Origin: a virus | IMG/VR virus record: IMGVR_UViG_3300032246_000177 | Span: 1 to 58,486 of that record | Length of the DNA stretch: 58,486 bases | Reading direction: 5' to 3' (one strand) | Shown: in pieces, positions 1 to 58,486 of the stretch | Layout: each line of letters starts with the position of its first letter | Numbering within the stretch: the stretch's first letter is position 1 | Notes under the pieces: generated by a model | What the model was told of the DNA's origin: nothing | The model's database searches: none | Seen by the model: only the letters and a program-made list of their open reading frames with translations | Translations under genes and position numbers: made by a program

Positions 1-555
1 GAAGCTACTGCTGGTGGATTAACCACTAAGCAGTTAATGGCTGCTAACATGGGCATGAATGCTTTAAAAAGTGGTTTTGGTGGTGCATCGGGTCAAGGCG
101 GAACTACTGGCGGTCAATCTACTCCAACTATGCAAATGCCAAATCAACCATATATTGCACCAACCATGCTTGCTACTCCAAACTACGGCAAGCTTTATGA
201 TGCGCAGATCTACAATTACAATACTAGACGTGCAGCTCAGGGCGGTATGATGTATGGAAATGGTGGCGGAATTTCTACACTTGGTTCATACTCTGATGGT
301 GGCCGTCTATTGAAAGGCCCCGGCGATGGTATGTCTGATGACATTCCAGCCCATATAGGAGAAAAACAGCCAGCAGCTTTGGCTGATGGGGAATTTGTGG
401 TCCCAGCAGATGTAGTAAGTCACTTAGGTAATGGCTCTACAGACGCTGGCGCTAAACAGTTGTACAAAATGATGGATCGGATTCGTGAAGCCCGCACTGG
501 ACAAAAGAGGCAGGGCAGACAGATCAATCCAAATAAATTTTTACCAAAAGGTTAA
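1..555 (+). CDS. Virion-associated protein, 5' end cut by window
   Basis: The reading frame is open to base 1, so the true start lies upstream and 184 residues are visible. The first part is Gly/Gln/Met-rich and low in complexity. The last ~90 residues form a denser region with GPGDGMSDDIPA, ADGEFVVPADVVSHLGNGS and YKMMDRIREARTG. I recognise this as a recurrent signature of aquatic-phage proteins encoded next to internal virion proteins; its function is unknown. The gene lies 3 bp before the next one, in the late operon. A role as a minor virion or ejected protein is inferred from the neighbours only. Confidence 0.75.
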   Translation, partial: EATAGGLTTKQLMAANMGMNALKSGFGGASGQGGTTGGQSTPTMQMPNQPYIAPTMLATPNYGKLYDAQIYNYNTRRAAQGGMMYGNGGGISTLGSYSDGGRLLKGPGDGMSDDIPAHIGEKQPAALADGEFVVPADVVSHLGNGSTDAGAKQLYKMMDRIREARTGQKRQGRQINPNKFLPKG

Positions 556-558
556 ACC

Positions 559-2061
559 ATGGCAATTACAACACAAGGTATTGATACCTCCAGTCCAGCA
601 GGGATGACGACACAAACGTCTACACCCTCAATCCAACCTTGGGCGCAACCGTACATTAGCAATTACTTAAATGCTACTCAGAATTTAATTCAAAACCAAC
701 AAACCCCTGAGCTATTAAACCAGTCTTACATAGATGCTAAAAACCTAACTCTTCCTGGTGGATTTGCATCTGGTTCAGCATTAGCACAGGCTGGTGGACA
801 AGGTTCTTTAAGTACCGCTCCTATTGCTTTGCAGTATGGTCAGCAAGGCGCTGGTTATGGCGCTCAAGGCGTTAAGTATGGCGAGACTGGCGCTGCAATG
901 GGTACTGCAGCAAGTCGTGCTGGTGACCTGTATGCACAGCAAGCTACTAATCCAGCAGCTGTTCAAGCCTACATGAACCCTTACATTCAGCAATCTTTAG
1001 ACCCACAACTAAAATTACTGAATCAGCAACAACAAATAGCCGCACAAGGAATCAATGCTCAAGCAGCAGGTCAAGGTGCATTTGGCGGTAATCGTGCCAC
1101 TTTAGCCCAAGGCTTAAATGCTCAGAATTATGATTTTGCTCGACAACAAGCCATTGGTCAAGGCTATAACACTGCATTCCAACAAGCACAACAAGCTCAA
1201 CAATTTGGCGCTGGCTTAGGTTTACAAGGCTTACAAACTGGTATACAAGGTCAGCAATTAGGTTTGGCTGGTCTTGGAACTGCAATGCAAGGTTCACAAG
1301 TTGGTTTACAAGGCGTTCAAGGCGCTCAGCAAGGTTACGCTGGCGCTACTACTGCTGGCGGTACATTAGGTAACATTGCAGCTCAACAAGCTCAAGCTCA
1401 ATTAGCACAAGCTCAATTGAAGAACCAGTTTGGTTTGCAACAACAAATGTTCCCATACCAGCAACAGCAGTATGCTCAGTCAATGATGTCTAACTTGCCG
1501 TTCCAAAGCGCATCACAAACAAGCAATCAATACACATCTCCTCCTAATGCGCTTGGTACTGGTATCAATCTTGGTACTAGCTTGTTAGGTGCGGGTTTAA
1601 TATATAAAGCATTAGGTACTCCTGGAGCTTCTGGAGGATTGGCAAAAGATATTAAAGAAAGAAAATCTTATGCTGCAGGTGGAATGGCAGAAGGCTTAGC
1701 CCCTGCATATGGGTCTGATGCTAATCCAATTCCTATGGGTCAAATGGGTGGTGCTGGTATTGCCGATCTTCTTCAAGCAAGAGAAGCTGGACTAGCTCCT
1801 GCATTTAGTGGATCCAATGAAGACTATGTAAACTCTTTGTATCAAAACATGCTTGGTAGACAAGCGGATCAAGGTGGCTATCAGCATAACTTAGATCTAT
1901 TAAATTCTGGCAAGGTTAGCGCTCAAGATTTAGCTGGCGCATTCCGTAATTCAGCAGAAGGTCAAAGCATGCCAAATAGGTATCAATTAATGGGCGCTGG
2001 TATGCCAGCTCGCAGCGGTCTTGCTGATATTCGTTTAAATCAATTATTGGGCGCAGCATGA
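559..2061 (+). CDS. Gln/Ala/Gly-rich virion protein with DUF4214-like C-terminus
   Basis: 500 residues. Residues ~1-340 are extremely rich in Gln, Ala and Gly with many LQGLQ/QAQQA-type repeats, suggesting an extended helical internal or tail protein. Residues ~420-468 match the DUF4214 pattern: YVNSLYQNMLGRQADQGGY, then an ALN-like spacer and FRNSAEGQ. DUF4214 is found in secreted and surface proteins, where its role is poorly defined. A YAAGGMAEG motif near residue 372 resembles Gly-Gly motifs in neighbouring virion proteins. The stop codon overlaps the next start (ATGA). Likely a virion protein, by context. Confidence 0.75.
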   Translation: MAITTQGIDTSSPAGMTTQTSTPSIQPWAQPYISNYLNATQNLIQNQQTPELLNQSYIDAKNLTLPGGFASGSALAQAGGQGSLSTAPIALQYGQQGAGYGAQGVKYGETGAAMGTAASRAGDLYAQQATNPAAVQAYMNPYIQQSLDPQLKLLNQQQQIAAQGINAQAAGQGAFGGNRATLAQGLNAQNYDFARQQAIGQGYNTAFQQAQQAQQFGAGLGLQGLQTGIQGQQLGLAGLGTAMQGSQVGLQGVQGAQQGYAGATTAGGTLGNIAAQQAQAQLAQAQLKNQFGLQQQMFPYQQQQYAQSMMSNLPFQSASQTSNQYTSPPNALGTGINLGTSLLGAGLIYKALGTPGASGGLAKDIKERKSYAAGGMAEGLAPAYGSDANPIPMGQMGGAGIADLLQAREAGLAPAFSGSNEDYVNSLYQNMLGRQADQGGYQHNLDLLNSGKVSAQDLAGAFRNSAEGQSMPNRYQLMGAGMPARSGLADIRLNQLLGAA

Positions 2062-4331
2062 ACATTTCACAGCTATCCGAACAGTTAAAAGACGTTCCAC
2101 AAGGTACCCTTGTTGGCTATGCAAAGAATCCTAATAGCGTAGTTCCTCAGTTCTTAGCATTAGCTGAGATTCAACGCCGTCAGCATTTACAGGCACAAGC
2201 TCCAGCTCCTACAGGAACTGTTGCTGATGATGTGTTGGCACAGGCTAACCCAGTGCCACAGCAAATGATGCCTCAACAGATGGCTCCTCAACAAGTAGAT
2301 CCTCGTGTATTGCAGGCTCAGGCTATGCAACAACAAGCTCAACAACTACCAGAGAATCAACCTGGCGTAGCCCAGCTACCTACGGGTATGCCACAAGGCA
2401 TGGCTTCTGGCGGTATTGTTGCGTTTGCTGGTGGTGGATCATCTATGTTAGAAGACGATGACGATGAAGACAAAGAGTTAGAAAGATTGTTTCCTGGACC
2501 TAGCGTTACAACCGAAGACATTATGGCATTAGCTCAAAGGGCTAAGTCTGGAGTTCGTTCCGTTGTTGACAGATTGCCACAATCTTATGATCAAGCATTA
2601 GCTGCAAAGCAAGCTTCATCTGCACCATCTTCTGTTGGTATTAAAGATTTAATTGCAAACGCTGCGTCTAAACATAACTTACCCCCTGAATTTCTAAACC
2701 GCATTGCTGGTATTGAAAGCGGTGGAGACCCTAATGCTATAAACAAAACTGGAAGTACTGCAAAAGGCTTGTTTGGATTCTTAGATAGCACATGGAAAGG
2801 TTACGGAGTTAATCCAGAAGACCGTTCTAAACCAGAAGTACAAGCTGAATATGGCGCTAAATTAGCTCGTGATAACGCAGAGTTTTTGAAAAAGAAACTA
2901 GGTCGTGACCCTTCTTACCATGAAGTATATGCAGCCAATTACTTTGGCCCAACTGGTGCAGCATCCCTGTTAAGACAAGATCCAAATACGTCAATGAAGA
3001 CAGCTTTATCAAGCTTTGAATCTCCAAAGCGTGTTGATCTAATCATGCAACAGAACCCTAATCTTCGTGGTAAAACCGTTGGGGAAGTTATTAATGGACT
3101 GCGTGGCAAGATGGGCGAAGGCATTGTTGGCTTAGCACATGGTGGAGCCGTTCAGCACTTTGCGACTGGCGATGAGGTTCGTGCAGCAATAGCTGAAAGA
3201 CAAAAGGCTTTTGATGTAGTTCAACAAAATCTTCCTGATAGCCCTTCGTCTGACTATGCTGGTTCTGTAACTAGCTGGATGGAAAGCCCTGAAGGTATTA
3301 AGCAGTTGCGTGATAGACAGATTGCTATGGAAGCTATTAGAAACAATATGCCTATTCCAAAGCTAGATAGCCCATATCAAGCCTATACTCCTAAAACTGC
3401 GGCTCAAGTGCGTCAAGAACGTACAGACGCTAAGGTGGCGGCTGAAAACAAAGAATCAAACAAGCCAACTCCAAAAGTAAACCCAGAGTTGACTCCATAC
3501 AAACTATCATCAGCAGAACAAGACATTGCAAATGCTATGGATAGCGAAGATGCAAACTTTAACAAACCATTGGTTGGTCCAATTGTTACCCAGCCATCAA
3601 GCAATGCACCGACTCCTGGTGGTGTTGCTCCTCCTGGTGCAGTAGCTCCTAAATCTAAGTCAGATTTAATAGAGGAAATGTTATCTAAAAATCTTGAATC
3701 ACAAATTGCAGAAGCTGCTCAAAACAAGAAGATGCAATTAGGTCTTTCATTGTTAGGCGCTGGTGCAGCTGGATTACAAAGTGGATCTAGATATTTAGGT
3801 CAAAACTTAGGTTCTTCATTAGCTGGTGGTGTTAATACATACGGCGCCCTTAAGAAACAAGAGCAAGATCAAAATAAAGATATTCTTGGTACACAGTTAG
3901 GTCTGTACAAGTATGCAGCTTCTAAAGAGCAGGCAATCAAAAATGCTGAAGCTTTAGAGAAGTATCGTGAAGCATCTTTGGGATTGAAGCCTACAGAAGA
4001 AGAGCGGGCTAGAGATAAGTTTAACCTTGCGCTATCTCGTAACCCACAGATGCTTGAATTAAATCGTTTAATTACAGAAGAGCAGAAGGCTGGAATGTTA
4101 ACTCCAGAAAGATATGCTCAATATCAAGCAAATATTGGATTAATAACACAAGCTTTGGCTAAACAGTACAATGTAACACCAGATGTTTTTGTCCCAATGA
4201 AGCCGGTAACAGATCCAACTAAGGTTAAAAAAGAGTGGAGCTGGAATTCTTTAAATCCTTTTTCTAGTTCTGCACCAGACAAAGGCGCTACTGGGGTAGA
4301 TCCAAACAACCCGTTGTTATCAGCAAAATAA
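2058..4331 (+). CDS. Virion-associated lytic transglycosylase (SLT domain)
   Basis: 757 residues. Residues ~195-310 form a transglycosylase SLT domain, with the expected catalytic glutamate at E220 in GIESGGDP, a following GLFGFLDSTWKGYG block and YAANYFGP. Such virion enzymes open the peptidoglycan locally during DNA entry. The N-terminus is Gln/Pro-rich. An acidic patch (LEDDDDEDKE) follows MASGGIVAFAGGG near residue 120, and a related AHGGAVQHFATGDE motif follows the SLT domain. The C-terminus is helical and Ala/Gln-rich. The start overlaps the upstream stop by ATGA. It sits just before the giant internal protein, fitting an ejection-protein set like T7 gp14-16. No separate endolysin is visible in the window. 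Confidence 0.85.
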   Translation: MNISQLSEQLKDVPQGTLVGYAKNPNSVVPQFLALAEIQRRQHLQAQAPAPTGTVADDVLAQANPVPQQMMPQQMAPQQVDPRVLQAQAMQQQAQQLPENQPGVAQLPTGMPQGMASGGIVAFAGGGSSMLEDDDDEDKELERLFPGPSVTTEDIMALAQRAKSGVRSVVDRLPQSYDQALAAKQASSAPSSVGIKDLIANAASKHNLPPEFLNRIAGIESGGDPNAINKTGSTAKGLFGFLDSTWKGYGVNPEDRSKPEVQAEYGAKLARDNAEFLKKKLGRDPSYHEVYAANYFGPTGAASLLRQDPNTSMKTALSSFESPKRVDLIMQQNPNLRGKTVGEVINGLRGKMGEGIVGLAHGGAVQHFATGDEVRAAIAERQKAFDVVQQNLPDSPSSDYAGSVTSWMESPEGIKQLRDRQIAMEAIRNNMPIPKLDSPYQAYTPKTAAQVRQERTDAKVAAENKESNKPTPKVNPELTPYKLSSAEQDIANAMDSEDANFNKPLVGPIVTQPSSNAPTPGGVAPPGAVAPKSKSDLIEEMLSKNLESQIAEAAQNKKMQLGLSLLGAGAAGLQSGSRYLGQNLGSSLAGGVNTYGALKKQEQDQNKDILGTQLGLYKYAASKEQAIKNAEALEKYREASLGLKPTEEERARDKFNLALSRNPQMLELNRLITEEQKAGMLTPERYAQYQANIGLITQALAKQYNVTPDVFVPMKPVTDPTKVKKEWSWNSLNPFSSSAPDKGATGVDPNNPLLSAK

Positions 4332-4340
4332 AGGATACCC

Positions 4341-7300
4341 ATGCCTAGTTTGTTAGAGATCTTAGATGATCCAAACTATGTCAATGCTAATGAAGAAACA
4401 AAGCAGGCTATCTTTAATAAGTACTCTGCTACTGATGATAACTTTGTCAAAGCTAATCCTGCTACACAAGAAGCTATTCGTGTAAAGTTTGGGGTTGCAG
4501 TCCCTTCAGGCGAAGAGGGTGATTCATTAGCCGCATTTGGGCATGGTGTATTGCGTGGGGCATTGCCAGCCGCTGCTGGTATCGTATCTGGTGCCGCTGG
4601 TGCTACTGCTGGTATGGCTGCTGGTCCAGTTGGCGCAGTAGTCGGCGGTCTAGGAGCTGGCTTTGCAGGCTCTGCCGCAACCGCAGCAGCTCAAGAAAAG
4701 TTTCTAGAGGAAAACCCTAAGTTTGCTAAAGCCCTTGGTTTAGATGTGGCTACTGCCGCTAGAGAAGCTAGGGTAAACCCTTATGCATCTATGTCTGGTG
4801 AGATTGCTCCTAACTTATTAGCATTCCGCCCAAGCGGTGCTATGTTTAGAAGTGCCAAAGGACTTGAAGAAGCCGCCGCTAAAAAGGTTATAGCTGAGCG
4901 AGCAGCCGCTATTACAAACTCCGTCATCAATACGGGCGTTGGCGCTGGTATGCAAGTCGGTCAGGAAGCTTTAGGCGAAGAGCCTATTGACTGGAATAAG
5001 GTTGGTATTGCCGCATTAGGTGGTGCGTTAGGACAGAAAGAAACATCGCTTGGTAGAGGTCTTACAACCCTAGGCGAATTGCCAGCCTCTGCAGCTACCA
5101 AGGCGGCTATAAACGCTTTGCGTAGACCTACCCCTGAACCAGCCCCAGAACTCGTCTCTAAAGCCCCAGAAACAACTGCTGGAGGTGTACCCAAGTCTCA
5201 GTCTGTAGATACTGAGGCTATGATGAATCTCATTCCTGAAGCCGAAAGACCAGCAATTATTCCTTCTGAAATAGCAAAGCCAGAAACTCAAATTACACCT
5301 ATTCCAAAAGCTGAAGTTCCAAAGGCTGAATTATCTTTAAAAGATGTTGCTGACCAAGCAAAAGTAATGACTCCAGAAGAGTTTAAAGAGTTTGCTAGCA
5401 AAGGAAAAATTAATACCGCTAAAACATCAGAAAAAAGTTTAGATGATTTTTTAACTGGAAAATCTAAATTTGCAGATTTAGGTGAATTAAATTGGGAAGA
5501 TCCAGCTACTTACGATTTAACAGACCCTTTGGAAAAAGCTGGGTTTAAGATTTTTCAAGACGAAAGATCTGGAGCAACTTATGTTGCCGAGTCGGAAAAA
5601 GATTTAAAAGGAATTTTAAAGGCAGAAAGTGCAATGGAGTACGGTCATGCATATGGCTATGCCCCAGAAGATATTGCCCACTTTTATATGAAAAGACGTG
5701 GTGGCAATTTAGATGCAGCATATCAAGAGTACATTAAAGAAGCCAAGTTAATTGCAGATGAACAGGCAGCTAAAATGGCAGAGTCTGTTGTTCCTGAATC
5801 ACAAGAAGTGGTTAAACCTGCCACAAAAGAAACTTTATCGGAAGAGCAGATTACTCCTGTTTCTGATAAGTTTGCTGCAGAGCATGCAGAGCTTGGTAAA
5901 ACATTGCGAGAATCTCTTGATCAGATGGGGCTTAACCATGTAGGTTTAAGTCTTGAAGACTCTTTACAAGGCTATGTAAACGGCAAGATTCAACCAGTAA
6001 CTGGTAAGTATCTACAGAATATGATTTCCCTTTCTCTGAAAGGTGAAGATATTCATAGCTCTATGAACCATGAAGCTTTACATGCTATGAAAGACAATGG
6101 ATTCTTTACTGATGCAGAATGGGGAATTCTGTCTAGCAAAGCTTTTGATTGGCTTAAAAAGTACAACATTGAAAAATCCTATGGGAATCTTTCAAAAGAA
6201 CTGAAACTTGAAGAAGCTATTGCTAAAGCCTTTGCTGACTATAAAACACAGACTCCACAAGTTAAATCAATTATCTCCAAAGCTATAGCTACGCTTCAGC
6301 GTGTTGGTAATGTATTCCGTGGTCGTGGCTTTAAGAACCATGAAGACATTTTCAAGTCAGCCGCAGAGAATAAGCTGGCTGGTAAGCGTGTTAAACCAGA
6401 AGGTGAAGCTCGTTTTGAGGTAACAGAGAAACCAGTTACTGCTCGTAATGTCCTCAATCAAGAGGTTAGCGCAAGCTTTGTAGCTCCTGAAGTTACTAGA
6501 AAGACTGAGTTCATTCGTAACTTTCAAGATCGACACATTGATCTAAAACGCACTATGGAATCTATCAGAAAGAATATTAAAGATCTTTCTGAAAAGTGGG
6601 ATCCATATCAAAAGCTTGGTTTGTTTAATAGTAAAGTGGCTGAACGCTTTAGATCATTTGCTGATAAAGAAGTTGATCCATTAGTTAAAAAGATGGATAA
6701 GCTTAAGATTACAAACGATGAGCTACATACTTACCTTTTGAATAGACGTGCGGAAAGTTACAACAACCGTATGAATAAACTTAATCCAGACATTGTAGAT
6801 GAGAACGGTAACGTCATCCCTTATAAGCTTAAGGATCGTGCGTCTTCCATACATACTGATGATGCCCGCAAGTATTTTGACGACTTAGATCCTAAGAAGA
6901 AGTCTGCTTTAGAAAACCTAGCTAAAGATGTAGATAACATTATTGATGGTACCCATAAGGTTCTTGTAGAGTCGGGAAAAGAAACTCAAGAAACCATTAA
7001 TGTTTGGAAGAAAACGGATGAAGACTATGCTCCGTTCTTCCGTGAGATGGAAGACAACAGACTATCTACTATTTCTAGAAAAGGTATTGGTACCAAAGGC
7101 TCTGCTTCTAAACGAGCTATGGGTTCTGAAAGAAAAGTTGCGGACATTTTAAACAGCATCATTGGTCAGCGTGAGCAAGCGCTTGAAAATGCTGAGCGTA
7201 TGGTAGTTGGTCGCTCATTGTTTGGTCTGACATTAAAGGCTCCTAATCCAGGTATATGGCTACCTGTTAGCCCATCTGCCATTAAGAACCCAGCGCTTTT

Positions 7301-9158
7301 AGCAAGAGAACTAGATGAGATGGGTCTTGACGGCAAGGATATTGTTGGATTAATGCAAGAGAAGAAGTCTCGTAGGATTGTTAAAGATCCAATTACTGGC
7401 GCTGAAAAGGTTGAGCATCAGGTAAATCCTTTAGAGCGTTACAAAGACAATGTACTGCCTGTTCGCATGAACGGTGAAGATAGTTACATTTTCTTTAACA
7501 AAAACGATCCTTTAGCTGCAAACATGATCCGTTCGTTTAACAACATGGATACACCAACCGTAGGATTGGTTGGCAAAGAGATCGGTAAAGTTACCCAATG
7601 GATGGCTAAGGTCAACACCCAGTGGAACCCCGTATTCGGTGCATTGAACTTTATGCGTGACTTTGGTTCAGCTATGGCTAACTTATCTAACACAGAGTTA
7701 GCTGGTCAACAGGCTAAGATTGCTGGTGGTGTGCGCAAGGCAATGAGTACCATTTGGCATACTATGCGTACTGGCGATTACCCTGATACCGAGTTTGGAA
7801 AGCTATATAAAGAGTTTAGGGAGAGTGGTGGACAGACTTTGTATCGTGAACAACTAGTAAGACGTGCTGACCAAGAAAGCATGATTAACGAAAAGATTAA
7901 TAAATTGCATAGCAATGCTGCCAAAAAGATGGCAAGTGGTTTCTTTAAAGGATTGTCTGACTTCAATGACTCAATTGAAAATGCAATTCGTTTGTCTGCA
8001 TTTAAAGCAGCTAAAGAAAAAGGATTATCTGCAGAAAAATCCGCTGCAATTGCTAAAGATTTAACAGTAAACTTTGACCGTAAAGGTGCATTAGGCTCTC
8101 AGATTAATAACTACTTTGCATTCTTTAACGCATCTGCACAAGGTACTGCTCGTATGATGCAAACTCTTGCAGGCCCAGCCGGTAAGAAGATTGCATTGGG
8201 TGGATTAGGTATTGGCGCCCTTCAAGCTGGAATGATGGAGCTTGCTGGATTTGGCGACAACGATCCACCTGAGTTTGTTAAGTCTAGGAACTTTATTATT
8301 CCAACCCCAGATGGTAAATATATTTCTATTCCATATCCATTAGGCTTGCACTTCTTACCTAACATTGGACGGATTGCTGTAGAGACTGGTTTACATGGAG
8401 ACTTTGCTAAGCATGCTTCTAATATGGCTGCTATAGTTGCTGACTCATTTAACCCATTGGGTGGTGGAGAAGTGTCGTTACAGACTATTTCTCCTACCGC
8501 ATTAGATCCAATCGTTGCATTGGCAACAAACAAAGACCCATTTGGTCGTCCTATTTCCAAGCAAGATCGTGCTACTTCACCTACTCCTGGATTTGAGCGT
8601 TCTCGTGAGCAATCTAGTGCAGTCAACAAAACTATTGCTGAGGCATTGAACTATATTACTGGTGGTACAGAAGATACCAAGGGCTTTTTAAGCCCAACAG
8701 CAGATCAATTAGATTACTTAGTAGGCCAAGTTACTGGTGGTGTTGGTCGTGAGATTATGAAGATTAGCAAGACGGCTGGTGCAGTTGCTAAGGGTGAAAC
8801 AGAAGATCTAGCATCTTATGATATTCCATTGGCTGGAAGATTCTATGGAGATACAAAATCTAATGCGGCCAATTCACAACATTTTTACGACAATGTAACT
8901 AAGATGGCTGAGCATGAGGCAGTAATTAAAGGTATGCGAGAGCGCAAAGAAAATGTTGCTGAATACCTTAGTGAAAATCCTGATGCTCGTTTATGGCAAC
9001 AAGTTAATAATGCAGAGAACCAAATCTCTGATATTAATAAACGTCAAAAACAAATGCGTAAATTAAATGCGGATGAAGACAAGATTAAAGCCTTAAATGA
9101 TCGTAAACAACAGATTATGACAAGAATCAACGAACGGATTAATTCATTGAAAGAATAG
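4341..9158 (+). CDS. Giant internal virion/ejection protein with HExxH and LPD38-like region
   Basis: 1605 residues, the largest gene here. Residues ~65-120 are a Gly/Ala hydrophobic glycine-zipper stretch that could insert into membrane. Residues 577-581 read HEALH, a zinc metallopeptidase-type HExxH followed by KDNGFFTDAEW, as in metallopeptidase domains of phage polyvalent proteins. Residues ~1100-1290 (FMRDFGSAMANLSN, IRLSAFKAAKEKGLSAE, NFDRKG, FFNASAQGTARMMQTLAG) resemble the large-polyvalent-protein domain LPD38. The C-terminus is a basic coiled coil. In podoviruses proteins this size are ejected with the DNA. Protease activity is inferred, not shown. SD-like AAAGGA precedes the ATG. 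Confidence 0.85.
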   Translation: MPSLLEILDDPNYVNANEETKQAIFNKYSATDDNFVKANPATQEAIRVKFGVAVPSGEEGDSLAAFGHGVLRGALPAAAGIVSGAAGATAGMAAGPVGAVVGGLGAGFAGSAATAAAQEKFLEENPKFAKALGLDVATAAREARVNPYASMSGEIAPNLLAFRPSGAMFRSAKGLEEAAAKKVIAERAAAITNSVINTGVGAGMQVGQEALGEEPIDWNKVGIAALGGALGQKETSLGRGLTTLGELPASAATKAAINALRRPTPEPAPELVSKAPETTAGGVPKSQSVDTEAMMNLIPEAERPAIIPSEIAKPETQITPIPKAEVPKAELSLKDVADQAKVMTPEEFKEFASKGKINTAKTSEKSLDDFLTGKSKFADLGELNWEDPATYDLTDPLEKAGFKIFQDERSGATYVAESEKDLKGILKAESAMEYGHAYGYAPEDIAHFYMKRRGGNLDAAYQEYIKEAKLIADEQAAKMAESVVPESQEVVKPATKETLSEEQITPVSDKFAAEHAELGKTLRESLDQMGLNHVGLSLEDSLQGYVNGKIQPVTGKYLQNMISLSLKGEDIHSSMNHEALHAMKDNGFFTDAEWGILSSKAFDWLKKYNIEKSYGNLSKELKLEEAIAKAFADYKTQTPQVKSIISKAIATLQRVGNVFRGRGFKNHEDIFKSAAENKLAGKRVKPEGEARFEVTEKPVTARNVLNQEVSASFVAPEVTRKTEFIRNFQDRHIDLKRTMESIRKNIKDLSEKWDPYQKLGLFNSKVAERFRSFADKEVDPLVKKMDKLKITNDELHTYLLNRRAESYNNRMNKLNPDIVDENGNVIPYKLKDRASSIHTDDARKYFDDLDPKKKSALENLAKDVDNIIDGTHKVLVESGKETQETINVWKKTDEDYAPFFREMEDNRLSTISRKGIGTKGSASKRAMGSERKVADILNSIIGQREQALENAERMVVGRSLFGLTLKAPNPGIWLPVSPSAIKNPALLARELDEMGLDGKDIVGLMQEKKSRRIVKDPITGAEKVEHQVNPLERYKDNVLPVRMNGEDSYIFFNKNDPLAANMIRSFNNMDTPTVGLVGKEIGKVTQWMAKVNTQWNPVFGALNFMRDFGSAMANLSNTELAGQQAKIAGGVRKAMSTIWHTMRTGDYPDTEFGKLYKEFRESGGQTLYREQLVRRADQESMINEKINKLHSNAAKKMASGFFKGLSDFNDSIENAIRLSAFKAAKEKGLSAEKSAAIAKDLTVNFDRKGALGSQINNYFAFFNASAQGTARMMQTLAGPAGKKIALGGLGIGALQAGMMELAGFGDNDPPEFVKSRNFIIPTPDGKYISIPYPLGLHFLPNIGRIAVETGLHGDFAKHASNMAAIVADSFNPLGGGEVSLQTISPTALDPIVALATNKDPFGRPISKQDRATSPTPGFERSREQSSAVNKTIAEALNYITGGTEDTKGFLSPTADQLDYLVGQVTGGVGREIMKISKTAGAVAKGETEDLASYDIPLAGRFYGDTKSNAANSQHFYDNVTKMAEHEAVIKGMRERKENVAEYLSENPDARLWQQVNNAENQISDINKRQKQMRKLNADEDKIKALNDRKQQIMTRINERINSLKE

Positions 9159-9175
9159 GGACTTTCCCTAACTAC

Positions 9176-9205
9176 TTGTATTTCCTTTTAAAATCAATGT
9201 AATAT
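9176..9205 (+). promoter_or_regulatory. Sigma-70-like promoter before the phosphoesterase gene
   Basis: TTGTAT (9176-9181), an 18-bp spacer and TAATAT (9200-9205) precede the ATG at 9238. A small AGGGA/TCCCT hairpin follows the preceding gene at 9157-9169 without a T-run. The promoter is read from consensus only. Confidence 0.5.
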
Positions 9206-9237
9206 GCGGATAAGTTAATAAAACTAAAGAGGAAACT

Positions 9238-10203
9238 ATGTCAAGTGGCTACTATTTAACCGATGATCAGTTTATTGAAGAATGGATGAAGCTGGGTAGT
9301 CCACAAAAGTTTGCAGAGAAACACAAAGTAAATGTTCGTTCAGTATATAACCGACGACGAACGATTGAGGTTAAGCGCAACATTGAATTACCCACTCATA
9401 ATGATGCTAGAGAATCTAGCCTTAAAAAATTACAACAAACTCCAGGTCACTCCCGCCGTGGTATAGAGATGGAAAAGGGTCGAGTAGTAGTCTTTTCAGA
9501 CGCTCACTTCTGGCCTGATGATGTAAGCACCTCATACAAAGCTCTTTTGATGATCATCAAAGAGTTTCGCCCACAGGTCGTAGTGGCAAATGGAGATATG
9601 TTTGACGGGTCACAGGCTAGCCGCCATGCTCGTATTGGCTGGGAGAAAACCCCAACAGTTAAAGAAGAGTTAGAGGCCTGTCAGGAAATGATGGCTGGCA
9701 TTGAGAAAGCCGCTATAGGAGCAGAGCTTATCTGGACATTAGGAAACCATGACGCCCGCTTTGAGACTTTCTTATCAGCTCAGATGGGTACATATGAGGG
9801 AGTAGCAGGGTTTACCCTTAAAGATCATTTTCCACTATGGAAACCATGCTGGTCATACTGGATCAATGAAGATACTGTTATTAAACACCGCTGGAAGGGT
9901 GGTTTTGGAGCTGGTCGTGCCAATACCCTTAATTCGGGCTGTAACATCATTACAGGCCACACACACAATTTGGCTGTCCAACCCTTCACTGACTACAACG
10001 GAACCCGCTATGGCGTTCAAACGGGCTGCCTAGCGAACATCCATGGAGAACAGTTCATGGCATATACAGAAGATAATCCCAAGGACTGGAGAGAAGGGTT
10101 TGCCCTGTTATCATTTGAGGAGGGCAGACTTATGCTGCCTGAGCTAATCCAAGTATGTGGTGAGGATCGTTTTGAATTTAGAGGGTGCATCAATAAGGTA
10201 TGA
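9238..10203 (+). CDS. HTH-containing metallophosphoesterase
   Basis: 321 residues. The first ~45 residues look like a helix-turn-helix (SPQKFAEKHKVNVRSVYNRR). Residues ~80-300 are a calcineurin-like phosphoesterase with all metal-binding blocks: D88-x-H90, GD at 119-120, GNHD at 169-172 and GHTH at 240-243. The family hydrolyses phosphodiesters or phosphomonoesters with two metal ions; the substrate here (nucleic acid, nucleotide or other) cannot be told. The HTH suggests it acts on DNA. A strong SD (AAAGAGG) precedes the ATG. It overlaps the next gene by ATGA. Confidence 0.85.
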   Translation: MSSGYYLTDDQFIEEWMKLGSPQKFAEKHKVNVRSVYNRRRTIEVKRNIELPTHNDARESSLKKLQQTPGHSRRGIEMEKGRVVVFSDAHFWPDDVSTSYKALLMIIKEFRPQVVVANGDMFDGSQASRHARIGWEKTPTVKEELEACQEMMAGIEKAAIGAELIWTLGNHDARFETFLSAQMGTYEGVAGFTLKDHFPLWKPCWSYWINEDTVIKHRWKGGFGAGRANTLNSGCNIITGHTHNLAVQPFTDYNGTRYGVQTGCLANIHGEQFMAYTEDNPKDWREGFALLSFEEGRLMLPELIQVCGEDRFEFRGCINKV

Positions 10204-10547
10204 AGCTAACGCCAGCAATCCTACGGAATTTGTACAGTGCAATCTACTGTATGAAGCCGTTTGCTCGCTGGTCTATGCCTTTGCCTGAAGAGATTCATTT
10301 TGTAGTTGACCAAGATCCAGAAGTCATGGGTACTTATTACTACGATGATGGCGGTGATCACGAACATACAATCACTATTTCAGATAAAAAATGTGGTCAT
10401 TTATCGACTGTTATTCGGGTCCTATGCCACGAAGCCGTCCATATGAGCCGATGGAAAACTAATCGCTGGACACATCACGATAAAGAGTTTAGGCGGCGTA
10501 CTAAAGTTATATCCGATGAATTGGGCTTCGATCCGCTAGAATTGTAA
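10200..10547 (+). CDS. SprT-like zinc metallopeptidase domain protein
   Basis: 115 residues. Residues 77-81 are HEAVH, followed by a downstream basic segment with THHDKEFRRR that supplies a further possible ligand. This is the layout of small SprT/WLM-type zinc peptidases, which cut proteins bound or crosslinked to DNA. The gene is translationally coupled to the phosphoesterase (ATGA), so the pair could process protein-DNA ends or virion proteins; that is inference. The start is fixed by the overlap. Confidence 0.75.
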   Translation: MKLTPAILRNLYSAIYCMKPFARWSMPLPEEIHFVVDQDPEVMGTYYYDDGGDHEHTITISDKKCGHLSTVIRVLCHEAVHMSRWKTNRWTHHDKEFRRRTKVISDELGFDPLEL

Positions 10548-10561
10548 GATATACTATCCAA

Positions 10562-10615
10562 TGGGAGGTTACGGCGTTCTCCTCTTTTCGCCTGCAACCC
10601 ACGGTTGCCCTCCCA
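10562..10615. terminator. Stem structure between convergent genes
   Basis: TGGGAGG (10562-10568) pairs with CCTCCCA (10609-10615), and inside it GCAACC (10594-10599) pairs with GGTTGC (10603-10608). It lies between two converging operons, where a bidirectional terminator is expected. No long T-run follows on either strand, so the termination role is uncertain. Confidence 0.4.
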
Positions 10616-10617
10616 AC

Positions 10618-11400
10618 TTACTCAGTACATTCACATGGCACATCAAATCCAACAAATGGTAACTCCATTTGAGATTTATGCATGAGTATTATTTCAGACC
10701 AAGCATAATTTCTACCAAGCCCTTTGATGGTTGTTAATTCAGCTTGTTTTTCAATTGCCAATGCTCGTTCAACTAAGTCTGGATGTTTTTCGTATAAATC
10801 AATAATTTCTTTTGGTTTTGAGCTTGGACAAAAGAAACATGCTGATTTTGCAACATTTATAATGTTATGTCGCTTCAAAGCGTCAAGACAATCTTCCCTT
10901 TCCCAATCCCAATCAATCAAGGGATATGAGTATTCGTATTTTGGATCATCCCGTTTTGCAGCGTTGTTTGCTCGTCTAGTTTCACCAGCATCATAACCAA
11001 TGTATTTAATGCATTTTGAGCCTGTTTTCCACCATTCAATAGCTGGAGTCCAAGAGTTTAAAAACTTGTCTTGTGGCGCAATCTTATGCTTCTGAGAGCA
11101 TGATTTAAAACCATAGGCTATAGATGGTAAGTTTTTGCGTCTGTGGCATTCTTCTTCCAAAGTTTCTAAGCTTCCATCTTTACGAACCCTTTTTACTACA
11201 GTAATTTTTGGCAACCCTTTTTTAACCAACCATTCACTAAACACCTCAATATGCTTATAGGTCTCTGGTCTTTCGCCTCCAGTATCTGCAAACAGTATTA
11301 AATCTATTGGAAGTTCTTTTTCGTATAGCCCCAAAATCATTCCAGTGCTATCTACTCCTCCCCCAAAAGCAACTATGTGTGGTTTATTCATATTATTCAC
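10618..11400 (-). CDS. PAPS-reductase-like PP-loop ATPase-fold protein
   Basis: 260 residues from a GTG that overlaps the upstream stop (GTGA); an ATG at 11391 is the alternative. Residues 13-19 are the PP-loop GGGVDST, followed by FADTGGERPET, the pattern of the adenine nucleotide alpha-hydrolase/PAPS reductase superfamily. ACFFCPSS near residue 190 gives a CxxC, and GYDAGETRRA follows the nucleotide-binding half. Family members reduce sulfate donors, or sulfurate or modify nucleobases. Phage members like this are common and of unproven function; nucleic acid modification is possible. Last gene of the early operon. Confidence 0.8.
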   Translation of the reverse strand: MNNMNKPHIVAFGGGVDSTGMILGLYEKELPIDLILFADTGGERPETYKHIEVFSEWLVKKGLPKITVVKRVRKDGSLETLEEECHRRKNLPSIAYGFKSCSQKHKIAPQDKFLNSWTPAIEWWKTGSKCIKYIGYDAGETRRANNAAKRDDPKYEYSYPLIDWDWEREDCLDALKRHNIINVAKSACFFCPSSKPKEIIDLYEKHPDLVERALAIEKQAELTTIKGLGRNYAWSEIILMHKSQMELPFVGFDVPCECTE

Positions 11401-11699
11401 TTAAAGATTCTAGAAGCTTCATCCTTCTCGTGTAATATTTTGGTCGTGGCCTCCAATAACTCAAGTTGGGTAATGGCATAAGCTTTCTCGAAGGCTTTAG
11501 CTCCAAGTCCGTGAACACCGGTATTGCCTCTGTGATGCTCTGGGCAGAGACCGATGACAGGGGAATTATCTCTCTTACCTCCATACCGACGTATATGGTG
11601 TATCTCACAGGGGGTGGGTCCGTAACCAAGATGTTTGCAAAGTATGCAGCCGATGTCTGCAACACTCGAAAAATGTTTTCTTTCATCTTTTGTTGGCAT
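11397..11699 (-). CDS. Ref-like HNH nuclease
   Basis: 100 residues from the ATG at 11699; a TTG 30 bases upstream would overlap the previous gene more. Zinc-finger-like Cys pairs C18/C21, then CEIHHIR (31-37), CPEHHRG (52-58) and GVHGLGAKAFE match the HNH-type fold of the phage P1 Ref family, which makes RecA-dependent breaks in single-stranded DNA. It sits in the operon with ERF and an exonuclease, which fits a recombination set. Assignment rests on motif spacing recognised by eye. Confidence 0.7.
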   Translation of the reverse strand: MPTKDERKHFSSVADIGCILCKHLGYGPTPCEIHHIRRYGGKRDNSPVIGLCPEHHRGNTGVHGLGAKAFEKAYAITQLELLEATTKILHEKDEASRIFK

Positions 11700-11943
11700 C
11701 AACCATCTTTCTAATAAACTCCCCAGCAATATCTATGGGTGTTAATTGTTTAGGTTCTAGTTTTAGTATAAATCCATCAGCCAAATGCCAGCCTAGATTA
11801 ATGTCTCTAATAAGCATTCCAGCGTCCATTAAAGCCCTTGTATGGGCGCCAACAGAGGCTCTTCCCAATCCTACATTGATGTCAACCGACAGAACTCCTG
11901 GGTTCTTCGCTATGAATTCCAATATCAAAGTCTTCTTGTCCAT
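11683..11943 (-). CDS. Small winged-helix-like DNA-binding protein
   Basis: 86 residues. ILEFIAKNPGVLSVDINVG, then GRASVGAHTRALMDAGMLIRD and a short beta hairpin resemble a winged helix with a recognition helix at ~residues 27-42. The C-terminal helix ends in KRMVDANKR-like basic residues. It overlaps the genes on both sides. It could regulate the early genes or assist the Ref-like nuclease; no family is certain. Confidence 0.6.
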   Translation of the reverse strand: MDKKTLILEFIAKNPGVLSVDINVGLGRASVGAHTRALMDAGMLIRDINLGWHLADGFILKLEPKQLTPIDIAGEFIRKMVDANKR

Positions 11944-12040
11944 AGTAAAAATAGTAAGATCCGTCTGGTAATATTTTGTACTGCGGCATGGGTACTCCAG
12001 CCGCTCTTAGGGCTAGTATAACCTCTTCTATTTCATCCAT
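11882..12040 (-). CDS. Small acidic protein, unknown
   Basis: 52 residues from the ATG at 12040, preceded by a clear SD (GAGGA, 7 nt). It begins MDEIEEVILALRAAGVPMPQ and ends with a short YYFYYGQEDFDIG segment. It overlaps the next gene by 62 bases. No function recognised. Confidence 0.5.
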   Translation of the reverse strand: MDEIEEVILALRAAGVPMPQYKILPDGSYYFYYGQEDFDIGIHSEEPRSSVG

Positions 12041-12198
12041 GGTCTGTTCCTCTTGGCTTGGGCGCATAGCCCTTGTACCGCTGGTGGATCCTGTTTTGTT
12101 ACCTCAGAACAGGCGTAAATTGACGGCTCCGAATGCGCATAAAAAATCCACGCAAACAGAGTTATCAAAACGATTGTTGTTAAAATTAATACTTTCAC
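12028..12198 (-). CDS. Small membrane-anchored protein with Cys pair
   Basis: 56 residues from a GTG that overlaps the upstream stop (ATGTGA). The first ~20 residues are a hydrophobic helix (VLILTTIVLITLFAWIFYAH), followed by SEPSIYACSEVTKQDPP and a second Cys in LCAQAKRNRPW. I recognise this layout, an N-terminal anchor then IYACSEV, from other phages; its function is unknown. The coupled start and coherent protein pattern support it as real. Confidence 0.65.
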   Translation of the reverse strand: MKVLILTTIVLITLFAWIFYAHSEPSIYACSEVTKQDPPAVQGLCAQAKRNRPWMK

Positions 12199-12491
12199 AT
12201 GTAATTCTTTGCTTGTTTACCTTTAGGAAGGACAAATGAATCAATAGGATAAGACCTCATATCCCCATCTTCCCAGCGTACAAAAACCCTAGAGTCATCT
12301 GCAGCCCAACATCCCATCAAAGACTTTCCATTTCCAAGGTAGCTATATGCCAAAAAGGTATTGGCAACATCTTTGCATTTAAGATCTGTTAGCGCAATCC
12401 TACCTCCGCCTTGATTTGGTATCTCAGCTACTACGGCTGCGTTTACGCTTAGGGACAATATCGACAATACCACCAGTAATAGCTTTTTCAT
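12195..12491 (-). CDS. Secreted small protein, unknown
   Basis: 98 residues from the ATG at 12491, which has an SD (AGAGG, 9 nt). MKKLLLVVLSILSLSVNA is a typical Sec signal peptide with cleavage after SVNA. The mature part is a small beta-rich domain (LTDLKCKDVANTFLAY, LMGCWAADDSRVFVRWEDGD) with two Cys. Export to the periplasm is expected. A role at the cell envelope during infection is inferred. Confidence 0.65.
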   Translation of the reverse strand: MKKLLLVVLSILSLSVNAAVVAEIPNQGGGRIALTDLKCKDVANTFLAYSYLGNGKSLMGCWAADDSRVFVRWEDGDMRSYPIDSFVLPKGKQAKNYM

Positions 12492-12609
12492 TTTCAAGTT
12501 CCTCTAATAGTTCATCTGCCATCCTTACTGCGCCAACAGGATTTCCACAGTTTACTAGCGCAAAACAAGCCGCTAGAAACCTCATATGCTCACGATCTTT
12601 ATTTTCCAT
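12424..12609 (-). CDS. Small phage protein, unknown
   Basis: 61 residues. The core EHMRFLAACFALVNCGNP and VRMADELLEELE is an amphipathic helical pattern I have seen in other phages. The C-terminus is basic (KRKRSRSS) and overlaps the following signal-peptide gene by 68 bases. It starts inside the end of the RHH gene. Function unknown. Confidence 0.5.
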   Translation of the reverse strand: MENKDREHMRFLAACFALVNCGNPVGAVRMADELLEELENEKAITGGIVDIVPKRKRSRSS

Positions 12610-12886
12610 TTTGTTCCAGCATATTAATGCTCTCCACTAATATATCGCTGAGCCTGTCATTGCCAATCAATAAGATAGAAGCTTCTTTGGTATCACGAAT
12701 TACTTGAATGGAGTCTCTTAATCCTTTGTTATACCCACTATTAAATTGATCCATACCATCTAAAGCTACAGCCAAAGCGTCTCTTACAAAAGAAGAAGCA
12801 CTGCGATTTTTCTGTGCCTTCTCTTTTAATAAGGTTACATGGTCGCTTGGCAAATATAAGCAATACGGAACTAGTTTGCTTTCCAT
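12599..12886 (-). CDS. Ribbon-helix-helix-like regulator
   Basis: 95 residues. VPYCLYLPSDHVTLLKEKAQ then RSASSFVRDALAVAL has the beta-strand, helix, helix layout of ribbon-helix-helix DNA-binding proteins. The C-terminal half is helical and may dimerise or bind a partner. Likely a small transcription regulator within the early operon; target unknown. Confidence 0.6.
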   Translation of the reverse strand: MESKLVPYCLYLPSDHVTLLKEKAQKNRSASSFVRDALAVALDGMDQFNSGYNKGLRDSIQVIRDTKEASILLIGNDRLSDILVESINMLEQNGK

Positions 12887-13287
12887 GCTTTGAACTCCTC
12901 ATTTAATCGCTCGAACACAGTTCTAGCTTTCATATTAGTTTTAATATCTGCACGGGACTCTATATCTAAATAAGCACATAACCAGTCCTTTGCAGCTTCT
13001 TCGCTTCTCTCAAACAAGTAACCATGTTCATGCAAGAAATCCCAGAACTGACGATCTCTGCAGATAATGCCAGCTACTTTGACTGCTTGGGATCCAGCAA
13101 AATCCTGACGATCCATTGGCTCTTCATTATCGGCTAAACGAACCATAACCACCATGTACCTAGAGCCTACAAAATCCCTCAGAATCTCGTCAGGAGACTC
13201 GTCAGGATGTATAGCTAGGGTAAGTACATGGCCGTCTTTAGTCTGCTTGAGAGCTACTTTCTTGGCTTCAAACTGACTAGTTTCCAT
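12871..13287 (-). CDS. Conserved phage protein, unknown
   Basis: 138 residues. The N-terminal half looks beta-rich (GHVLTLAIHPDESPDEILRD, VVMVRLADNEEP). The C-terminal half is helical with CRDRQFWDFLHEHGYLFE and DWLCAYLDIESRADI. I recognise this C-terminal pattern from other phages next to recombination genes, without a known function. It overlaps the RHH gene by 16 bases and shares one base with the upstream stop (TAATG). Confidence 0.65.
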   Translation of the reverse strand: METSQFEAKKVALKQTKDGHVLTLAIHPDESPDEILRDFVGSRYMVVMVRLADNEEPMDRQDFAGSQAVKVAGIICRDRQFWDFLHEHGYLFERSEEAAKDWLCAYLDIESRADIKTNMKARTVFERLNEEFKAWKAN

Positions 13288-13631
13288 TAATACGTTCCTG
13301 TAACTAAAAGCTTAATGCGTTGCCAAAAAGTTAGCAATCGAACTGGCTTAGAGTTAGCTTGCATATCTTCAAACAATTTCTTATATGAATCGCATTCACG
13401 CATTTCAGTAGCCAATGCTGTTTGCAAACGTTTGGCTAAACCCTCCCAATCCGTGACTGGGGGAATCCAACCTTCGCTGCTAACGCTTGAATTTAGGCGG
13501 TTTAACTCATCAAAAGACAATGAGTCTCCAATCTTCATCTTTTCCAAGGTTTTGGTATTGCGACTGCCCGCTGGACGACCACGTTTTTTGGTAGCTTTTG
13601 CCGCTACCGCTGGCTTTTTAGTTACGCCCAT
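13287..13631 (-). CDS. Small basic protein with AT-hook-like tail
   Basis: 114 residues. The N-terminus is very basic and contains KKRGRPAGSRN, close to the AT-hook core RGRP that binds AT-rich minor groove. The middle is helical (LAKRLQTALATEMRECDSYK), and the C-terminus has a hydrophobic helix. It lies between an OB-like protein and a conserved protein in the recombination part of the operon. DNA binding is inferred. Confidence 0.6.
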   Translation of the reverse strand: MGVTKKPAVAAKATKKRGRPAGSRNTKTLEKMKIGDSLSFDELNRLNSSVSSEGWIPPVTDWEGLAKRLQTALATEMRECDSYKKLFEDMQANSKPVRLLTFWQRIKLLVTGTY

Positions 13632-13885
13632 GGATCTTTCTCCGTTGTAGAAACTGCTGGTTGGTCTTTCTTAACATAGGTATCTATAGAAACAGAGATG
13701 CCCTTTTTGCCAGATGCAAAAACCTTCTTCCATGCAGAAAGCTTGATCTCTACTAAAGGCTCACCCTTGTCCATTAGTTCCTTGAGATAGTCACGTTCAA
13801 TCTTAATGTAACCATTCATATCGGGCGCCTTCTCAGAACGCTTCTCATCGACAAAAAACAACATACCTTTATTTGGATATTCCAT
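13622..13885 (-). CDS. Small beta-rich protein, possible OB-fold
   Basis: 87 residues. GMLFFVDEKRSEKAPDMNGYIKIE, then VEIKLSAWKKV and GISVSIDTYVKK, is a small beta-rich pattern like the DUF736-type or single-strand-binding-like phage proteins encoded near ERF. The assignment is by general pattern only. It follows the ERF gene by 10 bases and overlaps the next gene by 10 bases. Confidence 0.55.
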   Translation of the reverse strand: MEYPNKGMLFFVDEKRSEKAPDMNGYIKIERDYLKELMDKGEPLVEIKLSAWKKVFASGKKGISVSIDTYVKKDQPAVSTTEKDPWA

Positions 13886-13895
13886 TTACTTCTCC

Positions 13896-14606
13896 TTATT
13901 TAAAAGACTTCTTGGTGGTGTTAAAACTTGTAATTAAATCCGCATGAAACTCAGGATCTAGATCTTTTGCTCTCTCAAAAAGAGAGCGGTTTACCTTAAA
14001 GATGTTGTCCACATCGTCAGGTTTGGTTGCTAAAGCTAGCAATGCTGCTGTGCCAGCCTTCAACCCAGCCATCCACTCTTCTGCCGTTCCCTTATCGTTA
14101 ACTGGCTTCAGAGTCCATTCACCTGGCAAGGCGATTGCTTCAGATAGCTTAATGCTTGCAACTGCTGGTTGTGTTTTGGCAGTAGCTACAGGCGCAACTA
14201 CTGCATCAGGCTTTTTTGCTGATGCCTCATTCGGGTTTGTTACCGGTTCAATGGCATCATTTTCCACAATCTCAAAGGCATTAACCCAAAGATAGCGTCG
14301 TAAATATGTCTGAACGGCGCCCAAATTTTGAACATCATGGCAACCTTTTAAGGCAGCAGATGACATTGGTGATGTAAACATTACTGAAGTGCCGTCTTCC
14401 GTGTCATTAATTTGTAGGAAAGCCATTTCGTGATTAAACGATACAACACCGCACAAACTCATCTCAGAACAGATCTTTTGAATAGCCGGCAAGAAATCAC
14501 CCAACTCAAAGTAATGATATCCAGCAAACTTATTATGACCAGATTTCTTCAGTGGTGTGTTTTGTAACCGTATACGGGCATCTTGTAGCTTTTTATAAAC
14601 GCTCAT
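13896..14606 (-). CDS. erf: ERF-family single-strand annealing protein
   Basis: 236 residues. The first ~125 residues match the ERF family: KFAGYHYFELGDFLPAIQKI, then AVQTYLRRYLWVNAFEIVEND, the family's hallmark. ERF proteins form rings and anneal complementary single strands in phage recombination and genome circularisation. Residues ~130-165 are an Ala/Pro linker, and the C-terminus is a short helical tail. It lies with an exonuclease and a Ref-like nuclease in the same operon. It overlaps the DUF3310 gene by ATGA. Confidence 0.85.
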   Translation of the reverse strand: MSVYKKLQDARIRLQNTPLKKSGHNKFAGYHYFELGDFLPAIQKICSEMSLCGVVSFNHEMAFLQINDTEDGTSVMFTSPMSSAALKGCHDVQNLGAVQTYLRRYLWVNAFEIVENDAIEPVTNPNEASAKKPDAVVAPVATAKTQPAVASIKLSEAIALPGEWTLKPVNDKGTAEEWMAGLKAGTAALLALATKPDDVDNIFKVNRSLFERAKDLDPEFHADLITSFNTTKKSFK

Positions 14607-14824
14607 TTTATTTCCTCTTTATGTGTTTCTACTTCAATTAACTTCTGTGTGTAATGCAATACTTTTCGAAGGTCATCAATGCCACCCTTCTTTCTCCAGC
14701 GGGTAATGTACTTCACAATGTTTCCCTCTAGATACCCAAGGTCATTGGCAATAATGTAATCCCATGGTTGCACCGCATTATTTTTGTAATGCGTACCACC
14801 GACTTGAGAATCATTAGCACTCAT
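14603..14824 (-). CDS. DUF3310 protein (T7 gp1.7-like)
   Basis: 73 residues from the ATG at 14824, which overlaps the upstream stop by ATGA. VGGTHYKNNAVQPWDYI, then NDLGYLEGNIVKYITRW, KKGGIDDLRKVLHY matches DUF3310. T7 gp1.7, a nucleotide kinase, contains this domain, but a small single-domain version need not be a kinase. Nucleotide metabolism is a guess. Confidence 0.8.
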   Translation of the reverse strand: MSANDSQVGGTHYKNNAVQPWDYIIANDLGYLEGNIVKYITRWRKKGGIDDLRKVLHYTQKLIEVETHKEEIK

Positions 14825-15036
14825 AGACGTTGTACCTGATGTGCTTTGTGTAAAACCCACTTCTTGCCCATCTTTTTAATGCAATCCTTGATAGCTTTCT
14901 CATTACGAGCTTGCATTCCAGCAATCTCTTCATCGGTCATACATCCGTAGTACATCGTGTCACCAATCGGAAACCAATCATTCCTTCGCTTGCCAATAAA
15001 CTCTTCATTAAAACGATCCATTAGTTGCTTAAACAT
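14821..15036 (-). CDS. Small protein, unknown
   Basis: 71 residues, starting MFKQLMDRFNEEFIGKRRND and rich in charged helices, with several Met and one Cys pair far apart. Both ends overlap neighbouring genes (TAATG before, ATGA after). No family recognised. Confidence 0.55.
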   Translation of the reverse strand: MFKQLMDRFNEEFIGKRRNDWFPIGDTMYYGCMTDEEIAGMQARNEKAIKDCIKKMGKKWVLHKAHQVQRL

Positions 15037-15200
15037 TATTTCATCCCCTCCAAAATGTTGTCATATTTCTTTTGTAGTTCAACAATTGCATCCTGTAAGC
15101 AATCCAATTGAATAACTTGATGCATTGCTTCAAACTCTTCATAGAAGTAAACGGTTGCCTCTTCAATGTTTTCATCGTAGTTAAATGTAAATAAACTCAT
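15036..15200 (-). CDS. Small acidic helical protein
   Basis: 54 residues, starting MSLFTFNYDENIEEATVYFY and continuing as an acidic amphipathic helix ending DNILEGMK. Its start overlaps the exonuclease stop (ATGA) and its stop overlaps the next start (TAATG), and GGAGGGG precedes that next gene. The double coupling is the main support. Function unknown. Confidence 0.6.
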   Translation of the reverse strand: MSLFTFNYDENIEEATVYFYEEFEAMHQVIQLDCLQDAIVELQKKYDNILEGMK

Positions 15201-16072
15201 TGCTTCTCCTTTAGGTAGGTTTGATACTGATCACACCATTGGGCTACCGGACAGAATGACGAGCAACGAGTGCGGTCTCCTGGACGAACCTCCAATTGAT
15301 ATCCTTTTCCAGCTTTTTCTAAAGCTATTTCGGCAGCATCTAGTTCTTCATGAACTGACTTTGCTCGTGATGCACCTTCTTTTTTTACTGCATACATCGT
15401 GGGCTTTTCCCACATCTGCTCAGGAGTACATAAAGGCAACTCCTCTCCAGTCTCAGCCGCAAATAAAGCTCCCGAATGTATGTGAATAAGGTTGCGGATG
15501 AATGATTCTCTTTCTTCCATAGGCCACAAGTTAATACTAATTACAGCAACTGGCGCTTCTGGATATCCCTGACGGTTCTGCGCATCTCTGCGATTCCAAT
15601 CACGAATGATGGCTACGATGTCTAGCTTGACTACTGGGGCTTGTTTAACACGCTCTACCAACCACGCATAGATGTTTAACTGTTGCTCCCACTCCACCTT
15701 CTCGTTCATTACAGACCACGCTCCTACGGTCTTATAGTCGCTGATCTCAATGCCATCTTTAACAACTTTCTGAAGATCAATGGCGCCCGAAATATGCCAG
15801 CCATCTATATCTGTATGTAAGCGTTGTTCTACGATATGGTTTTCATCCTTACCTTGTTCTAATACAGAATGAATAGCAGTGCCAAAGATAGACCAAATCA
15901 TTTCAGATACATCGGTCGTAATCTGCTCGTCATACTTTTTGCGCAACAGAACAATGCGTGGGCTATTGATCAACTCGGTAGCTGATAGATGAGCCTTACC
16001 TTTGCTATAGGTAGGGCGATCCAAGACATTCATAAATGTCTGCGGAAGGTTATATTTATTGGTTAATTTCAT
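15197..16072 (-). CDS. PD-(D/E)XK exonuclease, RecB/Cas4-like
   Basis: 291 residues from the ATG at 16072, fixed by ATGA overlap. H68 (GTAIH), D99 (GAID), D112-Y-K114 (EISDYKTV) and a QLNIYAWLVE helix are the usual motifs of RecB-type nucleases. Three C-terminal Cys (C270, C274, C280) resemble the iron-sulfur cluster cysteines of Cas4/AddB relatives, with a possible fourth ligand elsewhere. In the operon with ERF it probably resects double-strand ends to provide single strands for annealing. Confidence 0.8.
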   Translation of the reverse strand: MKLTNKYNLPQTFMNVLDRPTYSKGKAHLSATELINSPRIVLLRKKYDEQITTDVSEMIWSIFGTAIHSVLEQGKDENHIVEQRLHTDIDGWHISGAIDLQKVVKDGIEISDYKTVGAWSVMNEKVEWEQQLNIYAWLVERVKQAPVVKLDIVAIIRDWNRRDAQNRQGYPEAPVAVISINLWPMEERESFIRNLIHIHSGALFAAETGEELPLCTPEQMWEKPTMYAVKKEGASRAKSVHEELDAAEIALEKAGKGYQLEVRPGDRTRCSSFCPVAQWCDQYQTYLKEKQ

Positions 16073-16227
16073 TTCTGTTTGTCCAACCAAAACTTCAAAT
16101 CAATCAACGCAATAATCAAGTCATTGCACTTATTCCAAGAGCCAAGAAAATCACGCTGTTGCAATAGTTTGCTTAATTCCTTTTCGCCTTTTTTAAGCTC
16201 AAGGATAGTTTCTGAATAATCAATCAT
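16069..16227 (-). CDS. Small helical protein, unknown
   Basis: 52 residues from the ATG at 16227, which has GGAAGA close upstream and follows the previous stop directly. Reading: MIDYSETILELKKGEKELSK and further charged helices, probably a coiled coil. Its stop overlaps the exonuclease start. An accessory to the exonuclease is possible. Confidence 0.5.
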   Translation of the reverse strand: MIDYSETILELKKGEKELSKLLQQRDFLGSWNKCNDLIIALIDLKFWLDKQK

Positions 16228-16228
16228 C

Positions 16229-16531
16229 TTATCTTCCATAAGGAACATAACCTTGGCGGTTGCCTTGGTTGTCAAAGTAATTTACTGTTCCGCTAGGGCT
16301 TTGAACCGCATAGCCTTGACGATTACCTTGGTTGTCATAGACACCATTGTTCGAGTTGTAATTGTTTTGACTATTGTTCCAATTGTTTGGATTGTTGTTC
16401 CAATTGTTAGGGCTATTATTGTAGTTGTTTTGACTGTTATTCCAGTTGTAAGGATTGTTATCCCAGCTAGTTACTTGTGCGGAGGCTACTCCACCTAGCA
16501 ACAGCAATGCTGCTAATAATTTCTTCTTCAT
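16229..16531 (-). CDS. Secreted Asn/Trp/Tyr repeat protein
   Basis: 100 residues. MKKKLLAALLLLGGVASA is a signal peptide. The mature protein is made of seven-residue repeats of the type NNPYNWN / NSQNNYN / NSPNNWN (residues ~24-60), followed by two copies of YDNQGNRQGY / FDNQGNRQGY. Related small proteins occur in beta- and gammaproteobacteria and their phages; I know of no proven function. It is probably periplasmic or secreted. Its presence in an early operon hints at envelope remodelling or a cargo gene from a host. Confidence 0.7.
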   Translation of the reverse strand: MKKKLLAALLLLGGVASAQVTSWDNNPYNWNNSQNNYNNSPNNWNNNPNNWNNSQNNYNSNNGVYDNQGNRQGYAVQSPSGTVNYFDNQGNRQGYVPYGR

Positions 16532-16542
16532 GGCTTCTCCTC

Positions 16543-16689
16543 TTATTTAGTTGCCATCATCCATAAGCCAACATTGGCTCCAGCGTATCCTAAGTAACAT
16601 ACAAACATCGGTACATTACCTTTGACAAACTGTTCTATTGCAATATACAGGTAAATTAAACCTGTTGCAATGATTAAATTACCACTCAT
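16543..16689 (-). CDS. Small two-helix membrane protein
   Basis: 48 residues from the ATG at 16689, with AGGA 8 nt upstream; longer versions would run into the previous gene. NLIIATGLIYLYIAIEQF and MFVCYLGYAGANVGLWMM are two hydrophobic helices joined by KGNVP. This is an inner-membrane protein of unknown role, perhaps in exclusion or early lysis control. Confidence 0.6.
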   Translation of the reverse strand: MSGNLIIATGLIYLYIAIEQFVKGNVPMFVCYLGYAGANVGLWMMATK

Positions 16690-16720
16690 AGGGTATGTCC
16701 TAGTATTTGTGTTGTAAAAA

Positions 16721-17155
16721 CTAAGAAAGCTGGGCAAATTGAAAGCGTTTTTTAGGAACACTATAAAAATATTCGCCTTCTTTAATGTTGCAATTAGGAT
16801 TTTCAATCAAATCACAGTTGGTAATTTGGTTGGTATTTATCCACAAAGCTTTAGTAAAGTTTTTGTTGACTACAAAGTAGATGGTTGGCAAATCGTTATC
16901 AAACAGTTTTGCCTTGCGCTCTGGTATATGAACGGTCTCAAATGGAAACTCCCACCTGAATGAAGGCCTGACTTCAACCTCCACATAAATCTTGTTCTTA
17001 CCATTTCTACTACAAATTAAATCTACTTCATACTTCTTATAATCTTGAGCATACAAATCCCACTCCCGAAGAAGAAACTTTTTAACGGCTTCTCTTCCAG
17101 GTATGTCGTACTTATCGCTAAGTGACTGGTCGTAGGTTTTGTAGGCTCCAAGCAT
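16721..17155 (-). CDS. Possible restriction-endonuclease-fold protein
   Basis: 144 residues. GREAVKKFLLREW, then YEVDLICSRNGKNKIYVEVEVR has the Asp, then Glu-x-Glu/Arg spacing seen in nuclease-fold proteins, though the usual Lys is replaced. The next segment (WEFPFETVHIPERKAKLF) and a hydrophobic strand (TIYFVVNKN) complete a small alpha/beta domain. It starts one base inside the glycosyltransferase stop (TAATG). Endonuclease activity is only a suggestion. Confidence 0.5.
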   Translation of the reverse strand: MLGAYKTYDQSLSDKYDIPGREAVKKFLLREWDLYAQDYKKYEVDLICSRNGKNKIYVEVEVRPSFRWEFPFETVHIPERKAKLFDNDLPTIYFVVNKNFTKALWINTNQITNCDLIENPNCNIKEGEYFYSVPKKRFQFAQLS

Positions 17156-17952
17156 TATGCAGATCTAGGTAACGCCCCACTAAATCCATATGTACCGGTA
17201 TGGGTAAAATGCGCCCAAGGAGCGCACCAAACCCTAAAGCCAGCCTCACGAGCAATCTTGCAGAAGTGGTAATCTTCAGACAATAAACGATTGCTTTCTT
17301 CATCAATACTGGTAGCAAAGAACTCTTTAATTAATTTAACTTCTCTTACTGTATCTACCGCATGATACATATCATTTGTATAGCTAGGCACTTTAGTTTC
17401 TAATCGTTCAAAAACCTCACGTTTAATCAACATAAAACCTGTACCACCGTTGGCAATCTCAATAGGCTCGTTAATGTTGCCCGTAGCACTTTGTACGCCT
17501 GATGGTAAGTTCAATACAAATGCTCCTGTGTGCTGGCTTAGTTCTTGTGGGGGTACTCCAGCTTTAACGGCTTCGGTTACTTGTACCCAGTTGATTTCCT
17601 TCTTAGGATATAAACCACAAATAATATCTTTGTCTGCCGCAAGCATCCTAGGAATATCGTTAGGATTAAAACCAATATCAGCATCAATAAACATCAGATG
17701 GGTAGCATCGGATTTCATAAAGTCATATGCCATGCTATTTCTAGCACGGGTAATTAAAGACTCGTTCATCATAAATGAGTAGTACATTTGAATACCAGCT
17801 TGACCAAACGTACCTACGCACTGCATAACTGCTGAAGCATATAGGCCAGTACACATACCACCATACATTGGTGTAGCTACAAATAATTTAGCAGCTACTT
17901 TTGGTTTTTGTTGTACGAATGGTGCAATCTTTTTGTCGTTTTTAAAACTCAT
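17155..17952 (-). CDS. GT-A-fold glycosyltransferase
   Basis: 265 residues. KLFVATPMYGG opens the fold, ESLITRARNSMAYDFM follows, and FIDADIG (D90-A-D92) is the metal-binding DxD motif. IANGGTGFMLIKREVFE and LLSEDYHFCKIAREAGF fit the acceptor and catalytic half. Phage enzymes of this type are common and could glycosylate DNA, virion proteins or host surface sugars. It is the first of a glycan-type cluster running to 21414. Strong ATGA coupling to the small gene before it. Confidence 0.8.
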   Translation of the reverse strand: MSFKNDKKIAPFVQQKPKVAAKLFVATPMYGGMCTGLYASAVMQCVGTFGQAGIQMYYSFMMNESLITRARNSMAYDFMKSDATHLMFIDADIGFNPNDIPRMLAADKDIICGLYPKKEINWVQVTEAVKAGVPPQELSQHTGAFVLNLPSGVQSATGNINEPIEIANGGTGFMLIKREVFERLETKVPSYTNDMYHAVDTVREVKLIKEFFATSIDEESNRLLSEDYHFCKIAREAGFRVWCAPWAHFTHTGTYGFSGALPRSA

Positions 17953-18101
17953 TTTGTTTCCTTTTTTTGGTCAATGTATTGTTTAAGTATACTTAATATG
18001 CCAGCCTCAACTAATACGGCCAGCCCTTCCTTATCGAAGTTGACTACTGCATCAGCAGATCCATCTTCATATTCTTTAATAACCTCTAATTGGATATCCA
18101 T
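17949..18101 (-). CDS. Small acidic protein, unknown
   Basis: 50 residues, starting MDIQLEVIKEYEDGSADAVV and including DKEGLAVLVEAGILSILKQY. The start shares a base with the upstream glycosyltransferase stop (TAATG), with GGAG in that gene as SD, and the stop overlaps the next start (ATGA). Coupling supports it. Function unknown. Confidence 0.65.
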   Translation of the reverse strand: MDIQLEVIKEYEDGSADAVVNFDKEGLAVLVEAGILSILKQYIDQKKETK

Positions 18102-18781
18102 TATTTTCTCCAGGGCAACGGTTCGCCATATGCCCGTTTCATTTGTTCATTACCTTGTCTAAACATTTCAAGTAATCTTTCGGGCGCTCTGTAATTAACC
18201 GTAGCCTTTCCCGTGCATCCGAAGGAAGGCAAAGTTGCGGCGGCAGCTTTATAGAAGGGTCTGTCTGCCCCCCATTGTCCGTAGAATTTATGCGCAATAG
18301 TAACCAAATATTCCCGCCTAAAGCAGTAACAATTAGTATCGACAAAATTGAGTGTGTGATCATAAAACGTCGGCCATCTGCCAAGGCTTTCACAATCGTC
18401 GTCTCCAATGTATTCTCCATCCTCATTGCATATTCTCCTCAAGCTATAAGACCACATTAAATCTTTACTTTTAATTTTATTAATCATGGTTTCCACATGA
18501 TTAGGCTCGAACCAATTATCCTCATCCAAAAATAGGATGTAATCAGCATTTACCATTAGAGGCATGGCTGCATAGACTCGGTGTCCATACCATCCATTTC
18601 CGCCTACATTCTCAGGTAATTCAATTACTTTTTTAAGATCGGTATTCTCAAAATATTTAGACTTTTGAATCCCATCTAAAACCAAAAGATGCTCAGTCTT
18701 CATGGTTTGATCTCTAACACTTTGTATTGCCTTATGTACCGTATCTTTCCCAGTAGTAGGAGTGATTACCATTATCCGCAT
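18101..18781 (-). CDS. Glycosyltransferase family 2-like
   Basis: 226 residues. MRIMVITPTTGK, AIQSVRDQT and LLVLDG form the nucleotide-sugar half of a GT2 fold, and FLDEDNWFEP (D86-E-D88) is the metal motif. NVGGNGWYGHRVYAAMPL is typical of phage GT2 proteins. It probably transfers a sugar in the same pathway as the neighbouring GT-A and GT10 enzymes. It overlaps the lipoprotein gene by 10 bases. Confidence 0.8.
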   Translation of the reverse strand: MRIMVITPTTGKDTVHKAIQSVRDQTMKTEHLLVLDGIQKSKYFENTDLKKVIELPENVGGNGWYGHRVYAAMPLMVNADYILFLDEDNWFEPNHVETMINKIKSKDLMWSYSLRRICNEDGEYIGDDDCESLGRWPTFYDHTLNFVDTNCYCFRREYLVTIAHKFYGQWGADRPFYKAAAATLPSFGCTGKATVNYRAPERLLEMFRQGNEQMKRAYGEPLPWRK

Positions 18782-18978
18782 GTCTTAATTACCTTTCCTT
18801 GAGACTCCTGATATACGCAACCGCCTTGCATCTGCGGGCGCTTAAACTCCCTGATATGGCGGCATTCTTGTTCTGCTTTTACTGGAATAGTTTTATCCAT
18901 GCAGTTGTATTCAGCTACATAGACTTGGGACTGGTCGCAACCAGCTAACAATAAAATGGGCAATAAGTACTTAATCAT
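18772..18978 (-). CDS. Small lipoprotein
   Basis: 68 residues. MIKYLLPILLLAGC is a lipoprotein signal with the lipobox LLAGC and lipidated C14. The mature part has four more Cys (YNCMD, QECRH, GGCVY, KTCG), so disulfides are likely. It should be anchored to the inner or outer membrane. Superinfection exclusion is a common job for early phage lipoproteins, but is not shown here. ATGA coupling to the radical SAM gene. Confidence 0.75.
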   Translation of the reverse strand: MIKYLLPILLLAGCDQSQVYVAEYNCMDKTIPVKAEQECRHIREFKRPQMQGGCVYQESQGKVIKTCG

Positions 18979-19838
18979 ATTTGCGTCACATTCTCACAAG
19001 ATTTACAGATGCTGCATTTAGAAAACTTAGGCTCTTCATTAATCTCAATCAAATCTAATAAGGGTTTACCCTTAAATATCTCTTCATAGGTCTGAGTTAA
19101 TAGATTACCGATAATATGCTTAAGGTTGTAATCCATACAACAAAGCACAACGTCACCATTAGGTAGCAAAACGTTTCGATCATAGAACGGGGTACTCCTA
19201 CAAGTTAATGAAAAAGAATTAATGGGGGTAAGACTAAGGACTTGGCCAGCTACTTGCTCAGTATTCAAGCTATCCGCCCGTGTATGCCCTTGCCAACCTG
19301 GAAGCTTTCCTATCAGCGACTGAAGCTCAGGATGTACTAAGCCAGAGCTATCCATTGTCATCGCTCCAACGCCACAAGGAACATTGGTATGAGACATTAC
19401 CGCAGCAGCATTTAACCACTCTTCGCTGTTTTTCCAGCCTTTCATATTGCCGTTAGCGTCGGGAAGGTGCAACATAATCACATCTACTTGACTAGGATGA
19501 TCCTCTAATACTTTGCGGACTCGCTCAGGATCCGTCATGCCGTATAGAGTACTGTAAATAGCAATGTTAAATCCCATGTATAGAACGGTCTCTAGCATCT
19601 CCGTACAGTGCGGGTTAGCCCAAGGCTCAGACATACCGGAGAAGTCGATCCTAGTGTCTTTTGGTAGCTTTGAGAGTACTGTTACTAGGTCTCTGGGTTG
19701 TAAATACTTTTCGCTATTGCCATAACTATCCCGTAAGTTTTCTTGCGGACAAAAAGTACACATCAATGGGCAACCGATCATTGTGGTCAGCTCCATTACT
19801 GGGCCTTCAAAATGTTTAATGCCGTACTTCTCTTTCAT
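18975..19838 (-). CDS. Radical SAM protein with SPASM-like C-terminus
   Basis: 287 residues. C23-x3-C27-x2-C30 (CPLMCTFC) binds the radical SAM iron-sulfur cluster, and DFSGMSEPWANP follows as in radical SAM folds. LLPNGDVVLCCMDY and CSICKSCE near the C-terminus are SPASM-type cysteine clusters. Relatives act on sugars, peptides or cofactors. Located between methyltransferase and glycosyltransferase genes, so modification of a sugar or its carrier is the best guess. Confidence 0.8.
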   Translation of the reverse strand: MKEKYGIKHFEGPVMELTTMIGCPLMCTFCPQENLRDSYGNSEKYLQPRDLVTVLSKLPKDTRIDFSGMSEPWANPHCTEMLETVLYMGFNIAIYSTLYGMTDPERVRKVLEDHPSQVDVIMLHLPDANGNMKGWKNSEEWLNAAAVMSHTNVPCGVGAMTMDSSGLVHPELQSLIGKLPGWQGHTRADSLNTEQVAGQVLSLTPINSFSLTCRSTPFYDRNVLLPNGDVVLCCMDYNLKHIIGNLLTQTYEEIFKGKPLLDLIEINEEPKFSKCSICKSCENVTQI

Positions 19839-20560
19839 TTGTACATTCCTTCTGGTAAAGGGCGGTCTGGTTTGTCTAAGACATTAGGCATGTCCAATGG
19901 GTGTGGAAACTCTGTGCAAAATCCTGTTGCTGGTGAGCGGTCTTTGCGTAAGAAAGTTAGTTCAAATACGGTAGGCATTAAAAACCCATCAATGTCAATG
20001 AATTGGCAGTTGTTGTTTGGGTGGTTATGAACTACATGGAAATCTTGTAATAACTTGTGAAAGAAAGTTTGGACTATATCCCAAGCAAGAGGGTTGTTAA
20101 ACCAGTTTTGTACATCGTGTATTTCAATCGCCATAATCCTAAAGTTACATAGTACTTCCGATGGTGTGCTGAGTATCGTTACATACTCTGCGCCCTCAAT
20201 ATCCATCTGAAGAATCAAGTCGTCGCTGGAATAAGAATTGCTAAACATCCAGTCTGATAGGGTCATATAGCCTTCAGTATTTACGCCATCTAAATACTTC
20301 TTGGTAAAGGATGCTACTTCCAATCCATCAGGAGGTGCATCTACTGAAGCATCTGCAAGGTGAGACTTAATACCACGCCCAAGAAGATCTTTCTCAAAGT
20401 TGGCAGTTACATCTACGCCAGGCGAGAAACAGGCTGTAATGCCCTCTAAATCGTCTGGAATTAAATATCCACCATCGTTATTTCCGCCAATACGTACCAG
20501 CTCAAAATTAGTCTTTACTGGCCTAATTGATTGAATAAGATCTTTTAATTGGTTAATCAT
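19835..20560 (-). CDS. FkbM-family methyltransferase
   Basis: 241 residues. The SAM-binding fold is indicated by ELVRIGGNNDGGYLIPDD and ACFSPGVDVTANFE, and LQMDIEGAEYVTIL is the FkbM hallmark. FkbM enzymes O-methylate sugars, lipids or peptides. It overlaps the radical SAM and GT10 genes by 4 bases each, so the three are probably made together and act on the same glycan. Confidence 0.8.
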   Translation of the reverse strand: MINQLKDLIQSIRPVKTNFELVRIGGNNDGGYLIPDDLEGITACFSPGVDVTANFEKDLLGRGIKSHLADASVDAPPDGLEVASFTKKYLDGVNTEGYMTLSDWMFSNSYSSDDLILQMDIEGAEYVTILSTPSEVLCNFRIMAIEIHDVQNWFNNPLAWDIVQTFFHKLLQDFHVVHNHPNNNCQFIDIDGFLMPTVFELTFLRKDRSPATGFCTEFPHPLDMPNVLDKPDRPLPEGMYK

Positions 20561-21414
20561 TGAACTATATTTCTCACAAAATCTAATGCGTTATCAAGGC
20601 TGGGTTCTTCCCAAAGAAGTGGCTTAGTATACATAGCCTCGTAAAGTTCTTTGCTTTCATCAATAGCCTGAATAGTTTGAACAAACCAGTTCATATCCTT
20701 GGTGTTCATATAGTTCAGATATGCACCCTCATGGAAATCACAATCAGCCGACATGGTTCCGCTATAGATAGGTATAGTATCGCCCGCATAGGCGTCTAAT
20801 AACTTCTCGGTAATGTATCCATCATAGATAGAGTTTTCAGGGCAGAGGCAGAACTTATACTGTGGCAACACAGAAAACTTAGATTCACGCAATGAGTTAC
20901 CAAACATATTGCCGTAACCATGTACGGGTTTATACTTAGATATAGAGTTGTACAAGTTAATGCGTAACCCTTCGGGGTTGCCAGCGATCATGGCGCAAAA
21001 CTTATCTTTCTTAGCCCAATCAACTACCCTTGGCTTAGTCAATGGCTCAATCTTAATCAATGGTTCATATCCATGATTGTGTGCATTTGGTCTGCGTGGT
21101 TTCTGCTCAAAATCAGGCCAAGCTAACCGTGAATACCATAAAGGTAATCGAAAATTACGTCCACCATAACTGTCATAGTCAAAAGACAGAGAATGATCAT
21201 AGCCCAAGTAGCTAGGTCGAATATTCTCTCCAATGTACGCAATAGTTTTTCGTGGATCATATTGAGCATTTCCAAAGACTGAGGTTACGATAAGGTCTGC
21301 TTCGTATGGATTGTTTGTATATTCAAACCCACCCAGAGCTTGTTGGAAAAAGTATTCAAAAAAGTCTCCATCAAAGCCGCCGTCCCAAAAGTTAATTACG
21401 CATAGCTTTTTCAT
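20557..21414 (-). CDS. Glycosyltransferase family 10 (fucosyltransferase-like)
   Basis: 285 residues from the ATG at 21414, which overlaps the upstream stop (TAATG). The second half carries the GT10 signature: YKFCLCPENSIYDGYITEKL, then DAYAGDTIPIYSG. GT10 enzymes are alpha-1,3-fucosyltransferases or use related deoxyhexoses. The first half (VINFWDGGFDGDFFEYFF, IAYIGENIRP) is the acceptor domain. No GDP-fucose synthesis genes are present, so the donor must come from the host. Confidence 0.85.
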   Translation of the reverse strand: MKKLCVINFWDGGFDGDFFEYFFQQALGGFEYTNNPYEADLIVTSVFGNAQYDPRKTIAYIGENIRPSYLGYDHSLSFDYDSYGGRNFRLPLWYSRLAWPDFEQKPRRPNAHNHGYEPLIKIEPLTKPRVVDWAKKDKFCAMIAGNPEGLRINLYNSISKYKPVHGYGNMFGNSLRESKFSVLPQYKFCLCPENSIYDGYITEKLLDAYAGDTIPIYSGTMSADCDFHEGAYLNYMNTKDMNWFVQTIQAIDESKELYEAMYTKPLLWEEPSLDNALDFVRNIVQ

Positions 21415-21680
21415 TAGCAACGCCCATCCACATCAGTATCTTTTTTCTTTTTCTTTTTTAACTCAATCTTTTCTGATTGGCGATTAAGAGCCATAATCTC
21501 AGCAGCTAACAAATCTAACTTGTCGCTAAGACTTGTAAGCATGTCTACTGCCGCCCAAGCCGCCCCGCTTTCTGCATTATCAGAAAGACTAGTAGCTATT
21601 AACTCCACAACCATTGCTGCGCTATGTACCTTGTAACCTACTTCGCTAACCTCGTTAGCCTTCTCCCACAAACCGTCCAT
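21414..21680 (-). CDS. Small helical protein, DUF3077-like pattern
   Basis: 88 residues from the ATG at 21680, chosen because AAAGGAG lies 8 nt upstream. VHSAAMVVELIATSLSDN and SGAAWAAVDMLTSLSDKLDL form two helices of the type seen in DUF3077-like phage proteins. The C-terminus is a run of Lys (KKKKKK). Function unknown. Confidence 0.55.
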   Translation of the reverse strand: MDGLWEKANEVSEVGYKVHSAAMVVELIATSLSDNAESGAAWAAVDMLTSLSDKLDLLAAEIMALNRQSEKIELKKKKKKDTDVDGRC

Positions 21681-21837
21681 CTTCTCGCTCCTTTGCTGGT
21701 TTAAAAATGTAGAACAAATCGCCATTGTTCCTTTGGATAATTTTCCGTTGCTTATCTCTGTCGTCCACATAGTCTTTTAAGTAGTAAGTAATACTGTTAT
21801 CTAATTTAAAACTTTCCTCTTTACGTCTGTTAGCCAT
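21655..21837 (-). CDS. Small basic protein, unknown
   Basis: 60 residues from the ATG at 21837, which shares a base with the stop of the 24-codon gene before it (TGATG). SFKLDNSITYYLKDYVDDRDK and LFYIFKPAKEREDGRF. It overlaps the next gene by 26 bases. No family recognised. Confidence 0.5.
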   Translation of the reverse strand: MANRRKEESFKLDNSITYYLKDYVDDRDKQRKIIQRNNGDLFYIFKPAKEREDGRFVGEG

Positions 21838-21911
21838 CATCTGCCTTTCATAAACAGAAAGATTACATAACAGGTGCAAAATACCATCACCGCAATGATT
21901 ATCTCTATCAC
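21837..21911 (-). CDS. 24-residue single-helix membrane peptide
   Basis: GTG start overlapping the previous stop (GTGA) and stop overlapping the next start (TGATG). The peptide begins IEIIIAVMVFCTCYVIFL and ends with basic MKGR, a perfect single transmembrane helix with a positive inside end. Coupling on both sides and the hydrophobic pattern support translation. Function unknown. Confidence 0.5.
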   Translation of the reverse strand: MIEIIIAVMVFCTCYVIFLFMKGR

Positions 21912-22105
21912 TTGCTTTGATCCTTTGCCCATTCATCCATAGCTTTATCAAACAGACGTTGCATTTCGGCAATTTCTTTTGCTTGATTTTCAATTACCCT
22001 AGCTGCAGTAATTACTAAAGCAGAACCAGCAATTTCATTGTCTTGCATATCGTTAAATAGCTTGTCAAGTTCTTTTACAAATACTTCAATGTCTAAATGT
22101 TTCAT
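21908..22105 (-). CDS. Small helical protein, unknown
   Basis: 65 residues, MKHLDIEVFVKELDKLFNDM and a long helix RVIENQAKEIAEMQRLFDKA, probably coiled coil. ATGA overlap with the upstream gene. Function unknown. Confidence 0.55.
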   Translation of the reverse strand: MKHLDIEVFVKELDKLFNDMQDNEIAGSALVITAARVIENQAKEIAEMQRLFDKAMDEWAKDQSK

Positions 22106-22371
22106 TTCTCTTGTGCCTTTCTTAATATTGCTCTAGCAAACTCCAATACATTAGGGCAAAAATTACCCCATTCTTGCGCTATTTCCTCATCTGTTAGTGT
22201 CTTTGCTGGATGGGTGTAGAGTGGAATAATTGTTCCATGATTCCAATGTGGAACATTTTTAGTACATTCATCAATTTCTTTTTGCAATTCTTCTTTGCTT
22301 TGAGAAATATTGCCAAACTCGCAAACACTATCGTCATATTTAATAATCCACGCTACTGGTTCATTGTTCAT
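22102..22371 (-). CDS. Small phage protein with PVAW...IIPLYTHP pattern
   Basis: 89 residues. PVAWIIKYDD near the start, then TIIPLYTHPAKTLTDEEIAQ. This order is widespread among small phage and prophage proteins of unknown function, which I recognise by pattern. The C-terminal helix ends RAILRKAQEK. It overlaps neighbours by ATGA on both sides. Confidence 0.65.
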   Translation of the reverse strand: MNNEPVAWIIKYDDSVCEFGNISQSKEELQKEIDECTKNVPHWNHGTIIPLYTHPAKTLTDEEIAQEWGNFCPNVLEFARAILRKAQEK

Positions 22372-22730
22372 TTTGTTATAAACCCTCTTCTCTCAAGCTC
22401 TTCAATAATGTCTGCCATTACTTCGGTTGGTACTTCTGCGTTTTCCCAAGCCAGTATCTGATTACGCATCTTTTCTGCCTCTTCACGATGTAACTGCACC
22501 AAGTCTACAAGCTGTCCATTTGTGTCTTTCACTTCCTCAACACGCTTTTTTAACGCCTCTATTTCAGCTTGTTGCCCCTCAATGACATCAAGCTGGCGCT
22601 TTTCCCATTGTTGCAGGTTGTTGATTTGCTCTTGTTGCTGGCGTAGCATGGTGGCTGCATCAGCAAATGCTTTCCAATTCAAAGTCTTGGCATCAAAGTC
22701 AAGTAAATCAGCTAGTTCATTTGCGTTCAT
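22368..22730 (-). CDS. Coiled-coil protein, unknown
   Basis: 120 residues from the ATG at 22730, just after the previous stop. MNANELADLLDFDAKTLNWK is followed by a long heptad-rich coiled coil (QQQEQINNLQQWEKRQLDVI, AEIEALKKRVEEV) and ends EELERRGFITK. A structural or scaffolding role in the early stage is possible. Function unknown. Confidence 0.55.
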   Translation of the reverse strand: MNANELADLLDFDAKTLNWKAFADAATMLRQQQEQINNLQQWEKRQLDVIEGQQAEIEALKKRVEEVKDTNGQLVDLVQLHREEAEKMRNQILAWENAEVPTEVMADIIEELERRGFITK

Positions 22731-22731
22731 A

Positions 22732-22923
22732 TCAGTGGGATGTCGGTACGTTTTCAATCTCACGCTCTGCAAGCATGGCATCAGCCAACTCATAGGCTCT
22801 CTTGGCGGCTATTTCATCCCAGGTCTTTCCACTGGATAAATCAAACTTCCAGTCACCGGAACACATGCCGCTCATTACTTTGGCAGCAAAATAATCACGC
22901 AATCTGCGTTGTCTATCAGTCAT
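22732..22923 (-). CDS. Small phage protein (LRDYFAAKVM family pattern)
   Basis: 63 residues. RLRDYFAAKVMSGM, then AYELADAMLAERE, is a very common pattern of small phage proteins of unknown role. It lies 3 bp after the regulator gene in the early operon. Confidence 0.6.
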   Translation of the reverse strand: MTDRQRRLRDYFAAKVMSGMCSGDWKFDLSSGKTWDEIAAKRAYELADAMLAEREIENVPTSH

Positions 22924-22926
22924 TTC

Positions 22927-23523
22927 TTATTCCTCAATTAATTGTTGTAATTCATTAGATCTGGATGGGTGTCTCATCTTGCGTAATGCCTTGGCTTCAA
23001 TTTGCCTAATTCTTTCTGCAGTACAACCCATCTCTTGCGCAACATCACGTAAACTTTGCTCGTTGCCGTTAATACCAAACCTTTTTCCAAGAACCATTTG
23101 CTCTGTAAATGTAAGGGTTTTTAAAGTTTTAGCTATAATTGATACTTTTTCTTTTTCAAAAACTTCAGCGTCTGGTTCTTTCATTTCAATTAAATCTATT
23201 GGATCCATTGCCAAAGCTGCAAGAACTTCTGTGCCTGACATTGCACCTTCTGCGCTATTGTTTTTAAGTCTCATACTAAGTTGTTCGTTAGTCCATAGGT
23301 CTGTTGGACAAGCCCCTAATACCTCCATCATTGTTTGCGCAACATCTGTAAATGTTCCATCATTGCGTATGGGGCAAACACGTAAACCAACCAATGCCGT
23401 AACATGGGTGTCTGTTAACCCAGCAGCCCTAGCAAACTCTGCTTGAGATTTATAGCCAGCATCCTCAATTGCTGATAGCAACAAGTTATTTCTAACCGTT
23501 ACTTTTACTCTATACTCTTTCAT
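22927..23523 (-). CDS. HTH and sigma-region-4 regulator
   Basis: 198 residues, first gene of the early operon. Residues ~12-45 (LLLSAIEDAGYKSQAEFARA, GLTDTHVTALVGLR) resemble a Cro/CI-type HTH. Residues ~125-190 (TLTFTEQMVLGKRFG, QSLRDVAQEMGCTAERIRQI EAKALRKMRHPSR split by the motif) match sigma-70 region 4, which contacts the -35 element. There is no region 2, so it cannot melt a promoter as a full sigma factor would. It may act as a regulator or anti-sigma-like competitor. SD GAGGAG precedes the ATG at 23523. Confidence 0.8.
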   Translation of the reverse strand: MKEYRVKVTVRNNLLLSAIEDAGYKSQAEFARAAGLTDTHVTALVGLRVCPIRNDGTFTDVAQTMMEVLGACPTDLWTNEQLSMRLKNNSAEGAMSGTEVLAALAMDPIDLIEMKEPDAEVFEKEKVSIIAKTLKTLTFTEQMVLGKRFGINGNEQSLRDVAQEMGCTAERIRQIEAKALRKMRHPSRSNELQQLIEE

Positions 23524-23543
23524 ATATTTCTCCTCTTGTTGCG

Positions 23544-23572
23544 ACTATAATCACAGTTATGAATACAGTCAA
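23544..23572 (-). promoter_or_regulatory. Strong early promoter, minus strand
   Basis: On the minus strand TTGACT, exactly 17 bp, then TATAGT; start of transcription would be ~25 bases before the regulator's ATG at 23523. Two ACTGT direct repeats lie in the spacer region. This promoter can drive the whole operon down to 10618. Confidence 0.75.
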
Positions 23573-23607
23573 TACATCGTACCCACTTTAATGCAATTTA
23601 TTTATTA

Positions 23608-23958
23608 GTGATTACCCTAAAGCTACCTTACCCGTGTTCCGTTAATTCTTATTGGCTAACATCTGGTAAAAGGCGTTACATTTCCAAGCGAGGTATGGCC
23701 TTCAAAGCGTCAGCAGCAGAGGCATGTAATGGACTAACTGGATTTGGAAGTGATCCAGTAGAAGTGTCAATCGTGTTGTATCCACGAGACAAAAGACTAC
23801 TCGACATAGATAACATCTGTAAATGTATTCTAGATTCATTACAAGGGTATCTTTATGATGATGACCAACAGGTCTGGAAACTGACCGTTGAGCGAGCCGA
23901 AAAGATTAAAGGCGGTGGATGTGATGTGACCATCAAGCCATACTTTCATGCGGCATGA
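23608..23958 (+). CDS. rusA: RusA-family Holliday junction resolvase
   Basis: 116 residues from a GTG; no in-frame ATG lies before the conserved region. LPYPCSVNSYWLTSGKRRYI is the RusA N-terminus, and RLLDIDNICKCILDSLQGYL followed by DDDQQVWKLTVE carries the aspartates that bind metal. RusA cuts Holliday junctions symmetrically as a dimer. It is transcribed away from the early operon, next to the control region. Confidence 0.85.
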   Translation: MITLKLPYPCSVNSYWLTSGKRRYISKRGMAFKASAAEACNGLTGFGSDPVEVSIVLYPRDKRLLDIDNICKCILDSLQGYLYDDDQQVWKLTVERAEKIKGGGCDVTIKPYFHAA

Positions 23959-24010
23959 AGGCATGAAACTTTACAATAATTGCAAAAAACTTTACAAAAA
24001 GTGCATGAAA
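23953..24010 (+). repeat. Short direct repeats in AT-rich DNA
   Basis: AAACTTTACAA occurs at 23966 and 23987, 21 bp apart (two helical turns), and GCATGAA occurs at 23953, 23961 and 24003. The stretch is AT-rich and non-coding except for its first bases. It could bind an initiator or a regulator. A hairpin GTTCC/GGAAC (24047-24061) and palindrome AGGGTTAACCCT (24064-24075) follow. Confidence 0.5.
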
Positions 24011-24088
24011 TTTTAATAAATGATGCGTCTCATTCTCATTTACTAGGTTCCTTTTGGGAACTTAGGGTTAACCCTGATAACTATTAAC

Positions 24089-24106
24089 ACTGTATGGATG
24101 TACAGT
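24089..24106. promoter_or_regulatory. LexA/SOS box 1
   Basis: CTGTATGGATGTACAG (24090-24105) fits CTGT-N8-ACAG, the LexA operator of beta- and gammaproteobacteria, and is almost the reverse complement of the E. coli sulA box as I remember it. TTAACA at 24084 could be a -35 for a rightward promoter with the box in its spacer. A terminator begins 30 bp downstream, so any rightward transcript would be very short. Confidence 0.7.
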
Positions 24107-24134
24107 AGTTTTACTTTTCCTCGGTAGGGTGTTT

Positions 24135-24169
24135 GGGGGTGGCATCACGGAGCCACTCCCATTTTTTTT
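24135..24169 (+). terminator. Rho-independent terminator
   Basis: GGGGGTGGC (24135-24143) pairs with GCCACTCCC (24152-24160; one G-T pair), with an 8-nt loop, then A and eight T. It ends the rusA transcript and anything started at the SOS box. Confidence 0.85.
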
Positions 24170-24170
24170 G

Positions 24171-24188
24171 CATCTGGTAAATTTACCA
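24171..24188. promoter_or_regulatory. Palindromic operator, copy 1
   Basis: CATCTGGTAAATTTACCA contains the perfect dyad TGGTAAATTTACCA (24175-24188). It covers the -35 position of the promoter whose -10 is at 24197. The same 18 bases recur at 35018-35035. Confidence 0.65.
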
Positions 24189-24196
24189 CATAGGTG

Positions 24197-24218
24197 TATA
24201 ATTGTTGCATTGCAACAA
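24197..24218 (+). promoter_or_regulatory. Promoter -10 and second operator
   Basis: TATAAT (24197-24202) is a consensus -10 without a good -35. The dyad TTGTTGCA-T-TGCAACAA (24202-24218) covers the start-site region. With the palindrome at 24175 the -10 is flanked by two different operators, so this promoter looks tightly controlled. Confidence 0.6.
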
Positions 24219-24253
24219 AAGTAGCGTATGTTACACAATTTTAGGAGAACTAC

Positions 24254-24379
24254 ATGTTTACATTTGACGATCAGTACAAGAAGGTTGAGCAGTTGGCTGA
24301 GCATTACAAACAAATCAATGATTTTTGGATTCACTCAGTTTTATCAAGCTTAAAAACTTTCTTTAAAGTAGGTAAGTAA
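24254..24379 (+). CDS. 41-residue protein, unknown
   Basis: Starts MFTFDDQYKKVEQLAEHYKQ and continues INDFWIHSVLSSLKTFF, ending KVGK; an amphipathic helical peptide with a faintly phasin-like N-terminus. A strong SD (AGGAG, 6 nt) precedes the ATG, a promoter lies ~50 bp upstream and a terminator follows, so it is a single-gene transcription unit under the two operators. Function unknown. Confidence 0.7.
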   Translation: MFTFDDQYKKVEQLAEHYKQINDFWIHSVLSSLKTFFKVGK

Positions 24380-24392
24380 TGGCGTAAGCCAC

Positions 24393-24423
24393 GGGGTGAG
24401 CAGAAACTGCTTGCCCCTTTTTT
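24393..24423 (+). terminator. Rho-independent terminator
   Basis: GGGGTGAGCAG (24393-24403) pairs with CTGCTTGCCCC (24407-24417) over 11 bp with two G-T pairs, loop AAA, then six T. It closes the 41-codon gene unit. Confidence 0.85.
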
Positions 24424-24828
24424 ATTTGTGTTATAGTTTTACTAACAGAAGGAAACTTTGGACGGTTTTCTTATGTTACAATCACGACCAAAGCCTCATA
24501 CACATGGGGTCTGCGCCTAGTTTTCTTATGCTTGGTTGGTCGGTGACAAACATAAGCGAATGTCCAAACGTAGACTCCAGTTGTATGGGGCTTTTTCTTT
24601 TGTGGTTTATCCTGGACGGCAGAGAAACACCAGCGGGATAGATACAAGCGCTACTGGGGAAGTAGATGTAAGAGCGCAATATCGGTGGCGAAGCTTAGTG
24701 CCGATTCTACGAACGACTGGCGAGTGCTGTGGCTCCGAAAGGTAACAGTTAAAGGCGCACTGCTAGGGCGTAGTGCGCTCACCAAAAGGTAACATGGGCT
24801 TACGTAAGAAAGCAATAGAAAGAGAGCA
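24424..24828 (+). ncRNA. Structured non-coding region, possible RNA
   Basis: About 400 bases without a credible gene. AGCCTCATACACATGGGGTCT-type arm at 24492-24512 pairs with 24572-24592 (17 of 21), ending in TTTTTCTTTT like a terminator. Inside are CTTATG (24525) / CATAAG (24551). TTTGGAC (24457-24463) pairs with GTCCAAA (24562-24568), which crosses the long stem, so it is either a pseudoknot or an alternative fold. Further stems: CTACT/AGTAG (~24650), ATCGG/CCGAT (~24685) and GCGCACT (24755-24761) / AGTGCGC (24772-24778). AAAGGTAACA occurs twice (~24738 and ~24786). A 14-codon reading frame begins at 24794. No promoter is obvious. Confidence 0.5.
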
Positions 24829-25014
24829 ATGGACTTAAGAGAAGAAATACGAAAGCAAGCCGGGGTAATCCCCGATGCGGTACAAAAAGGATCGGTGCAA
24901 ACTACGATCAGGTGGAAAGAAAGAGCGATGAACGCTTTAAGAACCGCCAATAACCCTAAAGCAACCGAGCGAGACCTGAAAATGGCTTTCGCTGAACTAA
25001 TGAGGAATGTATGA
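24829..25014 (+). CDS. Small protein, unknown
   Basis: 61 residues, MDLREEIRKQAGVIPDAVQK, then RWKERAMNALRTANNPKATE; helical and charged. Its stop overlaps the ParB-like start by ATGA, so the two are made together. AAAGAGAG upstream may serve as SD. Function unknown. Confidence 0.6.
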   Translation: MDLREEIRKQAGVIPDAVQKGSVQTTIRWKERAMNALRTANNPKATERDLKMAFAELMRNV

Positions 25015-25811
25015 AACTATCAGAAATTACACTTGACCCCGAACTTCAATCCCGTGAAACATTAAATCAGGATACGATCAATGATTATTCCGAGAAGATC
25101 AGAGAGGGAGTTAAATTCCCAGCCCTTAAGGTATACCGAGTTGGATCTCGCTATTATCTCGTTGATGGATGGCACCGCTACTTTGCTTATAAGAAGGCTG
25201 GCATAGTTGATGTAGAGGTTGTTGTCATTGAAGGTACTAAGCGTGATGCATTACTGGCATCTACTGGTGTTAACAAAGATCACGGACTTCCACCAAATCG
25301 TGCTGACAGACGCCGTGCAGTATTAAAATTACTGGACGATATGGAGTGGTCTACTTGGAGCAATCGTGAGATCGCAGATCAGACTGGTGTAACCCATCCA
25401 ACCGTGATGGCTATCCGTGAATCTTTAGGTAAGCCACAACCTGAAGTAGTTAAGTTCGAACGAAACGGAAAAGAATTTCAGCAAACAGTTAAGGCAAAAG
25501 ATGACGAGCAAAGAGTACCAACACAACCCGTTGAAGAGGATAAACTCCATGAGTTGGCAGTTGAAATTCAAGCCTTGGCTGAGGAGAACGAGCGACTCGA
25601 AGCCAGAGTTGCGGTCGCTGCTATGGAAGGTACGGCTACAGAGAAAGGGGCTGCTCAAGCTATCATTGAGGAGCTTCAAGCTACGGTTAAGACTCAAGAA
25701 ATTGCGATCCGTTCATTAACCATTAGCCGTGATACTTTCCAAAACAAATGCTCAGAATTAATGAAGCAAGTTACTTACTGGAAAAAGCAAGCACAAAAAA
25801 TGGCAGCGTAA
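25011..25811 (+). CDS. ParB-like protein with HTH and coiled coil
   Basis: 266 residues. Residues ~1-90 form a ParB/sulfiredoxin-like domain: LDPELQSRETLN, LKVYRVGSRYYLVDGWHRYF and AYKKAGIVDVEVVVIEG. Residues ~95-150 contain an HTH (SNREIADQTGVTHPTVMAIR). The C-terminus is a long coiled coil. ParB-fold phage proteins can be nucleases, CTP-dependent DNA binders or regulators; which applies is not visible. It is encoded at the head of the helicase-methylase-primase group. Confidence 0.8.
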   Translation: MKLSEITLDPELQSRETLNQDTINDYSEKIREGVKFPALKVYRVGSRYYLVDGWHRYFAYKKAGIVDVEVVVIEGTKRDALLASTGVNKDHGLPPNRADRRRAVLKLLDDMEWSTWSNREIADQTGVTHPTVMAIRESLGKPQPEVVKFERNGKEFQQTVKAKDDEQRVPTQPVEEDKLHELAVEIQALAEENERLEARVAVAAMEGTATEKGAAQAIIEELQATVKTQEIAIRSLTISRDTFQNKCSELMKQVTYWKKQAQKMAA

Positions 25812-25986
25812 ATAGGGGTATACCTCTATTAAAAAGCAGTCATAAAAGCAGTAAAGTTTACATGGGGTGAACGCAACAAAGTCGGCTCGGCGACTCTAAA
25901 AAACCTGTACCTTATTTACGGCTTCACATGGCCGTTGTTAGTAACCCCCCGAATGCAAGCGGTTTCTTGCTAGAACAGGAGTATAA
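25811..25986 (+). ncRNA. Structured intergenic region before helicase
   Basis: AATAGGGGTA (25811-25820) and TACCTCTATT (25821-25830) form an inverted repeat right at the ParB-like stop. Then GGGGT (25864-25868) / ACCCC (25944-25948) and AACAA (25875-25879) / TTGTT (25935-25939) enclose two hairpins, GTCG/CGAC (25881-25894) and ACGGC/GCCGT (25918-25935). GCAAG/CTTGC (25955-25970) lies just before the helicase SD. Looks like a folded leader or small RNA. No gene seen. Confidence 0.45.
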
Positions 25987-27477
25987 GTGTTACAACTGCG
26001 TGAGCATCAATTAGAAGTAGTGCAAAAAATTAAAGAAGGATTTGAGCAAGGCCATACACGGCAATTGCTATATGCTCCAACAGGATTTGGTAAGACAGAA
26101 GTAGCAATGTCTATCATGAAGACTGTTGCAGACGATTACAAAAAGACAGCGATGGTATTAGACCGCATTGTCTTAATCGACCAAACCAGTATGCGTTTAT
26201 CTAAGTATGGTATTGAGCATGGAGTCATGCAAGCCAAACACTGGAGAGAGCGTCCATACGAAAGAATTCAGATCTGCTCTGCTCAAACGCTAGAGCGTAG
26301 ATCATCCTTCCCCGATATTGAGTTGCTAATCATTGACGAATGCCACATTGCTCGTACCAAGACAACTGAATTCATCAAAAACAATCCGCATATCAAAGTT
26401 ATTGGACTGACTGCAACCCCTTTTACCAAGGGGCTTGGAGACATTTATACCCATGTTGTGGGCGCCACACCTACTGGTGATTTGATTGAAAAGGGTTGGC
26501 TTACTAAACTGCGTGTCTTTATTGCTAAAGAAATTGATATGACAGGCGTATCTAAGGTAGCCGGTGAATGGTCTGCTGGTGATACAACCAAGCGTGGTAT
26601 GCAGATTACAGGCGATATTGTTGACGAATGGGAAAAGAAAACGCACGAAGTATTTGGTGGCCCACGAAAGACGATTGTCTTTTGTTCAGGCGTTGAGCAT
26701 GGGCGAGATCTTGTAGAAGAGTTTGCAAAACATGGGTACAACTTTGTTTCTATTTCTTATAAAGAAGAAGACGAATTTAAACGACAGGCTATTGAAGACT
26801 TTAGTCGCCCAGACACACAAATTCATGGACTGATTGCTACTGACATTTTGACTCGTGGATTTGATATATCCGATGTCATGATTGGTGTATCAGCCCGTCC
26901 ATTTTCTAAGTCTTTGTCATCCCATGTCCAGCAACTTGGGCGTGTAATGCGTCCACACGAAGGCAAAGACTTTGCATTGTGGCTTGATCACTCAGGTAAC
27001 TTTTTGCGTTTCCGTGATGATTGGGATCGTCTTTATACCGAAGGTGTGCAGACTTTAGCAGAAGGCGGTTCAGAGAAAGCTAAACGAGAACCGACAGAGA
27101 AAGAAAAGAAAGAAGCTAAGTGTCCAGTTTGCGTGGAGCTATGGGTATCTAAGACTAATACTTGCCATTCTTGCGGCCATGTGAGACCTAGCAGAAGCAT
27201 GGTTGATAGCGTAGCTGGACAACTAGAAGAACTAGAAGCGGCTAATCGTAAGTTGCATAAATCTAATACTGAATTTTATGCGGAGTTAATTTATTACGGT
27301 CGCCTTAAAGGTTACAAAGAAGGCTGGGCCGCATACAAATACAAAGAAAAGTTTGCAGTCTTTCCAGGTGGATTGAATGTATCACCTAAACCACCAACAC
27401 CCGAGACTTTGCGCTGGATTAAGAGTAGGTTTATTGCATACGGTAAGAGTAAAGCACAACAAGGAGTAACGGCATGA
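25987..27477 (+). CDS. SF2 DNA helicase with zinc-finger-like tail
   Basis: 496 residues from a GTG with SD CAGGAG. Walker A APTGFGKT (K36), DECH box at 117-120, GLTATPF motif III and QQLGRVMRP motif VI define a RecQ/UvsW-like superfamily 2 helicase. After the motor, C379-P-V-C382 and CHSCGH form a zinc-finger-like module, followed by a helical tail. It probably acts in phage replication or recombination, as it lies with methylase and primase genes. Confidence 0.9.
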   Translation: MLQLREHQLEVVQKIKEGFEQGHTRQLLYAPTGFGKTEVAMSIMKTVADDYKKTAMVLDRIVLIDQTSMRLSKYGIEHGVMQAKHWRERPYERIQICSAQTLERRSSFPDIELLIIDECHIARTKTTEFIKNNPHIKVIGLTATPFTKGLGDIYTHVVGATPTGDLIEKGWLTKLRVFIAKEIDMTGVSKVAGEWSAGDTTKRGMQITGDIVDEWEKKTHEVFGGPRKTIVFCSGVEHGRDLVEEFAKHGYNFVSISYKEEDEFKRQAIEDFSRPDTQIHGLIATDILTRGFDISDVMIGVSARPFSKSLSSHVQQLGRVMRPHEGKDFALWLDHSGNFLRFRDDWDRLYTEGVQTLAEGGSEKAKREPTEKEKKEAKCPVCVELWVSKTNTCHSCGHVRPSRSMVDSVAGQLEELEAANRKLHKSNTEFYAELIYYGRLKGYKEGWAAYKYKEKFAVFPGGLNVSPKPPTPETLRWIKSRFIAYGKSKAQQGVTA

Positions 27478-27650
27478 CAGAAAAAACACCATACGATGAT
27501 TACGCCATGACTCAGCAAGAAGTTGCTGATGTACTTGGAATGAAAAGATCTTATGTTGGTTTTGTAGAAACTAGAGCTAAAGCTAAGTTAAAAGCTGAAT
27601 TAGAAAAGCGTGGTTATAAATTAGAAGATTTTTTAGGAGGAATGGCATGA
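27474..27650 (+). CDS. Sigma-region-4-like mini protein
   Basis: 58 residues, coupled to the helicase stop by ATGA. MTQQEVADVLGMKRSYVGFV, then ETRAKAKLKAELEKRG and KLEDFLGG follow the sigma-70 region 4 HTH pattern. Too short for any other sigma region. Likely a DNA-binding regulator; a second sigma-4-like protein in the phage besides the one at 22927. Confidence 0.65.
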   Translation: MTEKTPYDDYAMTQQEVADVLGMKRSYVGFVETRAKAKLKAELEKRGYKLEDFLGGMA

Positions 27651-27820
27651 GAGATGGTGGCAAAGGGGATTTGCAGAGACCGTTAGGCGTTCCATTACAA
27701 GAGTTTGATAACAACTGGGATGCCATATTTAAAAGGAATAAGAATGAGTTTCACGATACATCAAGCGAACGGATTGAAAGTGATTCAATGGTTCAAAACA
27801 ATAGACGAACTGATAGCTAG
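27647..27820 (+). CDS. Small phage protein (MRDGGKGDLQRP pattern)
   Basis: 57 residues. MRDGGKGDLQRPLGVPLQEF, then DNNWDAIFKRNK is a pattern I know from many phages, without known function. The tail after residue ~33 overlaps the next gene and may be poorly conserved. ATGA overlap upstream. Confidence 0.65.
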   Translation: MRDGGKGDLQRPLGVPLQEFDNNWDAIFKRNKNEFHDTSSERIESDSMVQNNRRTDS

Positions 27821-27863
27821 TATGTTGGCAAACCCTAAAGACGTATATCACAGGAATAATTAA
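27744..27863 (+). CDS. 39-residue protein, unknown
   Basis: SD AAAAGGA precedes the ATG and the stop shares a base with the methyltransferase start (TAATG). MSFTIHQANGLKVIQWFKTI, then DELIASMLANPKDVY. It overlaps the preceding gene by 77 bases in another frame. Coupling on the downstream side supports it. Confidence 0.5.
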   Translation: MSFTIHQANGLKVIQWFKTIDELIASMLANPKDVYHRNN

Positions 27864-29392
27864 TGAACTATTTATCAGTATGCTCAGGAGTTGAGGCAGC
27901 CACGGTAGCATGGCATGACCTTGGCTTCAAGCCAATAGCCTTCTCCGAGATTGAGAAGTTCCCATCGGAAGTTTTAAAGCATCACTACCCAACCATCCCC
28001 AATATGGGGGATATGACTAAATATAAAGAATGGAATTTAAATGAGCCAATTAACCTTTTGGTCGGAGGAACTCCCTGCCAATCCTTCTCCGTTGCTGGAC
28101 TTCGCAAAGGTCTCGAAGACCCAAGGGGAAACCTTGCCCTTACCTATGTTGGAATTCTTGACAAGTTTAGACCCAAGTGGTGCATATGGGAAAACGTGCC
28201 AGGTGTCCTTAGTTCGAATGGAGGACGGGATCTTGGTTCCTTCCTTGGGGCGCTGGCAGAACTCGGCTATGGGTTCGCATATCGGGTGCTTGACGCTCAG
28301 TACTTCGGAGTTCCCCAAAGACGCAGACGTATCTTTGTTGTTGGATGTCTTGGAGACTGGGAATCTCCCGCAAAAGTTTTATTTGAGTCCTCTTGCTTGC
28401 TCAGGGATACTCCGCCGAGCAGACAAAAGAGGAAAGAAGTTACCGGATTTACTTCAAGCAGCTTTGGAGGCTACGGCGAAGGAGTTGGGACAGTCAGAGC
28501 AAGCGGAGGAGATCTTGGAGGAGGATCAGAAACCTTAGTAACCTTTGATCGTCAGTCTAGTGGTGAGTATGGTACTCAGCAAGTTGCTAGCACCGTGGCC
28601 GCAAGAGATTACAAAAGCGCATCTGATCTGATCGCTAAAGTTTATGAGACGCATCCAGCAGACTCCCGAATAAAAGAGATGGGCGATGTATCTCAAACAG
28701 TAACATCACGATGGGGTACAGGCGGTGGTAATGTTCCACTCGTTCAATCTATTGCAGTACAAGATGTATCAGGGCGTGAGAAGAAACAGAATGGCAAAGG
28801 CTGGAGCGAGGATGGAGTTAGCTACACAGTAGATACCCACGCTACACAAGGAGTTGCATATGCTTTCGAACCTGGTATAGCCAAACGTGAAGGCGGTGAT
28901 AGTCGTTTTAGCGAGGAACTTTCTCCCACTTTACGCAGAGAGATGGGCGATAACCAAGTTGCAGTCGCTTACTCATTCAATCACTCACAACAATCTATGA
29001 TGGTTGGCGAAAACCTAGCCAGCCCATTAATGAGCCGTGATTATAAAGATCCACAGGCAGTACTGGAGGCTTATAGTCTGCGTGAAGATGCAAAGGCTAA
29101 TAACTTTAGTGCTACACCATTAGAAGTAACGCCAGCATTACAGGCTTTGCGTCCATCAGTTCAATCGCATCATGCTCAGACTTTTGTATCTCAGTCTATG
29201 GCAGTACGCAGACTTACTCCAGTTGAGTGCGAACGTTTACAGGGATTTCCTGATGGCTATACCAACATACCTTGGCGTGGCAAAGATGAATCACCTGATG
29301 GTCAAAGATATAAAGCGATGGGTAATAGCATGGCAGTACCCGTTATGAAGTGGATTGGTAAACGCATTCAGGAGGTAGACAATGAACTTTGA
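27863..29392 (+). CDS. dcm: C5 cytosine DNA methyltransferase
   Basis: 509 residues. Motif I LSVCSGVEAATVAWHDLG, catalytic C72 in GGTPCQSF (motif IV), E110-N-V (motif VI), QRRRRIF at ~152-158 (motif VIII), then RRLTPVECERLQGFPDGY (motif IX) and GNSMAVPV (motif X). Residues ~200-440 are a long Gly/Ser-rich target-recognition region with repeated VAYSFNHSQ/AYAFEPG-type pieces. Methylation of cytosine would protect phage DNA from restriction. A second gene is embedded in another frame over residues 60-225. No partner nuclease is seen. Confidence 0.9.
   Translation: MNYLSVCSGVEAATVAWHDLGFKPIAFSEIEKFPSEVLKHHYPTIPNMGDMTKYKEWNLNEPINLLVGGTPCQSFSVAGLRKGLEDPRGNLALTYVGILDKFRPKWCIWENVPGVLSSNGGRDLGSFLGALAELGYGFAYRVLDAQYFGVPQRRRRIFVVGCLGDWESPAKVLFESSCLLRDTPPSRQKRKEVTGFTSSSFGGYGEGVGTVRASGGDLGGGSETLVTFDRQSSGEYGTQQVASTVAARDYKSASDLIAKVYETHPADSRIKEMGDVSQTVTSRWGTGGGNVPLVQSIAVQDVSGREKKQNGKGWSEDGVSYTVDTHATQGVAYAFEPGIAKREGGDSRFSEELSPTLRREMGDNQVAVAYSFNHSQQSMMVGENLASPLMSRDYKDPQAVLEAYSLREDAKANNFSATPLEVTPALQALRPSVQSHHAQTFVSQSMAVRRLTPVECERLQGFPDGYTNIPWRGKDESPDGQRYKAMGNSMAVPVMKWIGKRIQEVDNEL
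28041..28538 (+). CDS. Protein encoded inside the methyltransferase gene (+1 frame)
   Basis: 165 residues wholly within the methyltransferase gene. MSQLTFWSEELPANPSPLLD begins it; SLGRWQNSAMGSHIGCLTLS, then LETGNLPQKFYLSPLACSGI and LRRADKRGKKLPDLL mark the conserved core. From memory, proteins starting MSQLTF and ending in a FLSPKACAGILRRAEKRGK-type core recur in phages and prophages next to or inside dcm genes. The open frame is long and its protein pattern is coherent. Function unknown. Counter-strand frame in the same place looks random. Confidence 0.7.
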   Translation: MSQLTFWSEELPANPSPLLDFAKVSKTQGETLPLPMLEFLTSLDPSGAYGKTCQVSLVRMEDGILVPSLGRWQNSAMGSHIGCLTLSTSEFPKDADVSLLLDVLETGNLPQKFYLSPLACSGILRRADKRGKKLPDLLQAALEATAKELGQSEQAEEILEEDQKP

Positions 29393-30185
29393 ATCTTTTG
29401 CACATGAACATGGGCTAATCATTGATAGCCTGGTTCACGACCGATGGACTCGTGTCCCGACAGTTGATAAGCCTAATAAAAAGAATGGTTCTTATATCTA
29501 CCGAGGCGATTCGGGCGCAGTAAAGAACTGGGCAGTGCATGAGAAAGCAATCTATTGGAGTGGTAGCTATATTCCAGAGGCTGAGTATCGAAAGCGTGTG
29601 CAGAAGTCTAAGAAAGATTTGCTTGCTAAACAGAACGATGCAGCTGGTAAAGCAGCATGGATACTTGATCGTTGTTTAAAAGCAACACACCCATACTTAG
29701 CTAAGAAGGGTTTTTCTGATGTCAAAGACTTGGTATGGAATAACTTGCTCGTCATACCTATGCGTATGGAAGGTAGATTGATTGGTTGTCAGTTGATTGA
29801 CCCCGAAGGTTCTAAAAGATTTCTTTCTGGTCAGCGCACCAAAGGCGCATCGTGCGAGATCAACAACAAAGGGCGCATCATTCTTGTAGAAGGCTACGCT
29901 ACCGCCCTATCTATTAGAAAGGCTCTTAAAGCCGTTCGCACTAGATACAATATCCAAGTATGCTTTTCTGCTGGAAACATCGCAGAGGTGGCAAAGAATC
30001 ATCCTGACTGCATGATAGTAGCGGATCACGATCCTGTGGGCATCAAGGCAGCCAAGAAAACAGGAATGCCATACTGGGTTTCTCCTGTAGAGGGTGAAGA
30101 CTTCAATGATTTTGAAACTAGGGTTGGCGCTGAGGCCGCTGGCAAATCGCTTATTGCAATAGGTCGGAAGGTGATTCCTGAGTAA
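29382..30185 (+). CDS. Toprim-domain primase-like protein
   Basis: 267 residues. The first ~75 residues resemble a primase zinc/N-terminal segment without clear Cys. Residues ~160-260 are a Toprim domain: RIILVEGYATALSI with the catalytic Glu, then MIVADHDPVGIKAAKK with the DxD. Toprim proteins of this size in phages make RNA primers or process DNA. It overlaps the methyltransferase by 11 bases. Likely the phage primase, working with the SF2 helicase. Confidence 0.8.
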   Translation: MNFESFAHEHGLIIDSLVHDRWTRVPTVDKPNKKNGSYIYRGDSGAVKNWAVHEKAIYWSGSYIPEAEYRKRVQKSKKDLLAKQNDAAGKAAWILDRCLKATHPYLAKKGFSDVKDLVWNNLLVIPMRMEGRLIGCQLIDPEGSKRFLSGQRTKGASCEINNKGRIILVEGYATALSIRKALKAVRTRYNIQVCFSAGNIAEVAKNHPDCMIVADHDPVGIKAAKKTGMPYWVSPVEGEDFNDFETRVGAEAAGKSLIAIGRKVIPE

Positions 30186-30345
30186 ACTCGTTGTTCTTGA
30201 CGAAGACGCAGTTGTTAACTTCCCATAAGTTGTTAACGATTGCGTTTCCGATAAGGAATGATTGACCAGGTTCTCCGACTAACTCCATTACAACTTCAAC
30301 CTTGCCATTCTTCCCATCTTTTAGATAAAGGATTACTGCGTCCAT
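30151..30345 (-). CDS. Small protein, unknown
   Basis: 64 residues, MDAVILYLKDGKNGKVEVVM, then GEPGQSFLIGNAIVNNLWE; beta-rich. It overlaps the primase end by 35 bases (convergent) and the next gene upstream by 13 bases. Last of the minus-strand small-gene cluster. Function unknown. Confidence 0.5.
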   Translation of the reverse strand: MDAVILYLKDGKNGKVEVVMELVGEPGQSFLIGNAIVNNLWEVNNCVFVKNNEFTQESPSDLLQ

Positions 30346-30521
30346 ATAAGTCGAATAGCCTTATGCTCTGTAAAATAATCCGGAAAAGCCTCAACAAGTA
30401 TCTTGAGGTTGTCGGGGTCAGCTAAAAGGGCAGCCTTGCCTAATGATACCGCAAAACCGCCCTTGTTTTCTAGCCTATCGACCGCTTGAATGAGTGCGGT
30501 TCGATCTGTTAATACCCTCAT
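30333..30521 (-). CDS. Small protein, unknown
   Basis: 62 residues from the ATG at 30521, which overlaps the previous stop (ATGA). MRVLTDRTALIQAVDRLENK, then AALLADPDNLKILVEAFPDY. Alpha-helical. No family recognised. Confidence 0.55.
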   Translation of the reverse strand: MRVLTDRTALIQAVDRLENKGGFAVSLGKAALLADPDNLKILVEAFPDYFTEHKAIRLIWTQ

Positions 30522-30586
30522 GCTAGGCACAAGGCTACTGCCATAAGTCCAAATAATACTGCACAAATTAGGTCATCTCTAGTCAT
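30518..30586 (-). CDS. 22-residue single-helix membrane peptide
   Basis: Starts MTRDDLICAVLFGLMAVALC and ends after LA. Charged N-terminus then one hydrophobic helix. Its ATG lies 8 bases inside the preceding gene and its stop overlaps the next start by ATGA. Small phage membrane peptides of this form are frequent. Translation is inferred from the coupling. Confidence 0.5.
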   Translation of the reverse strand: MTRDDLICAVLFGLMAVALCLA

Positions 30587-30767
30587 GTTCAATTCCTATC
30601 CCGTGGGCATGTTCAATCCGCCTAACAAATTCAATAAGCGGACTGATGGTTTTTTGTGAGCAGACATCAAAGTAAATCTGCTCGATCTCTTTGTTTGTCA
30701 AAGGACTGGTAGGCTGGATCTTCTCCAGCTTAGCCAGTTCCTTAAAAAACTCCTTTTCGTTACTCAT
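30579..30767 (-). CDS. Small protein, unknown
   Basis: 62 residues from the ATG at 30767, 8 bases before the previous stop. MSNEKEFFKELAKLEKIQPT, then FVRRIEHAHGIGIEHD with several His. No family recognised. Confidence 0.55.
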   Translation of the reverse strand: MSNEKEFFKELAKLEKIQPTSPLTNKEIEQIYFDVCSQKTISPLIEFVRRIEHAHGIGIEHD

Positions 30768-30945
30768 CATCACCGTCTTCTTCAGCCTCAATGTCAGTGA
30801 CCTCAGTATATTCCCTCAAATCCCCGATGTCATTCTGAAATTCATCATAGGCCGCCCCTTCAGCCTCCTCATAATCGGGAGCGGTAACAAAGTAAGTATT
30901 AGTTCCACTGTAGTGGATCTTTACTGCATATCTTTTCATTCTCAT
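30760..30945 (-). CDS. Small acidic protein, unknown
   Basis: 61 residues, MRMKRYAVKIHYSGTNTYFV, then APDYEEAEGAAYDEF and a very acidic tail ending EEDGDDE. A small beta-alpha fold with DNA-mimic-like acidity is possible. ATGA overlap with the upstream gene. Confidence 0.55.
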   Translation of the reverse strand: MRMKRYAVKIHYSGTNTYFVTAPDYEEAEGAAYDEFQNDIGDLREYTEVTDIEAEEDGDDE

Positions 30946-31094
30946 AATTCGTATCCTATTAGTTTTCCTGTATCCACTTTATAGTTGTGGGCTAGTTCAT
31001 CCATGAATCTAGACAGTTCATCTGCCATGTCGCAATCGTCATCTAGAATTTCAAAGATTCGTTCGTAAACATATTTAGTTGATATTGTGCTCAT
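30942..31094 (-). CDS. Small helical protein, unknown
   Basis: 50 residues from the ATG at 31094, fixed by ATGA overlap and an AGAGGGG SD. MSTISTKYVYERIFEILDDD, then MADELSRFMDELAHNY. Acidic helix bundle. Function unknown. Confidence 0.5.
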   Translation of the reverse strand: MSTISTKYVYERIFEILDDDCDMADELSRFMDELAHNYKVDTGKLIGYEL

Positions 31095-31318
31095 GCTTTC
31101 CCCTCTAGTCGTTGTGATGTCGTTGATGAATTGGTCAAAACCCCATAGCCAGTTTTCTTGCATAACTCCTCCTCTTTTTTTAAAGCATACTGTAAGTTCT
31201 TGTTTAAAATCTCTAGGTCTATACCCTGACATACCCTAATTCTTTCTTGTAGGCAAGCAATAGACTCCTTTACATCCATCAGATGATTTAGCCTTTTGCT
31301 CTTAGCTCTTTTGCTCAT
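31091..31318 (-). CDS. Small basic/helical protein
   Basis: 75 residues, MSKRAKSKRLNHLMDVKESI, then CLQERIRVCQGIDLEILNKN and a Lys/Glu run. SD AAGGGAATAT upstream. It follows a terminator region, so it probably needs its own promoter. Function unknown. Confidence 0.5.
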   Translation of the reverse strand: MSKRAKSKRLNHLMDVKESIACLQERIRVCQGIDLEILNKNLQYALKKEEELCKKTGYGVLTNSSTTSQRLEGKA

Positions 31319-31369
31319 ATTCCCTTTCTAGTTTTGGTTAAAAAATAGCCTGTTACTCTTAGCAATCCT

Positions 31370-31425
31370 GGTTTTTTGTGAAAAAACCAAACATCACTCC
31401 AAAAAGCCCGTTTTAAAAGGCTTTT
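31370..31425 (-). terminator. Paired terminator hairpins in small-gene cluster
   Basis: AAAAGCC (31402-31408) / GGCTTTT (31419-31425) has T-runs on both sides and could stop transcription in either direction. A second perfect hairpin GGTTTTTT (31370-31377) / AAAAAACC (31381-31388) with loop GTG follows. They split the minus-strand cluster into two transcription units. Confidence 0.65.
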
Positions 31426-31439
31426 CAGAGTTGCGTTTG

Positions 31440-31730
31440 TTAAATCTCGAAAGTTATTGAGTCGCTATCGAATGGAATTTTTTTATCTCCAACGATGACA
31501 AACCAAGAATAGTCTTTCTGAACTACTCCAAAGCGACTGGCTGCGTAGGTGTTTGCAAATTGATTCATGCGTAGTTTTGTAGTTCTTGACTTCCAACCGC
31601 CCGTTTTAAGGGTGATTACATTACCCAATTGAGAGGCAACCTCAGTCCCTCTATAAATACCCACTAAAGCCCCGTCATGATTGCGGATAGTTGTAGTCTC
31701 TACACCTCTGAAAATTTGAGTTTGTGCCAT
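31440..31730 (-). CDS. Conserved small phage protein
   Basis: 96 residues from the ATG at 31730 (AAGAGG upstream). MAQTQIFRGVETTTIRNHDG, then GTEVASQLGNVITLKTGGW and RMNQFANTYAASRFGVVQKD; beta-rich with an exposed YSWFVIV strand. A terminator follows. The composition looks like a real folded protein. Function unknown. Confidence 0.6.
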   Translation of the reverse strand: MAQTQIFRGVETTTIRNHDGALVGIYRGTEVASQLGNVITLKTGGWKSRTTKLRMNQFANTYAASRFGVVQKDYSWFVIVGDKKIPFDSDSITFEI

Positions 31731-31732
31731 GT

Positions 31733-31888
31733 TTATGCCTCTTTTGGTTGGTTTGATTGAATAAAAGCCTCGCAACACCGCTTTAGGATGTCGTTTGCCT
31801 CGTCCAAGGGAAGATATCCCTCGTCAAATTGCTCGTAGATGTCATTGACTGAGCAAAATAGATCGTCAATTGTGAATGGTTCGCTCAT
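31733..31888 (-). CDS. Small acidic protein, unknown
   Basis: 51 residues. GGAGGAAGT precedes the ATG at 31888, which also overlaps the previous stop (ATGA). MSEPFTIDDLFCSVNDIYEQ, then DEANDILKRCCEAF. Acidic and helical. Function unknown. Confidence 0.6.
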   Translation of the reverse strand: MSEPFTIDDLFCSVNDIYEQFDEGYLPLDEANDILKRCCEAFIQSNQPKEA

Positions 31889-32046
31889 ACTTCCTCCGAT
31901 TCTTCTACCCATGAACGGATGTCTTCTTGCAGTTGTTCAACTCTGTAAATTCCATTGGCGATATCTTGGAGCATATCTATAAACTCAAAGCGAGAAAAAT
32001 CGCTCCCTAACCATGCCTCTACCTGATTAAATGTAATTGGTTTCAT
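31885..32046 (-). CDS. Small protein, unknown
   Basis: 53 residues from the ATG at 32046 with the SD AAAGGAGGAAGT. MKPITFNQVEAWLGSDFSRF, then YRVEQLQEDIRSWVEES. Function unknown. Confidence 0.55.
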   Translation of the reverse strand: MKPITFNQVEAWLGSDFSRFEFIDMLQDIANGIYRVEQLQEDIRSWVEESEEV

Positions 32047-32070
32047 ACTTCCTCCTTTTGTTTGCAAATG

Positions 32071-32100
32071 ACCCCTTTCGGGGTTTCGGGTATTAAACCC
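32071..32100 (-). other. Two small hairpins between genes
   Basis: ACCCC/GGGGT with a four-base loop (32071-32084) and GGGT/ACCC (32088-32100). There is no T-run, so they may protect or pause the transcript rather than end it. Confidence 0.4.
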
Positions 32101-32104
32101 ATCC

Positions 32105-32287
32105 TCAGATTTGCTTTTTTAACAACTTGTCCCATATAGAATCTAACAAAGCCTCCTTTTCTATTTCGGTAAATGCGTTGGAAACATCCACTCCAAGATT
32201 CAAATAGATGTAGTCATAAGCCTTTGTGAGTGCATCTACTGCAATCTTTTCTACTGCCTCGTTGGTTGGTTCGTGCCAATTTTTCAT
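32105..32287 (-). CDS. Small protein, unknown
   Basis: 60 residues, MKNWHEPTNEAVEKIAVDAL, then YLNLGVDVSNAFTEIEKEAL. ATGA overlap with the upstream gene. Helical. Function unknown. Confidence 0.55.
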   Translation of the reverse strand: MKNWHEPTNEAVEKIAVDALTKAYDYIYLNLGVDVSNAFTEIEKEALLDSIWDKLLKKQI

Positions 32288-32508
32288 GCTATCTCCTTGA
32301 TTGGTTCTCTATCCCTTAAACACTCGCCCGAATTGATCTCCTGAACTCGTATATCAGCCCATTGCTCAAACCATTTCGGCTCAAGGTTGTAAGCCTTTGC
32401 GTGTGCCTTAAGTCCCTTGTGGAGCGTTCCTATAGCCTCGTTGTAAGTTGCTCCGATGGCTTGAAAATCAAAACTCCGACTATGTGCCTCTGCGTAGTAG
32501 ATCTTCAT
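32284..32508 (-). CDS. Small protein, unknown
   Basis: 74 residues, MKIYYAEAHSRSFDFQAIGA, then YNEAIGTLHKGLKAHAKAYN; a small alpha/beta pattern starting with a beta strand. GGAGG upstream and ATGA overlap. Function unknown. Confidence 0.55.
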   Translation of the reverse strand: MKIYYAEAHSRSFDFQAIGATYNEAIGTLHKGLKAHAKAYNLEPKWFEQWADIRVQEINSGECLRDREPIKEIA

Positions 32509-32705
32509 ACCTCCTCCTTATTGAATTGAATCTCTGCCGATACATAAGCCTTGATCATCTCAAGAATTTCTTCCCCATTCTGCCATTCCATGTCGAAGAA
32601 CTGAGAGGCAACATCGCCATTAGTTATCTTCAATTGGTTTTGAACCGATAAGCACATATCGGATAAGGCTTGCTCTGCGATTTGTTGAATTTGTTCTTTG
32701 TTCAT
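32505..32705 (-). CDS. Small protein, unknown
   Basis: 66 residues, MNKEQIQQIAEQALSDMCLS, then FFDMEWQNGEEILEMIKAYV. Two helices, acidic. Overlaps both neighbours by 4 bases. Function unknown. Confidence 0.55.
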   Translation of the reverse strand: MNKEQIQQIAEQALSDMCLSVQNQLKITNGDVASQFFDMEWQNGEEILEMIKAYVSAEIQFNKEEV

Positions 32706-32935
32706 ACTTCCTCCGTTGTTAAATCAATCTCAAATGAATCAATCATTTCGCCCCACATACATTCTTCTTCGTTTCCGTCATAAATACCCACAAGCATATC
32801 TATATCAAAACGGTGATCACATCCACCACCGCAAGTAATGACGATGTATTGACCTGTAGGCAATTTTTTAACCCAAGCGGTGCAATTACCCCCTGTGTGT
32901 TCAATGTAAAAACCCTGTTCTTTTAAGTCTTTCAT
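32702..32935 (-). CDS. Small acidic protein, unknown
   Basis: 77 residues. FYIEHTGGNCTAWVKKLPTG, then YIVITCGGGCDHRFDIDMLV and GNEEECMWGEMI. Beta-rich with four Cys, which could bind a metal. ATGA overlaps at both ends. Function unknown. Confidence 0.55.
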   Translation of the reverse strand: MKDLKEQGFYIEHTGGNCTAWVKKLPTGQYIVITCGGGCDHRFDIDMLVGIYDGNEEECMWGEMIDSFEIDLTTEEV

Positions 32936-33231
32936 GCTTGCTCCTTGGTTAGGTTGTTAGCCTTGATATAGGCTAGAACTTCGTTTAAATCGTCCGACTC
33001 CATTAAGTGATCAGAATCACCATACTCACCAACTACTAAAACAAACTGCTTTCCTCCGCACTCCCTTTCTTCGGGGTTTGATTCTTGAAACCAAATGCGG
33101 AGCATCTTCTCTCCTCCTAATGGATAGTCTAAGGATGGGCAAGAGTCGTTATGCCATGAGTTGTCCTCCCAACCTTTGCCCAAATCAGGAAGGTTATAGG
33201 CAAAATCGGGGAATTCGTTTTTATAAGTCAT
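32932..33231 (-). CDS. Small acidic protein, unknown
   Basis: 99 residues, MTYKNEFPDFAYNLPDLGKG, then WFQESNPEERECGGKQFVLV and NEVLAYIKANNLTKEQA. Acidic with one beta sheet segment. GGAGGAAGT precedes the ATG. Function unknown. Confidence 0.6.
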   Translation of the reverse strand: MTYKNEFPDFAYNLPDLGKGWEDNSWHNDSCPSLDYPLGGEKMLRIWFQESNPEERECGGKQFVLVVGEYGDSDHLMESDDLNEVLAYIKANNLTKEQA

Positions 33232-33240
33232 ACTTCCTCC

Positions 33241-33552
33241 TTAAATCCACTCGTGGCGAAATTGTTTATTGGGATTAACGGCTCTTAAAATGTTGTGGAC
33301 AATATGAAAACCCATATCCATTCCACATCCACGAACGACAAGCCCGTTGTGTTTGCCTTGCTTAAGTCCTAACGCTTTTCCAACCAACCAATCAAGGTGA
33401 ATGATTCTTCCAGCATCAATCATTTTTATGCTGATCTCTCTTTGCATACCCGATGAAGATACATGGCGGATAACTGTGTAAATGGTATCGCTTTGGATAT
33501 CACGCAAAATGTTATCCAACTCGACTCTTGCTTGCTCTTGTTCTTTTTTCAT
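33241..33552 (-). CDS. Conserved phage protein, unknown
   Basis: 103 residues. ELDNILRDIQSDTIYTVIRH, then SGMQREISIKMI and VRGCGMDMGFHIVHNILRA. I recognise this motif order from many phages but not its function. SD AGAGG upstream. It shares the minus cluster with small acidic proteins. Confidence 0.65.
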   Translation of the reverse strand: MKKEQEQARVELDNILRDIQSDTIYTVIRHVSSSGMQREISIKMIDAGRIIHLDWLVGKALGLKQGKHNGLVVRGCGMDMGFHIVHNILRAVNPNKQFRHEWI

Positions 33553-33561
33553 AAATTCCTC

Positions 33562-33648
33562 TTATATTTGAATGAATGCAAACACCAAAGCGGTGATAGT
33601 GCATAGGGATACAACTGCTACAAACTGAATAAAATCTTTATCTTCCAT
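33562..33648 (-). CDS. 28-residue single-helix membrane peptide
   Basis: SD AAGAGGAG lies upstream of the ATG at 33648. MEDKDFIQFVAVVSLCTITA, then LVFAFIQI: acidic N-terminus and one transmembrane helix to the end. Third such mini membrane peptide in the phage. Function unknown. Confidence 0.6.
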   Translation of the reverse strand: MEDKDFIQFVAVVSLCTITALVFAFIQI

Positions 33649-33700
33649 AACTTCTCCTCTTTTGCAATACATTAAAAAAAACTACATATTGAGATACTAC

Positions 33701-33744
33701 ACCCAAACCATAGTCGAGTGCAAATCCCGACTAAAGTTTGGGGT
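33701..33744 (-). other. Two-part hairpin in the leader between small genes
   Basis: CCCAAAC (33702-33708) pairs with GTTTGGG (33736-33742), and after a 3-nt internal loop AGTCG (33712-33716) pairs with CGACT (33728-33732). On the minus strand it precedes a nine-T run at ~33672-33680. It could be a terminator-like attenuator or regulatory leader. The stretch 33649-33764 holds no gene. Confidence 0.5.
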
Positions 33745-33764
33745 TATTACTCAAAGGCCCCAAG

Positions 33765-33929
33765 CTATTCGCCCGACTCCTTTTGCCCAAATAAAGCCTT
33801 GACGATGCAATCAGCCAAGACTAACTGGCTCTTAGTAGGTAACTCAGGGAAGTAGTCAACTACATAGGCATAAGCCATCTTTAAGCGGATCTCTGAGCGG
33901 TCTTCTATTACTGTTGTTTGTGTATCCAA
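33765..33929 (-). CDS. 54-residue protein, TTG start
   Basis: TTG start with GGAG 10 nt upstream; an ATG at codon 18 is the alternative. MDTQTTVIEDRSEIRLKMAY, then DYFPELPTKSQLVLADCIVK. Coherent helical pattern suggests a real gene, the first of the minus cluster. Function unknown. Confidence 0.55.
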   Translation of the reverse strand: MDTQTTVIEDRSEIRLKMAYAYVVDYFPELPTKSQLVLADCIVKALFGQKESGE

Positions 33930-34233
33930 GATGTTTAATCTCCATTAGGTTTAAAAAGTGCTACATACATAAGACGATCGACTGTCCAAAAACTTAGGGC
34001 AATTCATCCTCTTATCTATAAAGACGAGAGAGAAAGCAAAAAGTGAGGGTCAATTAAAAATATATTTTTTGGCGGTTTTCCAGGATTCCGGAGGTTTGCT
34101 GCCTCAAACGAAAAAGCCCGATAGCCTTATAGGAGAACGGCTTAGATACTTATGCAGTAGGAGAGAACACAGAGCATAGGAGACTTACTTAGGTATGAGA
34201 GTCCACAGAAAAACAAAGCATCGCCTTTTAAGC
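33930..34233. other. Divergent control region, no gene seen
   Basis: About 300 bases between the small-gene cluster and the packaging operon. On the minus strand TTGGAC and TATGTA are 16 bp apart near 33966-33993, a weak promoter with a CGATCG palindrome between. AAGCC/GGCTT (34105-34134) can form a stem. AT-rich tract at ~34057-34070. No credible reading frame. Confidence 0.4.
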
Positions 34234-34251
34234 ACTGTATACATATACAGT
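34234..34251. promoter_or_regulatory. LexA/SOS box 2, before packaging operon
   Basis: CTGTATACATATACAG (34235-34250) is a near-perfect CTGT-N8-ACAG LexA operator; the dyad extends to ACTGTATA/TATACAGT. A likely promoter overlaps it: TATACA (34238-34243), 16 bp, TATCAT (34260-34265), with the terminase small subunit ATG at 34295. LexA bound here would block the promoter of the packaging and structural genes until DNA damage. Confidence 0.8.
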
Positions 34252-34294
34252 CTTTATGCTATCATTATCCCAATACCAAATAAATACCCAATCA

Positions 34295-35074
34295 ATGAAA
34301 CTTCACAGACTAACGAGAAAACAGATCAGAGAGCAATTGGATCAAGTACCGATCACGGAGATTCTCGGAGTACCGAAACGCAATCTAACCCACAAACAAC
34401 AGGAATTTTGTAAGCATATGGCTAAGGGAGAAACAGGTGCAGAGAGTTATCGTAAGGCTTATGGGAGCGAGGGAGCGAAGGCTAGACCGAAGGTCGCTGG
34501 TAATCGTGCATCTAAGTTGAAAGATCGTGAGGTAATACAGAGGGAGATCGAGGCGATTAGGGTAGCTCTGGAGTTCGAGAAATCACATACCACCCAACAA
34601 TTAAGAGCGTTGGTGGTATCTCAGCTTACAAAAGAGGCGTTAGATCCCGATAACAACGCAAACGCTAGGCTCATCGCTCTGCGTAGCTTGGGAACGGTGG
34701 CTGGTGTCGATGCCTTCCAACACATTAGCCAGTCAACAATCATTAAGGATTCAACAGAGAGCCGAGCCGAACTCATGGACAAACTAAAACAAGTCATGGC
34801 GGACAATATGCGGACGATTGATCATGAGCCTGACGATGCGGACGCTCTGCTCGCTCTGATTGCTGGTGGAAAGCCCGACCCCATCGAAAATTCCGAGTAT
34901 TCCGACCCCACCGCAGCCCCATCCCCGTTTGACCAAAATTCGGGTACCGGTAACTTACATAGTATTCCAGACAAACAATCACAAACAAAACAGGGGCTAC
35001 CCCTCGAAAACGAAAGCCATCTGGTAAATTTACCAGATACAGAAGACACCCCCCTAATGAAATCAAACACTTAG
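34295..35074 (+). CDS. terS: Terminase small subunit
   Basis: 259 residues from the ATG at 34295; the earlier ATG at 34256 lies in the promoter. RKQIREQLDQVPITEILGVP is followed by LTHKQQEFCKHMAKGETGAE, SYRKAYGSEGAKA and ASKLKDREVIQREIEAI, the HTH and helical hairpin of small terminases. The protein binds phage DNA at the packaging site and recruits the large subunit. The C-terminus is unstructured and acidic. It contains the palindrome at 35019-35038 in its last codons. Confidence 0.8.
   Translation: MKLHRLTRKQIREQLDQVPITEILGVPKRNLTHKQQEFCKHMAKGETGAESYRKAYGSEGAKARPKVAGNRASKLKDREVIQREIEAIRVALEFEKSHTTQQLRALVVSQLTKEALDPDNNANARLIALRSLGTVAGVDAFQHISQSTIIKDSTESRAELMDKLKQVMADNMRTIDHEPDDADALLALIAGGKPDPIENSEYSDPTAAPSPFDQNSGTGNLHSIPDKQSQTKQGLPLENESHLVNLPDTEDTPLMKSNT
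35019..35038. promoter_or_regulatory. Palindromic operator, copy 2
   Basis: ATCTGGTAAATTTACCAGAT is a perfect 20-bp palindrome, inside the 3' end of the terminase small subunit gene and ~150 bp before the LexA-like gene. It shares 18 bases with the site at 24171. A regulator made here could bind both. Confidence 0.7.
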
Positions 35075-35087
35075 GGGTGGGGGGTAT

Positions 35088-35192
35088 ATGAAAAAAAATT
35101 ACAAAGATATGACGCCCGCCGAACGAGCTGCCTTTAGAAAGCACTTGGTAGGAGTTAAAGCTCACCTTAAAAGGTTAGAAGAAAATGACTGA
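35088..35192 (+). CDS. 34-residue basic protein
   Basis: SD is part of GGGGTGGGGGG close to the ATG. MKKNYKDMTPAERAAFRKHL, then VGVKAHLKRLEEND. Basic helical peptide. CCCCTAA (35052-35058) and TTAGGGG (35071-35077) can pair and would hide the SD. Its stop overlaps the next start by 8 bases. Confidence 0.6.
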   Translation: MKKNYKDMTPAERAAFRKHLVGVKAHLKRLEEND

Positions 35193-35415
35193 GCGCCAGG
35201 CTATCGTTTACGAGATGATTGACGAATGGTGGAAGAAGTTCGGCTATGCGCCCTCTATAGATGATGTCATGAACCAAACCAACTTTAAGGGGCGGGGGCA
35301 TACGCACAGGATTATGAAGCAACTATGTGATTTAGGTCTCTGTAAAAGATTACCCAATCGGGCGAGAAGTATTAGACCTACCTATATGCGTGTCCATAAG
35401 TTAGAACGAGAATGA
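35185..35415 (+). CDS. LexA DNA-binding-domain protein without peptidase
   Basis: 76 residues. MTERQAIVYEMIDEWWKKFG, then YAPSIDDVMNQTNFKGRGHT, HRIMKQLCDLGLCKRLP and NRARSIRPTY follow the LexA N-terminal winged helix nearly residue for residue, including the RxxSIR turn after the wing. The Ser/Lys autoprotease domain is absent, so it cannot self-cleave in the SOS response. It may bind SOS boxes or the palindromes. Located between the terminase subunit genes; overlaps TerL by ATGA. Confidence 0.85.
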   Translation: MTERQAIVYEMIDEWWKKFGYAPSIDDVMNQTNFKGRGHTHRIMKQLCDLGLCKRLPNRARSIRPTYMRVHKLERE

Positions 35416-36899
35416 ATATAGAAGAGATTATCAAAGGTTTACCGCCAGAAGAACAAGATTCTTTGTTCTCTATGGCGAAAGACTATATGGACTCTTTAGG
35501 TCGGGAAAAGGCTCAAACGGACTTTATGGAGTTTGTCCGTCAGATGTGGCCCGGATTTGTAAACGGCCCTCACCATAAGATTATGGCTAAAAAGTTCCAA
35601 GAGATAGCCGAAGGCAAATGTAAAAGACTTATCATTAATATGCCTCCCCGCCATACCAAAAGTGAGTTTGCATCGTATATGCTTCCCGCATGGTTCTTAG
35701 GAAAGTATCCTAGTAAGAAGATTATTCAATGTTCTAATACCGCAGAATTAGCGGTCGGTTTTGGTAGGAAAGTGAGGAACCTAGTTGGTAGCGATGCATA
35801 CTCAAAGATATTCCCGAATGTCGCTCTTAAGTCTGATAGTAAGGCTGCTGGTCGTTGGGCTACTAATGCCGATGGCGATTACTTCGCTATTGGTGTTGGC
35901 GGTACTGTTACAGGTAAAGGAGCTGATCTGCTCATTATTGACGATCCGCACTCGGAGCAAGAGGCGGCGATAGCAGCCACTAACCCAGAAGTCTACGATA
36001 AGGTTTATGAATGGTACTCATCAGGTCCTCGTCAACGACTTCAACCAGGTGGTGCCATTATTGTCGTTATGACCCGCTGGAGTCTAAGAGACTTAACGGG
36101 CAAGATTTTAAAGTCTTCCATTGAGCGTGACGGGGATATGTGGGATGTGATTAACTTCCCCGCCATTTTGCCAAATGAAGAACCTTTGTGGCCGGCATTC
36201 TGGCCGTTAAAAGAACTTCTTGCCTTAAAAGAAGAACTTCCTGTTTCTAAATGGAATGCCCAGTATCAGCAAAGCCCTACGAGTGAAGAGGGCGCCCTTG
36301 TTAAAAGAGAGTGGTGGAAGCTTTGGGAGTCAGATCGTCCTCCGCAATGTCAATTCATTATCCAATCTTGGGATACCGCCTTTACCAAGAACGAACGGTC
36401 AGACTACTCAGCCTGTACGACTTGGGGTGTCTTTTACAAGGACGAAGATGAAATGCAACCCAATATCATCTTGCTTGATGCTTTTAAAGAAAGACTTGAG
36501 TTTCCAGAATTAAAGGAGCGGGCGATCAGAATGTATAAAGAATGGGAACCCGATGCGTTTATCGTAGAGGCTAAGGCGTCTGGTGCCCCGCTTATATTTG
36601 AATTGCGGCGCATGGGTATCCCTGTATCAGAGTTTACACCTACTCGTGGCAATGATAAGATAGCTCGATTAAATTCGGTAACAGATTTGTTTGCATCCGG
36701 CAAAGTGTGGGCGCCGGGAACAAGATGGGCTGATGAAGTGATGGAAGAGATGGCGGCATTCCCAAACTCGGATCACGATGACTTAGTGGATAGCTCCACA
36801 CAAGCATTGATTCGTTTTCGGAAAGGCGGTTTTATTTCTCTACCTTCAGATGACCAAGACGAACCACAATTTTACAGACGGAAGGCTGCGTACTACTAA
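35412..36899 (+). CDS. terL: Terminase large subunit
   Basis: 495 residues. Walker A MPPRHTKSE (78-85), Walker B LLIIDDPH (D177-D178), the coupling TRWSLRD, and the nuclease D321 in QSWDTAF plus HDDLVDSS near 467 define a phage packaging ATPase-nuclease. It pumps DNA into the prohead and cuts it. Start fixed by ATGA overlap. Headful or site-specific cutting cannot be told. Confidence 0.95.
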   Translation: MNIEEIIKGLPPEEQDSLFSMAKDYMDSLGREKAQTDFMEFVRQMWPGFVNGPHHKIMAKKFQEIAEGKCKRLIINMPPRHTKSEFASYMLPAWFLGKYPSKKIIQCSNTAELAVGFGRKVRNLVGSDAYSKIFPNVALKSDSKAAGRWATNADGDYFAIGVGGTVTGKGADLLIIDDPHSEQEAAIAATNPEVYDKVYEWYSSGPRQRLQPGGAIIVVMTRWSLRDLTGKILKSSIERDGDMWDVINFPAILPNEEPLWPAFWPLKELLALKEELPVSKWNAQYQQSPTSEEGALVKREWWKLWESDRPPQCQFIIQSWDTAFTKNERSDYSACTTWGVFYKDEDEMQPNIILLDAFKERLEFPELKERAIRMYKEWEPDAFIVEAKASGAPLIFELRRMGIPVSEFTPTRGNDKIARLNSVTDLFASGKVWAPGTRWADEVMEEMAAFPNSDHDDLVDSSTQALIRFRKGGFISLPSDDQDEPQFYRRKAAYY

Positions 36900-37054
36900 T
36901 GGTTGAATTACGCAAAGGCTTTAAAACTGAAGAAGAAGCAATAGCTTTTAAAAAAACTATTGTGGGAGATTACGAAATTGTTGGTCTATATGAGGGAATC
37001 TTCCCAGGACCAGCATTTGCATACTTTTTAAGAGAGATAGAACATGCCAATTGA
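36899..37054 (+). CDS. Small protein between terminase and portal
   Basis: 51 residues. MVELRKGFKTEEEAIAFKKT, then VGDYEIVGLYEGIFPGPAFA. Start shares a base with the TerL stop (TAATG) and the end overlaps the portal start by 11 bases. Function unknown. Confidence 0.65.
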   Translation: MVELRKGFKTEEEAIAFKKTIVGDYEIVGLYEGIFPGPAFAYFLREIEHAN

Positions 37055-39515
37055 TAAAGCACTATACCAAGCCCCAGTCGGAATCGACACACTGGCAGAA
37101 CAAGAACCTGAGATGGAGATCGAAGTAGTTGATCCAGAATCAGTAACGATTGGTATAGATGGACTCGAAATTGAAATCGAGCCAACTGAAGAGGGCGAAG
37201 ATGACTTTGATGCCAACTTAGCGGAATACATGAGCGAAGGCGATTTATCTTCTATTACTGGAGATTTAATCGGCGATTTTGATAATGACATCTCTTCCCG
37301 CAAAGACTGGATTCAAACCTATGTAGATGGATTAGAACTCTTGGGTCTGAAGATCGAAGAGCGAACTGAACCATGGGAAGGTGCTTGTGGAGTATTCCAT
37401 CCATTGCTATCAGAAGCAGTAGTCAAGTTCCAAGCTGAAACCATGATGTCTACTTTCCCAGCTTCTGGGCCAGTAAAGACACAGATCATTGGTAAAGAAA
37501 CACCAGAAAAGAAACAAGCATCCGAAAGAGTAACGGCTGATATGAACTATCAGTTGACAGATGTTATGCAAGAATATCGCCCAGAGCATGAAAGAATGTT
37601 ATGGAGTTTAGGTATTGCTGGTAACGCATTTAAGAAGGTTTACTTTGATCCTTCTTTAAATCGTCAAGTGTCTATGTTTGTTCCTGCCGAAGACATAGTC
37701 GTTCCTTACGGCGCTTCAAACCTAGAGTCAGCAGATCGTGTAACCCATGTAATGCGCAAGACTGAAAACGATTTACTCCGCCTTCAGCATTCGGGTTTCT
37801 ACCGAGATATAGACTTAGGTACTCCTGATAATGTCTTAGACGAAGTAGAAAAGAAAATTGCAGAGAAACTTGGCTTTAGAGCTACCTCTGATGATCGTTA
37901 TAAAGTTTTAGAAATGCACGTTAACCTAGACTTACCGGGTTACGAGCATACCGATGATGAAGGAGAGCCAACAGGTATTGCTCTTCCTTATGTTGTAACA
38001 ATTGAAAAAGGATCAAACACTGTATTAGCGATCCGCAGAAATTGGAACCCAGAAGATGAAACTCATAAAAAGCGTCAGCACTTTGTTCACTACGGATACA
38101 TTCCGGGCTTTGGTTTCTATTGTTTCGGTCTCATCCATCTTATCGGCGCTTTTGCTAAGTCTGGTACTTCTATACTACGCCAGCTTGTCGACGCTGGATC
38201 TCTCTCAAACTTGCCGGGTGGCTTTAAGACCCGTGGCTTGCGAGTTAAAGGCGACGACACACCGATAGCTCCAGGTGAATTCCGTGATGTAGACGTTCCA
38301 TCAGGCACGATGAAAGACAACATCATGCCATTGCCATACAAAGAACCTTCAATGGTTCTGGCTGGTTTGTTAGATAAGATCGTTGACGAAGGTCGTCGCT
38401 TTGCTTCTGCTGCCGATATGAAGGTTGCAGATATGTCAGGGAATACCCCAGTAGGGACAACCCTAGCAATCTTGGAAAGAACGCTCAAAGTAATGTCTGC
38501 GGTACAAGCCCGTATTCATTATTCAATGAAGCAAGAGTTCAAGCTACTCAAGAAGATTATTGCTGACTACACTCCAGAAGACTATAGCTACGAGCCGTCT
38601 GAAGGTCGCCGTTCTGCCAAGAAGTCTGACTATGATGATGTAGATGTCATTCCAGTAAGCGATCCTAATGCAGCAACAATGAGCCAGAAGATTATGCAGT
38701 ATCAAGCTGCCCTTCAGTTAGCTCAGTCAGCGCCACAACTTTATAACTTGCCACTACTGCACCGTCAGATGCTTGATGTTCTTGGATTAAAGGATGCTAA
38801 CAAGTTAGTACCAATGCCAGATGACCAGAAACCAAGAGATCCAATCTCTGAGAATATGGCTGCATTTAAGATGGAACCATTGAAGGCATTTATTTATCAA
38901 GATCATCAGGCGCATATTACTGTCCATATGGCAGCAATGCAAGATCCTAAGATTATGCAGACGATGGGTCAAAACCCTAATGCTCAAATGATCATGGGCG
39001 CAATGATGTCACATATCCAAGAACACGTTGGATACGAATACCGTCGCCTGATGGAAGAGATGATTGGTGTTCCAATCCCTTATTCAGAAGAAGACGACTA
39101 CGAAGTACCAGAAGAAGTTGAATTACAGATTGCTCGCTTGGCAGCTCCTGCAGCTCAGAAGTTACTGCAACAAAGCCAATCACAAGTTGCACAGCAACAA
39201 GCACAACAGCAAGCGCAAGATCCGTTATTGCAGATCCAGCAAGCTGAATTGCAAATCAAGCAACAAGAAGCACAAACATCTCAACAAAAAGTTCAGATTG
39301 ATGCACAAGCTAAAGCAGAACAAATGCAAATTGAGCGGGAACGTATAGCTTCTCAAGAGCGTATTGCTGCTATGCAGAATCAAGCTAAAGTTGAAAAAGA
39401 TCGTACTCAACTCTCTATTCAAAGTGAGATTGAACATGCGAAGCTTGCGGTGGACATCGGCAAGCACAGTCAACAGATGTCCAAAGAGAAGGAGCAACCA
39501 ACGAAAGGTAGTTAA
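37044..39515 (+). CDS. Portal protein
   Basis: 823 residues. Acidic N-terminus, then WIQTYVDGLELLGLK and EPWEGACGVFHPLLSEAVVK, FKKVYFDPSLNR, FVPAEDIVVPYGASNLES: the core of podovirus-type portals. It forms the ring through which DNA enters and leaves. The last ~130 residues are a Gln-rich coiled coil that could extend into the capsid, as in the P22 barrel. Position after terminase supports this. Confidence 0.85.
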   Translation: MPIDKALYQAPVGIDTLAEQEPEMEIEVVDPESVTIGIDGLEIEIEPTEEGEDDFDANLAEYMSEGDLSSITGDLIGDFDNDISSRKDWIQTYVDGLELLGLKIEERTEPWEGACGVFHPLLSEAVVKFQAETMMSTFPASGPVKTQIIGKETPEKKQASERVTADMNYQLTDVMQEYRPEHERMLWSLGIAGNAFKKVYFDPSLNRQVSMFVPAEDIVVPYGASNLESADRVTHVMRKTENDLLRLQHSGFYRDIDLGTPDNVLDEVEKKIAEKLGFRATSDDRYKVLEMHVNLDLPGYEHTDDEGEPTGIALPYVVTIEKGSNTVLAIRRNWNPEDETHKKRQHFVHYGYIPGFGFYCFGLIHLIGAFAKSGTSILRQLVDAGSLSNLPGGFKTRGLRVKGDDTPIAPGEFRDVDVPSGTMKDNIMPLPYKEPSMVLAGLLDKIVDEGRRFASAADMKVADMSGNTPVGTTLAILERTLKVMSAVQARIHYSMKQEFKLLKKIIADYTPEDYSYEPSEGRRSAKKSDYDDVDVIPVSDPNAATMSQKIMQYQAALQLAQSAPQLYNLPLLHRQMLDVLGLKDANKLVPMPDDQKPRDPISENMAAFKMEPLKAFIYQDHQAHITVHMAAMQDPKIMQTMGQNPNAQMIMGAMMSHIQEHVGYEYRRLMEEMIGVPIPYSEEDDYEVPEEVELQIARLAAPAAQKLLQQSQSQVAQQQAQQQAQDPLLQIQQAELQIKQQEAQTSQQKVQIDAQAKAEQMQIERERIASQERIAAMQNQAKVEKDRTQLSIQSEIEHAKLAVDIGKHSQQMSKEKEQPTKGS

Positions 39516-39703
39516 TGGATCCTTTAGATGTAGTACTCAAAGAAGCTAGAGACCGAATTGAGATGCTCAGTGAGGCATTAAAAAGAGGTAGCTGCACGAG
39601 TTTTGAGGAATATAAGTACACATGCGGTCAGATTCGAGGTCTAGAGTCCGCATGCGCAATAACCCTAGACCTTCAGAAAAATATGGAGAACTCCGATGAG
39701 TGA
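39515..39703 (+). CDS. Small helical protein, unknown
   Basis: 62 residues, MDPLDVVLKEARDRIEMLSE, then YTCGQIRGLESACAITLDLQ. TAATG overlap with the portal stop. I recognise this small gene as common between portal and GroES-like genes in aquatic phages. Function unknown. Confidence 0.65.
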   Translation: MDPLDVVLKEARDRIEMLSEALKRGSCTSFEEYKYTCGQIRGLESACAITLDLQKNMENSDE

Positions 39704-40100
39704 CCAATTAGCATTAGATAGAGCAGTAGATTTATCAGCATTACTGGATAAAGCTCCAGAAGAAAAAGCACAGCAACTCCCTATTCCTTCAGGATATCGC
39801 ATCCTTTGCGCTATTCCAGAAGTGGAAAATGAGTATGACAGCGGTCTATTAAAAGCAGACCAAACCATTAACTATGAAGAAAAGCTGGCAACAGTACTAT
39901 TCGTGGTCGAAATGGGGCCGGATTGCTACAAAGATGAGAAACGATTCCCCAACGGAGCATGGTGTCAAAAGGGTGATTTCGTAATTGTCAGACCAAACGC
40001 TGGAACACGCCTGTTAATTCATGGTCGTGAGTTCAGAATGATCAATGATGACGTTGTGGAAGCCGTAGTTCAGGATCCACGTGGCATCACACGTGCTTAA
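39696..40100 (+). CDS. GroES-like co-chaperonin
   Basis: 134 residues. PIPSGYRILCAIPEVENEYD, GLLKAD, VVEMGPDCYKD and GAWCQKGDFVIVRPNAGTRL, then INDDVVEAVV follow the GroES fold with its mobile-loop segment. Phage GroES proteins (like T4 gp31) replace host GroES to fold capsid protein in GroEL. Placed just before scaffold and capsid genes. Confidence 0.8.
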   Translation: MSDQLALDRAVDLSALLDKAPEEKAQQLPIPSGYRILCAIPEVENEYDSGLLKADQTINYEEKLATVLFVVEMGPDCYKDEKRFPNGAWCQKGDFVIVRPNAGTRLLIHGREFRMINDDVVEAVVQDPRGITRA

Positions 40101-40110
40101 GGAGCTATAA

Positions 40111-41079
40111 ATGGCTGAAAATAAAATGGAATTAGAAGAATTCGAGTTTCCAGACGAAGTAAAGGCTAAACCCGATACTGAATCTAGTGATGACTTTGAA
40201 ATTGAGATTGAAAATGACGTCCCTCCCCAGGATCGCAACCGTAAGGCTGTAAATCCAGAGGTAGTTGAAGCTTTAGAAGAAGAAGATCTAGAGAAATTCA
40301 ACAATGACCAGAATACCGCCTTGAAAGAAGCGAAAAAGGTCTACCATCAGGAGCGTCGTGAGAAGGAAGCGGCTATTCGTGAGCAACAAGAAGCGATTAA
40401 CCTAGCTAAAAAAGCGTTGGCTGAGAACAAAATGCTCAAAGAACGACTCCATAACGGCGAATCTGTGTATGTTGATACAGTAAAACATGCAGCATTGTCA
40501 GAATTAGAGTCAGCAAAGCAAGATTTCAAGCTGGCATATGAGTCTGGTGACGCTGATAAGCTATTAGAAGCCCAAGAACGCATGACAAATGCGAAGTTTC
40601 GGATGGATAAAGCAGAAAATTATCAACCACAGTTTAAAAAAGCTTCTCAAGAAGAACAATTTGATGTACAAATACCACAACCGCAAGTAAATGCGCCTGA
40701 TCGTAAAGCTGTTGCATGGCAAAAGCAGAACGATTGGTTCGGATCCGATGAGGAAATGACCAGTTTGGCGCTTGGATTGCACGAGAAATTGGTACGAAAT
40801 GGGGTCCCGGCTGGATCTGATGAGTACTACGAAAGCATTGATAAAACGATGCGCAAACGTTTCCCAGAGAATTTTGATGGGGAGCAAGAAGTAGAGACTG
40901 AAGAACCCGCTAAGGTTAATCGGCCTAAAGCTAGTACGGTCGTCGCTCCGGCAACCAGAAGTACGTCTCCGAAAAAGATTCGTATTAGTAAAACCCAAGT
41001 CGCATTAGCGAAAAAACTGGGTTTAACCCCAGAGCAGTATGCCCGTGAACTAACTAAATTGGAGGCCCAAAATGGCTGA
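40111..41079 (+). CDS. Capsid scaffolding protein (likely)
   Basis: 322 residues. Acidic N-terminus (LEEFEFPDEVKAKPDTESSD), long charged coiled coil (REKEAAIREQQEAINLAKKA), and a C-terminal basic tail ending LTPEQYARELTKLEAQNG. The composition and the position before the capsid gene fit a scaffold, which guides prohead assembly and leaves before packaging. Assigned by layout. Confidence 0.75.
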   Translation: MAENKMELEEFEFPDEVKAKPDTESSDDFEIEIENDVPPQDRNRKAVNPEVVEALEEEDLEKFNNDQNTALKEAKKVYHQERREKEAAIREQQEAINLAKKALAENKMLKERLHNGESVYVDTVKHAALSELESAKQDFKLAYESGDADKLLEAQERMTNAKFRMDKAENYQPQFKKASQEEQFDVQIPQPQVNAPDRKAVAWQKQNDWFGSDEEMTSLALGLHEKLVRNGVPAGSDEYYESIDKTMRKRFPENFDGEQEVETEEPAKVNRPKASTVVAPATRSTSPKKIRISKTQVALAKKLGLTPEQYARELTKLEAQNG

Positions 41080-41524
41080 AGCAAGAATAAAACGTGATGT
41101 AGATACTAGAGCAACTTTTGAACGTCCTCAACAGTGGGCGCAACCTGAGTTACTTCCTGAGCCTGATAAAGAGGCTGGGTATTCATATCGCTGGGTACGT
41201 GTTGCAAATTTGAACACTGCTGATCCACGCAATCTTTCCGCTAAATTACGGGAAGGTTGGGAGCCAGTGCGCATTGAAGAACAACACAAATTTCAACTGT
41301 TAGTTGATCCTCAAAGTCGTTTTAAAGACAACATTGAGATCGGCGGCTTGTTATTGTGTAAGACACCAACTGAGTTTGTAGAGCAGCGTAACGCTTATTA
41401 CGCCAAGCAAAGCGCATCTCAGACTGATGCAGTAGACAATAACTTGATGCGTCAAAGCGACCCAAGGATGCCACTCTTTAAAGAGAACAAATCCTCGACT
41501 AGCTTTGGCAAAGGTAATAACTAA
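41072..41524 (+). CDS. Head-associated protein, unknown
   Basis: 150 residues. RWVRVANLNTADPRNLSAKL, then REGWEPVRIEEQHKF, and LLLCKTPTEFVEQRNAYYAK. I know this order from aquatic podovirus-like genomes between scaffold and capsid; function unknown. Overlaps the scaffold end by 8 bases. Confidence 0.7.
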   Translation: MAEARIKRDVDTRATFERPQQWAQPELLPEPDKEAGYSYRWVRVANLNTADPRNLSAKLREGWEPVRIEEQHKFQLLVDPQSRFKDNIEIGGLLLCKTPTEFVEQRNAYYAKQSASQTDAVDNNLMRQSDPRMPLFKENKSSTSFGKGNN

Positions 41525-41551
41525 CTTTTTTTAACTTATTAGGAGAATTAA

Positions 41552-42178
41552 ATGGCTTATCCAACCGTTTCTGCTCCCTACGGTCTTGACCCTGTTAACC
41601 GTGTAGACTTTATGCCATATGCTGGCGCAACTCGTCTACTGCCGATTGCTAGTACTTATAATACTGCGATCTACAACGGTGACATCGTCATGGTCAAAGG
41701 TGGCAATATCATCAAATCGAACGTAACTGTCGATTCCACAACTGACAATACAGCGAACCTCACTTATGGTGTGTTCATGGGTTGCCAGTACGTTAACTCA
41801 CAAAGTCAGCTAGTTCAAGCTCAGTATTACCCAGGTAATGCTGCTGCAACTTCTGCTACTGCGTATGTAGTTGACGACGCTATGGCTGCATTTAAAGTAG
41901 CAATTACCTATTCTGGTAACGCTACTGTTACTACTGCTAACGCATCTATTGTTGGTACTAATATGTCCATCGTTCAAGGTACTGGTTCTTCCACTACTGG
42001 TAACTCTGGCTTGTCAGTTTCTGCACCAGTAGTTGGTACAGGTAATGCTGCTGCTTGGCCTGTTCGTGTAATTAACGTAGTTCCAGCAACAGCAGTTAAT
42101 GCAACCGCCTTCACAGAAGTTATCGTGAAGTTAAATAACCCACAAATTCTGTTGCCAGCGGCACAGAACTACGTCTAA
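41552..42178 (+). CDS. Head decoration-like virion protein
   Basis: 208 residues. MAYPTVSAPYGLDPVNRVDF, then YNGDIVMVKGGNIIKS and YGVFMGCQYVNS; the rest is Thr/Ala/Asn-rich and beta-rich. Such proteins next to the capsid gene usually decorate the head. SD TAGGAGA precedes the ATG. Confidence 0.7.
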   Translation: MAYPTVSAPYGLDPVNRVDFMPYAGATRLLPIASTYNTAIYNGDIVMVKGGNIIKSNVTVDSTTDNTANLTYGVFMGCQYVNSQSQLVQAQYYPGNAAATSATAYVVDDAMAAFKVAITYSGNATVTTANASIVGTNMSIVQGTGSSTTGNSGLSVSAPVVGTGNAAAWPVRVINVVPATAVNATAFTEVIVKLNNPQILLPAAQNYV

Positions 42179-42192
42179 TAAAGGAGCTTTAA

Positions 42193-43101
42193 ATGGCTAT
42201 TTCACGTGCACAGCTCCTCAAAGAGCTACTCCCAGGACTCAATGCCTTGTTTGGACTTGAGTACGCTCGCTACGGCGAAGAACACAAAGAGATCTATGAA
42301 ACAGAGACCTCTGAGCGTTCATTTGAAGAAGAAACAAAACTGTCAGGTTTCTCTGCAGCTCCTGTTAAAAACGAAGGCTCAGCCATCGCTTATGACAATG
42401 CTCAAGAAGCATGGACAGCTCGCTACAACCACGAAACTATTGCCTTGGGCTTTAGCTTGACTGAAGAAGCAATCGAAGACAACCTCTACGATTCTTTATC
42501 AGCTCGTTATACCAAGTCTTTGGCTCGTGCTATGGCTTATACCAAGCAAGTTAAAGCTGCTGCTGTATTGAATAACGGCTTCACTACCGGTTATAACGGT
42601 GGCGACGGCGTTCCTCTGTTCAGCTCATCACACCCATTGGTATCTGGCGGTACAAACAGCAATCAACCAGCTACGGCTGCCGACTTGAATGAGACTTCTT
42701 TGGAAGCCGCTGTCATTCAAATCGCTGCTTGGACTGATGAGCGTGGTTTGTTAATCGCTGCTAAGCCTAAGAAATTGGTTGTTCCACCTGCATTACAGTT
42801 CGTGTCAACTCGTTTGCTCGAAACTGAATTGCGTGTTGGTACAAACGATAACGATATCAACGCTATCAAGAACAATGGTTCTGTCTCTGAAGGTTACGCT
42901 GTTAACCACTTCTTGACCGATACAAATGCTTGGTTCCTGACAACTGATGTTCCAAACGGTATGAAGCATTTCGTTCGTACTCCTTTGAGCAACAGCATGG
43001 ACGGCGATTTCGACACTGGTAACGTTCGTTACAAGTCTCGTGAGCGTTATAGCTTCGGTTGGTCTGATCCACTAGGAATGTTTGGATCTGCTGGCGCTTA
43101 A
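42193..43101 (+). CDS. Major capsid protein
   Basis: 302 residues. MAISRAQLLKELLPGLNALF, YARYGEEHKEIYETETSERS, TEEAIEDNLYDSLSARYTKS and VPLFSSSHPLVSGG, then KKLVVPPALQF and NHFLTDTNAWFLTTD. This is the pattern of HK97-fold major capsid proteins (Mu gpT-like in parts). SD AAGGAGC, terminator after. Position after scaffold supports it. Confidence 0.85.
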   Translation: MAISRAQLLKELLPGLNALFGLEYARYGEEHKEIYETETSERSFEEETKLSGFSAAPVKNEGSAIAYDNAQEAWTARYNHETIALGFSLTEEAIEDNLYDSLSARYTKSLARAMAYTKQVKAAAVLNNGFTTGYNGGDGVPLFSSSHPLVSGGTNSNQPATAADLNETSLEAAVIQIAAWTDERGLLIAAKPKKLVVPPALQFVSTRLLETELRVGTNDNDINAIKNNGSVSEGYAVNHFLTDTNAWFLTTDVPNGMKHFVRTPLSNSMDGDFDTGNVRYKSRERYSFGWSDPLGMFGSAGA

Positions 43102-43126
43102 TCAAAGCCCCCCAGCAACAAGAAAG

Positions 43127-43151
43127 CCCCACCCTACCCGGTGGGGTTTTT
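43127..43151 (+). terminator. Rho-independent terminator after capsid gene
   Basis: CCCCACC (43127-43133) and GGTGGGG (43140-43146) with a 6-nt loop, then TTTTT. It separates head genes from the virion genes that follow. Confidence 0.85.
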
Positions 43152-43162
43152 CTTTATAAAGC

Positions 43163-43190
43163 TTGCACTTATTTATAAATGTAGTAATAT
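43163..43190 (+). promoter_or_regulatory. Late promoter after capsid terminator
   Basis: TTGCAC (43163-43168), 16 bp, TAATAT (43185-43190). The leader to 43281 is ~90 bases and contains CCGGGA/TCCCGG and other stems, so translation of the next gene may be modulated. Confidence 0.6.
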
Positions 43191-43281
43191 TCAAGAAACC
43201 GGGAAAACCGGCTTGTTAAACTGTCCCGGCAGATGCATACACTATTAACAGGCCTGATCTTTGTATGAAGGACAATTTATT

Positions 43282-43791
43282 ATGGCATTATCTACAACCT
43301 CAGCCGTATGGCGCTCGACAGGTGGCGATCAAACTCGTACCGCTTTTGCTGGCTCTATGCACATGGCTGCTCAGTTTTACATCGCTAACACTTCTGCTAC
43401 TTCAAACGTAGTAGTATCTTCAGCTTCTGGCGCTCCAGCTTTGATTCTGCCAGCTAACGCTGTTGTTACTGACGTTATCATCACCAATGGTTCTACTGGC
43501 GCAAACTCTACATGTAACATTGGTTTTACACCATTGGTTTCTGTAGGTCCTGGTCAAGCTACAACTTTAGGTACTAATGTTCCTGCAGGTTTAGTAAACA
43601 ACGCCAACTTAGTAACTCGCACTACTATTTCTGTTGGTTCAACAGGCCAAGGTACAGCATTAGGTAACGTAGCTAACTCAACTAACTTAGTTTTAGTTAC
43701 TTCTGCTATCGGTACTGCTGGCGCTGTTGGTGGTCCTGTAACTGGTATTATTCAATACTACGTAGCTGACAACGGTCAACAAAACGTTTAA
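43282..43791 (+). CDS. Virion protein, decoration-like
   Basis: 169 residues from the ATG at 43282 with AAGGA 9 nt upstream. MALSTTSAVWRSTGGDQTRT, then NTSATSNVVVSSASGAP; Ser/Thr/Ala/Gly-rich and beta-rich throughout. No family named. It starts its own transcription unit, so it may be made in large amounts, as a head or fibre protein. Confidence 0.65.
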   Translation: MALSTTSAVWRSTGGDQTRTAFAGSMHMAAQFYIANTSATSNVVVSSASGAPALILPANAVVTDVIITNGSTGANSTCNIGFTPLVSVGPGQATTLGTNVPAGLVNNANLVTRTTISVGSTGQGTALGNVANSTNLVLVTSAIGTAGAVGGPVTGIIQYYVADNGQQNV

Positions 43792-43799
43792 TTAATCTA

Positions 43800-43815
43800 G
43801 GGGGATTCGTCCCCC
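43800..43815 (+). other. GC hairpin between virion genes
   Basis: GGGGG (43800-43804), loop ATTCGT, CCCCC (43811-43815). No T-run follows. It may stabilise the upstream mRNA or hold back read-through. Confidence 0.5.
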
Positions 43816-43839
43816 GCTTAAATCTTAAGGAGATTAATT

Positions 43840-44361
43840 ATGATGCAAACTGACGTTAAATCGGCTCACCAATCGGTTGCTGGATTTTTAGTTCCAGCTA
43901 TTAGAACTCGTGTCAAACAAATTACATATTCTGGTAATGGATCACAAGCTGGCGCACTCATGCTTTTTGATACAACAGTAGCTCCAACTACAGCTAGTTA
44001 TTCTAAAACTGCTAACGTTGTAACAGTTAGCTCTACAGCCCACGGACTTTCTAATGGCGCTATAGTAGGTATTGGGTATTTAAGTGCTACAGGAAATTCA
44101 GCAACAGACGGTAATTATGCAATTTCTAATGCTTTAGCGAATACTTTTAACATTACAGACATTAATTTAGTATCTAACGTAAGTGGCGGTACAGGTTGTT
44201 ATTTTGTAGCGAATGGTAATACTTGGATTACTTCATTTGATACTTTAACTAGCCAAACTTCAACACAACAAGTTAGCATTCCTGGTGAAGGTGTTTTAGT
44301 GCAAAATGGTTTGTATGCCCAAATGAACTCTATTGGTTTTGTAACTGTATTTTATGGCTAA
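43840..44361 (+). CDS. Virion protein, unknown
   Basis: 173 residues with SD AAGGAGA. MMQTDVKSAHQSVAGFLVPA, then RVKQITYSGNGSQAGALMLF, and SSTAHGLSNGAIVGIGY, a beta-rich pattern seen in tail or collar proteins of many phages. Overlaps the next gene by 8 bases. Role not known. Confidence 0.65.
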   Translation: MMQTDVKSAHQSVAGFLVPAIRTRVKQITYSGNGSQAGALMLFDTTVAPTTASYSKTANVVTVSSTAHGLSNGAIVGIGYLSATGNSATDGNYAISNALANTFNITDINLVSNVSGGTGCYFVANGNTWITSFDTLTSQTSTQQVSIPGEGVLVQNGLYAQMNSIGFVTVFYG

Positions 44362-44614
44362 GAAAAAAGGCCCTTCTCTAGCAGTTGGTAGAGGCGAGAA
44401 ACTTCCCGTTTCTCAAGGGGCTGGTCTTACCGCTAAAGGTAGAGCGAAATACAATGCAGCTACAGGTAGCAATTTAAAAGCCCCACAACCTGAAGGCGGA
44501 GCAAGGAAGAAGTCGTTCTGCGCACGTATGTCTGGTATGCCGGGTCCTATGAAAGACGAAAAGGGTCGCCCTACTCGTAAAGCGGCTTCTTTAGCCAGAT
44601 GGAAATGCAAATGA
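44354..44614 (+). CDS. DUF6321-like small basic protein
   Basis: 86 residues. KKKGPSLAVGRGEKLPVSQG, then GLTAKGRAKYNAATGSNLKA, KSFCARMSGMPGPMKDEKGR. I recognise this as the DUF6321 family of marine and freshwater phages. Two Cys at the end. Very basic; possibly a virion DNA-associated or head protein. Function unknown. Confidence 0.8.
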   Translation: MAKKKGPSLAVGRGEKLPVSQGAGLTAKGRAKYNAATGSNLKAPQPEGGARKKSFCARMSGMPGPMKDEKGRPTRKAASLARWKCK

Positions 44615-44859
44615 CTTTAGACGAACAAACCCGCCTAGAGCTTATACAGTTAGTTAAAACGGCTGTTAGCGAAGCAGTAGATTCACACCCATTAAGTCCA
44701 GATGAAGTTCATTGGGTACGCATGGCTATACAAGCTGAGGCTGAAAGAGCTGAAGTGCGTAAAGCTATCATCAATAAAACTTTAGCTGGTTTAGTTTGGA
44801 TTGGTATTGTTGCTACAGGCGGTTGGCTAGTTGATTACATATCAAGTCATTGGAAATAA
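44611..44859 (+). CDS. Single-span membrane protein, holin-like candidate
   Basis: 82 residues from the ATG at 44611, which overlaps the previous stop (ATGA). Soluble charged N-terminus (TLDEQTRLELIQLVKTAVSE, EVHWVRMAIQAEAERAEVRK) and one C-terminal transmembrane helix (LAGLVWIGIVATGGWLVDYI). The layout resembles small phage membrane proteins annotated as holin-like. It is far from the lysis cassette, so another role is possible. Confidence 0.6.
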   Translation: MTLDEQTRLELIQLVKTAVSEAVDSHPLSPDEVHWVRMAIQAEAERAEVRKAIINKTLAGLVWIGIVATGGWLVDYISSHWK

Positions 44860-44860
44860 T

Positions 44861-45466
44861 ATGCCAAGCAAATCTAAGAAGCAGCATAACTTTATGGCCG
44901 CTATTGCTCACTCACCAGAGTTTGCAAAGAAAGCTGGCGTACCTATGTCAGTTGGTAAAGATTTTATAACTGCCGATAAAGGCAAGAAATTTAAAGAAGG
45001 TGGAACCATGGCGCACAGTGAAAAAAGCGAAATGAAAGAAGATATTACGCAAGACAAAAAGCTTATTAAGAAAGCTTTTGGAATGCATGATAAGCAGTTA
45101 CACGAAAGTAAGAAGACTAACTTAACTAAATTAAAAGGTGGTGGTATGGCTAAGGAAACAATGGGTCCACGCACAATGGCGATGGATGTAGAAAAAGGCT
45201 CAAACAAATTATTAGCTCATGGTGAATCCGCTGTTCAAAAGCGTGGCCACACTAAGGGCATGGAAGAGCGTGACTACAAAGTTGAAAAGATTCAAGGTGG
45301 CGCTAAAGGCGGCAAAGGCACATTTGGTGCAGCTCCTATTAAAATGGCTAAAGGTGGTATGTGTGGTGGTGGTAAAACCATGAAAAAAATGTCTACTGGT
45401 GGATCTGCATCTAGCCGTGCTGATGGTATTGCTGCCAAAGGCAAAACTCGTGGAAAGATTTGCTAA
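44861..45466 (+). CDS. Lys/Gly-rich basic virion-type protein
   Basis: 201 residues from the ATG at 44861. MPSKSKKQHNFMAAIAHSPE, FAKKAGVPMSVGKDFITADK is followed by basic and Gly-Gly-rich segments (KEGGTMAH, KGGGMAKE, AKGGMCGGGKT, STGGSASSRADGIAAKGKTR). The last motif recurs in many aquatic-phage proteins. Probably packaged with the DNA. Function unknown. Confidence 0.7.
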   Translation: MPSKSKKQHNFMAAIAHSPEFAKKAGVPMSVGKDFITADKGKKFKEGGTMAHSEKSEMKEDITQDKKLIKKAFGMHDKQLHESKKTNLTKLKGGGMAKETMGPRTMAMDVEKGSNKLLAHGESAVQKRGHTKGMEERDYKVEKIQGGAKGGKGTFGAAPIKMAKGGMCGGGKTMKKMSTGGSASSRADGIAAKGKTRGKIC

Positions 45467-45468
45467 TC

Positions 45469-45753
45469 ATGCCATACGAAGAGACTGGCAAAGAGAAGCT
45501 TAAACGTGAAGCCTATTACAAGGCTAACAAAGAACGTGGTATTCGTGCTGAAAAACAGCAAGAGTACGAACGCTTTGGCACAACCGAGCAGAACATTCCA
45601 CAGGTAAATCCTATGGGTGATGTTGTTACCCCTGCCGCCGCTGGTATGAAAAAAGGTGGTAAGGTTCGTGGTCACGGTTGCGAAACACGTGGAAAAACCA
45701 AAGGCACCATGATTACTATGTGTGGTGGCGGTTACGCTAAAGGCAAAAAATGA
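45469..45753 (+). CDS. Basic protein with Gly-Gly motif
   Basis: 94 residues from the ATG at 45469. MPYEETGKEKLKREAYYKAN, then MKKGGKVRGHGCETRGKTKG and MCGGGYAKGKK. Very basic. Sister in style to its neighbours. Overlaps the next start by ATGA. Function unknown. Confidence 0.65.
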   Translation: MPYEETGKEKLKREAYYKANKERGIRAEKQQEYERFGTTEQNIPQVNPMGDVVTPAAAGMKKGGKVRGHGCETRGKTKGTMITMCGGGYAKGKK

Positions 45754-46007
45754 GACCATCTCGTGGAATGGGTGCAGTTATGCCTTCTAAGATGGGAAAG
45801 CCCGTAAAGAAAGCTCGTAGAGATAATACGGACTTTACTCAGTATGCTGAAGGTGGAGAAGTTTGGGATAAAAAGCGCCCTAAAGACTTAGGCGCTCCTA
45901 AGAAATTAGCTCCAGCAAAGAAAGCTAAAGCAAAAGCAATGGCTAAAGCTGCTGGTCGTCCGTATCCAAACCTCGTGGATAACATGAGAGCAGCAAGGAA
46001 AAAATAA
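45750..46007 (+). CDS. Basic Lys-rich protein
   Basis: 85 residues. GMGAVMPSKMGKPVKKARRD, then YAEGGEVWDKKRPKDLG and a Lys/Ala repeat (KAKAKAMAKAAG), ending RAARKK. It resembles histone-like DNA-binding tails. Stop shares a base with the next start (TAATG). Confidence 0.65.
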   Translation: MRPSRGMGAVMPSKMGKPVKKARRDNTDFTQYAEGGEVWDKKRPKDLGAPKKLAPAKKAKAKAMAKAAGRPYPNLVDNMRAARKK

Positions 46008-46183
46008 TGGCTACTAAGAATTGGATTAAAGACGCTATAAAGAAGCCTGGCGCACTGCGCAAAGAGCTTGGCGTTAAGGCTGGAGAAAAGATTCCAGCTA
46101 AGAAATTGGCGTCTGCAGCTAAGAAATCTGGTAAAATCGGTCAGCGAGCTAGACTTGCACAGACCCTTAAAGGCTTAAAATAA
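46007..46183 (+). CDS. 58-residue basic protein
   Basis: MATKNWIKDAIKKPGALRKE, then LGVKAGEKIPAKKLASAAKK, ending with a short basic helix. TAATG overlaps at both ends. The phrase KNWIKDAIKKPGALRKELGV is common in aquatic phages. DNA-condensing virion protein is a guess. Confidence 0.7.
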   Translation: MATKNWIKDAIKKPGALRKELGVKAGEKIPAKKLASAAKKSGKIGQRARLAQTLKGLK

Positions 46184-47118
46184 TGAGTACAACAGGTACC
46201 ACATCGTTTAATTTAGATGTAAACGATCTAATCGAAGAAGCATTCGAGCGCTGTGGTAAAGAGTTGCGTACTGGCTATGACTTTAAAACAGCCCGTAGAT
46301 CTCTTAACCTGTTAACCATTGAGTGGGCTAACCGTGGTATTAACCTTTGGACAGTTGAACAGGGCGTTATTCCAATGGTTACAGGACAGGCTATGTATCC
46401 TATTCCTGTAGATACCATAGACCTTATGGATACTGTTATCCGTCAAAACAACGGTACATCTAACCAAATTGATATCAATATCAGCCGTATCGCTGAGCCG
46501 ACCTATATAAGCCTGCCTAATAAGCTCGCACAGGGGCGCCCGATCCAAGTGTATATCAACCGTCAGTCAGGTCAAGAAAACGCCACAGACAAGCTTTTAG
46601 CGGCTAATATAAGCAGTTCCTCTACAACTATTACCTTATCATCTACCAATGGATTGGCTTCTGCTGGATTTATTAAGATTGGTACAGAAACAATCAGCTA
46701 TCCAAATGTTAGCGGAAACCAACTTTTAAACTGCGCTCGTGGTCAAAATAATACGACTGCTGCAGCTCATATTACTGGTGCTGCCATTACAGTTCAGAAC
46801 CTTCCGTCCATTAATGTATGGCCGACACCCAATGCACCTGGCAATCAGTACTTATTTGTTTATTACCGCCTGCGCCGCATCCAAGATGCTGGCTCTGGTG
46901 TGTATGTACAAGATATTCCATTCCGCTTTATTCCTTGCATGGTTGCTGGATTAGCTTATCAATTGGCAACAAAATTGCCAGACGTAGATATGAACCGCAT
47001 CCCAATGTTAAAAGCAGATTACGAACAACAATTCCAAATGGCAGCAGATGAAGATCGTGAGAAAGCTCCGATTCGATTTGTGCCTAGAATGTCGTTCTAT
47101 GGCGGAGGAGGCCGTTAA
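46183..47118 (+). CDS. Head-tail adaptor-like protein
   Basis: 311 residues. NLDVNDLIEEAFERCGKELR, then ARRSLNLLTIEWANRGINLW, TVEQGVIPM, and YYRLRRIQDAG...FIPCMVAGLAYQLATKLP. This matches P22 gp4/T7 gp11-like adaptors that cap the portal. The middle has a Thr/Ser-rich insert (residues ~130-190). Placed before the second adaptor-like gene at 48090. Confidence 0.75.
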   Translation: MSTTGTTSFNLDVNDLIEEAFERCGKELRTGYDFKTARRSLNLLTIEWANRGINLWTVEQGVIPMVTGQAMYPIPVDTIDLMDTVIRQNNGTSNQIDINISRIAEPTYISLPNKLAQGRPIQVYINRQSGQENATDKLLAANISSSSTTITLSSTNGLASAGFIKIGTETISYPNVSGNQLLNCARGQNNTTAAAHITGAAITVQNLPSINVWPTPNAPGNQYLFVYYRLRRIQDAGSGVYVQDIPFRFIPCMVAGLAYQLATKLPDVDMNRIPMLKADYEQQFQMAADEDREKAPIRFVPRMSFYGGGGR

Positions 47119-47120
47119 CC

Positions 47121-47546
47121 ATGCCGAATCAGTTTGCTTCGGGTAAATGGGCAATTGCAGAGTGCGATAGATGTGGTTTTAGGTACATGCTAAAAGAGCT
47201 TAGAACGGAGGTTGTAAAGACAAAGCCGTTCAAGATTAAAGTTTGTAGATCATGTTGGAACCCAGATCAACCTCAGTTACAATTGGGTATGTATCCGGTA
47301 AACGACCCGCAAGCGGTTCGAGAGCCTCGTCCTGACGTAAGTTATTTGCAGTCTGGTACTAATGGTTTACAGATTAATTTAACTGGTATTGGTCCAGATG
47401 GACTAGGCAACCCAGATATGGGTAGTAGGATCTTCCAGTGGGGATGGAACCCTGTCGGTGGATCAAGGTTATTTGACAATGGTTTAACGCCAAATGACTT
47501 GATAGGTAACACACAACTTGGTACAGTATCGGTTAGCATAACTTAG
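47121..47546 (+). CDS. Zinc-ribbon-containing virion protein
   Basis: 141 residues. C16-D-R-C19 (AECDRCGFRYMLKEL) and C-R-S-C near residue 50 form a four-Cys zinc-ribbon. The rest is Gly/Pro/Asn-rich with FQWGWNPVGGS. I have seen this small protein next to adaptors in other aquatic phages. Function unknown. Confidence 0.7.
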   Translation: MPNQFASGKWAIAECDRCGFRYMLKELRTEVVKTKPFKIKVCRSCWNPDQPQLQLGMYPVNDPQAVREPRPDVSYLQSGTNGLQINLTGIGPDGLGNPDMGSRIFQWGWNPVGGSRLFDNGLTPNDLIGNTQLGTVSVSIT

Positions 47547-47554
47547 GAGTCATT

Positions 47555-47740
47555 ATGACATTCAAAAAAGCAGCAGACGGAGTAACAAAAACAGGAAAAA
47601 CCAAAGGTAAAAACCTTGGCGATTCAGGCCCAAATGTTGCCATTCAAACTGGCAAAAGTTCTAAAGGTGCATCTACCGTTACTGGCGCAGCAATGAAAGC
47701 TGTAGGCCGTAACCTAGCTCGTGCTAAAAATCAGGAGTAA
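47555..47740 (+). CDS. Small basic protein
   Basis: 61 residues, MTFKKAADGVTKTGKTKGKN, then GAAMKAVGRNLARAKNQE. Lys/Gly-rich like the 44354-46183 group. SD AGGAG. Function unknown. Confidence 0.6.
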   Translation: MTFKKAADGVTKTGKTKGKNLGDSGPNVAIQTGKSSKGASTVTGAAMKAVGRNLARAKNQE

Positions 47741-47742
47741 TC

Positions 47743-48090
47743 ATGGCTACTAATAAATCAGTTAAACCTACCAAAGCGGATAAGTATCCGTTAGGTCATG
47801 CTAAAGAAGCTAAAGACGCAAGCACTTGGTCATATAAGTTTCCAGAAAGTACTGGCACAGCCAAAGACATTGGTGTTTATGCCCAACCTGCGCCAAATAA
47901 AATGAGTGCAGATATTGGATATCAAACAAATCCAAATACACTCAAAGCTGATGAACACACTCCTGGTGGAATGCCAGCAATGCGTGTTTCTATTAGTAAC
48001 AATACTCGTGGTCCTAAGACTGAGGGTGTTACTATGCGTGGTTATGGCGCTGCAACCAAAGGTATTAAGTCTAGAGGCCCAATGGCATAA
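47743..48090 (+). CDS. Small Lys/Gly-rich protein
   Basis: 115 residues. MATNKSVKPTKADKYPLGHA, then KFPESTGTAKDIGVYAQPAP, ending GYGAATKGIKSRGPMA. Basic and disordered-looking. Its stop shares a base with the next start (TAATG). Confidence 0.6.
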   Translation: MATNKSVKPTKADKYPLGHAKEAKDASTWSYKFPESTGTAKDIGVYAQPAPNKMSADIGYQTNPNTLKADEHTPGGMPAMRVSISNNTRGPKTEGVTMRGYGAATKGIKSRGPMA

Positions 48091-48794
48091 TGAATTACAG
48101 TGAACTTTTTCAGCAAGTACAAGCGTATACAGAGAATATATTTCCTGATACGCTAGTAGAGCTATCTGGAAGTGCTAACTCTAGCTTGGTTAATGTAACC
48201 ACGCAGATTAACACTTTCATTCAGCAGGCTGAAGAACGTATATACAATACTGTTCAAATTCCTTCTTTGCGTAAGAATGTTACTGGCAATTGCTCTAGTA
48301 CTAGCAAGTACTTAGCTTGCCCTAATGACTATCTGTCAACATATTCATTGGCTGTTATTCAGGAAGATGGTAGTTACGAATACTTACTTAACAAAGATGT
48401 TAACTTTATTCGTCAAGCATATCCAGATCCTACTGCTACTGGTTTGCCTCGTTATTATGCTTTGTTTGGATCTAGATTAAATGATCCTAATGAGCTAACC
48501 TTTATTCTTGGTCCTACACCTGACGCTGCTTATGGTGCTGAGTTGCATTATTTCTATTATCCAGAATCAATTGTTACCGCTGGTACTTCATGGCTTGGTG
48601 ATAACTATTCTCCTGCCTTGTTGTATGGAACGCTTGTTGAAGCGTATACCTACATGAAAGGTGAAGTAGATATGCTTAGTGCATACAACACTAAGTATCA
48701 AGAAGCATTACAACAGCTTAATCGTTTAGGAACAGGACTTGAAAGAGGCGACGCCTATAGAGACGGGCAAGCTAAGATTAAAGTAAACCCGTAA
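48090..48794 (+). CDS. Tail adaptor (T7 gp11-like)
   Basis: 234 residues. YSELFQQVQAYTENIF, then INTFIQQAEERIYNTVQIPS, YLACPNDYLSTYSLAVIQED and ADYSPALLYGTLVEAYTYMK-like helix with DMLSAYNTKYQEALQQLNRL. This is the gp11-type tubular/adaptor family of short-tailed phages. Good position before the fibres. Confidence 0.75.
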   Translation: MNYSELFQQVQAYTENIFPDTLVELSGSANSSLVNVTTQINTFIQQAEERIYNTVQIPSLRKNVTGNCSSTSKYLACPNDYLSTYSLAVIQEDGSYEYLLNKDVNFIRQAYPDPTATGLPRYYALFGSRLNDPNELTFILGPTPDAAYGAELHYFYYPESIVTAGTSWLGDNYSPALLYGTLVEAYTYMKGEVDMLSAYNTKYQEALQQLNRLGTGLERGDAYRDGQAKIKVNP

Positions 48795-48817
48795 CACCAC
48801 TTATTTAGGAGTAAAAA

Positions 48818-49252
48818 ATGGCAATAACCCAAGCAATGTGTGACTCGTTTAAGGTGCAAATCCTTAGCGGTCAACAAAACTTAGTATCAGGCGCAAGCCC
48901 TGTATATAAATTAGCTTTGTACACTAGTTCAGCAACATTAAGTAATGCAACAGCTACTTATACTACGCTGAACGAAGTGTCTAGCTCTGGCTCTAATTAC
49001 ACTGCCGGTGGTAATACACTGACAATTAGTGCAAGCCCAGCTAGTACAGGTAACGTAGCATTCATGTCTTTTGCAAATAGCTCATGGACAAATGCAAACA
49101 TTACTGCTAACGGCGCTTTGATTTATAACAGCACTGCGAATACAGCAGTTGCGGTATTGGCTTTTGGCGCAGATAAAACTGCTACAAATGGTACTTTTAC
49201 TGTTATTTTCCCAACTGCCGACTCTACAAACGCTATCATCCGTATCGCCTAA
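48818..49252 (+). CDS. Tail-associated virion protein
   Basis: 144 residues with SD TAGGAG. MAITQAMCDSFKVQILSGQQ, then YKLALYTSSATLSNATATYT and VSSSGSNYTAGGNTLTIS; beta-rich. I recognise the MAITQAMC...YKLALYT start from many phages, next to fibre genes. Function unknown. Confidence 0.7.
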   Translation: MAITQAMCDSFKVQILSGQQNLVSGASPVYKLALYTSSATLSNATATYTTLNEVSSSGSNYTAGGNTLTISASPASTGNVAFMSFANSSWTNANITANGALIYNSTANTAVAVLAFGADKTATNGTFTVIFPTADSTNAIIRIA

Positions 49253-49264
49253 TAGGAGCCTGAC

Positions 49265-50620
49265 GTGGCTCTTATTCTTTCGGATCGTGTAAAGGTCAAT
49301 ACCACTACAACTGGTACTGGCACGGTTGTTCTTGCGTCTACTGCACCGACTGGCTATCAGTCTTTTGCAGTTATTGGGGATAACAATACAACTTACTACA
49401 CCATTGCTGGTCAAACGACTTCAGAATGGGAAGTAGGTATTGGCACGTACTATTTAGCCAACAGTTCTTTATCTAGAACCACAATCCTTGCATCAAGTAA
49501 TGCTAATGCTGCCGTAACATTTAGCGCTGGAACAAAAGATGTATTTGTTACTTATCCTGCTGAAAAGTCTGTTAACTATGACGCAAGCAATTTAGTAACA
49601 TTTACAGATACAGCGTTTGTACTTGCAAACGCAACCGATTCTACTAAAAAAGCTAAGTTTGACGCATCTGGTATTAATACAGGGCAAACAATTCTTTATA
49701 CATTACCACAACCTCCAGCTAATGCGGCTGCATCTACACTGGTTGATTTGCAGTCTACTCAAGCAATTAATGGTGCAAAAACATTTACGGGTTTAAATCA
49801 AAACTTTGGATCGTCGACAGGCAATACAACAACAAACATAGCATACGGTGCGGCAGCTAGCGGAAACACAAAAACAGTTAATATAGGAACTGCTGGTTTA
49901 TCAGGATCTATAACAAATATTACGGTTGGATCTGCGAATAGTACGACTACTACGGTCTATGGTAATGTATTAGTAAACCAAGTTCTAACAGTTGGTGCTA
50001 ACTCCGCTTTAGGTGGCGTTACAAACCCAGTTGTTGCTATGACTGGAAGTGCTAATAACTATATTCAAGGATATATTTACAACCTAAGTAACCTAGCATA
50101 TTCTTCTGCGGATATGGTTGTTTATCCAAACAATGGTACGGATACTGCTGGTTGGGTTGACATGGGTATTACAAGCTTGGCATACAACCAAGCAGCGTAC
50201 GCTGTAACAGGCCCAAATGAAGGCTATATCTTCATGTCTGCGCCAGCAAATACATCATCTGGTAACTTGGTATTTGCAACCGATTCTACTGGCGCTGTCA
50301 ATGCAATGCAGTTTTACACTGGCGGTTTTGCTCAGACTAAAGCTAACGTAGCAATGACATTGAGCAACGCCGGAACATTGACTGTTAAAGGTTCAATTAA
50401 AGCAAACTCTACTGGCTTTATATTTCCAGATAATACAACTCAGTCAAGCGCAGCGGTAAGTCCATATGCTGGTAATAGCTCAATTGTTTTAAACAACGTA
50501 AACATTACTTCAAATGCAAACATAGCCGCTGGCCAAAACGGATTTTCAGTAGGTCCAGTAACAACTGCAAATGGTGTATCTGTAACCATTGCTAGCGGAC
50601 AACGATGGGTGGTTATCTAA
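49265..50620 (+). CDS. Tail fibre protein
   Basis: 451 residues from a GTG. The first ~110 residues (MALILSDRVKVNTTTTGTGT, SFAVIGDNNTTYYTI, TYYLANSSLSRTTIL) form a collar-like domain. The rest is Ser/Thr/Asn/Gly-rich with IAYGAAASGNTKTVNIGTAG repeats typical of fibre shafts. SD TAGGAG precedes. First of the fibre cluster. Confidence 0.75.
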   Translation: MALILSDRVKVNTTTTGTGTVVLASTAPTGYQSFAVIGDNNTTYYTIAGQTTSEWEVGIGTYYLANSSLSRTTILASSNANAAVTFSAGTKDVFVTYPAEKSVNYDASNLVTFTDTAFVLANATDSTKKAKFDASGINTGQTILYTLPQPPANAAASTLVDLQSTQAINGAKTFTGLNQNFGSSTGNTTTNIAYGAAASGNTKTVNIGTAGLSGSITNITVGSANSTTTTVYGNVLVNQVLTVGANSALGGVTNPVVAMTGSANNYIQGYIYNLSNLAYSSADMVVYPNNGTDTAGWVDMGITSLAYNQAAYAVTGPNEGYIFMSAPANTSSGNLVFATDSTGAVNAMQFYTGGFAQTKANVAMTLSNAGTLTVKGSIKANSTGFIFPDNTTQSSAAVSPYAGNSSIVLNNVNITSNANIAAGQNGFSVGPVTTANGVSVTIASGQRWVVI

Positions 50621-50866
50621 ATGTCTACCATTACTATTGGAAACGGCGTTGCTAATGCTGTAACCTATACGGCAGATACAACTGGAAACTTGGTGTTTAC
50701 TGCTACGGGTGGAGTAGTTAATGCATCTTCTATGAACGGTGCTGTTGCAATACCGTCTGGTACAACTAATAATAGACCTACTGGTGTAAACGGAATTATT
50801 CGATATAACACATCAACAGCTAATCTTGAAGCCTATGTCGGCGGATCTTGGGTAACTTTTCCTTAA
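50621..50866 (+). CDS. Short fibre module, no glycine-rich tip
   Basis: 81 residues directly after the fibre stop. It holds the shared module TTNNRPTGVNGIIRYNTSTA, NLEAYVGGSWVTFP and stops there, lacking the glycine-rich part present in its relatives at 50869, 52765, 53835 and 55815. It could be a deleted copy or a linker protein. Confidence 0.65.
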   Translation: MSTITIGNGVANAVTYTADTTGNLVFTATGGVVNASSMNGAVAIPSGTTNNRPTGVNGIIRYNTSTANLEAYVGGSWVTFP

Positions 50867-50868
50867 TT

Positions 50869-51867
50869 ATGTCTACTATTAGCACAGGAAACACCACATC
50901 TACAGCCATTGTTATTACTGGTGATACAACCGGTAATTTGGTTTTGTCTGCTACAAGCAATCTTGTTAGCATGAGTACAAATACTGGCGGTTTTGCATGC
51001 CCTACGGGAACTACAGCTCAACGCCCTGCGTCCCCAACCAACGGCATGATTAGATATAACACCGATTCTGGATATGGTTTAGAAGGTTATATTGGTGGCG
51101 CATGGACGACTATTAAATCAGCTACATACACGGCTCAATATTTAGTGGTTGCTGGTGGTGGTAATGGTGGTGGACCCGGCGGTGGCGCTGGTGGTCGTTT
51201 AACTAGTACTGCAACATTAACTCCTGGAACCGTATATACCATCACTATTGGTGGTTCTGCGTCAAACTCTAGTATTACTGGATCTGGATTGTCTTCAATC
51301 ATTGCTGTTGGTGGTGGTAGTGGTAACGGTAATGGTGGTTCTGGTGGTGGTGAAGATAGAAACCAAGGCACTAGAGGCACTGGATACGGTACTGGTATTC
51401 CGGGACAAGGTAATAATGGTGGTTTAAGAGATGGAACAATTGGTAACGCTAACGGTGGTGGCGGTGGAGCTGGTGCTGTTGGAGGAGATGGTTCTGGTAC
51501 AACCGGCGGTGCTGGCGGTGCTGGATCGGCTAACCCAATAACTGGATCTACTGTTGGTCAAAATTCAGGCGGAACATACTATATTGCTGGTGGTGGCGGA
51601 GGCGGAGGTCTTGGCGCTGGCGGTGCTGGTGGTTTAGGTGGTGGTGGCGCAGGAACAACAAGTACTGGAGGCGGTAACGGAACGGCTAATACTGGTGGCG
51701 GTGGTGGAGGTATTATTGCAAGCGGTCCCGGTAACGGCGGTTCTGGTGTAGCCGTACTTTCTGTACCAACGGCAAGCTACTCAGGAGTGTATACAAACGC
51801 TACAATTACTACTTCTGGTTCTAATACACTACTTACATTTACAACTAGCGGTACATATACAGCTTAA
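50869..51867 (+). CDS. Glycine-rich tail fibre/adhesin 1
   Basis: 332 residues from the ATG at 50869. Shared module GTTAQRPASPTNGMIRYNTD, then YLVVAGGGNGGGPGGGAG and further Gly-rich stretches to ~residue 300, ending with TTSGSNTLLTFTTSGTYTA. Glycine-rich loops alternating with short conserved parts recall polyglycine-II adhesins such as T2/S16 gp38 that recognise receptors. Likely host-range determinant. Confidence 0.75.
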   Translation: MSTISTGNTTSTAIVITGDTTGNLVLSATSNLVSMSTNTGGFACPTGTTAQRPASPTNGMIRYNTDSGYGLEGYIGGAWTTIKSATYTAQYLVVAGGGNGGGPGGGAGGRLTSTATLTPGTVYTITIGGSASNSSITGSGLSSIIAVGGGSGNGNGGSGGGEDRNQGTRGTGYGTGIPGQGNNGGLRDGTIGNANGGGGGAGAVGGDGSGTTGGAGGAGSANPITGSTVGQNSGGTYYIAGGGGGGGLGAGGAGGLGGGGAGTTSTGGGNGTANTGGGGGGIIASGPGNGGSGVAVLSVPTASYSGVYTNATITTSGSNTLLTFTTSGTYTA

Positions 51868-51882
51868 AAGGAGCAATAAAAC

Positions 51883-52290
51883 ATGTCATATTTTGCAAAA
51901 TGCGAGGCAACTTCAGAAGCCTCTAAGTTCTTAGTAACTGAAGTTATCGCTGCGGATCAAGAATTTGTTGATGGGCAACCTGGTTTTTGGGTACAGACGT
52001 CATACAACACTTATGGAAACGTGCATTACGCACCATCTCCTCCCGCAGAACCTCATACACCTGATGGCGGAATCCCACTCCGTGCTAACTATGCGGGTAT
52101 TGGTTTTACATACGATAACTCTTATGTTATTGACGGCGTTGTTGGTGTGTTTTATGCACCGCAGCCATACCCATCTTGGATCTTAAATACTTCAACCTTC
52201 TTATGGGAAGCTCCAGTACCTTATCCAACAGATGGCGGCGTATACACATGGGATGAAGCTACTCAATCTTGGGTTTTAGTAACACCTTAA
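51883..52290 (+). CDS. Fibre-associated protein
   Basis: 135 residues with SD AAGGAGC. MSYFAKCEATSEASKFLVTE, then FVDGQPGFWVQTSYNTYGNV, FTYDNSYVIDGVVGVFYAPQ and SWILNTSTFLWEAPVPYP, matching a common phage protein found among fibre genes. Possibly a chaperone or accessory tip. Confidence 0.7.
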   Translation: MSYFAKCEATSEASKFLVTEVIAADQEFVDGQPGFWVQTSYNTYGNVHYAPSPPAEPHTPDGGIPLRANYAGIGFTYDNSYVIDGVVGVFYAPQPYPSWILNTSTFLWEAPVPYPTDGGVYTWDEATQSWVLVTP

Positions 52291-52299
52291 GGACTTGCC

Positions 52300-52761
52300 A
52301 TGACGGTTATTGTTGACGGAACAAATGGAATAACTTCTTCGGGTGGCGATACAAATGCAACTTTGTCTTCAAGCACGTCTATTACAACCCCTATATTAAA
52401 ATCTACTACCGCAAACGCAGCAACATTTCAAAATACTAGCGGTGTACAGATAGGTATATTGTGTCGTGCTTGGATTTATTTGTATGACAATGGGACTACT
52501 GTAACCATCAACAATTCGTTTAATGTTGCAAACGTAACTCGCACCGCTACTTGTGACTATACGATTAACTTTACTAATGCTATGCCATCCGCTAACTATG
52601 CGGTTGTTGGTACTGCTGGTTTAAATACAACGTCTATGCGTAACGTAGCATTACCTTGGAATACAACCCCTCCTGGTACTGGTTCTTTTAGAATACAAAT
52701 TGTGACTGCTGACGGTTCTTTAGGCCCTAATGGTGTACTCTGTGTATCTGTTTTTGCATAG
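52300..52761 (+). CDS. Tail fibre protein, short
   Basis: 153 residues. MTVIVDGTNGITSSGGDTNA is a frequent start of phage fibre proteins. Then RAWIYLYDNGTTVTINNSFN and a beta-rich tail YTINFTNAMPSANYAVVGTA. No glycine-rich tip. Confidence 0.75.
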   Translation: MTVIVDGTNGITSSGGDTNATLSSSTSITTPILKSTTANAATFQNTSGVQIGILCRAWIYLYDNGTTVTINNSFNVANVTRTATCDYTINFTNAMPSANYAVVGTAGLNTTSMRNVALPWNTTPPGTGSFRIQIVTADGSLGPNGVLCVSVFA

Positions 52762-52764
52762 CTT

Positions 52765-53838
52765 ATGTCCACAATCAATGCACAAGCCGGAAATTCTTCA
52801 TCCATCTCAGCTATTATTAAAAGTTCTGATGGTACGGCTAACCTTGCGTTGCAAACAAATGGATCTAATGCGGTAGTAATAAACAACACTCAAGATGCTA
52901 ATTTTACTTCTACTGGCGCTGTAACGCTTCCTGCTGGTACAACTAACAATAGACCTACTGCTGTTAACGGCATGATTAGGTATAACACAACATACTCACT
53001 GATTGAGGCTTATGTAAATGGAGCGTGGGTTGCTGTTACTGGATCTTATACTTATGATGTGTCCTACCTTATAGTTTCTGGAGGTGCTTCAGGTGGTGCT
53101 TCTACGTATGCATCTGGATCAGGAGCTGGTGGGGGTGGTGGTGGTGCTGGTGGTTTGTTAACTGGAACTACTACACTAAGTATTGGAACGGCTTATACAA
53201 TTACTGTTGGTGGTGGCGGGGCAGGAGTTGGAGGTTCAGCAAATAATTATTTTCAAGGAAACCAAGGTTCAAACTCTTCTGCATTTAGTTTAACTGCTGT
53301 TGGCGGTGGAGCTGGTGCAAGTCCGGGCGGCGTGGGTATTGCTGGAGGTTCTGGCGGCGGTGGTGGTTATATAGGAGCAGGAGGAGCGGCAACATCAGGT
53401 CAGGGTAATGCCGGAGGTAGTGGGCAAGGCGGTACACAACCCTATACTGGCGGTGGTGGAGGAGGCGCTGGACAAGCTGGTAATACTGGTGGTCAAGGTG
53501 TTGGCGGTAATGGTAGTGCATCATCTATTACAGGATCTTCCATAACATATGCTGGTGGTGGCGGAGCATCTAACTATAGCGGTGGAGCTTATGCCGGTGG
53601 ATCTGGTGGTGGTGGCACTGGTGGTACAAACGGCACAAATGGCTCTACTAATTTAGGTGGTGGCGGTGGCGCAGCGGGTGGTGGTACATATACATCTGGA
53701 GCTGGCGGTTCTGGCGTTGTTATTGTTTCTATACCAACAACTAGTTATTCAAATGTAACGACTGGCTCTCCAACAGTAACAACATCAGGTTCAAATACAA
53801 TTTTAAAATACACAGCATCTGGGACATATACAGCATGA
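52765..53838 (+). CDS. Glycine-rich tail fibre/adhesin 2
   Basis: 357 residues. N-terminal MSTINAQAGNSSSISAIIKS, shared module GTTNNRPTAVNGMIRYNTTY, then Gly-rich segments (residues ~110-330) and a SGVVIVSIPTTSYSN end with TTSGSNTILKYTASGTYTA. Paralogue of the genes at 50869, 53835 and 55815. ATGA overlap with the next copy. Confidence 0.75.
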   Translation: MSTINAQAGNSSSISAIIKSSDGTANLALQTNGSNAVVINNTQDANFTSTGAVTLPAGTTNNRPTAVNGMIRYNTTYSLIEAYVNGAWVAVTGSYTYDVSYLIVSGGASGGASTYASGSGAGGGGGGAGGLLTGTTTLSIGTAYTITVGGGGAGVGGSANNYFQGNQGSNSSAFSLTAVGGGAGASPGGVGIAGGSGGGGGYIGAGGAATSGQGNAGGSGQGGTQPYTGGGGGGAGQAGNTGGQGVGGNGSASSITGSSITYAGGGGASNYSGGAYAGGSGGGGTGGTNGTNGSTNLGGGGGAAGGGTYTSGAGGSGVVIVSIPTTSYSNVTTGSPTVTTSGSNTILKYTASGTYTA

Positions 53839-54899
53839 CAACTTTTATTAATGCTTCTACATCTGGGTTAACAGAAATGGCTGATGCTTCTGGGGTACTT
53901 CAACTTCAGACTGCAAACACTGCTGCTATTACTATTGGTACAGATCAAAATGCAAACTTTACTTCTACTGGCGCAGTTATTTTGCCTAATGGAACTACTA
54001 ATAATAGACCGACTGGCGTTAATGGCATGATTCGTTACAACACTACAAGTGCGGTTTTGGAAGGTTATATTAACGGCGCATGGATCACCATTAAATCATC
54101 AACATATACAGCATCTTATTTAATTGTGGCTGGAGGTGGTGGCGGTGGTAATAGAGCGCAAAGAGGTGGCGGTGGCGGTGGCGCAGGAGGATTACTAGCT
54201 AATACAACAACTTTAATTGGTGGAACTGTATATACATTTACTGTTGGGGCTGGCGGTGCTGGTGCAGCGGCTGGAGTTAATACATCAGGAGCGCAAGGAT
54301 CTAATTCTTCAGCATTTAGTTTAACTGCCATAGGCGGTGGTTATGGCGATGCTTTTGGAGCTGGAGGTGCTGGTGGTTCGGGAGGCGGCGGATCTGGCGC
54401 TGGAGGCGCTGGTGGATCTGCTACATCAGGACAAGGGTCAGTAGGCGGCGCTGGCGGCGGATCTTACGGTGGTGGAGGTGGCGGGGGTGCTGGTGGTGGC
54501 GGCACGGATGGAGTAACGCAACAAGGCGGTCCCGGAGGAAATGGTTTAGCCTCTTCTATTACTGGAAGCTCAGTAACTCGTGCTGGTGGTGGTGGCGGTT
54601 GTGGTACTAATGCCGCTTCTAATGCTGGTAGTGGTGGTGCTGGAGGAACTGGTGGTGGCGGTGCGGGTTCTGGTGCAAGAGATACAGGACCTAATGCTTC
54701 AAGCGGCACAGTAAATACAGGCGGTGGTGGCGGTGGCGCAGATACTCAAGCATCTGGAGCAGGTGGGTCTGGTGTAATAGTTCTTTCTGTACCAACTACA
54801 AACTATTCATCTACATATACTGGTTCAAACGTTTCTGTAACAACAAGCGGAGCAAATACAATTATGCAATTTTTCTCTAGTGGCACTTACACAGCCTAA
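53835..54899 (+). CDS. Glycine-rich tail fibre/adhesin 3
   Basis: 354 residues. FTSTGAVILPNGTTNNRPTG, MIRYNTTSAVLEGYINGAWI and a long Gly-rich stretch, ending SGVIVLSVPTTNYSS and TTSGANTIMQFFSSGTYTA. Closely related to adhesin 2, supporting tandem duplication followed by divergence of loops. Confidence 0.75.
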   Translation: MTTFINASTSGLTEMADASGVLQLQTANTAAITIGTDQNANFTSTGAVILPNGTTNNRPTGVNGMIRYNTTSAVLEGYINGAWITIKSSTYTASYLIVAGGGGGGNRAQRGGGGGGAGGLLANTTTLIGGTVYTFTVGAGGAGAAAGVNTSGAQGSNSSAFSLTAIGGGYGDAFGAGGAGGSGGGGSGAGGAGGSATSGQGSVGGAGGGSYGGGGGGGAGGGGTDGVTQQGGPGGNGLASSITGSSVTRAGGGGGCGTNAASNAGSGGAGGTGGGGAGSGARDTGPNASSGTVNTGGGGGGADTQASGAGGSGVIVLSVPTTNYSSTYTGSNVSVTTSGANTIMQFFSSGTYTA

Positions 54900-54901
54900 T
54901 T

Positions 54902-55804
54902 ATGTTTGGATTTAACCCATTTGCCTCGGCTCCCTTTGCAGATACAGGGGGAGTTGTATCCGTTTCAGTAAGCGTTAATGTTACTGGGGTACAAGCCGTT
55001 GGGTATTTAGGCACTGCAAGTGTAACAGGTTCAGCTAATGTATCCGTAACAGGCACTCAAGCTATTGGTTATGTAGGCACAGTAAATACCGCTGCTGGTG
55101 TAGGAGTTCTTGTTACTGGAGTCCAAGGTGTAGGTCAAGTAGGTACTGTAAATACCACTGCAGGCGCAAACGTGCCCGTAACAGGCGTTCAAGGCATAGG
55201 TCAGGTAGGCACTGTAACCGTACAAATAGGCTCTTTTGCTTATGTAACAGGCGTTCAAGCTGTAGGACAAACTGGAACTGCTAGGGTCACAGGAAGTGCA
55301 AATGTATTAGTAACTGGTGTTGTAGGTGTAACCCAGCTAGGCACCGCTTCCGTAACTGCCGCAGCAAACGTATCTGTAACTGGAGTCCAAGCAGTAGGTA
55401 AAGTAGGCACTGTAACTGTAGCGGCAAATGCTAATGCTTATGTAACAGGCATACAAGGTATTGGTCAACTGGGAACTGTTTCTGTAAAAGGTACTGCTAA
55501 TATATCTCTAACAGGCGTTCAGGGCGTTGGTCAGTTGGGTAATGTAAGTATCCAATTAACCCAAAATATTAGGGTTACTGGGGTTCAAGCAGTAGGCTAT
55601 GTAGGCAATGCAAGGGTTACTGGCAACGCTAATATCTACTTAACAGGCGTTCAAGCACAGGGTATAATCGGTCAAGTGCTAGTTTGGGGACAAATTCCGG
55701 ATGTGCCGGACCCCGGCTGGACAAATATAGACGATGATTCAGGATCTGGTTGGAGTCAAATTGATGACTTAGAAACCACAAATTGGGAACTTATAGCAGC
55801 ATAA
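54902..55804 (+). CDS. Repeat virion protein (VTGVQ repeats)
   Basis: 300 residues. ~11 tandem repeats of about 22-25 residues based on VTGVQAVGYLGTASVTGSAN, with GVQ/GTV and NVSVTG elements. The last ~40 residues are acidic and Trp-rich (DPGWTNIDDDSGSGWSQIDD). Such beta repeats would form an extended spike or stalk. Between two adhesin genes, so a fibre part is likely. Confidence 0.75.
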   Translation: MFGFNPFASAPFADTGGVVSVSVSVNVTGVQAVGYLGTASVTGSANVSVTGTQAIGYVGTVNTAAGVGVLVTGVQGVGQVGTVNTTAGANVPVTGVQGIGQVGTVTVQIGSFAYVTGVQAVGQTGTARVTGSANVLVTGVVGVTQLGTASVTAAANVSVTGVQAVGKVGTVTVAANANAYVTGIQGIGQLGTVSVKGTANISLTGVQGVGQLGNVSIQLTQNIRVTGVQAVGYVGNARVTGNANIYLTGVQAQGIIGQVLVWGQIPDVPDPGWTNIDDDSGSGWSQIDDLETTNWELIAA

Positions 55805-55814
55805 AGGAAAATAA

Positions 55815-57170
55815 ATGCCATCAACCTATTCAACATCGCTCAAACTAGAGCTTATCGGTAACGGCGAACAAGCCGGTGCTTGGGGTACGACCACTAATAA
55901 CAACTTAGGAACTCTCCTAGAGCAAGCCATTACTGGTGTGTTGCCATTAACTATTTACGGTGATACTACTCTTACAAACTACAATGGTTTATCAGATGAA
56001 GCCCGCAATGCGGTGCTGTTTTTAACTGGTAACTTGACTTCTTCTGCTAACGTCATTGCCCCATCTGGACAACAAAAAGTATACATTGTCCGTAACTTTA
56101 CTGGCAATACAGTTAATATTAAAACAACCTCTGGAAACGCTGTCTCTCTAACAAATGCTGCCTCTGCAGTAGTATTTACTGATGGAACAGATTTTTATTC
56201 GGCAACAACTTTAAACTTTATTGATGGTAATTTAACTGTTACTGGCACTACTACTTTGGGTGGTACATTAACAGCGAATAGCACAGTAGTTCTTAAAGGT
56301 GATGTTTTTTGTAATAGCAATACTGGCCAAATTTATTTACCATCAGGAAATACAGCATCTAGGAATAATTCAGCTCCTGTCAATGGTTTAATTCGCTATA
56401 ACTCTACTGGTAACTTTTTTGAAGGCTATGCAAATAGCACTTGGATTAAATTTGTTGTACAAAACCAAGCTGGATACACTATTAATTATTTAGTTGTTGC
56501 TGGCGGCGGTGGCTCTGGCGGTGGTCAAGGTGGTGGTGGCGCTGGTGGTGCCGGTCAAGTAATTTCTAGTTCATCTTTTGTTGTTCAAGGATCTACGACT
56601 TGGACTGTATATATTGGTGGTGGTGGTGCTGGTGGAAGCGCTGGAACATCAGGAACAGCCAGCTATATTACAGGCGTTGCCAATGCTTCTACTGGTGGTG
56701 GTGGTGGTACTATTTCGCCCGACCAAAATGCTGGTGGTAATGGTGGTGCATCAGGAAACGGTTATGCTGGCGCAAGTGGGTCATACAATCCAAATCAATA
56801 TTCTGGCGGTGGTGGTGGTGCCGCTGCTGCAGCAAGTGGCAATAGCGGTGGTATTGGTGTAAACACTACTATTAGAGGCACATCAGAATACTTTGGCGGT
56901 GGCGGCGGCGGTACATCTAGTGGTTCAGGAGGTGCTGGCGGTGGCGGAACTGGAGCTGGAGTTGGTGCTGGAACGGCTGGAAGTGTAAATTCTGGCGGTG
57001 GTGGCGGCGGTGGTAATAATAACGGTGTAAATAATGGTGGTTCTGGAGTAGTAATTTTACAGTTCCCAACCGCTTACTATTCTGGCGTTATTACAGGATC
57101 TCCAACAGTTACCACTAGTGGGGCAAATACTATCCTTACATTTACTGGATCAGGAACGTATCAATTATGA
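55815..57170 (+). CDS. Glycine-rich tail fibre/adhesin 4
   Basis: 451 residues. N-terminal domain of ~120 residues (STYSTSLKLELIGNGEQAGA, WGTTTNNNLGTLLEQAITGV), then NTASRNNSAPVNGLIRYNST, and the Gly-rich part (YLVVAGGGGSGGGQGGGG) with the common SGVVILQFPTAYYSG and TTSGANTILTFTGSGTYQL end. The N-terminal domain is a frequent virion-anchoring domain. Last of four related adhesins. Confidence 0.75.
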   Translation: MPSTYSTSLKLELIGNGEQAGAWGTTTNNNLGTLLEQAITGVLPLTIYGDTTLTNYNGLSDEARNAVLFLTGNLTSSANVIAPSGQQKVYIVRNFTGNTVNIKTTSGNAVSLTNAASAVVFTDGTDFYSATTLNFIDGNLTVTGTTTLGGTLTANSTVVLKGDVFCNSNTGQIYLPSGNTASRNNSAPVNGLIRYNSTGNFFEGYANSTWIKFVVQNQAGYTINYLVVAGGGGSGGGQGGGGAGGAGQVISSSSFVVQGSTTWTVYIGGGGAGGSAGTSGTASYITGVANASTGGGGGTISPDQNAGGNGGASGNGYAGASGSYNPNQYSGGGGGAAAAASGNSGGIGVNTTIRGTSEYFGGGGGGTSSGSGGAGGGGTGAGVGAGTAGSVNSGGGGGGGNNNGVNNGGSGVVILQFPTAYYSGVITGSPTVTTSGANTILTFTGSGTYQL

Positions 57171-57379
57171 TTATTGAACAACAAGCTAAAGAGCTATCTC
57201 CAGAAGTTACAGAAGTTGCAACCAAGGTTGAGATCTATTGCCCAAATTGCAGTCGGGATGTAGACGAAACCGAGTTAACTGCAAAACAATGTAACGACTG
57301 TGGCGCAGATTTAACGCAGCCTGAACAGCATGTAGCGGTTGCAGTAACCTCGGTGCCTGTTATTGGTATTACTTGGTAG
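57167..57379 (+). CDS. Small zinc-ribbon protein
   Basis: 70 residues. IYCPNCSRDVDETELTAKQC and NDCGADL give a CxxC...CxxC zinc-binding pattern. ATGA overlap with the fibre stop. Function unknown; often found at the end of fibre operons of aquatic phages. Confidence 0.7.
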   Translation: MIIEQQAKELSPEVTEVATKVEIYCPNCSRDVDETELTAKQCNDCGADLTQPEQHVAVAVTSVPVIGITW

Positions 57380-57380
57380 C

Positions 57381-57584
57381 ATGAAACGTAACGCTATGGG
57401 TGCTATGCACTCGAAGACCATGTGGTTTTCCCTTGCTATGGTAATTCTTGGCGTGGTATATGATAACTTTTCGTATTTACAAGATGTTATTAACCCCAAG
57501 TACTACGGATCAATCTTTATTGGAATTGGTATTATCTGCGCAGTTTTAAGGTTTTATACAACTATGCCATTGGATGAAAAATGA
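57381..57584 (+). CDS. Holin candidate (DUF7940-like)
   Basis: 67 residues from the ATG at 57381. MHSKTMWFSLAMVILGVVYD and YYGSIFIGIGIICAVLRFYT are two hydrophobic helices with a short polar loop and a charged tail PLDEK. I recognise this as the DUF7940 pattern near lysis genes. A holin lets the lysis enzyme cross the inner membrane. Confidence 0.75.
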   Translation: MKRNAMGAMHSKTMWFSLAMVILGVVYDNFSYLQDVINPKYYGSIFIGIGIICAVLRFYTTMPLDEK

Positions 57585-58138
57585 ATTATATTCTTTATGC
57601 GTTAGTGTTAGTGCCTATTAACTTAATTGGTACAATTCTTACATTTCCATTAGCTTTTATCATTGGTATTTGCTATAGCACTCAAATTGGCTGGTGCAAC
57701 AACGCTACTGTATGGCAATCAGGCCCACGCCTATGGACATGGTTACATTGGTTTCAAACGCCTGATAACAGTTTAGATGGCGACCAAACCTTTAGGGCAG
57801 AGCATAACCCTTGTTGGTGGTCAAAAGTGCAGTGGTTATGGCGTAATCCGTTCTATGGTTTTGATGTCAAGTTTATTGATGGCTCTTCTGGCATGACTTA
57901 TCAAGGCGACATAAACTGCAATGATACCCATGAAGGCACTATCCGTGTACAAGGTCATGGACTATGGCAATACAACTCCTATCATAAGTTTTCCAACAAA
58001 ATGATTTGTTTAAATTTTGGGCATAACATTCGTGCGCTGGTTGACCCAGCTTTTATTACTCCTGACCAATGGCACGACAATACAGCGCTGATTAAGAACT
58101 ACCCAGCAACATTTGCGTTCACAATAAGGTTTGTCTAA
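57581..58138 (+). CDS. Phage membrane protein (DUF7338-like)
   Basis: 185 residues. An N-terminal double hydrophobic region (LYALVLVPINLIGTILTFPL, AFIIGICYSTQIG) is followed by a soluble domain with many Trp and Gly (WSKVQWLWRNPFYGFDVKFI, GTIRVQGHGLWQYNSY). This family is common in the lysis-tail region of phages; role unclear. ATGA and TAATG overlaps on the two sides. Confidence 0.7.
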   Translation: MNYILYALVLVPINLIGTILTFPLAFIIGICYSTQIGWCNNATVWQSGPRLWTWLHWFQTPDNSLDGDQTFRAEHNPCWWSKVQWLWRNPFYGFDVKFIDGSSGMTYQGDINCNDTHEGTIRVQGHGLWQYNSYHKFSNKMICLNFGHNIRALVDPAFITPDQWHDNTALIKNYPATFAFTIRFV

Positions 58139-58486
58139 TGTTTCCATTACCAATTACAGGCTGGATCATGATTGCGCTTTCGGTAGCTGCTTTGGGCGGT
58201 ATCGGCTATGGTAAATATGAATCCGCTAAATACGATGCCTATGTATCCAAAGCAGAATCAGCCGCCAAAGAACAGGAAGTAATTAATCAATACAAAGCTA
58301 AAGAAGCTGCACAAGTAAACGAAAAGGTAAAAAATGATTACGAAAATAAACTCGCTCTTATTAAGCGTACTTATGGTGGGATGCGCCTCACCAGTGCCAG
58401 TGAAGCAAGCCAAGTTTCCGGAACCTCCAGTAGTACTGATGGCACCCCCGCCGACCCTAAATTTATTGTAAATTGCGCAATAACTA
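58138..58486 (+). CDS. Rz-like inner-membrane spanin, 3' end cut
   Basis: N-terminal transmembrane helix (WIMIALSVAALGGIGYGK) followed by a long charged coiled coil (AESAAKEQEVINQYKAKEAA). The C-terminal half becomes Ser/Thr-rich. This is the i-spanin layout; it links to Rz1 and fuses inner and outer membranes at lysis. The frame remains open at the window end. Start shares a base with the previous stop. Confidence 0.8.
   Translation, partial: MFPLPITGWIMIALSVAALGGIGYGKYESAKYDAYVSKAESAAKEQEVINQYKAKEAAQVNEKVKNDYENKLALIKRTYGGMRLTSASEASQVSGTSSSTDGTPADPKFIVNCAIT
58334..58471 (+). CDS. Rz1-like outer-membrane spanin lipoprotein
   Basis: 45 residues inside the Rz-like gene in another frame. MITKINSLLLSVLMVGC is a lipoprotein signal with lipobox LMVGC and lipidated C17, followed by a proline-rich mature part (SPVPV, PEPPVV, APPPT). 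Embedded Rz1 genes are classic in Gram-negative phages. Confidence 0.8.
   Translation: MITKINSLLLSVLMVGCASPVPVKQAKFPEPPVVLMAPPPTLNLL

Follow-up and report, generated by a model that had tools for sequence, protein, structure and literature searches.

Late genes of an uncultured tailed phage are probably under host LexA, with a phage-encoded LexA-like DNA-binding domain as a second regulator

The window analysed here is the whole 58,486-nucleotide stretch of a viral record (IMG/VR IMGVR_UViG_3300032246_000177) of a freshwater virus of bacteria. Its packaging and structural genes begin with terS, and between terS and terL, in the operon downstream of a palindromic LexA-type site (type I box), lies a gene for a small protein resembling the DNA-binding domain (DBD) of LexA (Table 1). 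The profile matches of terS were obtained with a longer frame starting at 34256; since this start falls inside the promoter, the gene probably begins at 34295. To the left of the late promoter, approximately 680 bp (33553-34233) separating it from the leftward genes carry no assigned gene, and the right end of this segment is partly conserved in two relatives (L003 and L004). Promoter and terminator calls in the window are consensus matches.

Table 1. Features of the late promoter and terminase region, and of the related region near 24 kb, in window coordinates
Feature	Position	Strand	Remarks
Second type I box ACTGTATGGATGTACAGT	24089..24106	.	Downstream of rusA; same place in relatives
Rho-independent terminator after second box	24134..24161	+	Similar hairpin and T-run in relatives
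Second type II palindrome copy and promoter	24172..24202	+	Palindrome 24172-24191, one mismatch; -10 TATAAT 24197-24202, by eye
Betaproteobacteria-1 RNA (RF02932)	24605..24725	+	RNA family match; host-group marker
Type I box, LexA-type operator ACTGTATACATATACAGT	34234..34251	.	Over late promoter; conserved in 28/29 clade members
Late promoter TATACA-16-TATCAT	34238..34265	+	Consensus match; extended -10 recurs in clade
terS, terminase small subunit	34295..35074	+	PHROG 51, E 7e-8; weak Pfam Terminase_2
Type II palindrome ATCTGGTAAATTTACCAGAT (CTGG-N8-CCAG)	35019..35038	.	~150 bp upstream of LexA-DBD gene; proposed operator of phage protein
Small ORF, 34 aa	35088..35192	+	Read by eye; overlaps start of LexA-DBD gene
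Phage LexA DNA-binding domain only, 76 aa	35185..35415	+	PF01726, E 3.9e-7, above cut-off
terL, terminase large subunit	35412..36899	+	PF17289, PHROG 38

The sequence CTGTATACATATACAG (34235-34250), which lies inside the symmetric 18-mer of the type I box, consists of an exact CTGT-N8-ACAG core with a TA-rich centre and agrees with the Escherichia coli LexA consensus CTG(TA)5CAG at 15 of 16 positions. The bare core is not rare on its own, as each dinucleotide shuffle of the window yielded about one where two were observed. Of 400 shuffles, however, only 2 contained a core with at most one mismatch from the consensus, and 1 contained a pair of ACTGT-N8-ACAGT sites such as that observed here. 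The box overlaps the -35/spacer region of the late promoter, composed of a -35-like TATACA (34238-34243) and an extended -10, TG-C-TATCAT (34257-34265), and this is the sole plus-strand promoter-like site between the start of the leftward gene (33552) and terS. An earlier note on this DNA had described a near-perfect LexA box over the only promoter in front of terS, and both observations hold, the box being one base off the consensus and conserved in the clade described below. The note had also placed the packaging and structural operon under LexA. What stands of this claim is that the promoter of the late genes (terS, terL and structural) carries a LexA-type operator, a reading strongly supported by conservation, position on the promoter and fit to the E. 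coli/betaproteobacterial consensus; the reach of such control over the entire operon is less certain, with a terminator-like site (43131-43147) after the major capsid gene. Other promoter-like sites occur further downstream in the structural operon, in numbers not above chance.

Relatives of TerL were collected from viral contigs, followed by relatives of the small TerL-adjacent protein, and a TerL tree was built with 82 rows having upstream sequence. Box labels on the tree were assigned by a script that accepted exact cores and, where a loose promoter pattern was also present, cores with one mismatch, and a few of them may be wrong; on this labelling, a supported clade (97/90) of 29 phages with upstream sequence, this one included, carries the box upstream of terS in exact form in 24 members and with one mismatch in 4, the only member without it being L132. 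Changes of box label along the tree were far fewer than in shuffles. A chance origin of the late box is ruled out by its conservation upstream of terS across the clade. Outside the clade the box is present in L033 and L147, and mostly absent from the remaining phages.

In the 27 clade loci that were tabulated, the box lies over a similar extended -10 promoter. The two halves of its consensus are unequal, TATACAG on the right being almost invariant and the left half varying, which may point to some additional constraint on the site. Canonical SOS operators of Beta- and Gammaproteobacteria share with it the CTGT-N8-ACAG pattern, the TA-rich core and the overlap with a promoter, but differ in that here the site precedes phage packaging genes and has this asymmetric consensus. 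Several clade loci possess a second box, in tandem or degenerate, and whole-record scans of 12 contigs revealed a few boxes in each (none in one), often with a second one far upstream. Searches near terL of the relatives for Gram-positive and alphaproteobacterial LexA motifs gave just scattered single matches, and a terS query against the viral contigs retrieved one relative only.

The second type I box of the window (core 24090-24105), absent from the earlier reading, lies beside rusA and a terminator, and the same arrangement (box after rusA, before the terminator) was found in all five relatives in which that region was read. In this segment (24090-24161) less than 30 bp separate the box from the stem of the terminator, which is a strong one, and the stretch between the two, similar in L179 and L185, perhaps encodes a short noncoding RNA. 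Next to it, the second copy of the CTGG-N8-CCAG (type II) palindrome covers the -35/spacer of a promoter ahead of a block of ParB-like, helicase, methylase and Toprim genes. The type II palindrome thus occurs in two places (35019-35038 and 24172-24191), against a mean of 0.01 such matches in shuffles.

The 76-residue protein corresponds to a winged-helix LexA DNA-binding domain both by its profile match and by its AlphaFold2 model (pLDDT 90), whose best PDB matches are LexA and LexA-DNA complexes. The NCBIfam lexA profile (TIGR00498) aligns with it at positions 4-67 of 203 only, below the cut-off. The C-terminal S24 protease/dimerisation domain is absent from the protein, and no PF00717 match was found in the record. 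Nearly all relatives have the LexA-DBD gene upstream of that for TerL; the few without it mostly have no upstream sequence or are more distant named phages, and the domain model had no match in the stretches read of the named phages closest by TerL (Pelagibacter phage HTVC027P, DSL-LC04, Pag-Yong1 and 023Pt_psg01). Altogether 482 viral stretches encode a relative. The family corresponds to PHROG 3502, which has no assigned function and for which the present analysis supplies a probable one. Narrow literature searches for freshwater phages that pair a LexA-DBD with a terminase gave no paper, and among the papers listed by a broader search none contained the term for the LexA domain.

The recognition residues and the distribution of the palindromes suggest how the sites are shared between the two proteins. 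In E. coli, LexA contacts DNA through Ser39, Asn41, Ala42, Glu44 and Glu45 (PMC3091678). The phage domain aligns to a solved LexA chain without gaps and has G, G, H, H and R vs SNAEE at the equivalent positions, and no distinct DBD sequence in the comparison retains the E. coli set. Palindromes scoring at least 7.8 were found upstream of the DBD gene in 43% of 90 loci vs 1% inside terL and 2% in shuffles. While the late box follows a single consensus across the 27 tabulated loci of the clade, the DBD-proximal palindromes vary both in sequence and in spacing, with CTGG-N8-CCAG and CTGT-N9-ACAG among the forms seen. Relatives outside the clade have palindromes of the type TAACA-N1/2-TGTTA near the DBD gene; these are often repeated several kb further upstream, on the far side of the Toprim gene, and in L034 one precedes terS. 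In one relative without a type I box (L017:8122-8175), two copies of CTGTACGTTCGTACA lie 39 bp apart upstream of terL. The changed residues at the equivalents of the CTGT contacts point to a division of sites in which, most likely, the late box is read by host LexA and the CTGG palindrome by the phage protein.

It should be noted that the phage domain itself might read the late box, as a self-contained repressor or activator that autoregulates terS, its own gene and terL independently of DNA damage. Such an arrangement would fit the position of the DBD gene within the operon controlled by the box, the type II-like palindrome that L034, a phage without the type I box, carries approximately 160 bp upstream of terS, at the usual place of that box, the CTGT ends retained in several DBD-proximal palindromes (L098, L087 and L101 among them) and the degenerate neighbouring box ending in CCAG in some clade members; the site specificities of LexA and the phage domain may indeed overlap. 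We nevertheless regard this as unlikely, given that the CTGT-contact set of LexA is retained in none of the distinct domains, that the domains and their palindromes vary although a single consensus holds for the late box, and that non-clade phages often have the same contact equivalents (GGNHR occurs in 8 sequences from the clade and 25 from elsewhere) but lack the type I box.

It is less probable still that LexA and the phage domain compete at the late box, with the domain delaying or shutting off the late genes or dampening the SOS response at host boxes. That SOS control can be a phage target is indicated by gp7 of the Bacillus thuringiensis tectivirus GIL01, which strengthens the action of LexA on the boxes of both phage and host (PMC4551915); the altered recognition helix would, on the other hand, make host SOS boxes unlikely targets of the domain studied here. 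A role in packaging is also conceivable, in which the palindromes near terS and terL would be pac sites and the LexA-like domain would belong to the packaging machinery, as the closeness of the palindromes to the terminase genes and the fixed place of the DBD gene beside terL in nearly all relatives might suggest. We consider this the most improbable of the explanations, since a separate terS exists, the type I box sits over a promoter, each dyad has a further copy about 10 kb away, and the fold of the domain is best matched by LexA.

The box pattern CTGT-N8-ACAG is the SOS box of most Betaproteobacteria (PMC6595937). RF02932, detected in the window, was found in 8 of the 9 clade records searched and in none of 11 other records, as a phage-borne copy of a bacterial small RNA family; judged from the name of this RNA family alone, the host is probably a member of the Betaproteobacteria. 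The box and RF02932 mark nearly the same clade (L132 has the RNA without the box, L143 the box without the RNA), and as such they represent one phylogenetic event and are consistent with each other rather than independent support. Assignment of the host through named phages gave no close candidate, and the matching contigs of metagenome-assembled genomes were taxonomically mixed. Neither an integrase nor a CI repressor had been seen by the earlier note, and we likewise found no S24/CI repressor, integrase or ParA in this record, which may be a fragment. HTH_3 gave two weak matches in the record, both below the cut-off. A weak, sub-cut-off HTH_3-like match lies in a short open frame at 27507-27575.

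Taken together, we think it rather probable that the late promoter of this tailed phage, whose hosts are probably Betaproteobacteria, carries an operator for host LexA and that the phage encodes a separate, non-cleavable LexA-like regulator. Resident host LexA would keep the packaging and structural operon repressed until its self-cleavage under RecA-activated SOS, set off by damage from outside or by phage replication itself; alternatively, many phage copies could titrate LexA away. The phage domain, lacking the protease part, would most likely bind the palindrome CTGGTAAATTTACCAG, which is found close to the gene for the domain and also ahead of the replication block, acting as a second LexA-like regulator of uncertain sign, comparable to gp6 of GIL01. 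Virus assembly would in this way probably be tied to host DNA damage. The pairing of proteins and sites is our inference from sequence, as are the direction of regulation, SOS as its trigger and the host group. LexA may serve to time the late genes by SOS while the phage grows lytically, or it may hold the phage in a carrier state. More tentatively, and with somewhat less than even confidence, we propose that a large group of uncultured tailed phages runs late expression through two LexA-family proteins, host LexA at the late promoter and a captured, non-cleavable LexA-DBD with a coevolving operator of its own. Virion assembly in these phages without CI or integrase would then await an SOS signal raised by the infection itself, and a host-LexA box would have been adopted within a betaproteobacterial clade.

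In GIL01 the late promoter P3 is repressed by host LexA acting together with gp7. Its activator is gp6, a shortened homologue of LexA that binds a palindrome of its own, unlike the LexA box (PMC6182141). The earlier note had called SOS control of late genes without CI unusual; unusual it is, but P3 of GIL01 is a direct precedent. Common to both systems are a late promoter with one or more LexA boxes, the lack of a dedicated phage repressor among the genes found and a phage-encoded LexA protein consisting of the DBD only. In contrast to GIL01, however, we deal here with a tailed phage that has a terminase and whose box follows the E. coli/betaproteobacterial pattern; the DBD gene is found next to terL within the late operon, whereas gp6 belongs to the early genes; no counterpart of gp7 was identified; and the domain is only a putative activator. 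The proposed palindrome of the domain, at 35019 and 24172, is also off the late promoter, although L034 has one upstream of terS.

Colicin operons, which PMC6182141 compares with GIL01, likewise place suicidal products under LexA boxes, but these are cellular toxin genes with host co-repressors, whereas here virion genes are concerned. With SOS-induced CI/S24 prophages the phage shares the coupling of DNA damage to phage output, but in this possibly incomplete record neither an S24 repressor nor an integrase matched, and the role of switch would fall to LexA of the host. The arrangement looks like an independent version of the GIL01 logic in tailed phages, and the 482 stretches suggest that LexA-tied virion production with a captured LexA-DBD, of independent origin there, is common. 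The boxes and proteins listed allow one to ask whether lytic phages use SOS as a timer of the infection stage.

Among the other genes of the window, one on the minus strand (22930-23523) may encode a phage transcription factor, its product containing a sigma-70 region 4 domain. On the same strand (18104-21420), genes for a glycosyltransferase 2, a radical SAM/SPASM protein, an FkbM methyltransferase (weak match) and a fucosyltransferase follow in a row, perhaps serving the modification of surface sugars.

Follow-up and report, generated by a model that had tools for sequence, protein, structure and literature searches.

The window is the whole 58,486-nucleotide stretch of viral DNA that we analyzed (IMG/VR record IMGVR_UViG_3300032246_000177). 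Two of its operons are considered here, one with a parB-like gene and a helicase gene and the other with the terminase genes and a LexA-like gene (Table 1). Of all perfect palindromes in the window, the longest (20 bp; the runner-up has 16 bp) lies within the final 56 bp of terS and about 147 bp 5' of the LexA-like open reading frame (ORF), where the original prediction had placed it. That prediction also described 18 bases of the palindrome recurring at 24171-24188. There is a distant copy over a -35 position, but the count of 18 took in one shared C that precedes the palindrome, and the true copy spans 24172-24191 with one mismatch. We refer to the terS copy as the T-site and to the distant copy as the U-site. 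The U-site comes directly after a terminator and stops 5 bp short of a TATAAT box, and it therefore spans the -35 position in the promoter of the parB-like operon.

Table 1. Coordinates of the palindrome copies and of the genes and elements around them
Feature	Position	Strand	Remarks
LexA box CTGT-N8-ACAG	24090..24105	.	66 bp before the U-site
Intrinsic terminator	24134..24169	+	24134-24161 plus T-run, just upstream of the U-site
U-site	24172..24191	.	ATCTGGTAAATTTACCACAT; 1 mismatch relative to the T-site; over the -35 position, promoter of the parB-like operon
-10-like box TATAAT	24197..24202	+	Read from the sequence, 5 bp 3' of the U-site; absent from the sigma-70 scan list
Small ORF	24254..24379	+	First gene past the U-site promoter
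ParB-like protein, 266 aa	25011..25811	+	PHROG 1033, E 6e-23; AF2 model; covariation; proposed binder
Helicase gene	25987..27477	+	Downstream of the parB-like gene
LexA box CTGT-N8-ACAG	34235..34250	.	Upstream of terS
Terminase small subunit terS ORF	34256..35074	+	PHROG 51, E 7e-8; a later ATG is possible as start
T-site	35019..35038	.	Perfect 20-bp palindrome ATCTGGTAAATTTACCAGAT at the end of terS; candidate target (parS/O_B-like) for the ParB-like protein
LexA DNA-binding-domain-like protein, 76 aa	35185..35415	+	Pfam PF01726, E 4e-7; rival binder, disfavoured
Terminase large subunit terL	35412..36899	+	

Matches to the palindrome with three or fewer mismatches were expected 0.01 times in shuffled sequence, and none of 100 shuffles contained two, which bears out the earlier claim that chance is an improbable source of the pair. 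Both copies are also present in close relatives. Among ten near-relative sequences (6 distinct; nine of the ten were retrieved via protein only), the 20 bp of the palindrome were unchanged, compared with 58 variable positions in the 150 bp upstream.

The palindrome has the form CTGG-N8-CCAG and is not the CTGT-N8-ACAG box of a host LexA operator. The window has only two such boxes; they stand apart from the palindromes, at 24090 and 34235, and belong to the same two operons. Around parB and terS of related phages, we counted 18 LexA boxes where 4.1 were expected (for example, in L187, L196, L195, L190, L206, L212, and G001). The presence of LexA boxes at both operons means that both may also be under the host SOS response.

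The AF2 model of the ParB-like protein (pLDDT 86) predicts a ParB_N fold at about residues 1 to 85, helix-turn-helix (HTH) helices at residues 97 to 139, and a C-terminal coiled coil at residues 174 to 265. Over residues 1 to 140, the nearest solved folds were KorB (Z 12.4), ParB, and Noc, with Z scores ranging from 8.7 to 12.4. The Pfam ParB_N match (E 5e-5) was under the gathering score. The predicted helices and coiled coil supply a central HTH and a C-terminal dimerisation segment for a predicted dimer. The protein also has the GxxR P-motif, so named for NTP binding (PMC12704722), with G53 and R56 invariant across 49 sequences, and is predicted to bind nucleotide. A ParA-type ATPase (AAA_31, PF13614) was not found in 22 related records, some of which may be incomplete (controls were positive in 14 of 14), and a ParABS partition system is disfavoured for this reason. 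We also found no parS-like site with three or fewer mismatches in the window. Phage GenBank records gave no match to the LexA-like protein and only distant matches to the ParB-like protein, so that no cultured host was identified for this phage family. A Betaproteobacteria-1 RNA (Rfam RF02932; 24605-24725, plus strand; 88.5 bits) lies 3' of the U-site and 5' of the parB-like gene; it is strongly conserved in close relatives and hints at a betaproteobacterial host.

The original prediction had proposed a search of related phages for conserved copies, and this search showed that copies are kept at both positions. We retrieved the loci used in our tests by protein and not by palindrome. Distant relatives do not have the palindrome sequence of the window, and most of them have an inverted repeat of another sequence in the corresponding positions. 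Across dozens of related phages, the sequence of the repeat is different and specific to the lineage, for example, GGGTAACACCTGTTACCC in G018, ACTTTAACATTTGTTAAAGT in G014, TGGTAACGTTACCA in G025, L233, L264, and others, TGGCAACGTTGCCA in L212 and L260, CATGAAAG-N2-CTTTCATG in L187, and GTGGAAC-N2-GTTCCAC in G004 and G005. On the parB side, the repeat may lie at a promoter some 0.5 to 1.3 kb ahead of the gene, overlap the start region, fall within the coding sequence, or follow directly after it. In G004, G005, G019, L187, and L196, as in the window, it precedes or overlaps the parB start; other lineages have it within or behind parB. On the terminase side, we examined 23 lineages, and in each of them the center of the repeat fell between -194 and +340 bp relative to the terS stop codon. 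In 11 of 44 phages (9 lineages), one and the same 7-nt half-site repeat occurred, without mismatch, both around parB and in the terS-terL region of the genome; among cross-genome pairs, 25 of 1,892 shared a half-site, all of them within the TGGTAA class (binomial, ~3e-9). In 16 of the 44 phages with a ParB-like gene, the automatic search found no perfect repeat with 7-bp arms between -1100 and -100 of terL; the same -100 to -1100 rule took an unrelated repeat in G025, whose true site is further out. Half-sites are spaced 0 to 4 apart in different phages, and a single genome shows a 1-bp difference; such variation would be unusual if the binder were a rigid dimer, and it counts against a ParB-like binder.

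We compared the sites with the recognition helix of the ParB-like proteins. Site distance correlated with ParB recognition-helix distance in a Mantel test of hand-picked sites chosen by eye (r 0.58, p 0.0002) and in the same test of automatically chosen sites from 25 dereplicated phages (r 0.50, p 0.0002). The site flanks of L264 and L259 are inexact in the hand-picked set and are not used in the automatic set. When the ParB N-domain and the LexA-like protein were accounted for, the partial r was 0.55 for the hand-picked sites and 0.46 for the automatic sites (p 0.0002). In all 12 cases with His at position 3 of the ParB helix, the site had a TGG arm, and phages lacking this His lacked TGG in 10 of 10, with the sites again chosen by eye and tabulated by hand. 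These tests are not fully independent, because the phages are related.

In two sister clades, all seven contigs carried the bacterial parS TGTTTCACGTGAAACA between terS and terL, exact in L070, L075, L294, L295, L296, and L299 and with one change in L068. These seven contigs were retrieved via the LexA-like protein only, the gene for which is retained in the parS-clade phages. The parB position was visible in three records (G013, G016, and G070), and in each the gene encoded only a coiled coil of about 93 to 110 aa, with neither ParB_N nor HTH. We had considered G013 and G016 as wholly parB-less, which was wrong, since this coiled-coil remnant remains. The G013 and G016 genes differ by 19 synonymous and 8 nonsynonymous codon changes; with a dN of 0.041 against a dS of 0.55, the short gene looks kept under purifying selection and not decaying. 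No parS-like match (three or fewer mismatches) occurred near the parB operon of G016. The records may be incomplete, and a separate ParB could therefore lie off-contig. As judged from these sequences, both clades keep the terS-terL site in the form of parS and lack a DNA-binding ParB, which suggests that the loading of a ParB-family protein at terS-terL is what matters. A stronger version, to which we give nearly even chances, is that a ParB-family clamp is obligatory at terS-terL: most members of the family would supply both the ParB-like protein and a private site for it, and those that lost the DNA-binding part would borrow the host ParB via the chromosomal parS and keep the coiled coil. 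As a separate observation, a parS-type 19-mer, GTGTTTCANGTGAAACAYC, occurs in at least 120 viral-contig stretches (L348-L427), some of which may be prophage flanks, compared with a rough chance estimate of a few.

These computations make it very probable that the palindrome is what the ParB-like protein of this phage recognises, and they give good support to the pairing of cognate site and protein. The original prediction had looked for the binder among the proteins from 35185, 22927, 27474, 12599, and 11683, which is probably wrong; the best candidate is the ParB-like ORF, which was not on that list. We also consider likely the full explanation, in which this protein uses a parS/O_B-like site to repress its own operon at 24172 and to load at terS-terL. 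We infer that the protein would bind its site physically, dimerising through the C-terminal coiled coil and reading the DNA with the HTH. By sitting on the -35 region at 24172, the protein would dampen expression of the operon that encodes it. Its place of loading at 35019 would be the junction of terS and terL, where it would control or mark the packaging genes, and loading could resemble that of KorB at O_B, with sliding to silence nearby promoters. As to mechanism, the protein most likely acts as a KorB-like autoregulator or clamp whose loading points are its own promoter and the packaging genes. The terS-terL role could be late-gene silencing, marking of DNA for packaging, or an aid to maintenance. 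The earlier proposal of an operator joining two operons holds in that a regulator site links both, with both positions conserved in relatives. However, "operator" may be too narrow a term, because, like parS or O_B, the site may occupy a promoter or the start region, fall within parB or directly after it, or fall within or after terS. By analogy, this positional freedom resembles parS/O_B more than a classical operator.

A second explanation has the same binder and a different purpose. The sites would be a centromere or packaging mark, where ParB-family clamps load at terS-terL to position or segregate the DNA or to start packaging, with repression of the parB operon secondary. We regard this as a possible but less probable account. 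It fits with the sites adjoining terminase genes, with their ability to fall inside or behind genes, and with the terS-terL site being the one retained, as bacterial parS, after loss of the phage DNA-binding ParB. It fits poorly with the failure to find a ParA-type ATPase in the records searched and with the placement of the second copy in several lineages, where the parB operon has it at a promoter or start codon.

It is improbable that the LexA-like protein uses the palindrome as its operator, autoregulating itself and linking the two operons. The CTGG-N8-CCAG form of the palindrome shares the geometry of the Escherichia coli LexA box, the T-site lies shortly 5' of the LexA-like gene, and the LexA-like protein was present in 44 of 44 phages. 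However, the raw correlation of this protein with the site (r ~0.21) fell to a partial r of ~0 once the ParB helix was accounted for (p 0.23 to 0.63), and its sequence then no longer predicted the palindrome. The helix RGNVH is identical in L187, L212, L214, and G014, yet these phages have four quite different palindromes, each fitting the ParB helix class. In the parS clades, the LexA-like gene is kept and the site is bacterial parS. Moreover, extra genes can part the site from the LexA-like gene, while the site stays near the terS stop.

Slightly less credible still is that the inverted repeats work as RNA or cruciform hairpins with compensatory arm changes. The arms do change and stay symmetric, with loops of 0 to 4, but copies within a genome mostly have the same arm sequence, this sequence tracks the DNA-binding helix, and an RNA hairpin gives no account of the replacement by bacterial parS. 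Chance or merely shared ancestry of the flanking DNA is the least credible explanation and very improbable. The flanks at 24172 are common to close relatives, but the shuffles did not reproduce the pair, and in distant relatives both places are occupied by other sequences.

ParB-fold regulators with palindromic sites (KorB, Noc, and StrR) are already known. KorB of plasmid RK2 resembles the phage protein as a ParB-fold gene regulator and is its best structural match, and its O_B sites are 4 to 10 bp or 45 to over 1,000 bp upstream of target promoters (PMC11790492). Its site sequences are different, no KorA partner was identified for the phage protein, and the CTP-dependent clamp is a feature of KorB that would apply here by analogy. 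In chromosomal ParB and Noc, binding specificity is set by the HTH (PMC7383237). ParB-parS and Noc-NBS share with the phage system the domain order (ParB_N, HTH, and C-terminal dimerisation), 16-bp palindromes, and canonical parS in the two sister clades, and they differ from it in that no ParA was found in the phages, the ParB_N match of the window protein is below the Pfam cutoff, and site spacing is 0 to 4. StrR-type activators, which the window protein presumably resembles in sequence, are likewise ParB-family regulators with inverted-repeat sites. Their sites, GTTCGActG(N)11CagTcGAAc (PMC8306873), differ in having half-sites 11 bp apart.

The window protein matches "ParB-like partition protein" (PHROG 1033) and has no ParA found with it, like orphan phage ParB-like proteins. 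Such orphan proteins are common in phages. They have been surveyed (PMC12704722); the literature that we searched described no binding sites for them and contained no report of the sites of this family, their re-spelling by lineage, or their replacement by bacterial parS. Probable DNA sites of orphan ParB-like proteins are now located in many lineages, together with a recognition code and a natural parS swap, and therefore roles in binding, regulation, and packaging are directly testable.

We made several further observations in the window. The protein encoded at 22927-23523 (minus strand) combines sigma-70 region 4 (Pfam E 1e-13) with an N-terminal HTH-like stretch. A second palindrome, TTGTTGCATTGCAACAA, lies at 24202-24219, immediately 3' of the -10 box, and its core is kept in close relatives. 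Palindromes of the sequence AGGGTWWACCCT are scattered at 4771, 9808, 19062, and 24065 and in several relatives, and they interleave with ParB-type sites in L057, L066, and L085. At 35049-35087, and at the same place in nearly all relatives, a C-run in terS precedes GGGGTGGGGGGTAT, which coincides with the terS stop or follows it closely. Together, these could form a hairpin that hides the ribosome site of the next gene until terS is translated, or they could be a packaging element.
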